DNA from: Pontederia crassipes
Taxonomy: Eukaryota; Streptophyta; Magnoliopsida; Commelinales; Pontederiaceae
Direction: 5' to 3'
Assembly: GCA_030549335.1 (NCBI GenBank)
Contig: CM060195.1
Location: 43,964,991 to 44,028,990, forward strand
DNA length: 64,000 bases
Within the stretch, counting starts at the first letter, position 1, and each line of letters begins with the position of its first letter. This document shows positions 1-64,000 of the stretch, in pieces. The translations under genes were made by a program, and so were the position numbers. The notes beneath the pieces were generated by a model, which saw only the letters and a program-made list of their open reading frames with translations, did not search any database and had not been told where the DNA came from.

Positions 1-1339
1 AATTTTAAAGTGGACCATAATAGATTTATATAACTTAAAGACCTATTTTGATAAATTACAAATGTCGTAGTATATGGAAGGAAGTATGCTGGGTTAGCAG
101 TGTATAACCGCCATAACTCACATTTGCAAAGTATCAATGTTGGTAATCATGATGAATTTAATCTTATGCGCATCTTATGTTATGCTATTAAGTATAAATA
201 TTTTCACATCATGCCAAGTGAGAGAATGTTAGAATATTTAATTACTATTCTAACGTATGGCCTGATTAGTATGTTTCAAATGAATTTAACCTTACAATAC
301 TAAGATTAAATACATCAACATATAGCGTGAAATTTAATTCTTTAAGTTATGAATTGAATTACGTTATCAAACTTAATATCTTAATCATTGACTTGGTATT
401 TGATGGACGTACCAGATTAAAGTAAATGTATTATAAATTGGTCCTCTCTCTGCTCACTAAAGACACGGATAAATCTTTCATCATACCTTGTGTTAGAAAG
501 AAAAGGGTCAATAGAGAAAAATTAATTTATTAAATACTATGGCTTTGTCTTCCGCTTCAGGTATAATTATTCGTAAGATTTTATTTGTTCAAGATTCTGA
601 ATATTAATCTAAATTCAATTCGTTAATTCTTGATAATGTATAAGATCTATTCAAAGATCTTACACTTATCACTAAATTGATGCCAAGTGACAACCACCAG
701 GTATTTACCTAGTCTGATCAAGATATTTCTTTATTTCTTTTATAGATTACATGTGATTTAAATAATATGTGTTGCTATTCGTGCTGTCTCTATTGCCATT
801 GATCAAATTGTTCTCTCTTTTCTTTTCTATTGTTCCTTTCCTTCCTTGGCATAACAACTGGCCAAAAGGAACCTGCAGCTAAATAGAAGAAAAGAGGATA
901 AATTAAGGTGCATGCATATACAACTATATGTGGCATTTAATTATATCCAACTTTTTTTCTTGAGATGAACAGTGGGTGGGTGTTTGAGTTCTTAATTAGA
1001 TACGCAACAAGTCTTAGATGCAGTCATAGACATGGCATCTGTCCAAGAGATGATCACCTAATAAACCATGAAGCTTACAGGTAATAGACAGAGAAGCAGC
1101 ACTCAACAGGTATAAAATTAATTATCTGAACATGGCACAGGCTTATGAACTTCATTAGAGAAATAATATCGTATTAAGTAGGTATGGGGGTTATGTCATT
1201 AAATGCTTTGTATATACGTAATAAATTATATATGTGTGTGTACATACGTATTTCTGTGTCTGTCTCTGTTTGGAAGTTGAGATTGTTGTACCGAACCACG
1301 TGAAAGAATCTTATGGTCTTTGTAATCACTCGCCAAGGC

Positions 1340-1341
<2 letters not shown>

Positions 1342-1371
<30 letters not shown>
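1342..1371. repeat. (CT)n microsatellite
   Basis: Uninterrupted CT dinucleotide run of about 30 bp. It creates spurious Leu-Ser and Arg-Glu open frames on the two strands. Confidence 0.95.
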
Positions 1372-1372
<1 letters not shown>

Positions 1373-1460
1373 TATGTACATGTGTGTGGGGTTTTCGAAA
1401 GTATGCATGCATTACATGTGCATGTGGTGAAGTTGCAACCTAGGAAAAGAGTACAATAAT

Positions 1461-1523
1461 TTTTCCATAGTTTAAAATCATTTCGCTTTTGTTTTTCCAT
1501 AGTTTAAAATCATTTCGCTTTTG
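1461..1523. repeat. 32-bp tandem duplication
   Basis: Two head-to-tail, essentially identical copies of a 31-32 bp unit beginning TTTTCCATAGTTTAAAATCA. It is a recent slippage-type duplication in non-coding DNA. Confidence 0.9.
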
Positions 1524-2423
1524 TTGTTCTCCAATTTTCTTTTCATGCATGCTCGATCTCTCCAAACTTGAGCGGTTCGTTGTTTCTTGTTCATCTATAT
1601 ATGAATTTTTATATACATATATTTGATCTGCTGAAAATCCCCACTACTCGATTAATTATGTAAGAAAATTCTAAATATAAATAATTATGTCCTAGAAAAA
1701 GGGAAAACATTTACTCGGAAATAAAATAAAGAAATTAAATTACCAATCAATGGTGGTTGGTTCCATGGATAAGTGCATCAAAAAGTTTTTTCCTCTTAAT
1801 GTCATCATTGTGAAAAAAATAATTTCAATCCTTCATGTGGTAATAGTATCTAAATTGCTAAAATACAGGAAAACTGGAAAAATGATTGCCTAAAAAGATG
1901 AAACAAATACATAAACACACAAATCAGAGAACATGTATAGGAGTTAATAGTGGCGTAAATCGTATAAATTAAAGTTTTTAAATAAGATGTTACGAAGTGA
2001 AAATATAGAACGTAACTTCCATGAAAAAACTAAGATCTGCTTTTTTTTTTTTTTGACGAGTCACGGAATATGTTACTGTGCCGTCATTGTTGCAGTGTAA
2101 TTAAATATGATCTTGTCCCTTACAGTTCTGCTAAAGGTTGATGGGGTAGGGGCAGAGGCAAAATTAAGGTCTCCTACCTTGGTATTTTGGCATGTAACAA
2201 AGGTAGCTCTAAGCATCAGGGAATGCCAACAAATTCTCTAACTTGGCTTCAATTGTTGTTGTAAACATTTTATAAGCCTGGAGAAATGCACTTCTACTGT
2301 TGATAGAGAGGATGCATAGTTGCATACACATTTCAGATGCTCTCTGTCTCCCTCCATCGTACTCGTAGCAAGAGGTGATTTACCGGAATGATTACCACTA
2401 ACTATTAGTTTAATGCTACGCAA

Positions 2424-2484
2424 TTATATATATATATACATATATACATATATATATATACATATATACATATATACATATATA
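2424..2484. repeat. (AT)n/(ACAT)n compound microsatellite
   Basis: AT dinucleotides interrupted by regularly spaced ACAT units. Confidence 0.9.
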
Positions 2485-2624
2485 ACTATTGGAACTTTCT
2501 TATATCGTTCGCTCATGTAGTGGCTTCAAAATTTCCGTCATTTTACGTACGTAGTCAATCTTTTTCATAATGGATTTATGGATCTTTTATGACGGATACT
2601 TTGGCACTTTCTGTGATTTTGTAC

Positions 2625-2627
<3 letters not shown>

Positions 2628-2655
<28 letters not shown>
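2628..2655. repeat. (TA)n microsatellite
   Basis: Perfect TA dinucleotide run. Confidence 0.95.
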
Positions 2656-3017
2656 TCCTTTAACCCGTCTTATAATATAATTTATTTTCGCAATTAATCT
2701 TGCTCAGGTAATCGTTCCATGAGAGTTTTATATTAAACTGATTTTTTAAAAAAATGACTCTTATATTCCCCTTACTATATCTATTAAGCACATTTGATTT
2801 TTATAATATATTAACTTAGTAATTGAACAAAAAATCGAAATTAAAATATGAAGGGTGGCTACTCCTCCTTGTTTTCTCTGTTTCTTTTTTTTCGTACTAA
2901 ATTATTAAGTTTATATATAATATAAATCAATATTAACATATGTATTTTAATTATGCGTATATTATGTTTTGAAATGAATTAATGACACGAGAAAACACTC
3001 AATAATCAAACTCGAAG

Positions 3018-3018
<1 letters not shown>

Positions 3019-3076
<58 letters not shown>
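3019..3076. repeat. (TA)n microsatellite
   Basis: Perfect TA run of almost 60 bp. It produces false Ile-Tyr open frames on the minus strand. Confidence 0.95.
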
Positions 3077-3077
<1 letters not shown>

Positions 3078-3540
3078 TTAAGATGACATATGTATCGCGA
3101 GAGATTGTGGAATAAACGAAAAGGAAAAATGAAATGGCATGGCCTCCATCCAAGATTGGAATGGATAGGAACAGACAGGATGGAATTGGGTGGTGGGCGA
3201 ACAGTTGTGATCACATCAAAAAAGGGTACGTTGGGATATCAATTCCATCAGCTGGTGGGATATATATCAAATAATAAGCTGATAAATATGCACAACATGC
3301 AAGAGGTTGCAACTTGCAAGCGATGGTAGTGAGGCTCAATCGGGCCAATGCATGTTAACGACTTGGCGACCTCGCCGTATTCAATTATTTTATTTTTATT
3401 GCACTAAAACAATATATATATATATATATATATATTATAAGTTTAATTAATAAGATATATATATATACATAATATTATATATAAGCCACTTAAAAAGGTA
3501 AAGCCAAGAATATTTTAACTGATCAAAATAAATTTGTCTG

Positions 3541-4162
3541 TGTTGGAAAAAAAGGTTGAACTGATAATTACGAAATTATTTTCTTTTTTTTTAATGTGCA
3601 CAATAATAATGTGATGATGACAATAATATAACGGAATCAAATTAGACCAAAGACGTAAAGAATTGACGGGAAAAATCCCTCAACCTAAGAGGAAAAATCA
3701 GGGGAGCAAGAAAATCTTCCATAATAGTAGGTTACAAAAAATCTTTTCTGAACTACGCAGATGATTACAATAATAATCTCAAGAATTAATCTTAGATGTC
3801 ACAGAATAAATGTCTCTCGAAACTGAGGATAGAAGTCAGAACGATCTCACCGGAATATGAAAAATAAATGAGAAGGTTACTAAGAAGTAATGCCTGAAGT
3901 TTCATCAAAAACGAATAATAACTCGTTCTCGAAACGAACTCCGAAGTTCTCTTCTCTTTTCTCTCTCTAGATGGTGGCTGTACGTCCTGCGCCCTCTTCA
4001 ATTGCCCACGGCACTAGTGCTTTTATAGCCTCGTGACTAAACAACCTTGAATAGGATTTGTTTCTTTCTTCAATTCGGATGTCTTCAACTATTCGGATTG
4101 AAGTTTTGACAACAATTGATTTTTCTTTTCTTTGTCGGACTCGCATAGACAAAAGTCCAACA
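3541..4162 (-). repeat. 3' LTR of the copia element
   Basis: Left copy on the plus strand, which is the 3' LTR for the minus-strand element. It has terminal TG...CA. Relative to the other LTR it lacks a short stretch near 3720 and carries many substitutions. A TATA-like CTATAAAAGC on the minus strand lies near 4020-4029. Confidence 0.95.
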
Positions 4163-4177
4163 AACTCTCCCTTCTTG
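4163..4177 (-). other. Polypurine tract of the copia element
   Basis: On the minus strand the sequence next to the 3' LTR reads CAAGAAGGGAGAGTT, a purine run in the position expected for the plus-strand primer of an LTR retrotransposon. Confidence 0.8.
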
Positions 4178-4178
4178 T

Positions 4179-6914
4179 TTATGCGAAGGAATCCACCAAG
4201 TCTGCATGCTCCCGGAAGAACTCGGCCTTCTCTCTCGATAGAGGTTTCATCATTATATCTGACGTATTCTTGTCAGTATGGATCTTTCGAAAAAAGAATT
4301 TCTTTTTCTTCTTCTCGTCACGAATCCAATGATATCGGACATCAATGTGCTTGGACTTAGAGTGGAAACTAGAATGCTTACTCAGATGTATCGCATTCTG
4401 ATTATCGCAGTGGATAATGTACTTCTCCTGCGTCAAACCTAAGTCCTTCATAAACTGTCTCATTCACAGAATTTCCTTGCCTGCTTCAGTAGCTGCGATA
4501 TATTCTGCTTCAGTCATTGATAGTGCAACACACTTCTGTAACTTGGATTGTCATGAGATTGCTGCTCCTACGAATGTCATCAAGTAACCAAAAGTTGACT
4601 TTCGACTATCAATGTCTCCTGCTATGTCAGAGTCAGTAAATTCTTTTAACACTGGCTCAACATTTCCAAAACATAAGCATATTTTAGATGTGCCTCGAAG
4701 ATATTTGAGAATCAACTTGACTGCATCCTAATGCTCTCTACCAGGATTTGATAGGAATCGACTCACCACACCAACTGCATATGCTATGTCTGGCCTTGTG
4801 CAAACCATTGCATACATCAGACTACCAACTGTAGATGCGTATGGGACGTTCTTCATCTTCTGCTTCTCGATTTTGTTCCTCGGACACTGTCTAGAACTCA
4901 ACTTGAAGTGACATGTAAGTGGCGATGTAACTGTCTTTGCGTTCTTCATGTTGAACCTCTCCAAGACTTTATCGATGTATGTTTCTTGAGATAACCATAG
5001 CTTGCGCTGCTCTCGGTCACGGGTGATTCTCATGCCGAGGATATTCTTTGTTGCGCCTAGGTCTTTCATGGAAAAGCATTGACTCAGTTCCTGCTTTAAC
5101 CTGTCAATCTTGCTTTTATCCCGACCTACAATAAGCATGTCATCAACATATAACAACAAGATAATAAAGTCATCATGTGAAAAATATTTCACGAAAACAC
5201 AATGATCTGATCTGGTTTTATTGTATCATTGCTGCGTTATGAACGACTCAAACTTTTTGTACCACTGACGAGGTGCCTGTTTGAGTCCATATAAGCTTTT
5301 ATGCAATTTACACACTAGTTTTTCTTTCCCTTTCTCTTTGAAACTCTCTAGCTATTCCATGTAAATCTCTTCTTCCAAGTCACTATGGAGAAAAGTTGTC
5401 TTGATGTCTAACTGTTGAATTTTCAAGTCCTTGGTAGTAGCTAATCCAAGAACCACTCGAATTGATGATATTTTGACTACTGGTGAGAATATCTCGTCAA
5501 AATCAATTCCTTTCTTCTGACTGAACCACTTGACAACTAATCTTGCCTTGTATCTTGGGTGTGGATTATTCTCTTTACTCTTCAGTCGAAACATCCACTT
5601 ATTCTTGAGTGTCATCTTCCCTTTAAGAAGCTTCATCAGTTTGTAAGTATTGTTCTCATGCAGAGATTGCATCTCGTCCTGCATGGCTTTCATCCATTCA
5701 TCCATCTGCTCATGTGACAAGACTTCTTGATAACATACTGGTTCTTCCCCTTCAGTTAATAACACGTACTCTGTCATGGAGTACCGCTTTGACTCTTGTC
5801 TTTGTCTCTTCAATCTTCTCAACTGAGGCTCTTGTTCTGGTGCATCATGTTCGATATGTGGCTCATCATCACTGTCTTGACTATCCAAAGGTATATCTGA
5901 CTTGTATGAGCTTCTCTCGCTGCTACTGTCATCTTGATCAGCTTCTGAAACAATGTCATCTTCTGTCGGTGTGTCAACTGAACTCGGTTCAACTAGATAA
6001 TCAGTGAAGTTAGTTGGCTCTTTGTCCTTCGACAGATCTTCAATTTTTTGATGTTCCATGAACACAACATCCCTGCTTCTAATAACCTTCCTGTTAACAG
6101 GATCCCAGAGTCTGTAGCCAAATTCTTCACCTCCATATTAGAGAAAGATGCATTCTTTCAATTTGCTGTCAAGTTTTGACCGCTCATCACTTGGGATGTG
6201 AACAAAGGCTCTACAACCGAACACTCTGAGATTTTTGTATGAAACATCCTTCCCTGATCAGACTTTTAGAGGTATATCACCATCTAGAGATACTGATGGT
6301 GAGTGGTTGATCAGTTCAACTGCAATCATCATTGCTTCATCCCAAAATCCCTTCGATAGCTTGGCATATAGAAGAATACATCTGACACGTTCCTCGATTG
6401 TTCTGTTCATCCTCTCAACAACACCATTTTGCTGAGGAGTCTTGAGAACTATCTTTTCAAGCTTGATGCCATAGGTGTTGCAGTATTCTTCAAAAGGACA
6501 TCTGTATTCGCCTCCATTATCTGCTCGAATATACTTGAGCTTCTTGCTAGTTTCTCTTTCGACTTTGGCATGAAACTTCTTGAACTCTGTCAACACCTGA
6601 TTTTTATGTGCCATAGGAAAAGTCCAGACTCTTCTAGAATGGTCATCAATAAATATAACAAAATAAAAAGCACAACATAGAATTTTATCCTTCACATAGC
6701 AGACATCAGTATGCACCAAATCAAGTACGTGCGAACTTTTAGATGAATAAGTGCTATTAAATGTAACTCTAGTCTGCTTATCAGTCAAACAGTGAACACA
6801 TACGTCAAGTGAAGTTTCTTTCACACTAGGTAGCAGATTTCGTTGAGTTAATATCTGAAATCCTTTCTCACATATGTGACCAAGCCGCTTGTGCCATAAC
6901 TCAGAGGATGACAT
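4179..6914 (-). pseudogene. Copia pol remnant: integrase, reverse transcriptase, RNase H
   Basis: One reading frame from 6914 to 4179 holds the integrase zinc-binding start (WHKRLGH), the integrase core, the acidic linker, the RT (LDIKTTFLH region and the catalytic YVDD near 5130) and the end of RNase H. The frame is broken by stops at about 6258, 6138, 5352, 5226, 4728 and 4464. Four of these sit where a Trp or Gln codon is conserved in the family and look like single G-to-A or C-to-T changes. No functional polyprotein is possible. Confidence 0.9.
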
Positions 6915-7147
6915 CTCTTGAGTTATGTTTATCTCCTCGGTGCAATGTTGTGCTTCAGTCTTGTAGAGTGTACAATCTTAGTTTCCTTTCGCCAGTAGGA
7001 GTGAACCTCACTTGAGTTTCCACACTCCCCCTTTGAAGTTGCTCTCATAGCCGTCGTCATCTAATTTTTCAACTAAAATTAGGTTGAGATGGATCTTTGG
7101 TACATGCCTCACATCTTTGAGCACAATCTTGCTTCATGTGCTGGTCT

Positions 7148-8192
7148 TCAACTAAATGTCTCCAACGCCAGAATTTGGGACTCTGACTTGTTCCCCATCT
7201 TTATTGACCCGAATGCTCCCTCTTTGTATGTTGAGAATACATCTCTGCGAGGGGTAACATGGAATGAAGCTGTAGTATCTAAGATCCACACTGAATCTTG
7301 ACTCACAACATTGACACCATCTTCTTCCTCTTCTTGAGTAAGAAAGTATACATCATCTGATGTAACCACCGCAACGTTGTTTCCACCACTGCCCTTCTTT
7401 TCTTTTTCAGCATCTTCAGATTCGTCATGTGATTGATCACGCTTTAATTTTTTACACTCCTTCTTGAAGTGTCCTGGCTTGCCACAATGATAACAAGTGA
7501 CTTCTTTCCTGAACTTCGACTTGCCTCTTGATCTTGATCTATTGTAGCTGTGAGAGTTTCTCTGTTTATTTCTCCCACGATCTTCCACGATGAATGCCTC
7601 TGATTTATTGTTGAGATTCTGCTCTTGCCTTCTCGTTTTTTCATTGAACAAACTATCCTTGATAGTTTCTAAAGATAGTTATCCACCTGGAGCAGAGTTG
7701 TTCAGAGAGATAACGAGCGTTTCTCAACTATCAGGTAATGAGCTCAGTAGTAGTAGTGCTTGGATCTCATCTTCAAACACAATCTTTACTGAGGACAACT
7801 TATTAATCAATTTTTGAAAACTGTCAAGATGTTCTGCAACAGAATGACCATTCTTGTACTTCAAGTTAACAAGTTTCTTCATCAATAGTATCTTATTCTG
7901 TGGTGATTTGCGCTCATGCATTTCTTGCAATTTTTTCCACACTTCGTCGGGTTCATCAATATTTGCGATATGATGAAACACCTTATCGTCGATCCATTGT
8001 CGGATTTGTGCGACTGTCTTGATCTTAATCCTTCCCCATTTTTTATCATCTATGTCCTCGGCTTTGCAGCATCACCTTCGATTGGATCATAAAGGTCTTT
8101 GCAATTTAAGTAATCTTTCATCCGAGGCTTCCAGATAAAATAATTTGTTCCTGTGAGCACATGCATCCGACTGGGGCATTATTGTCTTCCAT
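7148..8192 (-). pseudogene. Copia gag and protease remnant
   Basis: A start codon at 8190-8192 opens MEDNNAPVG, the usual beginning of this type of Gag, but the frame closes after 24 residues. The rest of Gag continues in another frame (7981 to 7148). That part holds a CCHC nucleic-acid-binding knuckle (CYHCGKPGHFKKEC) and a protease start WILDTTASFHVT, in which the usual D-S/T-G catalytic triplet appears as D-T-T, so the protease is probably inactive. Between this fragment and the integrase there is another frame change. Confidence 0.88.
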
Positions 8193-8215
8193 TATAATGT
8201 GCACTTTCTGATCAG

Positions 8216-8227
8216 TCTCTGATACCA
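8216..8227 (-). other. Primer binding site (initiator Met tRNA type)
   Basis: Reading the minus strand directly after the 5' LTR, one spacer base is followed by TGGTATCAGAGA. This matches the complement of the 3' end of plant initiator methionine tRNA, the usual copia primer. Confidence 0.85.
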
Positions 8228-8228
8228 T

Positions 8229-8863
8229 TGTTGGGAAAAAAGACTGAATTGATAATTGCGAAATTATCTTCTTTTTCTCTTTTTAATGCGCACAATAATA
8301 ATGAGATTATGACAATAATATAGCGGAATTAAATCAGACTAAAGACGTAGAGAATTAACGTGAAAAATCTCTCAACATGAGAGAAAAAACCACGGGAGCA
8401 AGAAAATCTTCCACTATAAAATAATAGTAAGTTATAAAATATCTTCTCTGAACTACGTAGATGATTACAATAATAATCTCAAGAATTAATTTTGAATGCC
8501 ACAAAATAAATGTCTCTCAAAATTGAGGATATAAGTCAGAACGATCTCACCGGAATATGAGAAATAAATGAGAAAGTTACTGAAAAGTAATACCTGAAAT
8601 TTCGTCGAGAACGAATAATAACTCGTTCTCGAAACGAACCCAAAGTTCTCTTCTCTTTCTCTGTCTCCAGATGGTGGCGGTACGTCCTGCGCCCTCTTCA
8701 ATTGCCCACGGCACTGGTGCTTTTATAGCCTCGTGACTAAACAACCTTGAATAGGATTTGTTTCCTTGTTCAATTCGGATGTCTTCAACGATTCGGATTG
8801 AAGTTTTGACATCAATTGGTTTTTTCTTTCCTTTGTCGGACTCGCATAGACAAAAGTCCAACA
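8229..8863 (-). repeat. 5' LTR of the copia element
   Basis: 635 bp, TG...CA termini, next to the primer binding site and followed on the right by the target duplication GTCTG. Confidence 0.95.
8720..8729 (-). promoter_or_regulatory. TATA box of the copia 5' LTR
   Basis: The minus strand reads GGCTATAAAAGC here, a good TATA box inside the 5' LTR and conserved in the other LTR at about 4020-4029. It would drive transcription toward gag. Confidence 0.6.
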
Positions 8864-8868
8864 GTCTG

Positions 8869-11748
8869 ATCATTTGTGCATGTGTGATAGATAAAGAGAA
8901 ATGAATTATATTGAAACTAACAACAATTAGTTTCACGAAAACCATAAAGTTATAGTGACCAGGGGGAAAATAGAATAGGAGTTAAATACTGTATTCAACG
9001 GCAAGATGACATTAAAATTGACTACGGGAATAAAAGTACGAATTAATTGGAGCAATCTCCTTCAATGATTTGCGAGTGGATTGATCAAATTGAAGTTGCT
9101 ATTCCAAAAGGCTGCCATGTGCACTGATCCAAGAAAGCCTTACACATAATCGCAGAACCAAAACTTGTGTGCCTGAATTTGACGACAATGAATTCAAAAG
9201 TTGAAGGTTATGAGTTAAGGAAATATAGACCAAAAAAAATCTTAATTAATGCTAAGATGCCATATTAATTAAACATGAAAGTGTTCGATCTAATTAGGAT
9301 TAAACTAAGCCCTTAAATAACAAAAGATAAATAAAACCTTAATTCTCTCTCTGTATATGGGTGTGTATTATGCAAATCTTATTACTGCGATTACTTATTA
9401 TAAATGCTAAAAATTTGGATGTTAATACCAAATATGAGAATCCTTTATTAGCCACTTGAGGACCTTGATCATTTTGTTGTGAAGTGGCATGTGAGCTTAC
9501 TTTTGTCAGATGGTCCAACTCATTCTTGGTCACTGAAATGGCACGACAATGTGGCAGATGAGAGCTCTTTTTCTTCTTTCACTTGCTTTTTTTTCACTTT
9601 TTTTTGCATTTGTATGTTATAAAATAAAGTAGACCAGTGGGTCTTTCAAGTCTTTAACCCAACCACTTCTTGTGACAGGTTGATCAGTGATCATTTGATC
9701 AAGTCAGTAGCTGGTGTTTAATCATCCATGAATCATTCTTGGAAATAAACTGAGATTAAAAGTCAGACCGGACAAGTAATTGGTATTCCAAATAGGTTTG
9801 TTACAGAGGACTGTATTTCAATGGGATCAAAATAATTCTACAAATAATATCATTTATAAATTAGTAAGAAAATTCAATCGAGGGAATCAAAATATTCAAG
9901 AATTATAATTATTCCAATATAGTAATTTAAAATTATATATTATTCTTATTTTTTTAGGGTAAAGTTTACTTTTAGGGAAACATATTACTACATTATAAGA
10001 GTTTTTTTTTCACTTGTTATATCTTTTAGGTTTTTATTTCCTTTTGTCCTCTTTCTTTCCAATCTTTTTCACGAACTTTTTTTTTTAGTTTCTTCCATTT
10101 TCCTCTCGAAGTATTTTATCCGAGTTTTTTGCTTCTTCAATTAGATATGATTGTTTTTCTTTTTTGTTTTCCTCCATTTTTTTTTAAATGATCAACTATA
10201 AAGTTCTTATTGAACTACTTCATCTGGTTCACCATTTTCTACTAGTTCAATTTGATTACTGTTTTTGTTCTCACTTCGGTATTCGAGATTGGATCATCAG
10301 ATTCTTTGTTCTAATCAATGTCTAAAAATCGGACCATTCTGCTAATGGGCATCACCATTAATTGCATGCACGTTGTAATAAACATCAACTTAATGGATTT
10401 TTGCCCCATTCCATAATTACTCCAAAGGACCGAAATTAAACAAATTTAAGCGCATAAAAAAGATTATTAGAGTTGATTAATAAAAAAAACTTGTTCCAAT
10501 GTCCTCGATCAATTTGCAGTTTCAGTTTGGTAGGAGGTATTTTTCCTTAGGTTCTTATTTTAGTTCCCTCTCTAATAAACATAAAGTAATCGATGCGCCC
10601 AATGCAACTTTATTTGATCTTGGCATGCAAAGGGAAAGCTGGTACGTGACAAGACGTAGTTAATTAAAAGGTGACCAACGACGCTGCGTTCGTGATGTTC
10701 TAACTAACACTATTATGAGTTATGACCATGCAGCCTTTCCTTTCCTTCGTTATAGTGTCCGTTTCAAATTAGATTATGATATAATATATTATTCTTTAGC
10801 TTACAAAGGCTACTCTCTCGAGATTTCTTTGGTTGCATCATTATTACGATCTATGGCTTCCCAGCTGAGCAATCTTATTAAAATCGGATCGAACCGATTA
10901 GTTCAACCAATTTTTTTGGGATTTGCGACTTATGCATTTAGTAACTTTGGCACTGAATATTTTCAAAATGAATCAAGTCAGGTGAATCAAAGAATAGACG
11001 TAGCATTCTTGCCTTCCTTCTCCTTTATTTGAATTGAAGAATGTGAAAGTATCTGAACTCAATGAAAATATATTTTCCTTGAAGATGAAAAATTCATCCA
11101 CCAAATTTTATCAATTTACAAATTCTTCCTCAGTTAGTTAAAAGAATGAAATTGACTGATATCATGAAGACCCTCATGGACTTTGGCAATGTTGTTAAGT
11201 ATAGCTATGCGGTTTTCGATCAATCTGTCTATTCAACAAATAAATGAAAGTTTTATCTATCAATATTTATGGTCTTGGACCATAAATAATGATTTTTCTT
11301 TAGAGTTTGGATACTTGAACAGATCCAATTTTATATTAAAATCAATTTTAATATTGAACCGAGCAACCAATTGAAAATAACTAACATAAGAAAGTTAAGA
11401 AAGCAATAAAAGAAAGACTAGCGAGAGTGAAAGTGATAGGTAGAAAATTAAATAGCAATGGAAATTAAAGAGGCAAGTATTTAAAATTCAATACATTAAA
11501 TGAAAATTATCAAAGGTGAAAAAAAGAAATAAAAGGGAAAGTGTTAAAGAGAAAAATAAAAAAAATAAAAGTAAATTTAAGAAAAACATATTAATATAAC
11601 ACATTTATTTCCGAACCTGAGGTTGTGTCAATTTTATAAAATTCAGGTATATTACTTGTGGGTAAAATTGATATTGGTATATTTGGTGGACCAATAAATG
11701 CATGAAGCAGAACTACTTTTGTGTGTGGTATAACGAGGGCGAAGAGTC
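8869..11748. other. AT-rich intergenic region, no recognised gene
   Basis: No recognised gene or complete mobile element. One 105-codon open frame (10715-11032, plus) has no motif I know and average AT-rich composition; I do not call it a gene. Confidence 0.6.
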
Positions 11749-11825
11749 ATGAAATAAGGTAGAGCTAACATTAGTTCCAAAACGACCTAAGATTGAATTC
11801 TTAGTTGGAACGTTGCGGACTTGTG
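11749..11825. repeat. 77-bp direct repeat, left copy
   Basis: Starts ATGAAATAAGGTAGAGCTAA and recurs, diverged, at 12551-12627. The pair brackets the dispersed repeat at 11826-12451, suggesting a local tandem duplication interrupted by, or created with, the insertion. Confidence 0.75.
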
Positions 11826-12475
11826 GAGTGCGTTTGGATGAAACATTTCGTGAGAACATCACGAAATATTTTCAAACGCTATACGTGATGGGAATAAAAA
11901 ATGTTCTCGTCACGTGATTTCTGCGAGAACATTTGGCGAAATGTTCCCGCGAAAAGTTCTTGCCTTTGGCAAGAACAATTATTTTTTTTCAACGTCGCAA
12001 TATTTGACTCTTTTTTTTAATTTCATCTATTTTTTAATTATTTTATAATGTATGTGTATATAAGTTATAATATATTAATACATTATTAGGAATATTATAA
12101 AATAATTTATTAAATGTTATTAATTAAAAAACTATAAAATAATTAGTTCTAATAATTAATAAATATTTTATTAATTAAACTATTCAATTATTTTTAAAAA
12201 ATATATATTATATTTGGATCTTAAAATGTATGTAAATTGTAATATTAATAATATTTAAAATATTTAATCAAAATAAATAAAAATAATATTAATAATATAA
12301 CAATTAACGTAAATTATAATATTAATACCTCATAAAATAATAAATTATATTTTTAGTTCTTACTTTTTATCCAAACACCCACTAAAACTTATTCATCACA
12401 TCAACTTTTTAAATCTCCATCATTACACTTTTTCATCCAAACACAAACTCAAACTTTTCTATCACATCAATTAGT
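11826..12475. mobile_element. MITE-like non-autonomous element, copy 1
   Basis: AT-rich element whose left edge GAGTGCGTTTGGATGA is the imperfect inverse of TCATCCAAACACAAACTC at 12434-12451. The whole stretch is clearly related to 36863-37510: long shared runs such as TAATATTAATAATATTTAAA and TTTATTAAATGTTATTAATT occur in the same order. There is no coding capacity. The superfamily is not certain, since no clean target duplication was identified. Confidence 0.65.
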
Positions 12476-12550
12476 TCTCGAGAGCAAAAATTCTCTCAAT
12501 ATTCCCCATCCAAAAGCAGCCATGGAGTGGGAGGAGAGAGAGAGAGAATT

Positions 12551-12627
12551 ATGAAGTAAGGTAGAGCTAACATTAGTTGAGGAGCTATTAAGATTGATTT
12601 GTTAGTTGGATCGTTGTGGACTTGTGA
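12551..12627. repeat. 77-bp direct repeat, right copy
   Basis: Diverged partner of 11749-11825; both contain AAGGTAGAGCTAACATTAGT and end GGACTTGTG. Confidence 0.75.
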
Positions 12628-12958
12628 AGGGTCAGCAAACGGACGTCCACGTGAATAGCTAACCATTGCAGTAGAGACGCACTTATCCTCGTCCCAAGTA
12701 CTGGTCATTTTTATAGATGATAAATAAAATATTTTGGATCAAGATGCAAAAATTTAGAAGAAACAATTTAAACATTTCCCTTCAAATGTGACAGTCTTGA
12801 GAAAAGACTCCTATCATATGAAATTAAATTAAAATTTAAACAAAAGACTTCAAAATTTTATTTCGAGGGAGAGATTCCCTCGGATTCTCCTGAGTCCTCG
12901 GCAATGAGATTCTCATTATTAACTGTGAGGGCGTACTCAATTGAGAAGTGTGATATAT

Positions 12959-13558
12959 CACTACAAGAAAAATTATATTTTCTCACGGTTGGGAAAATCG
13001 TCACAAACGAGAGTTTTCGAGGATTATTCCGACGAAAGGTAATCGTCGAAAATTACTCATCGCAAATATTTTGCCACGATTTTGTCAGAGCCATGGGAAG
13101 TTCTCGCAGTCGAAATTCCACGGCTACGATTCTAACCATGGGAACTTTCCACGTTACAACTATAGAAAAAGGTTCTCACAGCCGTAGCCGTGGGAAGGTT
13201 TCCACGGCTTAGGCCGCGCAAAAAACATTCCCATGGCGGCAGCCGTGGCAAAAGCATTCCCATGGCTCCAGCTATTGGAACTTTTCCACGACTGCAGCCG
13301 CGAGAAATGCGTTCTCACGGCTCCAGCCATGGGAACGTTCCCATAGCTGCAGCCCTGGGAACAACTTCTCATGATTGTAGCATAGGAAATTGTTCCTATA
13401 GCCCCAGCCGTAGGAAGGTTCTTTTTAGTTCTAAAAAAATATCGGCCGTAGTCGGAACGGCCGTCCGCACGGCCGTTTTCGATCAGCAGCGACCATTTTC
13501 CGATCACACACGCAGGCGTCCCTTCTCCGGTCGCTGGGGCCAAGCTTGTGAGAGAAGA
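12959..13558 (+). mobile_element. CACTA-type element, 5' end only
   Basis: Begins with the CACTA-superfamily terminus CACTACAAGAAAAA and continues with a dense array of short direct and inverted motifs around CCACGGCT/AGCCGTGGGAA from about 13130 to 13420. That is the usual layout of subterminal transposase-binding repeats. No matching 3' terminus (…TAGTG) was found to the right; the array gives way to the LINE that ends at 13560. The element is therefore truncated or interrupted. Open frames over the array are repeat artefacts. Confidence 0.7.
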
Positions 13559-13677
13559 ATTTTTTTTTTTAAACTTAACTATTGCTTGCCGAAGTAGAGA
13601 TGTATTTTTTTTAACTTAACTATTGCTTGTCATACGAATAACATTCTGGTACAAATAGTAATGTAGGAGCCCAGAGG

Positions 13678-13890
13678 CTACATCTCAAAAAAAAAGCAAC
13701 ACGTTTGGATGCGTACAAAGAAGGTCAAAAAATTTGCTGCCCTATTTGCATTCATATAGCAATGTTGTAGCGTATAGATCGGAATCCTGCCAAGCTCATG
13801 ACGGATGTCTAAAATAAGACTTGTCAAATGTTCCACAGACAGCGGACAAGAGAGGAGATAACTTGCACTATGATCAACGAGTGAGAGCAA
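13678..13890 (-). pseudogene. LINE RNase H C-terminal fragment
   Basis: Contains IRHELGRIP...CYMNANRAANFLT, matching the end of the RNase H domain found at the C-terminus of many plant L1 ORF2 proteins (pattern R-x-x-N-x-x-A-D-x-L). The conserved Asp after AA is Asn here, another sign of decay. Confidence 0.65.
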
Positions 13891-14563
13891 ATGACAACCT
13901 CAATAACACCACAATCGACACAACAACAGATCCCAAGCAAGAGCGTCCATGCTTCTAGCTCGAGGGCAGACCCAACCACCAATCAATGCGCACCTACAAA
14001 GACAAAATCTCTAATATTAATTCGTAAAAGGTAAGCAACACCTCCTATTGCCTCCGGGCCTACAAAGGAGGTGTCAGAATTTAGGCAAATCCGCATAAGA
14101 ATAGGAGGCTCCCATCTGGCCCTGTGAGAGCCAATGGGAGGCGGGAGAGAGGTGGAGGAGAGGAGTATGAGGTAGAGGAGGTTACCTCAGGCATATATCA
14201 GCATAATCGAAAAAATGCCGCAATCGCCCCAGTCCAAACCATGTCAGCTGTTGTACGGCAAGATCGAAATTGCGTTTCATTCTGTTGGTTCTAGATTCCC
14301 CATAGACAATGTGCGATGATGACGAGAAGCTTGATTGTCGATTGTCAATCCAAGTCGAAGCCTTCAAGAGTCTAGGCCCTGGTATTCCACCTGTGAAAAT
14401 ATCAAAAGGAATATTTGAGCTTGCTTTGACAAAAGTGCCAAAGCTGAAGGGAAAATGAGTATTGAAAGAAGAGATGCGAGATTGATTCAGGAGCCTGTTC
14501 ACATATGCAACCAATTGGGTCAATATTCGAACAAAAATGTGCTATGTAATCCATATTGGGTAG

Positions 14564-14815
14564 TCAAGAATGCAACAACTTCCACAAGAAAAAATGGATC
14601 ATCGGCATAACCAGAATATTCCACACTAATGACAAGGTCGGCCATCCGGCCAGCAGCAAACTCAAAACGTGTTGGGTCATGAACCGATATATAGCTTTAG
14701 CCGAAGTTTGTCCATGGGTATCTGTCTCCCAAAACCATGCATCATTATCGATGAAGATAAGGACATAAATAAAGTTAATAGCATCATGAAGAGAAGGCCC
14801 AAAAAGGTCAACCAT
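14564..14815 (-). pseudogene. LINE zinc-binding region fragment
   Basis: Pattern DTHGQTSAKAIYRF, then SLVWNILVMPMIHFFLWKLL, resembles the zf-RVT domain that follows the RT in plant LINEs and LINE-derived pseudogenes. Confidence 0.65.
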
Positions 14816-15951
14816 CGTTTGCTCTCAGTGTCCATTAGAGCACAAAGATGCAACGTAGGGGTAAGTTGTGATGGTGTTGATGTTGCTGAAGGTAGGTTTC
14901 CATATCAGTGGCATGGTAAAAATTCATGGATCATCAAGAATGGAAGTGGCATTTCCATAGTCAATGTATTTCATAAATTCGAAGCAGAGTCTAGGAAGGC
15001 CTTCGGTAATGAGCTTCCGCAATGAGGTGAGGTGGCAATTTTCTAAAGATGAAACTGGCCATATTTTCTCAGACTTAGTTGTGCCCATGGTACATGTTTA
15101 TTCTTCAAAATATCGAGGACACAATTGGCGATGAGGGAGGCGCGGATTGCCTTGTTCATAATGCCAATTCCTCCCATAGATCTGGGTAGCTGGACCGTCT
15201 CCCAGTCAATGAGTTGCGATCATCGACGACCCCTGCCTAGGTCCCAAAAAAAGATACGCGATAATTTCTCCGGAGTAAATATTTATAGCACTGAGTGAGT
15301 AAACAGGTAGTGTGTTAAGGACATATTTAATTTGGATGGTTCTACCAGCAATTGATAAGGTCATACGGCTTCAACCATTAAGCTTGGCAGAAGCTTTCTG
15401 GATAAGATAGTGTTAGATCCTTGAGGGTGCGTTGCTTACAGGAGATGGGAACCCCTAAATACGTGTGGAAGGAGAGGAGCTAGCCCATAAACCAAGAGTG
15501 CCAAAGATGGGAGTCCTACGTTGGATGCTAAGGGCGGGTGGAAAGTAAATATTAGATCCATATTTATTCGGATTCATCCAAAAATTAGTTGGTAGAAAAA
15601 GAGTTTGAGTGTGAATTTGAGATTTTTGCAAGAAAATTTGGTGGCATTAATGAATAGAAGTAGGTCGTTAGCGTAAAGCATGTGATTACTCGAAAAGTTG
15701 GAAATGATCAAATGTCTAATTGCATTAGAAAGCACATGCTGATTGAGCAAGGATGAAAGGACTTGAGTGGTCGAGACAAAGAGGTACGGTGAAAGTTGGT
15801 CCCCTATCTAACCCCACAACGGCTACAAAAAGGGAGCGAATCCTGGCCATTGATGACACAAATAAAGATTGACGATCTTACACAAAGCATAATCCAATTA
15901 ATAAACGTAGTGGGGGTAGTTCATAAGATGGAGAATATGGTCAATAATATC

Positions 15952-16380
15952 TCAAAAAAGTTGATCAAATACTTTAGCAAGATCTGTCCTGAGCTTCTTT
16001 CTACCTTCGATCAAGGAATGCGCTAACTCTTGGGCGATCAAGAGATTATCCTGAATTGAGCGCCCATGAAAGAAAGCAAATTGAGTTAAATCGATAAGTC
16101 CATAGAGGATTGATCGGACACGATTAGCGAGAATCTTGGAAACTATTATGTAATTAACATTGTAGAGTGAGATTGGACGATAATCGTTAACACATTGAGG
16201 TTGTTCCTTCTTTAGGATGAAAATAATTCTAGTATTTGACCAATAGGTTGGGAACCTATTAGTCACGAAGAAGTCTTGAATAGATGAGGTAATTTTTGGA
16301 TCAATAATATCCCAATAGTATTGGTAGAAATCAGCGGTGAAACCATCTAGTCCCGGGCCTTTCTCGAGGCCATACTCCAA
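15952..16380 (-). pseudogene. LINE reverse transcriptase fragment
   Basis: Holds the conserved fingers and palm start of a plant L1 RT: GLDGFTADFYQ, then RPISLYNVNYIIVSKILANR, then LTQFAFFHGRSIQDNLLIAQE. The frame is lost before the catalytic FADD motif. Confidence 0.85.
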
Positions 16381-17023
16381 AGTGCATTCTAAACCTCAAT
16401 GGAAGAAATGAGAGCAATGAGGTCATTATGTCAGGTATGGCTAAGCAGGGAAGGCCAGTGATATTAAGGAATGCTCGGACCCAAGGTAGGCACCCAAAAC
16501 TGCTAATAATGGTTAACAAAAGCAGCATGGATATCAGTCTCAGAGGTGAGTTGACTTTGATGAAGGTAATTCTATTTTGGTGTTGTCTGAGTGAGGTGGG
16601 GAGATGGATGAAGTGGGAATTTAGGCCACCATGTTTAAGCCAATTAGCATGTGCCTTACTCCACCACTTGAGATTAATTTGGCGGAGTAAGACATCATCG
16701 AGATTGTCCAAGTTTGGACTCCGAGAGGGCCCGAGACTCATCCTTGGATTCCCAAAATTGAATGATGGAATTGACGTGTTGGGCGCGCAGCTCCAGGGAA
16801 CCAAGTGTCCATTCCATTTAAGGGTGTCTCTCTTGGTATTGCTCATGATGCGAGGAATAGGCAAATCAGAAGGCCAATGACGACTTACAATATGTCTCAG
16901 TTCATTATACTCAGTCCAAAATGATTCATATTTGAAGGTGAAAGATTTCTGCTTACGGGGTGTCATGGAGAAAAGAAGTGAGGAATGATTAGAGATAGTA
17001 TGACTAATAACAGAAATGTCCAA
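16331..17023 (-). pseudogene. LINE endonuclease end and linker fragment
   Basis: Starts at the last endonuclease motif (SNHSSLLFS, the usual S-D-H having become S-N-H) and runs through the W-rich linker that joins endonuclease and RT in plant LINEs. It overlaps the RT fragment in another frame, so a frameshift lies near 16340-16380. Confidence 0.7.
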
Positions 17024-17050
17024 TTTATGATATTTGGTAATCTAATAATG

Positions 17051-18555
17051 ACTAATAAATTTCGGCAGAATTTTCAAGCGTCATCAACATCGTTAAAAAC
17101 TTTATGGGTGAGCTCACTCAATATTAGTTTCGATTTGACTATGACAACGTCCATGCTGGTTATTTCTTATTTTATTATACCACAAATCATGTCACACGTC
17201 AATGTTACAATTCACATATTTAATTTTAGAACTGCAAGGCTCAAACCATATTTGGTCCATTATCCCTACTTGTTGAGTTTGGATGGCCATCTACTCGAAG
17301 CAAAACAAAGTTTTATGTCGTCATAAATTCATTCTTAGTGATACAATGAAAATTCGAAACGTGACGTAGGTTCTGTTTGGCAAAACTAATAATTTTATTA
17401 AAAGATAATTATTCAATTAGAAAATAGAGATTAAATTAGCATATTATATAAAATGACGAAAGTATATATAAGATGTAATTTATGTTTAATTTTATATGCA
17501 TCATATTCATAAAATTAAATTTTAAATATTTTATTCTGAATATTGACATTTTTAAAATATTATTTTAATAAAAATATTGATTACTTCAAAATAAAAATCT
17601 TATTTGGGTTGTAAGTAAAATTAAAGATGTGATATATATAAAATAATATATGATATTTAATAATTAAATAATTTTTATTTTAAAAATAAATGTATAATGA
17701 AAAAAAATATGAAAACGCTACCTCTATACTCTGTGAGCTAATAGAAGTAGCTTATAACGTTTTGTGTTCAAACCTCTAAATACTACTTAGAAAAAATATT
17801 TACTAAATATTTATAGTAGTATTTTAACTTTAACAAAATATTATCCGTTACTAAATACTCTAACAAAACGCTATTCGTTGTTAAACACTCTCAAACAGTG
17901 CCTTAGTGCATTTCAATAAATAAAATGATGATATACTTATTTATTTCTTTATCTAGTTATGGTCACCTTGTTTATATATAACCTTACCTCTTAGCCCATA
18001 AGGTCAACTTCAATAGTCATCTTTAATATAATAAACATTTTTTTATGCCATATATTTAAATCGCTTCGTTATTTTTATTATGAAATATATTTCTCTAATT
18101 TAGTAACGTGTCTTATTTAGCCTAAGAAGACCTAATTTTGTATTTTAACAAATAAGTCAATCTCATGTTTCTTTGGTGATGAGGACGAGCTTGATCACGA
18201 CATGCCTCAAAAAGTTTTGGTTCAAAACTCGGCTCGTCAGATATCACGATATCCAACCCATTTGACCCAAAAATATTAATATATATTGTTAATTGTTTTA
18301 TGTTGGGTGACTTAAGCCAACACATGCACTTGTTACTCTTAATTTTTTTTCTCAGTTGCTAGTATTTTTATTGAATAAAATGAAGATGTTTCTTACCTCA
18401 CATTGTTCCCTATCTTCTTCATCATCATATCTTCATCTAATTATGATAAACTATTTAAGAAATTTAATCATGAACCGTTGGATGGAGATCGTATCATGTA
18501 AAAGATAATGAGCAAGATGAGGTAGGGAACACCAAAATTGAACTCATTTTTATTT
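17051..18555. other. AT-rich intergenic region
   Basis: No gene seen. A possible degenerate MITE spans about 17368-17903, where AGGTTCTGTTTGGC on the left is a partial inverse of CAAACAGTGCCT on the right, but the match is short and no target duplication is evident. Confidence 0.5.
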
Positions 18556-19755
18556 TGACTTATTTTCATAAATCACCCATAAACTATCACGATTTTTTAC
18601 ATCTAACTCTAAATAACGAACTTATTTTTTTGAATACCTAAACTATCATGTTTTTTCAATTTGATCATTCCGTCCAATTATGTCAACTTCTCGATTATAT
18701 TTGATTTTTTATATTTGTAAAAAGTCCAGTATACCCATGCTTTAGACACATAATATTCTTAGTATACTTTTACTTAAAATAATATATAATAATAAATACA
18801 AAAAATAATTAAAGAAGAAAAAGGCATGGGACGACGCCTCGCCCCGATCACTAGCGATGGCTCACGTGGAGGGGGGTGTGGGGTGCGGGCGACGCCCCAC
18901 GCTCCGCATTGTCGGAGAGAAAGAGGGGGGGGGAGTGGGTGCAGGAGGCCGACGCCGACGTGCGAGCTCACGGTGGATGTCGGCCACCCTCGTCGATCGC
19001 AACAGGGGGCGACCCCCTCCCCCCTTTTTTTCTGTGTGTGTCGGTGCAGGGAAAGCGCCGACAAACGCAGCGGGAAAGCCCCCTGCTAGTCACGGCAGGA
19101 CGTGACCCCCTCCCCCGTTTTCCTTGTGCACGTCGGCACAAGGGGAAAGGGGGGTCGCCCATCGACGATCGTCCGTCGCAGCAGGGGGCGACCCCCACCC
19201 CCCACCCCCTCTCTGCGCACGGTCGTGCGGTCGTCGGAGGAGAAGCAATGCAGTCTATGCGCTCTCCTCCCGCAACGGGGACTTTAACCGAACACCAAGC
19301 ATAGGTTGCAACACCTTTTGTCTCCGGCTTCAGCCGCCTTCAGTCCTTTGCCACCTTGGGCTTCGACGCCGATAACAAGGAAAGAAGGGGGGAGGGGGGT
19401 CGCCCCTCTGCTGCGACCTACGTCCTAGGTCGCAGCAGGGGGGCGACCCCCACCCCCCTCCGTGTGTGCCAGCGACAAGATTGTGGGGCGACGCCCCCCA
19501 TGATCTCGTCGCCCGCTGCCTTTTTCTTGTTTAAATAGTTTTTATCTTTATTATTATATATTATTAAATGTTAAAGGGTAACTATGACTTTTTACAAATG
19601 AAAAAAAATAAAATTAATGAAAATCATGACAGAAGTCGACGGATGATTAAATTAAAAAATCATGATAATTTAAGGACCCAAAAAAAATAAGTTCATAGTT
19701 TGATATTAGATGTGAAAAATGATGATAGTTTAAGGGTGATTTACGAAAATAATCA
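18556..19755. mobile_element. Long-TIR element with GC-rich cargo (Pack-MULE-like)
   Basis: Left arm 18556-18813 and right arm 19524-19755 are diverged inverted repeats of about 230-260 bp; for example AAATCACCCATAAACTATCA on the left mirrors TGATAGTTTAAGGGTGATTT on the right. Between them lies about 700 bp of very GC-rich sequence in an otherwise AT-rich region. A 9-bp TTTTATTTT-like duplication may flank the arms but is low-complexity. Long terminal inverted repeats enclosing foreign-composition sequence resemble Mutator-type Pack-MULEs. No transposase is present, and the cargo's open frames (Gly/Arg/Pro-rich) match no family I know. Confidence 0.65.
19395..19451. repeat. 25-bp-arm hairpin in the GC-rich cargo
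   Basis: Left arm 19395-19419 and right arm 19427-19451 pair almost perfectly around a 7-base loop. The core TCGCAGCAGGGGGCGACCCC recurs at about 18997 (one change) and 19176. Confidence 0.85.
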
Positions 19756-20060
19756 TTTTATTTTATTGAACTCTATATTTATTCTCAGACTTATGTTTAA
19801 ATAGTTTTTATCTTTATTATTATATATTATTAAATATTAAAGGGTAACTACGACTTTTTACAAATGGGAAAAAATGAAATTAACAGAAATCATGACAGAA
19901 GTCGACGGATGATTAAATTAAAAAAATCATGATAATTTAACGACCTAAAAGAATAAGTTCATAGTTTGATATTAGATGTGAAAATTGATGATAGTTTAAA
20001 TATGATTTACGGAAATAATCCTTTTATTTTATTGAACTTTATATTTATTCTCAGACTTAT
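19529..20060. repeat. Tandem duplication of the right arm (2 x about 262 bp)
   Basis: The sequence from TGTTTAAATAGTTTTTATC to TATTTATTCTCAGACTTA occurs twice head to tail (19529-19790 and 19791-20060), diverged by scattered substitutions. Each unit includes the right inverted repeat plus about 35 bp of outside sequence. Confidence 0.9.
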
Positions 20061-21498
20061 TACAATATCGAAGAAAACTCAGCCCAAATCCAGGTCAAAT
20101 CTGGAGCCCAATCCAATAATGTCCCTATTCTTATTTCTTAATCCTCAATGGGCCTTTTTCATATTTCATTCACAAGCCTGGTTTGTTCAGTTGTTTGCCG
20201 GCCTTTTTTTTGTCATATTCGAAACCAGACATTAATTACGGCCCATGCATTTTTGAGCCCAAATATCATGTATTCCTTTACACCGAGGTTTAGACCGAGA
20301 ATGATATCAACCCAAATTTTATGGCGAAAGAAATTATTAGTCCCAATTCAGTTACAATCGGAAAAACTGGGAGTTAGACTGGATGTGCCTATTATCCCAA
20401 TATTTTTTCTTAAAAATTGTTAAATTATATATATTCCTCTTTTTTAAATTCTAACATATAATTAATTTTAATAAATATAAAAATGCATAAAATCAATATT
20501 CACATTATCAAATCAAATATACATTTATCAAAACATTTTTACCATGTGCAACACCTTGTGCAAAAATATACATAAATATTTAATACTTGTAGAGAAATAT
20601 AGCACTTTCAACTCATTGTATCATTATCACACATTAAAAAAAGGCAAATATTAATCCAAATATCAAAATATTCAACAAAGTATGACACCTTATTTAAATT
20701 GACCGTCAAAAGAGATTCAATTTCCATTGAAATCAATATAATGCACCTAACCATACAGTTCAACTATTATATTCCAGTGGAAAAAGTTGTCCAAATTTAG
20801 GACTACAAACAATATCTTCAACAAATAAGAAAAATAATCAGTAACATAATAAAAAAACATATGAGATAATTTCAAGATAGGTCATAATTCAAAAGCTATT
20901 TCAAAAAATGTTAATAACGGATTAGGTCATAATTTCATGATCTAGAAAAGGTAAAACAAAATAAATTTATGAAATGTAAAAAATACACAATCTAAATACT
21001 TAATATCGGGATCAATCGGATATTTTGCATGTTAATCCAATTCTTATATTAATTACATGATAATTTTTGGATTTTGATCCGAACTCGACTCGAATGGTAG
21101 CCGGGTAGAAAAAAAGATCCTGACAAAAAAGCCGGTCGTCCCTGCCAGTAGGCTCATTTCATTATTTCTTTTCTTTTCTTATTTTTAAAAGATAAAAAAA
21201 TAGCTCATAAATAAATGCATATTCGTAATTAAAAACAGCCATATATTTACATCATCTTTCATATTCTTCTCGAGGATTCGAACCGGAGGACACATATTAA
21301 TATCTAAATTATTTTTAATCTGGTCCATCCATAAACATCAATGGAAAAAAAGCGAAACATACAAAAAAAACAAAACATTCTAATTACTAGACTTTAATAT
21401 CTTTCTTTTTTTTTTCAATCGTCGATATTATATATGAATCCATCACATAGCTGAATTAAATGTAAATTTAGAGTAATTAATTCATTGATTTTATAATA
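20061..21498. other. AT-rich intergenic region, 3' of the GDSL gene
   Basis: No gene seen. A tRNA-like B-box motif (minus strand GGTTCGAATCC near 21272) lacks the paired stems of a tRNA and is more likely a SINE or other repeat relic. Confidence 0.55.
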
Positions 21499-24485
21499 TT
21501 AGCTTTGGCTGGAGCTGAGGATTGGAGGATTGACGTAGGGCCCGTGGAGCCACCCCTGTGCCACGTGCCGATTGGCTGCCTCGGTGAAGTGGATGCCATC
21601 CCAGCTGACGTGGGCATTGATGTCAGCGCACACCGTGGAGCCATTCATTGCACACCTAGCGCCGATGTTAAAGTTGTAGTCCCCCCTTCCGCCAGGCGCC
21701 CCACAACATGTTCTTAGGGCTCCAGCAGTAAAACCTGCCATTTTGCATAATGCATATGCATGCAGAAACAAAATTTAATTAGTGTTTTATTTCTTTTCAC
21801 ATAAAAAGTTTATAACATAACAATAACAACCCAAGGGTTCATTTTCTTCAGTACATGTGCATACATATATTTCTATACAAACATATATATATATGGTAGT
21901 ACATGTGCATCATGTATTTATATACAAAAAAAGAAATATATATAACAGTAATATACACAAACAGTGCATCATGTGCACTAAAACAGAGGAAACAAATTGA
22001 TGCACACTGCGGTTATTTCGAATTAGATCATTAACATTTATGAGGTCATAAGTAGTTTGAAACTTTCATAAACAAGGTTACCTAATCACAATTTGAAAGG
22101 TCTGAACATATTAAACGTATAGATTATATATACACACACAATGACGTACATGGCAAGTAATTGACATCAGAAATAGTGTTCTGCTTCTGTGGACCATGTC
22201 AAAGCCAAAAAGTGAGGGCACGCCTTGTGTGACTATTCTCGATCACTAGTTCTGTATTTATATAATTCCAGCTGCAGTGGCTGGCTGGATCAGTCAGAGT
22301 CCAATCATGCAGGCAGATCTATTCCAAGTTTTCCAACTACATTTTTTGCAAGGTTGAATAGGAATCATGACTTCAAATAAACTTATATAGTTTAGAAAAC
22401 GTCATGGAGTTGGTGGAGAAGGAAGCTGAAGGTAATAAATGGTGGCCATGCATGGCAGTGACACTGATCCGAGGTGTACCCTCTCGTGGCTTCTTCAAGC
22501 AGAAGCCCACCGCATACTCTTTATATTAATTAACATTACGTCGACTCATCGTTCAACTAAGGAAGGAAAAGAAAAAAAAAGAAACAATTTGAAGGAATAA
22601 TATTAATTATCTTCCAGTTAAATGATACAAGAAACACGAAGAGAACTGTGATCATGTACTTAGATGGATCATCCTCTTCTATTCCCATCGATCTTTGAAC
22701 GATTCAAAAGGATCGAGTGGCCTTCTGTGATGTATATCTCGATGACTAAAATTGAAAGTTTGCTGTCGTTGAACTTTCATTTTCATATACTTTTACTTTT
22801 GTAAGGCAGGGCCCACCATTAGAGGACATACTGATTTCTTATTAGTTTTTGTACTCACTCGGGCCTCCGATCAAGCGACAATTTCAAGAATCTAAGAACT
22901 AATAGCTCTCAAGCTCAACTCTTGTGCCAATCAAACTTGAATATTCGAGCATAAAAGACTTCAAAAAAAAATCAAACTAGGACTATTACTATAAAAATGT
23001 TAAAGGCGAAGATGTTAACTCTAAGCTCCATAATTGTGTAAGCAATGGACGCTGAAAGTGACGTGTATGTAGCACTACCCGAGTGCCTTTGCCAAAAAGT
23101 AAATAATGCAGCCTCCATGCATCATGCCTTAGGTCAGCCCATGCATGCACCATTCAGCATCAAGTCTAAATCTTCAGGGACGTCATGAATCGTAATACCT
23201 ATGGCCTTAATCAGATTATATCCAATTCAACTATTTCTTATGGTGATCGTGCATTTCCAGCATTATGGTGTGTTCATTGTTGGCAAAAGAAACTTAAATT
23301 TGAACTGGCTGATGTTACTCACCATATTTTAATGGATTGAGGACGAGGTCCATGGTCTGGGTGTAGTAGTCGGCGTATCGTATGGAGACGGCCGGGTGCT
23401 TCGGCCGGAGCTTGTCCAGCTCCCGGCGCAGCACCAGGTTGTGGTGCCACGCCAGGGCGTTCTCCATCCTGAGGCATCCGGTCTTGGGGCCGTAGTCCTC
23501 CGGGTGGTCGGTGCCGTAGAGGGCGAGGTACAGAGGGAAGCAACCTATGGGCAACACGTTCGGGACTATGATATCTTTAGCGCCCAGACCAATCAATCGC
23601 TGCGCCGGCAAAGATTAATTCTCAGTTAAAAGGACGCTGTGATATCTATGCAAAATTGTAGATGGAGCAGCTTATCGAAGCTACGACACGAACAGTTTTA
23701 CCTCAACTCCTTGCATGATGGCCTGAACGACGTAAGGGACGAAGGTGAGCACTTCTTTGATGCTTCTGCGCTGGAAGAGACCCGTGCTGTAATCGTTCCC
23801 TCCGAACTCTCCGAGCACGAAGAGAGACTTTCCCAGGAAGTCGTTGCAGTCTGCCACAAATTGATAAGGATTATTCTCACGAACAAGAAGAAAAAGAATA
23901 TGATGATGTACGTCGTACGCAGAATTATGTAGTGAAGGAACCTTGCGGGTTGCCGCAGATGGACGGCAGCAGCCTCTCCAGCCGATCGATCTGCTTGTGT
24001 ATGGAAGAGTTCACCCACAGGCCTCCGCTGAGGTTCCTCTCGTGGAAGAACTCGAACTCCAACGTCGTCGCCGCCGTGACCGCGAAGTTGACGCCCTGGT
24101 GGAAGCTCTGGTCCCTCGCCGAGTTCGCCGGAAGGTACGGAAGCCCGATCCCCTCGGCTGCACAGGACAAAAAGAGAACAAAAAACAAGGTAGAAGCGGA
24201 AGAGAGGTCAGACATCTCTGCGTGATCATTCAATCAAATGCACGTCCACGCATTGTTTGCTCGCTGACCTACGAAATCGATGACGAGACGGCCGTCGGAG
24301 CAGCGGCCGGTGAAGCGGCCGAAGTAGGTCATCCCGTAGGGGAGGTTGGAGATCATGACGTTGCCGGTGTCGGCGAAGGAGTCGCCGAAGTTGAACAGCG
24401 CGTTGTAGCGCTGCGCGGAGCAGCCGGAGAAGGCGGCGGCGGCGAGGAGGAGGAGGACATGGAGGAGGGCGGGCGACGTGGCCAT
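21499..24485 (-). CDS. GDSL-type secreted esterase/lipase (SGNH hydrolase)
   Basis: Five exons in transcription order: 24485-24269, 24157-23942, 23850-23702, 23599-23323, 21734-21499. They have GT-AG introns and join in frame to 364 residues, a normal length for the plant GDSL lipase family. Residues 1-24 are a hydrophobic signal peptide; [12 protein letters not shown] follows with the catalytic Ser36. Block III is GGND (Asn163) and block V is [15 protein letters not shown] (Asp332, His335), so all SGNH residues are present. Several N-glycosylation sites (NLS, NSS, NGS) fit secretion to the wall or apoplast, where such enzymes hydrolyse acyl or acetyl esters; the substrate cannot be told. I chose the Met before [12 protein letters not shown] because the signal peptide begins there; an upstream in-frame Met would add 26 polar residues. 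Exons 1-4 are very GC-rich, and the last intron is 1.6 kb without a recognisable insert. Confidence 0.93.
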
Positions 24486-24599
24486 CGCTTGCTCGCTCGA
24501 GAAGAAAGGGGAGGCGGATGCCTCAAGGCCTTGCGTTGACTTGACCTCGCCACAAGAGAACAAGGGGGCGCTCGACCTCCGGCGTCATATAAGAAAGCT

Positions 24600-25430
24600 C
24601 ATGATGTCCTCTTCCTTTTTGCGGGAGATTCTTAAAATGAATTAAACAACTCAGTGCAACTTTAAATTTGGCATCTTACAATAAGATTCCTCAAACTAGT
24701 ACAGTAGTAATACTGTAGAGAAATTTCATTTTTTTTCTTTAGGTATATCGATAGTATTTTTTTTCTTTTTGCTGGTTTTATAAAAATAATAAAATAATGT
24801 CAAACCGATAGTTGATTGATCCAAAGATTGATTTTAAAAATACAGAAGCATCATATTTTGGTTTTTTATACTCTTGTTTCAAATTGAATTAGTCAGAAAT
24901 TAACAACGAATTAAACGGCAGAATTTATATTTACAAAAATCAGATGATGTCAATAAAATTATATTATACGAAGCGTTGACAAGGTAAATTACTTGGCCAC
25001 TGTCGCTTTCGGGATGATGAAGAATACCAACCGCAACCACCTCATCTAGTTTATGATCCGGGTTAGGGGTTGTATTGTATGAAATTTAAATATCAATATA
25101 ACATATTCGGATAAGTATTGGAAATTTGGAGTAGGTAAAAATAATAATATAATATTCTATTGCGAGGAAACTCGGGAGAAAAGATAATTAACATTAATGA
25201 ATTTGAACAATGTCGTCTTTGTTACTGATAATTGACTCGTAATCTCCATTAACCTTATACCCAATGTCTATAGGAGGATAATTTTTTTTCTTTTCTTTTT
25301 GCACATATATGTTTTTTTCTTATGATTAAGCTTGCATATCGCCACATTTTACAGTCTGTCTTCTGATATTTCTACTTCATTTTGATTGTATTAATGCTAG
25401 TACCGGTATGTTTAAATGGTGATCGTGTAA
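24600..25430. other. AT-rich promoter-side region of the GDSL gene
   Basis: No gene seen. A weak TATA-like TTATATGA on the minus strand at 24586-24594 lies about 100 bp upstream of the GDSL start codon. Confidence 0.4.
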
Positions 25431-26869
25431 CACTACAAGAAAATTGCGACGGATTTTTCGACGGTTCCGTTTCCGACGGATTTTTCGACGGTTATGACCG
25501 TCGAAAATAATTTATATTATTATTTAATTTTTTGACGATTAGGAACGTCGATATTTCCGACGGATATCCATCCGTCGTAATTTCCGACGACTTTTCTGAC
25601 GGTTACGACCGTCGGAAATAAAAAATTAAATTATGTATTTTTTATATTATTATTAAATTTTTTCGACGGATTTTCCGACGGTCACGACCGTCGGAAATAA
25701 AAAATTTAATTATATAATTTATTATATTATTATTTAATTTTTCAACGATTAGGAACGTCGATATTTCCGACGGATATCCATCCGTCGCAAAATCCGCCGC
25801 AATTTCATAAAGGTCGTAACCGTCGGTAAATGTATAATAATATCATATAAAAAGTATTTTATTAATATAACTAGCGACGGTCCAAACCGTCGCAATTACC
25901 GACGGTTTTGACCGTCGGTAACGAGTAAAATAAAAAATAATCATTATATATAACTAAATATATTTTCGACAGTCACAATCGTCGGTAATTATAAAACTAT
26001 TTAATATTTACGTTTTCGACGGTCGAAACCGTCGATAATTAAAATTTCGTTATCCCGCTTTTTTTTCCCTTTTCCCGCTTTCTTTCTAAATTTTTTTTCC
26101 TTTATATATATTCCTCCTCCCTCTTCTCTCTCTCTCCCTCCTCCCTCCACTCCTCTCTCTCTCCCTCCTCTCCTCTCTCTCTCTCTCCCGGCCGCGAGCA
26201 CGCTCTCCCGCGCCGGACGTCGGCGACCCTCCCACGCCGGACGTTCGGATCCGGCCGCCTGACGGCGGATCGGCCGTCGGGCGTTCGGATCCGAGCCGCC
26301 TGGCGGCCGATCCGGCCGCCGGGCGTTCGGATCCGGCCGCCTGGCGGCGGATCCGGCCCCAGCGGCCGGAGCTGGTCGCGGCCCGATCCGGCCGCTAATT
26401 TTTTTTATATTTAAAAAATTATTTGCGACGGTTGCGACAGTCAAAAGATCGACCGTTGCCCTGCCCGTCCAAAGTTTCGACAGTTGCGACCGTCGAAAAG
26501 TTGCGACGGCTCGAACCGCCGGTCTTTTCCGGCGGTTGCAACCGTCGAAAATTTCGACGGTTCGGACCGCCGGCCTTTTTCGGCGGTTGCAACCGTCGGA
26601 AATTTCGACGATTCAGACCGTCGGGGACTTTTCCGACGGTTGCAACCGTCGGAAAATTTCGACGAGTCAAACCGTCGGGGACTGTTCCGACGGCCAGAAC
26701 CGTCAATATTTTCGACGAATTTTTTCAACCGTCGCAAATCCGATTGCAACGAGCGTTTTTTCGACGGATCGATTCCGACTAAAAAACCGTCGGTAATTGC
26801 GTTACCGACGTTTTTCGGGCTGATTACCGACGATCTGGACCGTCGGTAATCAGCGTTTTTCTAGTAGTG
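25431..26869. mobile_element. CACTA (En/Spm) non-autonomous element, complete
   Basis: Starts CACTACAAGAAAA and ends TTTTTCTAGTAGTG, the two ends being imperfect inverted repeats, with a 3-bp target duplication TAA on each side (25428-25430, 26870-26872). These are all hallmarks of CACTA elements. At 1,439 bp it has no transposase. Both flanks are packed with direct and inverted copies of CCGACGGT/ACCGTCGG, the usual subterminal transposase-binding arrays. The centre (about 26100-26395) holds a CT-rich run and a GC-rich tandem repeat. Open frames here are repeat artefacts. Confidence 0.95.
26241..26365. repeat. GC-rich tandem repeat, about 41 bp x 3
   Basis: Three units, each starting GTTCGGATCC (26243, 26283, 26325) followed by a GCCGCCTGGCGGC palindrome, within the centre of the CACTA element. 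Confidence 0.8.
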
Positions 26870-26959
26870 TAAGTTTCTGTTCCCAGGGAAAGACAATTTA
26901 CATTTAACCAATCTATTTGGCATTCAAGAATCATATTTTGCTAATTAATTATATTTTAT

Positions 26960-27462
26960 CCAATTAATCAAGGTATTTTCTATCATGAAATGAACGGTGA
27001 TTAATAAGAGTACGATTGTGCTACCCATAAAAGAAGTAGCACAAACATTAAACCCTTTCTTGAAGGAAAAAATGATTGTAATACCCCTTTTAAGGGTAGC
27101 ATCATGTTATCCCTATTAATCATCGTCCGTTTCATGATGAATGGTAGATTAAAAAATTGTCCAATTAATCAAGTCACCTTCCATCATGAAATGAACGATG
27201 ATTAATAGGAGTACGCTGGTGCCACCCCATAAAAGAAGTAGCACAAACATTAAACCCTTTCCTGAAGAAAAAAATGATTGTAATACCCCTTTTAAGGAGT
27301 AGCATCATGATACCCCTCATTGTCCGTTTCATGATGGATGATGGATTAAAAATTTGTCCAATTAATCAAGTCATCTTCCATCATGAAATGAACGGTGATT
27401 AATAAGGGTATGATGGTGCTACCCCATAAAAGAAGTAGCACAAACATTAAACCCTTTCCTGA
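26960..27462. repeat. About 200-bp tandem array, 2.5 units, MITE-like
   Basis: Units begin CCAATTAATCAAG at 26960, 27161 and 27358; the third is cut after about 105 bp. Within a unit, CATCATGAAATGAACGGTGA on the left is mirrored by a TTAATCATCGTCCGTTTCAT type sequence on the right, so each unit contains a small inverted-repeat element with a conserved middle (AAAAGAAGTAGCACAAACAT). Non-coding. Confidence 0.85.
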
Positions 27463-29650
27463 AGCCTCATATTAAATCAATTCGAATATACATATTGTGC
27501 TACATACGAGCCATATGTTCTTACCATCATATACTATCCACATGCAAATTGACAATCTCTCGGCCAGGTCTCTTGATTTCTCACAATTTGGGGACTCCAC
27601 AGTGAATAATTGACATGCATCGGATTTAACCAGAACTAGTGGCATTGATTAATACTCTAATGCGTACAAGTAGTCAATTTTTTTGAACCGTGAAGTATGG
27701 AAGTCCAACAACGTTTGATTGTTTTTTTTTTTTATTTAGAGAGGAGAGCATTAAATTGTTGTCTCCAGTAATGGCTCCATCTCAAGAGAACTTATTAATG
27801 ACATGCCAGTATATATAATAGTATAATACAAGGACACTCAATAGACAATTTATGACCTATGAACATCTATTGCAATTGTGGCATAGATCATAATGCAAGT
27901 TGTAAATGGAGATCCATATCATACAACCATCGTGCATTCTAACCAGCGAATATATATTTTTAAAAATGTTTCCTTGTCATATTAGCCACATGTAGATGAT
28001 GCTACATATGTTATGATGTATATCAAGGCCACTTGAGCTTGATGGGATGCAGAATATTATCATCCACAAAAGTTCCTTAGTTTGTGATTACTTGTGGGTG
28101 GTGATGAGGAAGTGATCCATTGACCTCATGTTTTTTAAATCAAATATGTATTGTTTTTTCCCCTAATCAAACTCTTGTGAACATTTCGAATACCGTACAG
28201 CCAATAGCTCGTCCTCGTTGACTAAGATCAAGGATTCTTTAATAAGATACCCTCGTGTTCTTAGAAAATTCTGTGCATTGTGGTCCACAGGAAACAATTA
28301 TGAGATCCATGAATTAAATTAACAACTGCGTTAATTGCTCATGTGCCCACGAGCAATATAATTTTTCACCTACCCAAACCAATTGAAACAAATAAAACAG
28401 TTTGGGTGAGATGATAATTGAGAAACCGATGCAATGGAAGACTTTGCAACAAGCAACAAAGAAATCAAATAAGAGTTATCAGGACTTAACTATCAGGTGC
28501 GAGTACTAAATAAAAAAAAAAGAACAAAAAAATATTTGGAAAAAAATGAAATAGAAAAAAAAACATAGGAATGTGGGAAGAATTAGATTTAAATGGGCAA
28601 GCATGTTCAAGGCCAGAAGAATAACTTTGCATGCTGCCAAAGTGAGTAATAGAACTGCAACTCCAATTTGAGAACTTAGATTGAAACTTCATACAAATAT
28701 GAGCATAAGAAAAATAGAACCTTTTTTTTTGTAAAAATAGAACCAAGTTTGAACCTTGAACTGCAAATTGAGAAAAGAGGGTTGGCTGCAAAGTTGAATT
28801 TTTCATCTAATCTAACACTACAATGTATGCAAGAACAACGAACAAGTACTTGTGCACTAGCTCAGTTCTTTCATGCTAAAATAAAATAGCAGCTCTAGTC
28901 CTTTTAAACTATTTGCAGAGTCACTGGAACTGGCAGCAGGTTCTTTTAAATTGAGGAAGGTTGAGTTGGCACTATGCCAAGACATCAGATATTCTGCCTT
29001 ATTTGGCGTCATGAGATACTGTTTCTGGTGTGGACAGATCATACATCAGAGATTCTCATGACATTTCTCAGAACAAAAAAGAAAAACATATACCACATTA
29101 CAAACACATACCACCAAACTAGAGCAGAATTTATGCCCAATACAGCAAGTGGTGTATGAGTATAATAAATTTTGTCACACACAGATACAAGTAACCTGTC
29201 AATCCCCCAAATGGACTCTTTTCCCATGGACACCTTTCTACTCCAATTTCAGTTGATTAGAGTTACATTTATGATTGTGGACTTAATCAAGAAACCAAGA
29301 TTAGAGTACAACAGCATATTAAAACAATCCCAGGATAGGGATTCCAAAACCAAGGATCAAAACTTTGGGTAGGCATGAATGACAACTGAACCAAGTAAAA
29401 GTGCAAATCATGATACTTCAAGGTATGGATGGGAATGCTGCTCTCTTGCAGTGGGACATTTAATAGATCAAAAGAATGAAGGAAACAAAAACATTACCTC
29501 CGGTGAAAAAACACAAAACAAAACATTTTCTGAGGATGAAGATGAAAGGACGCCTAATGGATTTTGCTAGACATCCATAACAAAAAGAGGGGGCAAAATA
29601 CCTTCTCTTATACACTTGGGCAACAAAGTACAGGTTTTCCATTAGCTCTT
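27463..29650. other. Intergenic region, 3' of the DUF455 gene
   Basis: No gene seen. The last few hundred bases before 29651 are likely 3' UTR of the DUF455 gene. Confidence 0.55.
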
Positions 29651-32600
29651 CTATCTTGAATTCTCTCTTTCCATGGCGATGATGCAAGCTAACCTATCAT
29701 GTACCTGAAACAGAAATTTCAATCTGTCATATCTACCATCCAGGCTAATAATGCAAACAACACAAGGAAAGTATCTCATAGTTTTACATTTACCTCTGAG
29801 AGCTTAATCTTGGACTTGGTCTTAGATGTGGTGTCATACCTGAATCCATAGCAAGTTCTTTATGAGAACTCAACTAAAGCTTAAATCATTCATAGAAACA
29901 GAAAACCTACCATTCACGAGGAATCCCAGCTTCATCACGAGCAGGATAGTTGAAAGGGCCCTTCAACTCCACATCATACTCCTCCAACAAATTTATATGG
30001 TTGAAAAAGAAATATATATACTTGCTGCAACGATTTCCATCATTACGAACTTAGCATTTACTTACCTTTAAAGGTATCACAAGGAATCCGTCCAAGTTTT
30101 TCACAAACTTGGAGGAACCAGTGTACTCCGACTGCAACATGTGCCACTTCTTCCTCAGCAATCTTGCCCACTATATTAGATGTCCTGTGGTCTCCAAAGC
30201 CAACTAACTTCTGGACTAATCTTGGTCCTGCATCAAGGCCTCTAGCTTCCTGAACAGCTCCAGCCATAGCAAAAAAGAGCATCAAGGCATGGATGAAAGA
30301 ATCTCATTAAGAAAGTTTCCAGAAGCATAGAAAAGAAATGCTGAACACAACTATTTGACGTTGTCCATCTATGTGAAAAGACATATTGCCAACCTCAGAT
30401 AACTTAGAACACCTGAACTAAAGGAATGACCACCAAGCGGGCAGAGACATCTCCAGAGGATTTCGCACACTCTTTCCACAACATATTATGGGCTGGCATG
30501 TCACCGTAGCTGTTTACAGAGAGATAAAATGTGGATTAGTTGCTACCTTCATTACAAATTACAACATTGTTCTTGTTAAAAAAATTTACAAAATTGTTTA
30601 TCCAAAAACATATCATAAAATTGTGGATCTTTTTGTGTATAATCTTCCCATAATATGAGAAATTGTGGCTACTGTATGCATCTTCTTTTTTATGTTACAA
30701 GCAGCAAGATGAGAAATAAGGTTGCTCTTGTTCCTGTTCTTGTATCTTTCTGGAAATTCGAACAAGTTTCTACAATAAAATGATCTATGCCCATCCTTGT
30801 ATTACCATCATTACGAAGTACCATTCCAGGATAAACAAGTTTTTCTGTCCCGACTTGGATATAATCTGCATCAAGACAAGGCCTCATTTAAAAAAAAAAA
30901 ACTGGCTAAAATTGGGCCATGACTGGATCTACGAAATAAGATCTAGATTTTGTCTCTCAAAAAAAAATCTAGATTTTGTCCTGACCCAATCCTGATTTAT
31001 GAATTTATACATAAAATAATCTTCATGCATTGTAAAATGTACATATTTGTTATATTTTATGTCGTAATGATTATCTTAGTCTAATGTTCAAACAGGCATA
31101 TTTTTTTGAAGGAAAAAACAATACCAATATTAAGATAATGATAATTACATATTGTTTTCATTAGGTCAATAATTACTAATATTCAGTAAGTTTACTTGTG
31201 TTCAAATTTTATCTTATTTTAGTAGAAGAAGAATAAAATAATATAAAAAACTAGGGCATCTCGCTTTTGTATTCTGTGTCAAATTGGGACAACTTGGTAA
31301 TGATTTGATTCGGACTGGAATGGATCCCCCCTTCTCTCTAGTAAAGACCAGGTCAAGATAAGGATGAGGCTATCCTAATGTTGAACCCAAATTTGCTCAC
31401 TCCTAATGCTTCTTATGGAATTGGTCTATCTTTTGGGTAAGTATCAATATCTCAGATTGAATATTTTATTACTGCTCCTCTTGGTTTGCGAAGATTCGAA
31501 GTGTGAATAAATAGTTGCAAGAATGGTATCCTAACTATATCGGTCTAAGTAACCTTGGTGGGCTAATTTCCTCATCTTTTCGTAGAGTATTTTTTTTCTC
31601 ATATTTTACAGAAAAGTATCATAGATTGCAGCATGGCCCCTATCAGATATATTGACAAACACATAAAGTTGTCTTTAAGGAAGAAAATTGTAGGTTGAAT
31701 TATGGAACAGGACCTTGCAGCCTTTCTTATCAGTTATCACTAACCTGTTGAGTAGAAGGGCACAAGCAAAGCAACTGCAAAATCTGAACATTGTCGAAAA
31801 AAGATTTGCACGAGTATACACGAAAGGGTTTCTTATGAAGAGAACGCGTGTAACACCCCCTTAACCCGTCCCACTTATAAACCATGATCACCTTCGTGTT
31901 GTCCATGTGAGACTATTATCTTTGATCTTTTTCTACCTTGGGTTCTTACAACACAGGCTTGTCCCTAGTCGGCCCACATTTTTGCCTATGAACCACAATT
32001 ATACTTGAGTCTTGGCAAGAAGATGCAAACATTCTATTTTGGACAAGGAGATGCATACATGCTTCATGTGTTCTTTTTTAGACATTTTACATGCATGTGG
32101 TTCCTCGGATTGGTTCCAAATTTGGCTTAGGGGAACAAGACAATTGCCTTTATGATCAGTCAGTGTCATGCAAGAGAGCTTCATTGTTGAAAATGAAATT
32201 ATGGGAACAGGATTGAATGAACAATTCAAATGAAATGCACTTTTTGGGTGGGTATAAATTTGAATATGTCATCTTGCTTCAAAGATGAAGGTGGTCAATA
32301 TCTGCATTGCTGCATGATATGATTATCTTGCAAACGCCACTGTGCCATACTTTATCTTTATTCAGTCGGTGGAATTACCTGAATCCAAGTTCATTGAGCC
32401 TCTGCGAGCACCAAGCAAAATGCCGGCTCTCGTCATCAGCCACACGAGCGAAATCAGCAAAGAACTGATCACCAAGTTCTTCCCTCAGCGGCGAGAAGCG
32501 CACCACCGTGTCCCAGGCGAGGTCCATAGCGTTCAGCTCAACATGTGCCAAATTATGGAGCATATATGCATTCAGAGGAAACCCAGAGCTCTTCGGAGTC

Positions 32601-33171
32601 GGTACCTCCTTCGTAGGCACCTGCAGGAATCCAACCCAAACAACTCGTTCGACGAAATGCCTCACATTAACAGTCGAAAACAAACGAGCCGACGTACCAA
32701 CGGAGGGTTATCGGGGCGGGCGGGGAGATATGGGGGCGCGGCGGTACCGACCGGGAGCACGTCCCGGAGCCAGCGGGAGAAGGCGAGGTGGGAGAGGCGC
32801 GACTTGGCGAGCGGGTCGGCAGTGGATAGGACCAGGGCGCCGAACTCGGCGAGGGAAGAGGCGCGGTCGCCGTCGTCGGCGGCGACTGTCTCCTCGGGGG
32901 CTGAGGAGGTGGGACCGCGAGGGCCCCAGATGCGGTCGTCGTTGGGCGGGGCCGCGCGCCAGGCCTCGAGGCCGGACCACGGTCGCGGCGGCTGAGGGGG
33001 GACGGAGACAGAGGAGACAGATGAGGAGATGGACGCCGTGCAACGAGGCCGAGGGAGGAGGACGAAGGACGAACCGGAGGAGGAGAAAGAGAAGGGGAGG
33101 GTGGTGGCAGCAGAGATGGGACGAGCAGGTGCAGGCCGTAGCAACGGCAGTACGCTACGTACTGTGAGCAT
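29651..33171 (-). CDS. DUF455 family ferritin-like protein
   Basis: Seven exons in order: 33171-32698, 32620-32379, 30509-30413, 30249-30066, 29992-29911, 29839-29794, 29704-29651. They join in frame to 392 residues. Residues 1-45 are Ser/Arg/Ala-rich and may be an organelle transit peptide. The DUF455 core follows (GFPLNAYMLHNLAHVELNAM), with carboxylate-bridged di-iron-type ligands Glu186, E-x-x-H at 222-225 (DDESRH), Glu272 and a second E-x-x-H at 305-308 (EEEVAH), as in the MiaE/ferritin-like superfamily. The cellular role is not known to me; homologues are annotated only as uncharacterised. All splice sites are GT-AG except that exon 5, placed by homology and frame, is preceded by AA (29993-29994). 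If that site is not used, translation ends just after residue 332 and the last 60 residues are lost. Intron 2 is about 1.9 kb. The start is the first Met of the frame. Confidence 0.85.
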
Positions 33172-36100
33172 TTTGGGGGTGCCCCGTGCGTCAGATACTC
33201 AGATAGAGAGTAATGGCCATGGAAGGACAACGGAGCCCCTTAAATCTGTTAATTAGAAAATGGTTGTGTTGGTAACGTTTAATTTAAGTAACTTATTTTT
33301 GTTAAAAAAATGTGCATAATGTTATTTTCGTTGTCTTTTGACTGATCCAATGAATATTTATATTTGAATTTTTTATTTAATCTCTAATTAATTAAAAATT
33401 GCCAAATTTTCATTTAAACTTTTCAACTATTCAAAATGAGATGAGCTCAAAACAAACATGACATTTAGATCACACTTTCTATTCTTGGCCCGCGTGGATA
33501 GGGAAAAACATGGAGCAAGATCTTGATCTGTTTTTTTAATCAAATATCTATTTTTCTTTTCTTCCTTTCTTTCCTTTTTTTTTTTTTTTGACATGGACGG
33601 GTGTAAGAAAATTCATTTATTCTTGGTGTCACCTATTGGAACACTTTTAGTGAAGAAATGTTTAACCCTTCAAACATCTAAATGTGCTCAACCCTTCAAA
33701 TATCTAAATGAGCCCAAAGTTAAAGTGGATAGTAATTTATGGTCTTGGAGCGAATACTGATCAAAATATTTCATAAATATAGTGATTGTACTAGTTAGTG
33801 ATTATATAAATTACATTCTCCTATGTATAAGAATTTCTTATTAAATAAATTATTTTATTTATTATTATAAAATCATTTAAATTTATTTATAATATTATCT
33901 TCACAAGAAAAATAAAAAACTAAAAATAAAATAAAAGATCATTTTATGCTAATAAGACAAAAAGAGGAAGAAGTAATATGTTTAAATTATTAAATATTTA
34001 TTTAAAGGGAAATGTTTAAACACCGCAGATTAATGGATATCGCTTATAAAGTTTAGAGAGTAAAATTTAAATTCTACTTCAAAGGTATCAGTACGAAATA
34101 ATGTAATAGAATTAAAATTTGGTTCTATATTCAAACTTTAAAGAGTTGTACGTGTATTTCTCACGGTACTTATTACATTGTAATAGTTATAGTCATGGAT
34201 TGTAATTTAGCATTTAGTGCTTGCCTCCAACAAAAATAAACCTTTTGTTGAATAATAAATGTACATCTATATATTATTGGAATGCGACAGAAGGTACGCG
34301 GATAATGTTTCTGGGCCAAGCCCAATAGATCTACATATATTGAATGTTGTGGAAATAATCTGGACCTTCGTGAGCCTGGGCTTTAACCTGCTTCTTTGTC
34401 CTAAATCTTAATTAGCAAAAATATATATAATTTATTGTTAAGCAATATATACATCATATATATATATATATATATATAAGAGGTGGATCATTCTTTTTGT
34501 AGTGTGTGTATATTAAGGACGGATTGGTAAATCATGAAATATCTTATTATTTCGAAAATAATGTCAAACATCGTTGAGAATAAAAATATATCGATCAAAC
34601 TTCATTTTTTATCATGTTGAAAAATGTAGTACCATCATTTTTATCCGCACAACAAGAATATTTATATTCATTCAAAATAAAAGAATAGCCTTATTCTCAT
34701 TGTTTCCACTTTTAAATTATTTATTTTATTTTTTTATAATTTTACCATATATTATTATTTTTGTATTAGCAATATTAATAAATGTAAACTAGTTGTATTT
34801 TAAAATTATGATACTCTCGAACCAAATGCTACTATTAATAGGATTTACTTTTTCAAGAATATCATAATCTATTAATTTATTTCCATCGAAAATATTCTCC
34901 AACTAAACAGGGTGTAAGAAAAAAATAAAAAAAAAAGAACCTAAAAATTTGACTCAGATTTTTTTTACATTAAAAAATCTTGGAGGTTTTTAAAATAAAA
35001 AAAAACACTCAAGGAGCCCGATGAAAATATACGTAATTAAAATTTTATAAAATAAATATTGATATTATATTTTAAATATTTATAAATATATAATTGCTGA
35101 ATAAACTTGTTATTTATCTTATAATATGCATAGAAAATTAATATAAGGTATAAATGGCACTATTACAATATCGAACATATCTTTTTATGAAATAATATAA
35201 GTCGTTACTTTATGAAATAAAATATCTCTTTATATCATTAATCTTTTATTATAAATATATAATATAGGGTCACAAAAAAAGCATTGGAAAAAATTGATAA
35301 GGTTTTTTAATTTTAAAAACTCAATCAAAATATATAGGATGGGGTTTTTAACGCAAAAATCCATCCGACCCATACCGATTTCACTCCTATAATTGTATAG
35401 TCGGCATAAAATTCCACTTACTAAAATAAGAAAAAGAATATAGTTAATTTTTATTTATTCTTGTCAAAAACCATATTGAATCTCGTTATAATCATGAGGA
35501 ACAAAATTGATTGATAAGTAATTCTTACTTTTAATAAGAATTATTAATCCCAAGCTCAAATTCTCCCCCAAAGAAATATACTTTAAAATTAATAAAGCAT
35601 ATTTTACTAATAATAGAAAAGAGCCAAACAACTGTTATGTTAACAAGGTTACCAAAAACTTGTTTTAATATTTAAAAACTTATGTTTTTACGTTTTTAGG
35701 GTCTAAAAACGTTTTGAATCGTTATGAAATCGGAAATATGGGTTAATTAGTTAGCTTCAAATGTTGGTTAGTTCGAATCCTGCTAACCGCATTTTTGTAT
35801 CTTTTTCTTTCCATTTCTCTTTCCACTAATATATTTAATTATGCTAACATTTTAAAATTTATGTAATTAAAAGAGAAAAAATGGTTAACCAGTATAATAT
35901 TAAGTGATGCATGGATATTAGATTGTCAAATAACTTTTATTTTTTTATTTCATTCTTTAAACCATAATGTTTAAATACAAATTAAATCATATGATGAAAG
36001 AATAAGATAATAGTTATGGTGGTGATAACAAATAATAATACTTTAAAAATAAAACAATCTTATAAAAGAGTTTACTAATTAATATTATTACATATATTAT

Positions 36101-36862
36101 TTTGCACTTAAATTTATCAAATTAATTATACAAATTTATGGAACTCTACAATTGATTTCAAACTTGTTGTGAGCTTATAATTGTAAACTTTGATTAGCTG
36201 ATTATTCATAACATTTTTAAAATTTTAAATTATCATTAATATATTTGATGTTATTTTAAAAATATTACTATTAAATTAATAGATACTTAACGTATTTACG
36301 TATCACAAAATAAGTTTACATAGAAAGTCAAATTTGACAACTTTGATGTTAAGTAGTACACATTTTTTTCGTGTTAAATTCAATATTCCTACACGATGAA
36401 ATTCATAATCTTAAAATAAATAAATCTAAGATTTAAAACTCCTAATTCGAGCCAACAAAAGTTGAAGCGGTAATTGACTTCTTTTCGCTTAAGCAAAATC
36501 TTGAATTTGAGCTCCTGGGAATGTAAAAAAAATTTATTGAGAGTCACGTTTGTTGGTGTTAAGAATGCGACACGAATGATCTAATTGAATTAATTTTATG
36601 AATAATATGCTAAAAAAGCGTCGCACTGAGTTGAACCATTTACTTATCAGACATCAAAGTTCACAATAAGATTATATTCTTACTTTTTTATGCCAAACAA
36701 ATTGACGAGTCCCGCTTTAATTATTATGAAACATGAGAGCAGCTTCTTAGGTGAGGCGGAATACGTTTGTTCATGTCTAGTTAATAAAGTGAAACTATAT
36801 TTATTACGATGGGGTTATAATGATTTTGTTATGAAATAAAATATATTTATCCTACCACTCTT
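33172..36862. other. AT-rich intergenic region
   Basis: Promoter side of the DUF455 gene followed by very AT-rich spacer. No gene seen. A TTCGAATCCTGC motif near 35770 resembles a tRNA B box, but the arms do not pair. Confidence 0.55.
34456..34478. repeat. (TA)n microsatellite
   Basis: TA dinucleotide run. Confidence 0.9.
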
Positions 36863-37510
36863 AGGCTCTGTTTAATTGAGAGCAAATTATCGAAACATTG
36901 GCTTTCAAATGTTTTGCCAAATAAAAGTTTTCGTTACGTGATTTTGACCAAAAGTTTTAGCTTTGGGTAAGAACTTTTTTATTTCTCTTTTTTTGACCGT
37001 CAACTTTTCACTTTTTTTTTCTTTTTCTTCAACTCCTTAACTTCATTCACTTTTTTAATTATTTTATAATGTAAGTATACATTATTTAATTATTTATTAA
37101 TACATTATTAGTCATCTTATAAAATAATTTATTAAATGTTATTAATTAAAAATTATAAAATATTTATTTCTAATAATTAATAAATATTTTATTAATTAAC
37201 CTATTCAAATATTTTTTAAAAAACTATATTATATTTGATCTTAAAATGTACTTAAATTATAATATTAATAATATTTAAAAAATTTAATCAAAGTAAATAA
37301 AAATAATATTAATAATATAACAATTTATGTAAATTATAATATTAATAACATATTCTTATTTACTATAATTTTATACCTTATAAAATAATAAGTTATTTTT
37401 TAATTCGTATTTTTTATTTAAACACTTATTAAAATTTATCTATTAAATCAACTTTTAAAATCCTCTCAATCACAATTTTTCATCCAAATATTAACTTAAA
37501 TTTTTCTATC
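36863..37510. mobile_element. MITE-like non-autonomous element, copy 2
   Basis: Collinear with 11826-12475 over most of its length, in the same orientation, with many substitutions. The left edge GGCTCTGTTTAATTGAGAGC differs from copy 1, so the true ends are uncertain. No coding capacity. Confidence 0.65.
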
Positions 37511-37639
37511 AATTTGATATTAAACTCGACCCTAAAAATTTTTATCTCCTCGAGTTCTTCACTCGTCTTCAAATTTTTTTAATTATAAAAGAAGCCCAAG
37601 AATTTAAGATGAATCTCAAAAAATAAAAATACACGTCGT

Positions 37640-38640
37640 GTCCTAGGAGTGAAGGAAGGGCGTGCCACGCCTTCCCAGTTCCCACTCATCTTTCGAAATC
37701 GCTAACTCACCGTGTACAGATGAAGACAGGCGAAGCAATGAAGCATAGCCGGTGGCCCACGTGAATGGCCGTACCGGCCCCCCTCCTGCTCCGAGTCGTC
37801 AGACACGCCGAGTCCCGCCCAGCCAGAGCTCGGTGGCCACCTCCTGTCATCTCCCCCCACCCCCTCTCTTTCTCTCTCTCTCTCTCCAGAGAAGTGAAGA
37901 AGCTTTCCATGTCCTTGCCCTGCCTGCATTGGCACCCACCACCGCCGTACCTCCGGCATGCATGATGCATATCCTACTCGCAGGCTTCATTCTCCTCCTT
38001 TCCCTTCCGTGTGTTGCGTGTCACAGTGCCGTACGCACAATTTATGCGCATAACCTTCCAAACTTTTGCCTCTTTTAATCTCTCGTCTTCGGAACAGCGA
38101 CACATTTATCACTCCATTAATTAAACACTCTGTCCCCTTCTTCCTTGATCTCTCCCTCCACTTCACGGCTCCACGGTTCACACTACACACACAGACGCTC
38201 TCTCTCTCTCTTCCACGCACAGCGGCAGAGGACGAGAGAGAAAAGACAAAAGCTCTGCTGCTGCTTTTACAGTTGGGGAGGTGACAAATGATAGGTGTTG
38301 GATGCATCTGCTGGTGCTGCTCTCTCTCTCTCTCTCTCTTTTTCCCTGCAGACGTGATGCATTGATCAGGAAATTTTACAGTACGTATAAAGATCCACTT
38401 TTCTCCTTTTCTTTTTCTTTTGCGTCGCATCGAGGGGGCGCCATCATTGCAAGCAATTGCAAATCCCGGGGGCTGACACTCGGCCCGCGCGATCATTGCA
38501 CCTGTCGATTAGGGAGCGAGCGGAGGAGATGTGCACTGCACATGGTATTTGGGGGGGGAGGGGGGGGGGGGGAGGGGGGGGAGGGGATGTGGGGTAGGTA
38601 AAGGATGCCCATGATCTAAGGATGATCAATACCGCATGCG
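37640..38640. other. GC- and CT-rich island, function unknown
   Basis: Composition jumps from AT-rich spacer to GC-rich with several CT runs (about 37866-37888, 38198-38211, 38319-38341) and a poly-G block at 38551-38596. Open frames on both strands are Arg/Glu- or Ser-rich low complexity and match nothing I know. It could be the promoter and 5' leader of a non-coding transcript. I looked for common conserved microRNAs (156, 164, 166, 393, 408, 528, 535) and found no hairpin-supported match. Confidence 0.4.
38551..38596 (+). other. Poly-G block with G-quadruplex potential
   Basis: Consecutive G runs of 8, 14, 8 and 4 separated by single A, then more GGG/GGGG runs. At least four G-tracts are close enough to fold into a quadruplex. 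Confidence 0.7.
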
Positions 38641-41600
38641 GATGTAATTAGATTTGTCCAATACATAAAAGCAAAATATATTTTGGTAGAACATTTAAAA
38701 GATTAATGTAACTAGCACCCTTCTCTTCTCAAGAGATGTTGAACTTCTCTGAATCTCTATAAATTGATCAATAATTTAAATCATGTCATCATTTAATATT
38801 ATTTTATTATTTATTTGAATCGTTGATAAGTCGATCAGCATAACTTTGGAGGTGCATTAATCTCAATATTTAAACACACTAATTTCTTTTACTATATTAA
38901 TAATACAATATAATTAAATTATTTTGTTAATTAAATAATAAATATAATTAAGGTTCAAAATGTTCGGTTAACCTATAATTATATTAAATATATAACTAAT
39001 TCAATGATAATGATTAGTTTGACTTTAGATGATATTTTTTATGATCAAATTAATTTGTTAGGTTATAAAATTTAATTATAAATTATAATTATTAGCTCAA
39101 TTAAATAATAAAAAATATACGCTTTCTATCAATGGATTTGTCCTCATCCTAAGTGGATATTAATCTGAAAAAAAAATTAAGAACATACCAAGACAAAATG
39201 GGGATTATCACAATTTCTTTCAAACAAAAGTTATCAGTATGTGTATTTACATAATTATTTAAAGAAAATATATGAATAAATCCACAGTCAGAATTCAATG
39301 TGGGTATACAAAAGTATGAGGGGACTAGGTTTGAACAGAAGACCTCTAAAAGGGGTACCAAAGTAATCACTGCACTAAGTTTAAAGATCTGTCAATTGAC
39401 ATACTAAATTGATTTAACAAAAGTCTTGATTTAATTTTTAATCATATATTAATATATATAGCATTCATAAAGTTTTAAAATTTGGGGGAGGGGCCCCTCA
39501 TCTTTACCTAGGTCTGCCCTTGATGATGATATATCAATGTATAAGTTTAATAATACAATTAAAATTAATTTAATAAAAAATTATAAAATACAAATAATAT
39601 CATAGATGATCAATTTTTTCTATAGATGATAAATTAATGATAAAAATTATCTTAAGTCTTCGAATTTTGGTTATCGGCCAAATAACTAATCAAAATTAGT
39701 CATACTAACAAAGCTATATGAAAAATCAGGATGGTTGGTACAATTGAAACAAAGCTATATGAAAAATAAGAAATGTATATATTTATAGTTTAATATTTTG
39801 AAATAATTTGAGCAATTATACTTCTTGTTATTTATATGCATTTATGAATAGAATTAATGATTAAAATATGTTTCTTATTTTTTTTATTAATTGATTATTG
39901 ATAAGTAGTAATTGATCACAATTCATTGTAGGTATTATCAACCAAACTATTAAGACATTAAAAACAACAAAACTGAAACGCACAAAAAAATAAAAGATGA
40001 ATGATGAGAAAAGGTATATACTCATAGAATAAAAAAGGTGGACGAGTAAAAAAACACATCAAATAGACAAATATTTTTATCTAAAAAATGCGATCGATAT
40101 AATCATCACGATCACGCAGTACGTTCGATTCAACAAGGCAGAAGGCACACGCATGGATTAGGGTTTCTTCTTTTATTTTATATTTTACGAGTTGAGTAGG
40201 TTTGGACAATTAATCTATTGATTTGATAGTATGTGATTTTTTCTATCAGAAATATTTATGTTATGTAGATGATTTGTGAGTTTGTCATTTCTACCATTCT
40301 ACTCTTCTTTGTGATATTTAATCAAGTTGCTCTCAAACCTTTCTCCTGGCGAGGAAAGGGGGAAGAACACATGGATGAAATGGTTCATATAAGAAGCTCA
40401 AAATCGAATAGCAAAATCCATTGATTGGAAGTCTCAAATTGCCTCAAGTTCTTTTCGTGCAAAAGAAAACTTTTTTTTAAAAAAAATTATTTATTAATTG
40501 AAAACCAATAGAGTCCAAATACAAACTATTTTGGAGTTCAATAGAGGTTCATCGCAAAAGACATCATATGATGTGTAGCATAACTTATGCACAAGTATGA
40601 AAACATTGTTTGTGTTTAGTAGTAGTACAATGAAAGAAAAACAAAGATAAAAAAACATGCTAACAATCTATATCAAAATGTTTCTTATTTTTCGAAAGCT
40701 ATAAAGAATTTCTTTTCTTATGGCCAAAATACATCTCCGGTAATCGCTTTTGATTATAGATTCTTAATATACAATTATTTGAAGTTTAAAAGAAAGAAGA
40801 TTAATAAGTGATGTTTGGTAACTATTGTTGCTTTTTGTAAAAAAAAAATACCAGCAATTTTTTTCCACAATTGCTTTTCCAAACAACTATCCCAAACGCA
40901 ACCTTAAACTTCTAGGTTAACTTGCAATCAAAATGACTCAAATTAGGAAAAAAAATAATATATCATGCTCCTCATAATAATCCATTGGATTTCAATTTAA
41001 ACAAAGAGAAATTGAAAGAAGTTTTCTAAATTAGTTGCCTTGAGTTCCTTTGGGTAATACGATTAACTAAATAAAAATGTTGTTATAAGGAAATATAATT
41101 CTTTTTTAAGTAATTAGGATGGCAACTTGACACTTGAAAACAATTCTTAACAGGACTCATCCTTTTGAGCAATCGGCCAAATCAAATGCACATGGGACCG
41201 AGTGAATAAATAAGGGAGAACTAGCATATATATGCAATTGGCCCAAAGTATCACCAAGTTGTTGTCACATTAATGACTAATCAATGTTATTCAATATCGA
41301 ATGATCAATTTTAACATTGGGATTCATTTTTCTCGTAAGTGTTTGGATGGTCACGAAATTATATATAAACTTAAAGGTACAAAATGAAGTAAACTATTTG
41401 TTGAAAGACAGATGGATTTATATATATAACTAAAATCATTAATATACGTTTATATTTATTATTAGTGTAGAGCTGATTTTTATTCATAATTTATGCATAA
41501 ATGACTTGCAATGCACATGTGTGGCGCATCAATATATTACATTTTGTTCTCAAAACGAAAGATAAAGGAATATTATATTAGTATCTTTGTGATTTCGATA

Positions 41601-42155
41601 AAAACTACAATTACACACACAAGATTATGTTTATTGTTTGAGACGTTAAACATTAAAAAGATGATAATAATTTTTCCAACTCCATCCTAACAAAACAACC
41701 TCGATATGATCCCTAGGATGTTTTTTTCTATTGAAAACACTATAGTAACTAATCCCTTAATGATTTAAGTAATTATTAAAATACTTAAAGAAAATACTCC
41801 TAAAATATGTTAAATTTTGATCATATATTATTATAGATAAGCAAAGGATAAGAAGTAGAAAATGTATATGGATAAAAAAAAAGTAGTTAAGATTAGGAGA
41901 GAAGATAAAATAAAAAAGTAGTTAAGATTAAGATAAGATAAAATTGAAAAATATTATTTTTTAATAAAGTATAAAAAAATTGATTGAATGATTATTTTTA
42001 TATAATTAGGATTACTAAAAAATGGATATAATAAATAAATTAAGTCTTGTATAAAATTAAAATTTTTAATGTGTGATCCACCTGAACACACACCACCACC
42101 TAACTCTTGGCGACCGTTCCGAAGTTGCAGCATCATTTCTTATGTTAAAATATTT

Positions 42156-42157
<2 letters not shown>
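38641..42157. other. AT-rich intergenic region
   Basis: No gene or recognisable element seen. Confidence 0.6.

Positions 42158-42186
<29 letters not shown>
42158..42186. repeat. (CT)n tract just upstream of a TATA box
   Basis: Pyrimidine-rich dinucleotide run immediately before the esterase core promoter, where CT/GA tracts are common in plant promoters. Confidence 0.9.
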
Positions 42187-42189
<3 letters not shown>

Positions 42190-42191
42190 TC

Positions 42192-42199
42192 TATAAATA
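42192..42199 (+). promoter_or_regulatory. TATA box of the SGNH esterase gene
   Basis: TATAAATA, a consensus TATA box, 104 bp upstream of the start codon at 42303. Confidence 0.75.
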
Positions 42200-42302
42200 C
42201 GATATCTGTATCACAAGATTTCACTCACGGCTGACCAGCCACCCCCCACTACGCTGCGAGTCGCCATTTATTTTGTAGCATTTTGCCGTGACCCGAGCAG
42301 CC

Positions 42303-45300
42303 ATGCGTCCGAAGGTGGTGCTGTTCGGCGACTCCATCACGGAGGAGTCCTTCGGCGACGGCGGCTGGGGCGCCGCCCTCGCCCACCAGTACTCCCGCTC
42401 GGTAACCATTCGTCGCCTCTCCCTCTATCTCCGTTCCTAGCAGCCATATGTAATGCGTTGATGATGCATGGTTGGGTGGTGATGCGTTTGTCTAAATGCC
42501 CGAATGAGTTCGATTCCGTTAAATGCGCAGGCGGACGTGGTGCTGCGCGGGTACAGCGGGTACAACACGCGGTGGGCGCTGAAGGTGGTGGAGCGCGCGT
42601 TGGCCGGGATCTGCCCCGAGGGCGGTCCGCCACCGGCCGCGATCACGGTGTTCTTCGGCGCCAACGATGCCTCGCTGTCCGATCGCAGCAGCTTCTATCA
42701 GCACGTCCCGCTCCCAGAGTACCAGTCTAACCTCCGTGTGCTCTGTGCCTGGCTGAAGGTATCCTTATGTCATCCCCCAGTCTAGTCCATACTTGTGGTA
42801 CTGCCATTTGAAGTATTGATGTTTTTAATGTACAAGTGTTGAAGTTTTCTTTTGTCCAATTGTACAACGAGTCAATGACCCAGACTCCCAGCATCATTTC
42901 TGCATGGATTAGAAGGTACAATTTGCAAGAATAAAGTGGAACGATTGATTAGCTTTAAGTTTTGAAATGCTCAATGCGGTTTGACGTATCTATAAAGTTG
43001 GAATTTATATACAACTTCGATGTTCCTTTTGTTTGACTTTTAACGTAAATAAGAAAGAAAAAAATGTCTGGAAATCTTATGTTTATCTCCCTTGTTTTTA
43101 TTAATGTTTTTGGCTAGGTAAATTGATCCCTCTGTGCAGAAAAAAGCAAGTGTTTTGTGTTATACTGTTGACTGGTAGATGGACATGCCAATTGTGGAAA
43201 ACTAACAATCAGTATTCAGTAGTAGCATATGTAGATGGACAAGCTCATTTTAGAATATTGTCTAGTAACGTGCTGAATAAATTTTTGTCTGTGTTTGGTT
43301 CAGGAGAAATGGGATTCCACTATTATAATTCTCATCACTCCGCCGCCCATTGATGAAGATGGCCGTGTAAAGTAAGTGAACAATGTATTTTGTTGTATAA
43401 TCTTCTCTAGATAATTCCTTTCAGTTGCTTGTTTCAGTTGTATTTGACGGTGGTGTGGATCCGAAATAAATTGGATGTGTTACTTCATCTACATTAACGA
43501 CACTATTGCACTTTAACTATGCTAATGACATATGATAGATGACCTATGTTTAAGCTGAAGACTTAGTTTTAGGTAAGAGTCATGCATCTCAGTCTTTTGC
43601 AGGCCAATTTATATTAGATCATGATAAGTAGCTATAAGTACAGCTTCTGGTTGCAAATACTCAAATGGATACCGGCCATGGACATATGTATATTGGTACA
43701 AAATAAACTAGTATACTTGAAGAGGATTGTCTATGATAGTTTTGACTAGATCAATGACAGCCAAATGCCTCAACAATACTGTCCACTGCACACGACTCTG
43801 TATTAGACTCTGCTCTTTGGATTCTGCACATAATCTTTGTCCGAACTTCAAGGGCAGATTTACCTGGAATTGCATAACCATTATCTTTTGAGCATCTCAT
43901 ATATCTGCATACTAGGTTATTATCAATGGTTGAAATTCCAAAAACAAGTATTCTTCTACAATTCACAATGTCTTTGATTGAGCAATCATACCTATGAATA
44001 TATGTTGTATATCATGTTACATTTGGGCATCACATCTCTTTACCTAGCATAATTCATTTATGTTTTCCTAATGGGATATTTCTAGGCTTGTTAGACAGTA
44101 ATGTCTGCCATATAAGACGAATATATGTTCTAAACAAGTTAAATTTTCTTTGTTTTTTTAAAACGATATTCTTGGTAGTTAAAAAGAACTTCTACATACA
44201 GCTTTCCTATTTCAGGATTAGTTAAATATGTTATAATTGTAATTTCCTTTTAAATTGGATTGTTTATAGGAATCCATTTCGAGATAATCCCACTGGCTTG
44301 CCAGAAAGGACAAATGACTCTGCTGGTTTATATGCCAAAGCATGCGTCTCTGTGGCTGAAGAATCTGGCCTACCAGTCATAGATATCTGGAGCAAAATGC
44401 AACAATATCCTGGTTGGGAGAAGTCGTTTCTAAGGTAATAACATGCACCAATCTTTCAATAGAACCAAGGTTTCTGGTAGCTGACATCAATTTTATCACA
44501 AAACATCCTATAGGAAAGGTAGTCTCTCTAATGTGGATTCATTCTTGGTAGCTATCTTTTTTTTCTCCTGGTTGGGAGAAGTCATTTCTAAGGTCAAACA
44601 TACACGAGCTTTCAATAATTGAGCCTTAGATTTCTGATTAGCTGACATGTTATGCATCTTTCTACATTAAATTTGTAGTACTTCAAGGTTGTTAAAATAA
44701 ATGCATAATTATTTACAGTGACTTGAAACATTTCAATCCCTTCTCAAAATATGCAAACATGGACGCGTAACTACTTACAATGACCTGATGCACTTCAATC
44801 TTATATCAAGCATTGCTATATAAACTGTAGTCTCTCTCGGTGTGGATTTATTCTTAGCAGCTAAATTCTTTACTTCAGCTGTGTCATTTGTCACGCCCAT
44901 TTCTTTGTTCATTTGGTGATACAGTAGTTTATTCCTAATCTGATGATTTCTCCTCAATGAATAAGATTGGCGGCCATAAGGATTATATGATTTCTTACTT
45001 TGGGGAGCTGGGATATCAGATATGAATTGGTTGTTTATCCATCAAGTGGATAAGTGAAACAGAGTACTTGTTGTTTGATAGAAAAATAAGATATTTCATA
45101 TGCTTTCTGTGGGCAGGAAGGTTTTGAGGTCTAAATAGAAAAATTGAAACTTAAAGATGAATTCAGACATACTTAAAAACAAATCATATTATGGTTTGGT
45201 GATCTTTGTAGATATCCTTGTTATATATTACCTTGTTGTAAAACACCTATATATTCTTGCTGACTTTCACATCACAAAGTTCATTACTTTGATGTTGCCT

Positions 45301-46120
45301 CCATATATGCGTCTTTTGTCAAAGTTAAAAAAAAACTAGACCATTTCAGTTGATAATTTTGTTCATTTTTCATCACACGCAAAATACAATGAAACAATAA
45401 GCATAACTTTAATATTTTTCAAGTGCGATCTTTCTCTTTTTTTCCCCTTCCGGGCAGCCAATGTGATGATCTTAATGGGAGTTTGCATAAAAGATCAGAG
45501 AGGTCTTACAGTACAACTTAAAAAGGGCGGGGAATTGGATAAAAAAATTATTGCAGAGTTAGGTGAGTGCAGATAGGATTTTTGCAAATAACTCTACTGC
45601 TACGTACACACAAGTTGAAAAGGAGGGGATATGGATTTGCATTAAAAAATTTTGCTTCCTATTTTATTTGGCCACTCTTGATAAATGAGGGGATGTGGAA
45701 ATGGATATGCATTAGAAAGCTTTTTCTTCCTATTATATTTTGCCAATCTTGATAACTTGGGGGATATGGATGTGTGCAATGGAAAGCGTTCGCTTCCTAT
45801 TTTTCTTTGTCCAGTCTCTATAACGGAGAAACTAAAAGCTTGAGATTTTTCAAACTTTCAACAGGAGATTCTCTGTTCGTTTGCTCCATCAACATATACT
45901 ATGCATGAAAATCTTCTCTTGCTTGCTACATCTAAGATAAATGTTCGTCATCTTTCTCAGGGATGGTTTGCACTTCACCTCTCAAGGGAACAGGATTTTG
46001 TTTGAGGAGGTCTTGCAGAAGCTTAAAGATGTTGGACTCGGCCTTGAGAAACTGCCCGCTGATTTGCCGCTCTTTTGTGATATTGACCCCAATGACGCCC
46101 TAAAGTCATTTTGCCTTTGA
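42303..46120 (+). CDS. GDSL esterase, isoamyl acetate-hydrolysing type (CPRD49-like)
   Basis: Five exons: 42303-42401, 42531-42758, 43304-43371, 44270-44434, 45961-46120. All have GT-AG introns and join in frame to 239 residues, the usual length of this compact SGNH family. VVLFGDSITEESF carries the nucleophile Ser11; block II is RGYSGYNTRW; block III is FFGANDA (Asn78); block V is DGLHFTSQGN (Asp188, His191). There is no signal peptide, so it is probably cytosolic. Homologues hydrolyse short acetate esters, as yeast IAH1 does with isoamyl acetate; the substrate here is inferred only. Exons 1-2 are very GC-rich while exons 4-5 are near neutral. Intron 4 contains a diverged duplicate of the exon 4 3' end and a degenerate tandem repeat. 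Confidence 0.95.
44566..44648 (+). repeat. Partial duplicate of the exon 4 end inside intron 4
   Basis: Diverged copy of 44408-44487, which spans the last 27 bases of exon 4, its donor site and early intron. The donor-like site reads GTCAAA instead of GTAATA. Confidence 0.8.
45622..45824 (+). repeat. Diverged tandem repeat in intron 4, about 70 bp x 3
   Basis: Three units, each running from GGGGATATGGAT/GGGGATGTGGAA through a CTTCCTATT segment to CTTGATAA-like ends (about 45622, 45687, 45757). Strongly diverged. Confidence 0.65.
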
Positions 46121-47641
46121 GGTTCTTAGTGTGGTGCCTATTTTAGGTTGATGCTTCTATTATTTAAATAACTATTAGGACACGAACATTTCGAGTGGAT
46201 TGTCAAGAGGCGCTCGTTGGATGAATCCAATGCGTCATCTCTTTTTGTGGCTTGAATGCAAAGTTGATGAGCTGCTTGTTATTTCCGCTTTAATATTCAT
46301 CTCGTATGCCATGTTTTGAGTCCATGAAATCAAAGCTCAGCTTCAAGCATTCCACCTTGCAATTCGAATTTTAAGTTGACAAATGTGTGAACCCCCTTGC
46401 GCATAACATTATGGACCAGGTTTTGAGCTCAGGAATGTGCATTGAATTAATGCTTTAAATATTAGAATTTTAGGCGGTCGAAAAGGCAGCATGATCCTGT
46501 CATAAGCATATGACTCGTAGTTGGATGTTATTTTAATTAATGCTCATCCTAATGATAGGAAGCGCCGCCTTATTAAGTATGCTATTATTTCTCATTTCAA
46601 AAATATTGAAAAGATCTTAGCAGGCATGTAATGGTGGTCTCTTCTTCAGATTTGTTTCACGTACGTATTACATTTGTTCTGTATTATATTTTGAAGTATA
46701 AAATATTTTCTTCGTTGTTATATTTTTTTTCTGATCTATGTTCAAGTACGTCTTATGATCTTAGAAGGAATCCAAAGTTATCCTTTTTTTTTGTTTTCAT
46801 AAACATGGCAATTATATAGTTATATTGACACATACGGCTAATACATAATTTTTAATTGATAATATAAAAAAATATGAAGCATATCTCTTCATGTAGACGT
46901 TAAGAATTTTTAATTAGTCGTGGTTAAGGTCGACATCATAGTTAGATTATGAACCGAGGGTCGACATCTTAATTTCATGGATGCTTATCATGTCAAGATC
47001 ACATTAGTGTATTAAGAAGAAAATCGAAGTGTCGTGCGAGCCTGAGAGTAAATTTATGAAATATGGAGGACAATATAATAAAAAAATAAATGGAATTGTA
47101 ATTAATTACTTGTCATTGTCGTCGAAATACCTCTGCATATATGCATTCTTAAAGTTTATTTTATTTTATTTACTTATTTTGGTGCTTAATCATCGGTGTT
47201 TGAAAAATGATGCCGACGATGCAACTCGGGCAATGCTAAAAAGCATATTATTTATAAGTTGGAGGTCGATCAACTTTCAGAGTCCAACTAATTTGATTAC
47301 ATTCGTCTCATGTCGCGTACTTAGTAGTAATAAATAAGGCTTCAAAATAATATTCTACATTCATAAGAATTTAAACTCGAAATCTTATTTAAACGGGGAG
47401 GAACTCTTATGACTCCACTTCACAATTATCAAAGGTGCAAACGAAATTTCTCATTTCATGCTAACATATTCCATAAGATGTTGACATAAGATCACGGTGA
47501 AGTGTCTCATTTATCCTTGCAGCTCGAGTTACGTACGTACCAGACAGACCACCTCTCAACGAGGCTTTTGAGAGCTACGTCGAAAAATGCAACAAGTCTA
47601 GCGACAAGCTGCATGGATAATTCATAGATAGACACCTCGGT
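46121..47641. other. 3' flank of the esterase gene and spacer
   Basis: Probably 3' UTR for the first few hundred bases, then AT-rich spacer. No gene seen. Confidence 0.55.
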
Positions 47642-47920
47642 CTAAACGATTGGTGGTGCTAAGGAATGATGCTGAGGGTCTGGTCCTCCAGGAACCTCTC
47701 TCTTAGTGTTGAAGTCTTCCATCGAAGCCCAAGTTGCAGCTGCAGGCTGCTGTACACCATGAACCACATGAAGTCGACTAACTGATGTATGATCATGGAT
47801 GTCACTCTCGTGAACAATCAGATGGTGATGGAAACGTAAAGATCGAGCTTCCGATGGGAAGACGATACTTACGCTAGTGATCAATACTAAGACGAGCTCA
47901 AGCTGCATCCTTATAGCCAT
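47642..47920 (-). CDS. CLE: CLE signalling prepropeptide
   Basis: Intronless 92-codon frame with CLE family architecture: a hydrophobic signal peptide (residues about 1-25, LELVLVLITSVSIVFPSEA), a variable His-rich linker, and a C-terminal 12-residue CLE motif REVPGGPDPQHH at residues 74-85, followed by seven residues. CLE peptides are secreted, trimmed and hydroxylated, and perceived by CLV1/BAM-type receptor kinases in meristem or vascular signalling; which pathway this one serves cannot be told. The motif has all invariant positions (R1, P4, G6, P7, D8/P9, H11). A TATATA-like site at about 47950-47957 lies close to the ATG; a second in-frame Met is at residue 5. A likely paralogue is at 57041-57292. 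Confidence 0.9.
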   Translation of the reverse strand: MAIRMQLELVLVLITSVSIVFPSEARSLRFHHHLIVHESDIHDHTSVSRLHVVHGVQQPAAATWASMEDFNTKREVPGGPDPQHHSLAPPIV

Positions 47921-50609
47921 GGCTAATTGTCAAAGTCGAGAAGGCACGATATATAAATAGTAGTGAGCCAAAGACGAGATCAGAAGGCCAAACCGTTTGT
48001 TATTAATATAAAGGTGGTCTTGACACAGGTGCAACCCTAGATTCCATAGAGATAGAGATATAGAGAGTGAGATTTAAATTCATATATATCCAATGACAGG
48101 AGTTTTAATATTAATTTGCATAACTTTAACTCGAGTACGCTCTTATATAGGAAAAATTAATAACTATATCTCGAGAAAAAATTGGTAGGTTTTGAGATAT
48201 AAAGATTGCTCAGTAACACTAAATTAGGTATTCTGGTTCTAATTTGATAGTTCCCTAAATAATATTTGGTTAGGAAAGATAAGCTTACGCCTGCTTGATA
48301 ATGCATTGAATTTGAATTCAGTTGTAATCCTTCTGTGGTACCTTATGTAGTCAGGCGTTTCAGTAGAATTTTTCTACGGGTATCGAGATAGGTATCATAT
48401 TTTCGAGGGGATTAATTTAGAGTCTCAATTCGTATGTAATTTCTATCATTTGTCAAAGGAAGTACTTATATAAACTCTTTAGGGGTCTAGATAGAGACTC
48501 ATCTTTGTAATCATCGTTATTCCATAACAAAGAGAGTCGCCGCCATTTTTTTCTTTCGCGTTCTTCTGTGTTCGTGTGATCTCTCTCCCTCTTTTCGAAA
48601 CAATCTGCCTTCTGATTAATCAATTTGTTAATGTAACTAGGCACTTCCATATAGTGGCAAGATAGAAAGTAGCAGACTTTTATACCAGGAAGTAATCGTA
48701 TTTAGCAGTGCGTGAATATTTAATAAATGTACGCAACGAAATTTCCACTTCGATGTTGGAGGCATAAAGTTTCCAATATGAACTGTCGTATTTTTCTGAA
48801 AAGCTAACCATTTAAAGTTTTCGCATGTAGCCAATTCACTACTATGTACAATCCCACTAATATTGTTATTACAAAGCTATATATATTAGTTTAATACCTA
48901 TAGGAAATATATATACTTTCTTCAAAAAAGTGGAAATACTTTATATCGCATTTGTTTATCCAAATTAATACAACGGATACTAACGTGCATGAAAAATGAA
49001 TCCTTTGATGTACGTATACATTTTTACTAAAGTATTACTCAAGGCTCATTGTAATTGAGTGTTAAAATAACTCGTAAAAAATACAAAGCAAAGATATATA
49101 TTATCTTTATGTGCGATTCTTATTTAGCACTTATTAAGCATAACAGAAGTTTAAAAAATTTCGTTTGCTTTGACCACATTAAAAGATGATTAATTCCGTC
49201 TTCACAAAAGTTGTAACCTTTTTTAAATAATGTCAAAGAATGATTTCGTTTGCTCTCTTAAGTTAGTTCCCATTTACCTTCTAAATTAAACTATTTTAAA
49301 AGAGACTAACATTCACAATTTAAGATAATGTATATTGTATGTTATGCTATATATCACCATTCATTCTCCCTTTTGACAATGTATATAATTTCCTAGTGTT
49401 TCCACTTTAAATGCTTAGGTAATAAAATATGAATATTACAGGAATCAAGAAAAAGCTCGAAGGTGCTTTTTTTTTAAACAAAAAGCATGCTGCATCACAT
49501 TCATAAGTTACTAGTGTTTGGATACAAAAATAGTGGAATTCCAGGAGGTGTTAATATATACTACAATCAGTGTCTTCTGTCTAGTCAGCTAATCACTTCG
49601 GATAAGTTGGCAAGGCGTTTGGACCGTTGGACACCACTTATAATTAAAATACAAGAAGATTAGTGATCTAATTATATATATGCGATTAAGGGTGAGGTAG
49701 GAGATTATATAATATGATATCTAGTTGATTAAACAAGTGTAAACAACGTTGTAGTAATCTTAACGATTCCCTGCATACTTAGCGTCGAGTCGCCACGCTA
49801 TGTCGCTTTAATTCTTCATGCCTTCACCTTCTTGCCTCTAGACAATAATGATACGGTGCACTTTGTATGGCATGCATGCACCAGAGTGCTATATATAAGC
49901 TATATGTAGACACACACACAAAAAAAAAATGCCATCAAAAGAATACTTGGTTAGATGTGTTCTAGTTCATTACTTAATCATCTGAATTTTTATTTTTGTT
50001 TATACTATATATTCATTGACCTAATTAGTTCAACATATATGCACTAGATTTGGTAGAAACCTTATAATGGAATTGCACTTGCAATTGCCTATTGGTATGT
50101 TCAAACCCGGGGAATGTATAACGTCATTGACTGAATTAGTGGCCATTTGATGCTGTCTCACTCTGAATTAGTGTGAATTTAGCAAACTCGTGATACAAAA
50201 ATATATAAGAAACGGATGAGGGAGACATTACCAAACATTGCGCACTATTTTCTTTTTTCTATCTATGGGCGACAATTCTTGGTGTTTTAAAAATATATAA
50301 ATCGACATGCCAATCGTCTTTTTTTTAATACTTAAGACTACAAGTTGGGAATACCGCGTCACATTTTTTTTTAGTTTATTGCACAGAGTACATATCACTT
50401 TTGTAATATGAAGAAAAAGATTAATATGTACATGATGCACCAAGAGACGCTTTTTTGGGCACTTTCTTTCTTTACTTGGATGGCACGAATACAGAATCTT
50501 TCCTAAAATATGTAGGTTTAATGTTCGGCTTCTTAGTTAACTCGATCTTTATCTACTCATCGGAGAGACTAAATTTGTATGTCTCGCCGCACTCCATTAG
50601 ATCTATTAT

Positions 50610-50612
<3 letters not shown>

Positions 50613-50681
<69 letters not shown>
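50613..50681. repeat. (CT)n microsatellite
   Basis: Perfect CT dinucleotide run of nearly 70 bp, the longest in the window; it creates Leu-Ser and Arg-Glu false frames. Confidence 0.95.
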
Positions 50682-50684
<3 letters not shown>

Positions 50685-50756
50685 GCTTGCAGTTGATGTG
50701 TAATGGCCAAAGGTAAAATTTACGTGCACGGCTTGCGATGAAACAACCACGTTAAT

Positions 50757-50875
50757 AGACAATTAGATTGGGGATGTAATTTTTTTAGTTTTCTTTTATT
50801 AAGCTAATAACCTCCATAAGACAATTAGATTGGGAATGTAATTTTTTTAGTTTTCTTTTATTAAGCTAATAACCT
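50757..50875. repeat. 62-bp tandem duplication
   Basis: Two nearly identical copies of a unit starting AGACAATTAGATTGGG, at 50757 and 50819. Confidence 0.9.
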
Positions 50876-52075
50876 GGGTAAATGCAAAAGAAATTGAAGC
50901 ATGTTGTTCTTAGCCATATGAACAAAGTTTACATCCCAAGTTAATCATTATGCACACACAAACTTGTGCAAAATGAAAAAGGACCTAGGACTTTAGGATT
51001 AAGGATTGATGATGTCTGTACTATTCATTTTTTAGGTAATCTTCTTTATTAGTGAATGTTTTCTTTTATTCACCATTGTAGAAACTTTTTTTTCACAAGA
51101 TGATCCTTTACCACATAGTGGAATTTATTTGACAAATATTTTGAATCTCACTTCTGTAATGTTATAAAATATTTGAAAATGTTAATGTTTAAATCGTTAA
51201 TATTATATATCAGTAAGAATGTTTTTTGCTCTTCTCTAATATATCTAGATATAATCAATTGTCAAAATTTAATCAATGTATGGATTAATTAATTGTAAAA
51301 AGATAAAGACGATAAGATGCTACCGAGAATATATGCATGTGACTATGTTTGCATCCCTGCCTTATTTTGGTGTGATTAATTTCGTTGAATAACACTTTTA
51401 TGCTACACTAATTCTATATCTACAAAAGTGAAGCTTTTCGGCATAATATTTTAACAAAGTGTCTTTGAAAATTCAATATCTCTTTCAAGTGAACCCTACA
51501 TCAAAGAATAGAACATGGTCTTGTCCACAAAATAAATCAAAATAATATAATATATACAGACAATTATGAGGATAAGAATGATCATATAATGTGCACTAGA
51601 GCCTACTACTTTTTCTTAATTGATATGATCACCTTTAAAGTTAGAGTCAATTAAACAATGAGCCACAATCTAGATGAAATTACATGAGTAAATAAGTTCA
51701 TAGCACACATTTTGTGTAATTTGTACAAGGGATACACATATTCATATCAACATAGACATAGGAGCCATGACTTTTAATAATAAAATTTTGTTACACACAT
51801 GATCAGTATTCATTTATAAATGTTCCATATGTATGCATATAATCATTCCATATCTAAAAAGATTTATTTACATCTTATAGATCTACACCTTCATTAAAAT
51901 AACATTTAGTTCAATGTCGGTGTATATCTATGTGTAAATAATACGTTTTAGATAAGTTGCAAGTATATATGCATCGCAAAGAAATATTATTACATATACA
52001 CTTTATTTAAAGAAATTAACAACTCACATAAAAAGATTGATGTACATCATATAAATATATTAGTATTAGTACATC

Positions 52076-52078
<3 letters not shown>

Positions 52079-52109
<31 letters not shown>
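52079..52109. repeat. (TA)n microsatellite
   Basis: TA dinucleotide run. Confidence 0.9.
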
Positions 52110-52111
<2 letters not shown>

Positions 52112-53124
52112 GTAGTAGTACTAGTTCATTTATTTTTAAATGATTGAAAAATATGCATTTCAAAAGAAAAAGTTGTAAATCAGAACAAAAAAAATTAATT
52201 GTTCCTCCATATTGAAGTCAAAGAAGAATTCATATTTCAAAAATTAGTTTGGGACTGAGAGAAGGGTAGCATAAATTTGATCCTTCATAATTATTGTAGT
52301 AGCTCGAGAAGCTTCACATAATTGACAAATGCACATTGATATTTATCAAATACATTCTTTTAAAGGAATCTTAAAAGTTATGTATTAAGCCTAAGAGTTT
52401 GAGCACATAATCTCATGGAGGCAATCACTATGAGATGTAATTCCAAAGAATGCAAACAAATCAGCGTTTTGATTACAATTTTCACAAATGGACTTACATG
52501 TAAATTTACAAAAAGAAAAAATAATATTCGAGAGATGTTGTCCATAATTCTTTTTAGTCTTCAAGGAACTACATTTTTTTACAATTAATTGAATCGAAGT
52601 GAGTGAATTCACTAACAATCAACGTTTGTATATCAATTTTCTTCCACTTTATAAGTCATTATCCATGCTTCAACTTCCAAAACTAAGTGACAATGCAGCC
52701 TATGAGAATCTTAAACAAATGAAGTATTAGCCTAACAATATAGCATGCTCTGCTACTTTTCTAGGGCTCATAATCAAATCATCTCAGTTATATTTCAATT
52801 TGGATAGTGACAAAGGTTCCATATAGACTAATTGTTGTTCACAAGGGAGCAACCCTTAATGGTGTGATGGATATGTACCTCAAAGAATTAAGAAAAAAAA
52901 TATAAGTCATGTAGAAGAGATAGAGTACACGAGTCCTTTATTTAATCCAATCCCATTAGACCATGTGAACATATAAGAACTGAAAGCTAAACTTCTTTGA
53001 AACAAGTTCCATATTTGAGTCACAAGATCAACCAGAAATAAAGATGAAAGGTCAATTTCACAAAAGAACCATATAAAGTATAAAAAGACATTATAAATCA
53101 ATCAAATTTAAAAAGACATATTTC

Positions 53125-53171
53125 TATCCGTCGGAAATTGCCCGTCAGAAAATGACAATTTTCTTGCAGTG
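53125..53171. mobile_element. CACTA-like 3' terminus remnant
   Basis: ATCCGTCGGAAATTGCCCGTC followed by TTTTCTTGCAGTG resembles the subterminal motif and 3' end of the complete CACTA element at 25431-26869. No 5' partner was found within several kilobases, so this is an eroded end at best. Confidence 0.4.
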
Positions 53172-55043
53172 TTCTTGCAAAAGAAGTTGCATGATTTGCC
53201 AATTAATGAGGTGAACAACTTACATGTTGCCAAACTTGGATCGAAGAAATCATTAGTAATTTTCTCTAGATATTTAATGAATCCAAATATCTAACAAAGA
53301 TATTTATTGAACAAGAGAGTAATTCAGAAGAGTGCTCAAAGTAATTTTGATAAGTGTGATTTTACTATACTATTTTATTTGACATATGATTAATATTAAA
53401 GTTGCTATATGAAAGGGGAACTCTTGTGTACATTGAAAAAAAATAGAAGTTTATATGAATTCTCAGCATTTTTTTAATAATTTTATAGCTTAGAATTTAA
53501 GAAGGAGATAGATAGCAAAATTTTTGCAAGTAATATTTTCATTAGTTATTATTTTGTACTATTTGAATATGTCTCTAATCTTTTACAATTACTTTGTCGC
53601 ATCAATGTTGACAAAGAATCTATTTGTATATGTGACTAGTAAAAAAGTTATTTCATTTGAATGATTGTATTATGTGCATAGATACCTATGATTAAGAAAT
53701 GAAGATAATGCTTAAACAAGGTTGCAGGGATAGGGGAAAGAAGATTCCCATGTCTAGTACCCTTTTATTTTTTTTAAAATATTTAAAATATGAGCCATTG
53801 CTAGAACATGTGAATGTGATGGATTGCATGCAAATTTTGATTGAGACAATAATTTTGGAAGGAAGTTTCATAATAGTAAGGACATTAATAATAACATTCC
53901 AAAATTTCATGTCAAATGTCTTTTTTGTATCATTCTTGAGGATGATTTTTTCTTCTATCTTTTATCATAAAATGAACAATTTCTTGGGCTAAAGATATGT
54001 TGTCCTGTATAGTTTTGCTAGACACAAAAACATGTTGGACAAAATCTATAAGACCAAAAAATAATGCTTGACTTTGTTAACCAAGAATTTAGCTATAGAC
54101 ATATAAATGACATTATATATGGAAATAGACCTTCATAGAGACTAACTTATTATTATATTCTTTGAAATAAAAGTAAGAAGTGTGTTGGAAGACAAAAAAC
54201 TTAAGGATATGATTTGAAAGAATAGTTATATGTCTTTGATAACGTTCACACCTATGATGACCTAATAGTTGTTGTAAGATTTGTGTGAATAAATATTAAC
54301 AAATACTGTTTATTTCACAGTATATTGAAACATATAAGTCATAGCCTCTTAATATTATAAAAAAAATACTCTAGGACCTAAAAGTATTTCAAAAACATTA
54401 AAATAAATCCTTTCATTAAAAAAACGTAAGAAGAAAAATATATTAATATATTTTTTATATTAAGAATTATTCATTTTATCTTTTTTGCCTATCAATAGTC
54501 ATGCCCGAACAAGAAAAAAACACAAAATAATTCATTATATCCCTATGGAGGATAAGTTGTGACTAATTTGTTCAGGACGACGACCTCCTAGTCATATATG
54601 AATGGATCATGCACTCTAGAATTTATCAATATTTATCATTTAGGACTTGTTTGGATTGAGAGCTTTGAAGGAGTGGAGTATACATTCTATTTTGATAATT
54701 TTTTTATATTAGTTGGGAGGCATAGGATAGAGTAGCTAAGCTTTAATAACACCATATTTTCAATTCCACTAAATCGATGAAATGAGAAGGAATTAATAAT
54801 TTTAAACCAAATTATTCATTCTTTCTCCTTGTCTTTCTTCCTCTCTCTTTTCTCTTATCTCTACCGTTAATCTTGCTTATTGGTAAATAAATATTTTAAC
54901 AAAATAATTTTTACTCTATTTTTATTTCTCATATTTTATTTTTCTAAATATATGGACAAAATAGTTATAAATAATAAATAATATAATAAAATATAGGTCA
55001 AACAAAAATAGAAAATAAAAAAGAATTAAGTAATAAAGAACCA

Positions 55044-55231
55044 ACAACAACAACAACAAAGCCTTATCCCACTAGGTGGGGTCGGCTACATGGATCATAC
55101 GACGTCATTCCGCTCATTCGTTGATCCATGTTCATGAAATTCGACAGGGTTTTACGCTGGCTGTCGAGGCCTAACACAACCCTCATCCTTTATCCGGGCT
55201 TGGGACCGACTATAAAACATAGGCGGAGTTA
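55044..55231 (-). mobile_element. Au-type SINE, copy 1
   Basis: 188 bp, flanked by the 13-bp target duplication TAATAAAGAACCA (55031-55043 and 55232-55244). Read on the minus strand it has a tRNA-like 5' end with a B-box-like GGTCCCAAGCCC, the conserved body with CATGTAGCCGACCCCACCTA, and a (TTG)n 3' tail. These match the plant Au SINE family as I remember it. Confidence 0.88.
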
Positions 55232-55379
55232 TAATAAAGAACCATATGATAAATATTTATTAGTCATTAAATATTATAAATAGTTTAATATATAATAAAT
55301 GATAAAAATGAATTTTTCAAAAAAAAAACTTTTATTACCCCATTCCACATCTTTTATAGTTTATTGTATTTATATTTCA

Positions 55380-55930
55380 CAAACTCTCGAGTTTGAGATT
55401 TAAACTCTTACGAGTTCACGAGTTTAGCCATGAAATCGAGTCAACATGGAGTGGATTCGAACTTGGTGGTAAATTCAGATAGACTCTAGTGGACTCGAGT
55501 AAACTTGGATAAACTCGAGTAAACTCGGTAGAGTATACATGTAGAATCGTCAGATGTAAAAGTTAGACATTTAATCAAGATTTGAGGTCAAAATGAAATG
55601 AAAATAGCATTAAACGTTCATGATTTAACAACTTTGAACTCTTTAGATTTCAACATATGTTGCATCGAATTATATATTGTACTTGTAGAGTTTAATGAAT
55701 TGTTAAAAATAATGAATGGTTATGCAATTCAATATGAGTGAGTTGAAATATGACCAATAAACTCGTTAAATTTGAAACTAACATATAGAAATTCTTTTTT
55801 ACAAATATTTTACGACATATAATATTAAATATACAGATATAAAGTCACGTATATAAACTCTACGAGTTTACATTTTGAGTTTACGTCTCGAGTTTACGGG
55901 ACGTAACGAGTCAATATAAACTCTCGCGTT
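55380..55930. repeat. Array of GAGTTTA/TAAACTC motifs
   Basis: Dense direct and inverted copies of a short motif (ACTCGAGTAAACTCG, ACGAGTTTAC, CTCGAGTTTAC) at both ends of a 550-bp stretch, like subterminal repeats of a DNA transposon. No terminal motif could be fixed. Confidence 0.5.
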
Positions 55931-56330
55931 TGAAAACATTGCACCACATCATTTCATCCTACTCATCCATTAGTTATTAACCAGATAACTCTTGGGTCTA
56001 TTAGTTGGAGGTGAAAGAAGGGAAAGATAAAGGAGGAGAGCATTGTTTCTAATATCTCATTTTTCTTTTCTCTTCAAATTGGGATGGAAAGGAGGAAATA
56101 CATTTTCATATTTAGTTGTATATACTTAACATATAAATACATATATGAAAGATAAAATAATTTAAAGTTTTATTATTAAATATTCATTATCTTCCCTTTC
56201 CATAGCTCATGTCATTCAAATAAGGTTAAATACTCTCCATTTTCTTTCTTTCTCTTCTCGTCTTTTTTCTTTCCCCTTTTTTCTTTCCTTCCATTTGATA
56301 ACTTTTGAATCAAACATGCCCTAAGCTATC

Positions 56331-57040
56331 ATTCCAATAATGAATTAATTAATAATCTATTAAAATTGATGTGCTAATCATTTTTTAAAAAAACTTAATC
56401 GTTAGGAAGAGTAACATCAAATATTTTATATTCTTAACACGTATGAACCGGTGATAATTTTGAAACAATTAATGAATGAAAATACTTTTTAATAATAAGA
56501 CTTAAACTCTTGACATCGGTAATACTACGTTGAAATTGATATGCAATTATTTTTTTTCTAAAAGTTTAAACCGTCGAGAATAGCGACAGGAAGAATTTTA
56601 TATTCTTAACTTTATTGGATACGGGCCCCAAAAGAACTGGACAATGTATGCAAACCGAATGATTATGTGCGCGCGTACGTAAAGAAGCATTAACGAACGG
56701 TTAGCTCTCCCTTTTTGTTCTTATTTTTCTAATTGCTCTAAAGTCACCGACTACTCCGGGGCCAACGGTGCAGTGCCTAATTAAAAGTATGGATGTTTTT
56801 CCAACTCCGAACTTTTTAACAAACATTAAAGATGAGACAGACATGACTAAGCAGAGTTGCAGACCAATTAAAGTACAAGTTCATGTTCAATTAGCTGAGC
56901 GAGCCTTTATTACACAACGAGGAAGGAGACTCTCTCTCTCCTTAATTGTCAAAACACAATGAAAGAAAAAAGAAAAAAAAAAAGAAGAAAGGGAAATCTC
57001 ACTCCTCAACATTTTTTACTTGTTTGTTTATGCATGTATC
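56331..57040. other. Spacer 3' of the second CLE gene
   Basis: AT-rich, with A-rich low-complexity sequence near 56960-57000. No gene seen. Confidence 0.5.
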
Positions 57041-57292
57041 TTAAGGATGCAACGAATGGTGCTGCGGATCTGGTCCGCCGGGGCTCTGCCTCATGGACGC
57101 GCCGTAAGACGCAGCGCCGCTCTCCCTCCTCCTGTGGTCTCCTCCTCCGACAGCAACCAATTCAATATCTTCGGCTCTGCTCTCCAATGCCATGCGATCC
57201 ATAAGGCGGGCGCGGGCGTTTGCAGCGGAGGAAATCAGTATCAGTATCACGCATAAGAGAAGGCTCAACTGGAAGCTCTTAACGGCCACCAT
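57041..57292 (-). CDS. CLE: CLE signalling prepropeptide
   Basis: Intronless 83-codon frame. Residues 1-26 form a signal peptide (FQLSLLLCVILILISSAANA), followed by a charged variable region and the CLE motif RQSPGGPDPQHH at residues 68-79, then SLHP. The Ser-Pro at motif positions 3-4 and GGPDP core resemble the RLSPGGPDPRHH class of Arabidopsis CLE1-7. The predicted role is a secreted ligand for CLV1/BAM-type receptors. The C-terminal GGPDPQHHSL is shared with the CLE gene at 47642-47920, which lies in the same orientation about 9 kb away. It is more GC-rich than its surroundings. Confidence 0.92.
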   Translation of the reverse strand: MVAVKSFQLSLLLCVILILISSAANARARLMDRMALESRAEDIELVAVGGGDHRRRESGAASYGASMRQSPGGPDPQHHSLHP

Positions 57293-57390
57293 CGCTTCCT
57301 TCCCTTTTTCTGTTGATCCACTACCAGAAATTATCTGTACGATATCTGCACTGCTGCTGCTGCAACTTCTTCTTGCATATCTGAACCCAA

Positions 57391-57396
57391 TTTATA
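57391..57396 (-). promoter_or_regulatory. TATA box of the second CLE gene
   Basis: The minus strand reads CCTATAAATTGG here, about 100 bp upstream of the start codon at 57292. Confidence 0.65.
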
Positions 57397-58755
57397 GGCC
57401 CTGCGAGTTTCTCCTTTACACTAGTGGCGGCATGGCGTGTGCTTGTAATTTATGCAATAAATAGTGTACTTCTGAGCATATTATATTCACATATGTATAT
57501 CAAAGCTTCCAACCAGTTCTCTGATAAGTGTGTGCGATATGTAGAACGCAACTAAAACTTGTATGTGGTCTACCCTCAAAAGGTCCTAACGAAAGTACAT
57601 CATATGGCACTCACAAACTGCATGCATTCTCCGTATTATAATGCCTTATATTTTCTTTTCTGCAAGACGAGGTCCTTTGAACCAAATGCCTTTGCCGGGT
57701 CGTATCCATGTCTAACTCTTGCACATTGTTTGTTGCATGAGATCTCAAGTCCCAACGTGTGATCCAACGAGCCGCCTTACTGCTTCATTGACTAATAGCA
57801 CCATGCATTGTCCCATTAGTTACTGCTATGATGTGCTGAACGGGGATGTGTTACGTCACAAGAATCGAGAAAGAGGTGGGAAATCCTCCACTGTTTGTCA
57901 TTAGTTATGCACTAATATATCTTAAGTGTGCACTCAAGAAACTTATTTTGTGTCATTGCCAATCACGTTCTTCAATCTTCATGGTCTCCTATTGGTGTGT
58001 TTTATTTTTCATTTTTTTTCCTATGATCGCTTCGTCTCTTGTCCCAGCACGGGACAACTGACAATAATATATGGCATTTTTAACGAAAATATTTTACCTG
58101 CAAAAAATATGGGATTTAAGATCTTGTTTAAGTAGAAACAGCCTACTTACCACTTCAATCAATCCGAGAGTGATTGGCAGATGGTGCATAATGCTTGATT
58201 GGAGTGGCTGCCGTCACATGCAAAAGTTAAGGACAACTATGGTCCACTCCTATTGTATCAAGTTGTCTTGTGGTGTTTCATGTGTTTCCCACTCAAACAA
58301 GCCAGCTTTTTCTTATAACCAGTAGATCACTCTATATGCACCTCAATGAATTCACTGAATGGAGAATGTCAGCTTCCATGGTGAAAAGGATTCTGAGCAA
58401 ACATCCAATGAACTAGAGTGCTTAAAAGAGGGGTACTTTTAATTGGTTGATAAAACTATAAAGAAACTGACTATAATGCAATGAAGTAAGAAGATTGGGG
58501 TGGACTATCAAAGTTCTCGTTTAATCTGGTCTCAAATTCGATTTCCTTGTACACAATTTTTTTTTTCACTGAAACTCTCACATGATGTGTAACTCAAGGC
58601 GACACAAATAACAAATAAGTAAGATGAAAATTTAAATTTTTATCTAATCATTTCGAGTATGTATCAAAGAGAACCAATCGTAAATATAGAAATGAAAATA
58701 AATATCGTTTGCTTTTAAGTCTTAATCACACAATATTAAAACCTATTTTGTGAAG

Positions 58756-58756
<1 letters not shown>

Positions 58757-58793
<37 letters not shown>
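58757..58793. repeat. (TA)n microsatellite
   Basis: TA dinucleotide run. Confidence 0.9.
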
Positions 58794-58795
<2 letters not shown>

Positions 58796-59173
58796 TACAA
58801 CACATCTTTATTCTTACATTGTTCATAGGATTATGCTGTGCACACACGATTCTCTTCTCGGAGGACGCCAGCTCTAATACAAATGTAACATCAACAAAAG
58901 TCTAGGACAATGTTACAAGCTCCTTTTCTTTTATTAAAATATTATCGCACTATATCAAATGGGGCGAAGTGATAAATGACTCGTCATCGTTTAAGTAAGA
59001 TTTCAAATTCAAATCCATAAAAAAATTTTGTTCGAAATCTTAATTGTCAAATACACAACGTGAAGCGACCCTACCAAATCAATTGAACTTGATGATATAC
59101 CGACTGAATAATTATTAGCGTCACATAAATTGAATCATCAACATCCCTTTCTAAGACATGGAAAAATGACAAC

Positions 59174-59177
<4 letters not shown>

Positions 59178-59214
<37 letters not shown>
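59178..59214. repeat. (AT)n microsatellite
   Basis: AT dinucleotide run. Confidence 0.9.
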
Positions 59215-59219
<5 letters not shown>

Positions 59220-60047
59220 CGTCAGTTCCATGCTTAGTTCGATTTTGTATGAATCAATTTATAGGTCAATATACACCGAGTCCAACGACCACACCTCACA
59301 TTCGATGTCAAAACATACATTTTGGATTCTACTAATGAACTTGGAGTAGGTTATTTTAAACATCCCATACGTCATATCTGAGTAGTGTCTAATATATTAC
59401 AAGAAAGATGTCTAAGCTTTAGAAAAAAAGTTTGCAAATGAAATATTTTCTCCACCACAGCCGCAGCAAGGAGAGGTCCCATATCCAATAATAGCATTTT
59501 TTTCTTTTTATCCTGTCAGAAACAGCGAATTGGAATCAATCTTTGATGCACTAGGATGGCAATAAAGTCATGGATTGATAAGTTGTGATGCATCCATCAA
59601 ATACTTGTAAATCTCAGGTGGAGCTCACTTTGTCATCGCACATAGTAATAGTTAATAATCTTCCAAAAGAGTGTTGTCTGCAAATGTTCGCCACAGCCAA
59701 AGGCAAATGCATTTGTTGAATGGCCAAAGATAAAAGTGACCTGGAAGTTGGATGCAGCACAACTTGAAATGATGGCCCCAATTTACGCAAATGAGGGGAA
59801 CTGACAAAAGAACCAAAATAATATATAAGTGTCCCTCTTTTTCCACTAATGCAGTTGAAGTTCTTTGATGTACATTTCACTTGAACACATCCCTAATAGT
59901 AGCTTGATTTAGTATCACCAACATACTTATATGTGTTGATGTACAAATCTTACTGAACAACATTGCAACTGAGGCTCTTACGATGAACACAAGGATAAAT
60001 TTTAGAATATAATCTTTGTACGAGTACGAAGTAACAGCTAAGAAACA

Positions 60048-63000
60048 TCACTCTGGGAGCAGCGGTAACCTGGTCACACCATTTTGAGAATACAGTGAAT
60101 CATCAGAACTGCTAAAATCTTTGCTGTCAATGTCAATGATTTTATCAACCCGCTCAGCCACATTCTTCTGTTTAATGCCAGATTGAAAGGGAAGGACTCT
60201 TACACATACATTGGGTTCCTCGCCGACAATCTCCCATAGTAGCTTGTATCTCTCAATATGTTCTATCTGAATAGAAATGAGATTTGGTGGCCTGGGAAGT
60301 AGCTGAACAGGTTCTCCTCGGGGAATCACAACATGTTCAATGGCCAATCTTGCCTCCTGCCATGAATAATCAGATTCTATTACTCAATGCAAACACCATT
60401 AATGTGGACAGACAAAATCATGCACAATACGATGTCATTGTTTGAAAGAAAATATGATAAATAAAGTTCATCGGGATATCTTAGATATTCTACCTCTAGA
60501 GCATCAGCTTCTTGTGAGGAAACAATTCGATCTTCAGCTTCAAAAGCTCTAGATCCATTTGGGTGTTCAACTACTAGGGCGCGCATGGCCCTTATGATTT
60601 GAACCAATGAATTTGTCTGAGGAAGAAACATTTTACATCAATGACAACACAACATGAAAATAACTCCAAGAATACAGTGGTTTATACCTTAGTCACAAAG
60701 ATTGGTATCTCACGAGATCTCGCAACTGCATGAATATGAGGGTTCTTTTTGAGCTTTGATTGTAAAGCAAGAAATGCAGCAGCCTCACTCATATTATTAG
60801 TTATTTCAATAGTCCCGTCCATTCCTAGCTGTTTAAGTGCTTCCTGAACACTTGTCTCCATGATCTAGAACAACTGTTCAATTTATAAGTTTCAAAATAA
60901 ATCTCTCTACATCAACTATGCTCCATGTGCTTATCACAATACATGTTGATAAAAAGAATAATTATGCAAACAAAAACAAAAAAACAAGGTAATAATACTT
61001 AAAATCTAGTGATATACAACAAATATTTTTTCCAGATTACAAATGGAAGGCTCATGAGCCTAGTACAAAAAAAAAAAAATGAAAGATAACTTAAAAATAA
61101 GAGGACATATAAGTCTCATTGATGGAAATTGAACTAAGCATCAATGAATTGAGTGATGAGTCATTACATCACACCCTTGTTCCTGTCAATAAATGAGATT
61201 TTCATTCCTTTGTGAAAAAAATAACAGAACTTCAATTCTAATTTAAACTCACAAGTCACAATTGAAACTAGTAGTTCTTACATTGCTTAGAAGGACCTAA
61301 CATGCACTCATTGTAGCATTTGTTCCTTTCGAGATAAAATATGGCTAGATTAGTCTTTTCATCACTTAAGATAATATTGGCCCAAGAGAAATGATTATCT
61401 CCTCAAAAGATATAAGAATTGCATTCCTAGATCATACTAAACTTTATCATTATTGTATTAACAACAAGCAATCAAGAATGAGTCTACACGAGTATGATTT
61501 ACAGAAAGAAAAAAGAAATATACAACTTCATGAAAAGTATTATGTTATTTTCTGTTACTATGATGCAGGGAAAAAAGTCCTGAGCAAAAATACATTGGAT
61601 TTAAGCTTCTTTTAGGGATAATGAGATCTGAGCTACATAATACATTCAAGATCCTGAGGAAGAAGGCAATTGGATGAACAAGATGGAAGATCAAGCAAAA
61701 CAACCATTTTGAGGAAGAAGGAAGCTTCATGCTGGGATCATGAAATATGGAAAGAAAAAACCATGACACTTGTATCTTGCATGATCTATCATCTAATAGT
61801 AGGAGATGACATTTCTATTCCTTCCAAATTCATTTGTATCTTGATAAATGACACTTATAATATATTATCTTAAAATAAATAGAGCAGAATCATTGCATCA
61901 CTTGGAAACTATACACTCATACTTTTTTCCTCTAAAAAAATCATCTAATACATCAAAGTAGAGTAGGAATCACATTAGCTTTACTCTCTAATGTTTCTTA
62001 CATCTACTAGAGTTGTTCGAACAAAAAGACACTTAGGTGATTACCTAGTGCGTAATCAAGATAAACATAGAATATGATAGCATGATGGATGTTCCAATTA
62101 GCCAATTAGCTTATACAAGAGGATGAAATCGATCAATAGAAAGAAGAAAACAATGTAAAGAGAAGCATCTTTATAAAAGATCAACAACACAATCATTCTC
62201 ATGAAAGAAATACTCATACCAAGCTGAAGAGATGCACTAGTTCTTACCCCATAAACAAAGAGTTTGAATGCTTCCCTAACATCATGAGGCTTATCTGCTT
62301 GCCTTTGGATTTGTTTTGTTTGGGGATCAGAAACATCGTCAGACAATTTATCATCAAGTCTGACTGAATGATCATCAAACTTGACATTGTCTTGTTCCCA
62401 AGAGAAATGACTAGAAGAATACTCCATCCCAGATTGAAGATTCTCGTTGACATGTCCCGGAACCGACTTGCGAATTTCATAATTTGGAGATCGTCCTATG
62501 TTAAAAAAGACAACAAAGTCATGCTTGAACAGAGTAATTAAGGTACAAATCTGCTTCAACCAGGGTACACAATCTGTTGACTCTAGTGCCAATGATATCA
62601 TAATTGACTGGGAAACAATAAAAAGCAGCCGCTTCATTCAAAGTGAGACAATCTGCTGAATAAAGTGCAAAGTAAGGAGATAACCTGAAAGCAAAGCATC
62701 CACTGTTGATTCAAGAGATCGATGGACTCGTATTTCAGTCTTCGAGACAATTTCTGCACCACAAGTAAATGTTGTCGGTAACTCCGCCTATGTTTTACAG
62801 CCGGTCCCAAGCCCGGATAAAGGAGGAGGGTTGTGTTAGGCTCCGACAGCCAGCGTAAAATCCTGTCGAATCTTATGAACATGGATCAATGAATATATGT
62901 CATCGTATGATCCATGTAGCCGATCCCACCTAGTGGGATAAAGCTTTGTTGTTGTTGTTGTAAGTAAATGTTGACGGTCCTTTTCGTTCGCGTACTGTCT

Positions 63001-64000
63001 TTTGCCCACCTCTTCTGATAGCCTCTTCATCACCTAATGTAACACTCTTTTATCCAGGGAAAAATGCAGAAAATATTAGTCCAAGAGGAATTAGACGGTC
63101 AAGATGGATCAGAATATTTTTTTTGAAAGAAGGATCAGAATATAAAATGTCAAATTCATAGTTCCATCGAAGTAAATAGTAGTCAAATTTATATTTCTCT
63201 CTCATTCAAAATTTGAGCCACTTTTCATTACATGCTTTCTTGGATGGCACGAGACTGAAGAACAGAAACATACTTGTATTCCTCCAACAAGCATTTCCAG
63301 AGAGGGATTCATTATCAGATTCTCTATTGCCACTCCATGAGCAGTGGCAACAAGTTGGATGCCTCGTTGTGCAATGGTGCTAGCTGCCATTGCTTCAAGT
63401 CGTGTTCCAATTTCATCAATCACAATTACTTGAGGCATATGATATTCAACTGCTTCAATTAACACCTGGCAAACAAGCATAAATAAAAGCATAGCCACCA
63501 AACATCAAGATTTCAAGCTCTGCATGGGCTTTGATTTCATCTAGATATTACAAACGTTCAAATTTGAAAAGAATTGATAATTCACCATATAGAAAAAAGA
63601 GTGCAGTAACGCATGTGTGATGTTTTCAGCATGAAGTCCTCTAATCTTCTCAAATTGGCATGTTAATTTTTTCCCAACTACTGTATGACTGCACCTAAGA
63701 GGAAAGCTATAGCTAGTCCACAAGACTCAGTAGCTCATTTTATTCTCTTCTGGATAGAGGTCAAAGATGGTCCAAAGAACGAAATGAGACAAGTACAAAG
63801 TAAAACAACTAACTTCAAAATTTTAAAGCTTACCTTATGCGGCATTTCAGGATTAGGCACTTGCAATCTGCGAACACTTCCAATCCCAGCATGAGGAATA
63901 TCACCATCTCCACCTATTTCATTAGACGTGTCCACAATAACGACTCTTCTCTTATAATCATCAGCAAGCATGCGAGCTATTTCTCTGCTTGAATAAGCAA
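60048..64000 (-). CDS. Ycf45/SPD1-type P-loop ATPase, 3' part, SINE-interrupted
   Basis: Partial gene; the 5' end, including Walker A, lies beyond 64000. Exons in order: >64000-63834, 63465-63274, 63046-62685, 62495-62248, 60864-60688, 60616-60494, 60356-60048, with GT-AG introns and consistent phases. The first exon reads [20 protein letters not shown], then [19 protein letters not shown]; the next has the Walker B-like VIVIDEIGT and [10 protein letters not shown]. This matches the Ycf45 / stage III sporulation AA-like ATPases, whose plant member SPD1 acts in plastid development. The C-terminal exon resembles the family's R3H region, but the R-x-x-x-H pair is not visible. Exon 63046-62685 contains a 187-bp SINE that brings an in-frame TAG at 62930-62932. 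Without the SINE and one copy of its target duplication the exon is open and in phase, so this allele probably encodes a truncated protein unless the insert is removed or skipped. Confidence 0.85.
62775..62961 (+). mobile_element. Au-type SINE, copy 2, inside a coding exon
   Basis: 187 bp, plus orientation (antisense to the host gene), flanked by the 12-bp target duplication AAGTAAATGTTG (62763-62774 and 62962-62973). The 5' part includes CCGGTCCCAAGCCCGG and the 3' end is (TTG)n. It is highly similar to copy 1 at 55044-55231, which lies in the opposite orientation. Confidence 0.93.

Follow-up and report, generated by a model that had tools for sequence, protein, structure and literature searches.

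The window, the whole stretch of 64,000 nt that we analysed, lies on contig C13 and carries on its minus strand exons 3 to 9 of a nine-exon gene for a SpoIIIAA/Ycf45-type ATPase. Exons 1 and 2 (65358-64963 and 64873-64659 in window numbering) fall past the window end. Exon 3 (63834..63984) and exon 4 (63274..63465) were open with intact splice sites and carried the substitutions Q252P and A241V in exon 3 and N262Y in exon 4 (C14 numbering). Exons 6 (62248..62495), 7 (60688..60864, with a match to Pfam PF25516) and 8 (60494..60616) were likewise open. Exon 9 (60048..60356), which includes the stop codon, was 6 nt longer than its counterpart on contig C14, in frame.

The protein encoded by the C14 copy matched the Pfam family Spore_III_AA (PF19568) with 52.9 bits against a cut-off of 27, and TIGR02858 with 70.8 bits, under the equivalog cut-off of 281.3. 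It has its ATPase core in common with SEEDLING PLASTID DEVELOPMENT1, Ycf45 and SpoIIIAA ATPases, and the gene product is probably linked to Arabidopsis SPD1 and to Ycf45. A 169-aa query showed 62-69% identity to 80 bacterial relatives, kept from 286. Comparison with solved structures matched only the P-loop (Clp, midasin and similar proteins) and was left unused. The exon-5 segment aligned in all 80 bacterial relatives kept, so exon 5 is not optional in the family; family members lacking the exon, an outcome raised in the sequence-only reading, were not what we found.

Splice borders and comparison with C14 placed exon 5 of the C13 copy at 62685..63046 on the minus strand, 362 nt with an insertion inside. 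Its counterpart, delimited by the same splice-border comparison, measures 163 nt (C14 10075218-10075380). The gain consists of a 182-bp element plus a 17-bp target duplication. The element occupies 62780..62961 on the plus strand, antisense to the gene, with limits supported by the empty site. It is a short element with RTE-type LINE ends and a (TTG)n tail, flanked by target copies at 62763..62779 (5') and 62962..62978 (3'), which differ by one mismatch. A premature in-frame TAG was present at codon 39 of the exon (62930..62932, minus strand). The C14 partner had an empty site with a single target copy, within an open 655-aa gene. Elsewhere the genome gave 43 further matches; two were to the C14 partner, and the remaining 41 covered the element part.

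Much of the sequence-only reading held at this exon. Its borders for the exon were exact on the splice-border check, the insertion inside coding sequence was confirmed as real and beyond chance by the empty site and by the 41 of 43 matches to the element part, and the TAG that it placed after 38 exon codons was found at 62932-62930. Its perfect 12-bp target duplication is the perfect part of the 17-bp one. It had called a SINE in a coding exon unusual. Such insertions are indeed uncommon, and there is precedent in wheat genes, where 40 Au SINE insertions comprise 4 exonic and 35 intronic ones (PMC5787218); the name SINE was wrong as to origin. The exon insertion is itself ordinary, and the surprising part is the element family.

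C13 and C14 were collinear around the locus, and contigs C1-C16 form eight neighbouring pairs of unequal size, three of them gene-supported. C13 and C14 are thus probably homeologous chromosomes of a polyploid. Because the C14 copy is open and without the insertion, the insertion is younger than the C13/C14 split. We also considered that the plant is a heterozygous diploid or a wide hybrid with the two contigs as its haplotypes; the lesion would then be a loss-of-function allele. The chromosomes do occur as pairs, and C13 and C14 diverge by only about 3% in substitutions (1.2-6.4% in 39 of 43 windows), with Ks at 0.05. Against this, paired contigs differ by 5 to 31% in size, and where members of the element family were found in this pair, they sit at different positions on the two contigs; neither point is decisive, and we regard the haplotype explanation as rather improbable. 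Gene conversion had been suggested by a BLAST piece of 97% identity that ends at the insertion, and was rejected when a gap-free profile gave similar substitution levels on both sides.

The C13 copy carries further lesions. The intron-1 acceptor is AT in C13 and AG in C14, C7, C8, C11a and C12a; C11b and C12b have no corresponding border. Three outcomes were tried for a transcript without this acceptor, and each met a stop: use of the next AG (codon 153), retention of the intron (codon 135) and skipping of exon 2 (codon 140). Missense changes at conserved sites speak for relaxed constraint on this copy. At position 252 C13 has P, where all 80 bacterial relatives and all six paralogues have Q. 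The paralogues also have N at position 262, where C13 has Y (for C7 and C8 the second match was read); the bacterial count of 80 of 80 for N262 has no weight, as the loci were found by a peptide pattern containing that residue. At positions 250 and 591 the bacteria favour the C13 residue. Altogether the C13 and C14 proteins show 23 amino-acid differences, of which nine could be polarised by paralogues, about seven changes falling on C13 and two on C14 (small numbers). A pairwise comparison of the C13 and C14 genes gave Ka/Ks 0.31, so the decay is not old.

A C13 gene that still functions, with the exon skipped or the insertion spliced out, would fit the open state of all other exons and the splice sites, intact except for the intron-1 acceptor. 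Within exon 5 there are also 14 frame-keeping, stop-free GT-AG pairs, and one weak pair (score -2.3) among the eight of these inspected would cost only about eight native residues. None of these eight restores the exon, however, and the six top-scoring among them lose at least 19 residues (scores from approximate splice-site frequencies). Skipping of exon 5 shifts the frame, since the native exon is 163 nt long and its introns are in phases 0 and 1. Together with the lost intron-1 acceptor and the stops in all three outcomes tried, this makes continued function very unlikely. The most likely state of the C13 copy is that of a dead homeologue, a pseudogene whose loss C14 masks. The sequence-only reading had offered a loss-of-function allele, a decaying paralogue, or an exon skipped or spliced around a SINE: the decaying paralogue stands in substance, with C13 broken and C14 intact, while the splicing escape is disfavoured. 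The intact second gene copy for which it proposed a genome search is present on C14.

Alignment traced both parts of the element to a 3.2-kb LINE in the same genome, whose ends were found at loci L183 and L184. The first 119 nt (62780..62898, plus strand) aligned to the LINE start; the head matched L183 over 120 nt at 92.5% identity, one letter of which is flank, and the same head occurs in L184. The LINE-3' part with TTG repeats spans 62897..62961, of which 62897-62958 aligned (62 nt at 90.3% to L183), and the L184 tail also matched and ends in the same repeat. Between the two parts lies the junction TATATGT (62894..62900, plus strand), read between motifs fixed in the script, with the exact break ambiguous by a few letters. 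Reverse transcriptase was recognised in both LINE loci (RVT_1, E 1.7e-33 in L183; E 6.3e-15 and 5.3e-18 in L184), and L184 had an endonuclease match under the cut-off (Exo_endo_phos, E 0.00082). Length and the TTG tail suggest that the partner LINE belongs to the RTE clade. By these alignments the element is a non-autonomous retroelement, probably RTE-derived, built from the 5' and 3' ends of a LINE of the same genome.

The Au-type label given in the sequence-only reading consequently found no support. A classical tRNA-derived Au SINE would likewise be short, have no long ORF, carry target duplications and reach high copy number. The window element instead has a (TTG)n tail, an RTE-type LINE tail and a LINE-5' head with a twister match, and ARAGORN found no tRNA in the four loci scanned (L183, L150, L154 and L001), a search that degenerate boxes may escape. 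For Au, a (T)2-5 tail and no LINE partner are given (PMC3747384 Table 2). We therefore consider an Au origin very unlikely.

The head of the element matched the type-P1 twister ribozyme (RF03160) at 62775..62834 on the plus strand, with 61.8 bits, a score also obtained via L001, and E 1.2e-13. The covariance model was covered in full (1-68 of 68), at a score under the Rfam gathering score of 67.2; no gathering-level match was present anywhere in the window. The predicted cut lies between 62779 and 62780, so that the first 5 nt of the match are target DNA. The U-A cleavage step is present; stem P1 extends partly into target DNA, and P3, read from the sequence, contains an A-C mismatch. A twister match was found in all 39 other loci scanned, 38 of them under the gathering score. 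All 62 scored genome places had one, 12 over the cut-off, and control genomes gave 0/14. In 51 of 54 heads stem P2 paired completely, and the base before AA was T in 36 of the 54. For a peach RNA, RF03160 matches with E values of 2e-10 and 8.3e-13 are reported together with cleavage in vitro (PMC12542633). Rfam microRNA matches in L005, L006 and L171, also under gathering scores, were treated as repeat artefacts, and because of such artefacts matches below gathering need care.

Insertion starts were compared with the predicted cut. Among 42 copies examined, 30 had a target duplication, and in 28 of these it ended 0 to +3 nt from the cut. In the twister-selected set (34 copies), where selection leans towards T-rich flanks since P1 contributes to the score, 11 of the 22 copies with a duplication fell in the same interval; in the other 11 the duplication stopped short of the cut by 1 to 11 nt, mostly with only T between. 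As a chance control, mismatched copy pairs were scored as well, and 14 of 170 showed an equally well-scoring target duplication. At a threshold of 13 none of the 170 mismatched pairs did so, and 9 of 18 insertion starts fitted the predicted cut. A copy with a tandem head, L143, started 7 nt off. Insertions of this family thus usually begin at the predicted twister cut, and the head may well cleave itself there.

The point at which the two LINE ends meet varied from copy to copy. The junction set comprised 34 short copies, drawn from 48 of the 62 twister-selected loci, and contained 28 distinct junctions. With the L183 and L184 ends alone, 29 of the 34 could be read as a LINE-to-LINE join when no more than one mismatch was allowed, against a mean of 3.1 and a maximum of 6 in shuffles. 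Among junctions of at least 9 nt, 21 of 22 fitted with at most two mismatches (shuffles: mean 0.1, maximum 2). Only six of 34 junctions matched L183 or L184 letter for letter; higher exact counts (43/45 and 28/34) used reference strings taken partly from short copies. In another set, junctions were shared by 5 of 124 pairs with 0-2 substitutions elsewhere and by 16 of 405 pairs with 6-9. These results suggest that many short copies arose afresh from LINE RNA, through a jump of the reverse transcriptase.

Such a jump probably lies behind the short copies, and the steps can be sketched from the sequences. The twister would trim the LINE RNA and so define the 5' end of the element. During target-primed reverse transcription the enzyme would leave the 3' end region of the LINE and resume in the 5' end region, the leap taking place close to the tip of a stem that can form between the two LINE ends. 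The 3-kb LINE body would be dropped, giving short copies with ever-new junctions. The hairpin predicted for the LINE ends was only mildly stable (z -1.83), with the junction in its loop. For the locus as a whole, the best explanation, which we hold to be probable, is a C13 pseudogene masked by its homeologue C14 together with a LINE-end element that arose by way of twister and jump. We go further only tentatively, at somewhat under an even chance, in proposing that the short elements do not form a lineage and that insertions mostly arise new from LINE RNA through the twister-set 5' end, the stem and the jump, with no SINE master gene.

The main competitor is one self-propagating SINE lineage in which a long original junction loop lost different stretches, either round by round or once inserted. 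The short copies have head and tail in common, the junction position in the predicted loop suits it, and some junctions recur, TATGG for example in 3 of 34. It also profits from the lack of an orthologous insertion as a control for junction stability. No insertion common to both chromosome copies was found at the partner sites of L005 and L007 or in the gene pair C11b/C12b: the L007 partner site on C10 was empty, for L005 only 70 bases of the partner stretch on C14, beside the insertion, could be aligned, and C11b and C12b have one element each at differing positions. For this reason, some junctions may have changed after insertion. A separate lineage is at odds, however, with the heads, which showed no fixed difference between LINEs and short copies (69 heads, of which 7 from LINEs; L201 excluded), one LINE head being identical to 11 short heads. 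Over 162 nt the L184 ends did not differ from two of the short copies. Joins also reached about 18 nt into LINE-5' (L197) and 35-37 nt into LINE-3' (L194, L220), fell inside the tail (L193) and extended into the reverse-transcriptase region (L209). We judge the lineage unlikely, while the most serious of the alternatives. Alternatively, the LINE RNA might be cut at the 5'-3' stem and imprecisely rejoined, losing its body ahead of reverse transcription and with no enzyme jump, and both break points do cluster at the same stem tip. A two-letter overlap at 23 of 55 joins against 9.9 expected, a count inflated by popular junctions and typed reference strings, fits template switching instead, and RNA cutting seems improbable.

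The usual view of SINE families is one of descent from a few master copies. Should the jump reading be true, LINE activity would continually yield short copies with no SINE master gene. Were most insertions of short RTE copies new formations, copy numbers would measure LINE activity and jump frequency, each junction would mark a single event, and SINE-subfamily dating would not work for these copies. How the short copies keep a defined start would find a simple answer in a twister close to the 5' border. The ATPase gene would represent an ordinary one-copy loss after duplication, with a precise lesion.

The element has partial counterparts among described retroelements. A plant SINE with a twister, or with junctions differing from copy to copy, was not found among the titles and abstract openings listed, a scope outside which most subscription papers and preprints fall. 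Au, from wheat and other seed plants, is likewise a short plant retroelement with some exonic copies (PMC5787218), and differs in its (T)2-5 tail and in having no LINE partner listed (PMC3747384). As here, RTESINE1 and MAR4 (opossum, wallaby), Bov-A2 (ruminants) and RTE1-N1_LA (elephant) combine an RTE/BovB 5'-end head with an RTE/BovB LINE tail (PMC3747384 Table 1). Unlike the window element, these are mammalian and listed as families, and the entries in PMC3747384 mention no twister head or varying junctions. RTE-superfamily LINEs are described as carrying a 5' twister with proposed RNA 5'-end processing (PMC7761336, where this is cited as in preparation), similar to the present case; that account concerns RTE-superfamily retrotransposons with 'truncated' twisters, whereas here body-less short copies carry a twister match too, and insertion starts were mapped against the cut site. 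The tobacco TS SINE, with the partner RTE-1_STu, has a tRNA head where the window element has the LINE's own 5' end, and like the window element has a (TTG)n tail in common with an RTE LINE (PMC3747384).

The genome searched comprised 1.13 Gb in 43 contigs, with the window at C13:43964991-44028990. Among the large contigs C1-C16, eight neighbouring pairs of unequal size were seen, and genes supported three of these pairs. C13 and its partner C14 were collinear in blocks spanning window positions 657 to 69,613. Of 43 segments of 250 bases between 56000 and 66749, 39 showed 1.2-6.4% substitutions, and the remaining four differed by 14-17%.

The SpoIIIAA/Ycf45-type ATPase gene runs on the minus strand, its C13 copy extending from past the window end to 60048. 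When joined, the nine exons of the C14 copy gave an open protein of 655 aa that matched Pfam Spore_III_AA and the PTPase-like domain PF25516. A 169-aa core query recovered 286 bacterial relatives, of which 80 were kept; their identity to the query was 62-69%. Exon 5 was alignable in all 80, at a mean identity of 52%, and exons 2-4 showed 65-76% identity to the same set. Further family members occurred in pairs, on C7/C8 and at two loci on C11/C12. By name, the gene is presumably linked to SPD1 and Ycf45; in the literature consulted, SPD1 is cited only as a seedling plastid gene. In C13, exon 9 (60048-60356, minus strand) is 6 nt longer than in C14, in frame. Each gene of the paralogous pair C11b/C12b carries one short element, in different places (L118 1599-1778; L119 1874-2053), and to judge from the alignments the partner appears to lack the insertion in each case.

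Exon 5 (62685-63046) was 362 nt long in C13 and 163 nt in C14, the excess of 199 corresponding to a 182-bp short retroelement (62780-62961, plus strand) and a 17-bp target duplication. The insertion in a coding exon proposed by the sequence-only reading is real, a neat and unexceptional case of gene loss. The in-frame TAG claimed after 38 codons was likewise found, at 62932-62930, following 28 native and 10 element-derived codons. The intron-1 acceptor was AT in C13 and AG in C14, C7, C8, C11a and C12a; use of the next AG leads to a stop at codon 153, retention of the intron to one at codon 135, and skipping of exon 2 to one at codon 140. Comparison of the C13 and C14 copies gave a Ka of 0.0157, a Ks of 0.050 and 23 amino-acid differences. 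The paralogues polarised nine of these, assigning about seven to C13 and two to C14; at positions 250 and 591 bacterial residues pointed the opposite way. Q252P is the strongest single case among the C13 changes, the residue being Q in all 80 bacterial relatives and six paralogues. N262Y is a weaker case because the search pattern that yielded the bacterial set contains that N, and bacterial N there carries no weight. The paralogues have N at this position, read in C7/C8 from a second match, the first having run into an intron and given an apparent T. We read the C13 copy as a probable homeologue that died after duplication.

Beside this ordinary gene loss, the element family is the part that deserves specialist attention. 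Two of the first ten twister loci fetched had a different body after 120 nt, and extending them gave L183 and L184, probable RTE-type LINEs of ~3.2 kb each with reverse-transcriptase matches. Both start with the element head and end with the element tail, with TTG repeats; the short element is composed of these LINE ends. The LINE is numerous and uniform: there were 1,425 first-look candidates, and all 40 scored were 96-100% identical to the query. In the tables of PMC3747384, Au SINE has a (T)2-5 tail and no LINE partner, TTG-type repeats are given for plant RTE LINEs, and short elements headed by an RTE 5' end are listed for mammals. With its LINE ends and TTG tail, the window element fits this last type, and the earlier label of Au-type SINE is not supported.

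Short copies consist of a head (114 nt in 45 of 47 copies), a junction 0-40 nt in length and a tail that was constant in 46 of 46. Junctions were diverse. Among 45 short copies in a first set, for which resemblance to the window copy was one criterion of choice, there were 27 distinct junctions; 28 were seen among 34 short copies in a second set picked by twister score alone, and both sets contain the ten loci L173-L182. The second set came from 48 of 62 places and also held 11 LINE-like loci, L193 with its join inside the tail, and two further loci. In L209 the head was joined to the LINE reverse-transcriptase region, and in L201 118 nt of head were followed by DNA without a match to L183/L184. 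Compared with the ends of L183/L184 only, 6 of the 34 twister-selected junctions were letter-exact, 29 fitted when up to one mismatch was tolerated and 33 when up to two were, against shuffle means of 1.35, 3.1 and 6.6; the first set gave 11, 43 and 45 of 45. Where a single mismatch occurred, it was often G versus A in the final letter. Of the 22 junctions of at least 9 nt, 21 fitted with at most two mismatches (shuffle mean 0.1). In five short copies (L143, L144, L159, L160, L167) the start of the head is repeated in tandem over 26 nt, a possible trace of template jumping at the 5' end. A common 5' flank, with an extra AGCCGGT before the head, is present in L143 and L144, whose 3' flanks differ.

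A permissive Rfam scan gave a type-P1 twister match at 62775-62834. The full model matched all 20 loci L140-L159, all 19 further loci scanned and the window copy, and one of these 40 passed the Rfam gathering score. Genome-wide, all 62 scored candidates, drawn from 68,074 first-look candidates, matched, 12 of them above cut-off; the same search gave no match in 14 control genomes. Twister cleavage occurs at a U-A step and stem P1 is dispensable, according to the review PMC5408937. An initial group of 42 copies included 30 with a recognisable target duplication; in 28 of the 30 its end lay 0 to +3 bases from the A that follows the predicted cut, where ends from -12 to +5 were permitted. Of the 34 twister-selected copies, 22 had a duplication, and 11 of the 22 fitted the predicted cut (9 of 18 strong duplications); non-fitting copies mostly had just T between duplication and head. 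The element therefore usually begins at the predicted site where the ribozyme should cut. Between duplication and head, the twister-selected copies L196, L198, L207, L216 and L180 have runs of extra T, which might reflect slippage or untemplated addition. Two copies (L006 1635-1754 and L171) lie head to head on C6 near 44.857 Mb, with two twister matches facing each other.

The sequences show the composition of the element, its usual start site and the diversity of its junctions; we infer that short copies would form from LINE RNA, with an active ribozyme and a reverse-transcriptase jump. In the window copy the two parts can pair as a predicted stem with the junction at its tip (z -1.83). The same letters could close the ends of the full LINE RNA into a loop, and reverse transcriptase would copy the tail, then move to the head near the stem tip. 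LINE RNA might instead have been cut and rejoined. Short copies could also be a lineage with a changeable loop. Against this reading, no fixed difference between LINE heads and short heads was found. Clustering of the LINE heads, only seven in number, did not exceed chance (an equal or higher value in 155 of 1000 shuffles). Near-identical pairs shared junctions no more often than distant pairs (5 of 124, vs 16 of 405 pairs with 6-9 substitutions; 43 copies). An orthologous control of junctions failed because no insertion common to both chromosome copies was found in the window pair; C13 has two short-element copies and the C14 stretch one full copy and two fragments, at different positions. 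Against the majority sequence of 26 copies, the window copy differed at 8 of 164 sites. Six of its variant letters recur in 3 to 11 further copies and two are private, consistent with an insertion younger than the C13/C14 split.

The second short-element copy in the window (55044-55231, minus strand) is 89% identical to the first and has a 13-bp target duplication; the C14 alignment is interrupted around it, from 55029 to 55247, as expected of an empty site. Upstream of the ATPase gene and in the same orientation, a conserved ORF lies in C13 past the window end (66246-65767 in window numbering, minus strand), with a LADITNLF-like sequence in C13 and a LVDITNLF-like one in C14. Another ORF (57041-57391, minus strand) has a signal-like start, and its C-terminal RQSPGGPDPQHH resembles a CLE peptide motif.
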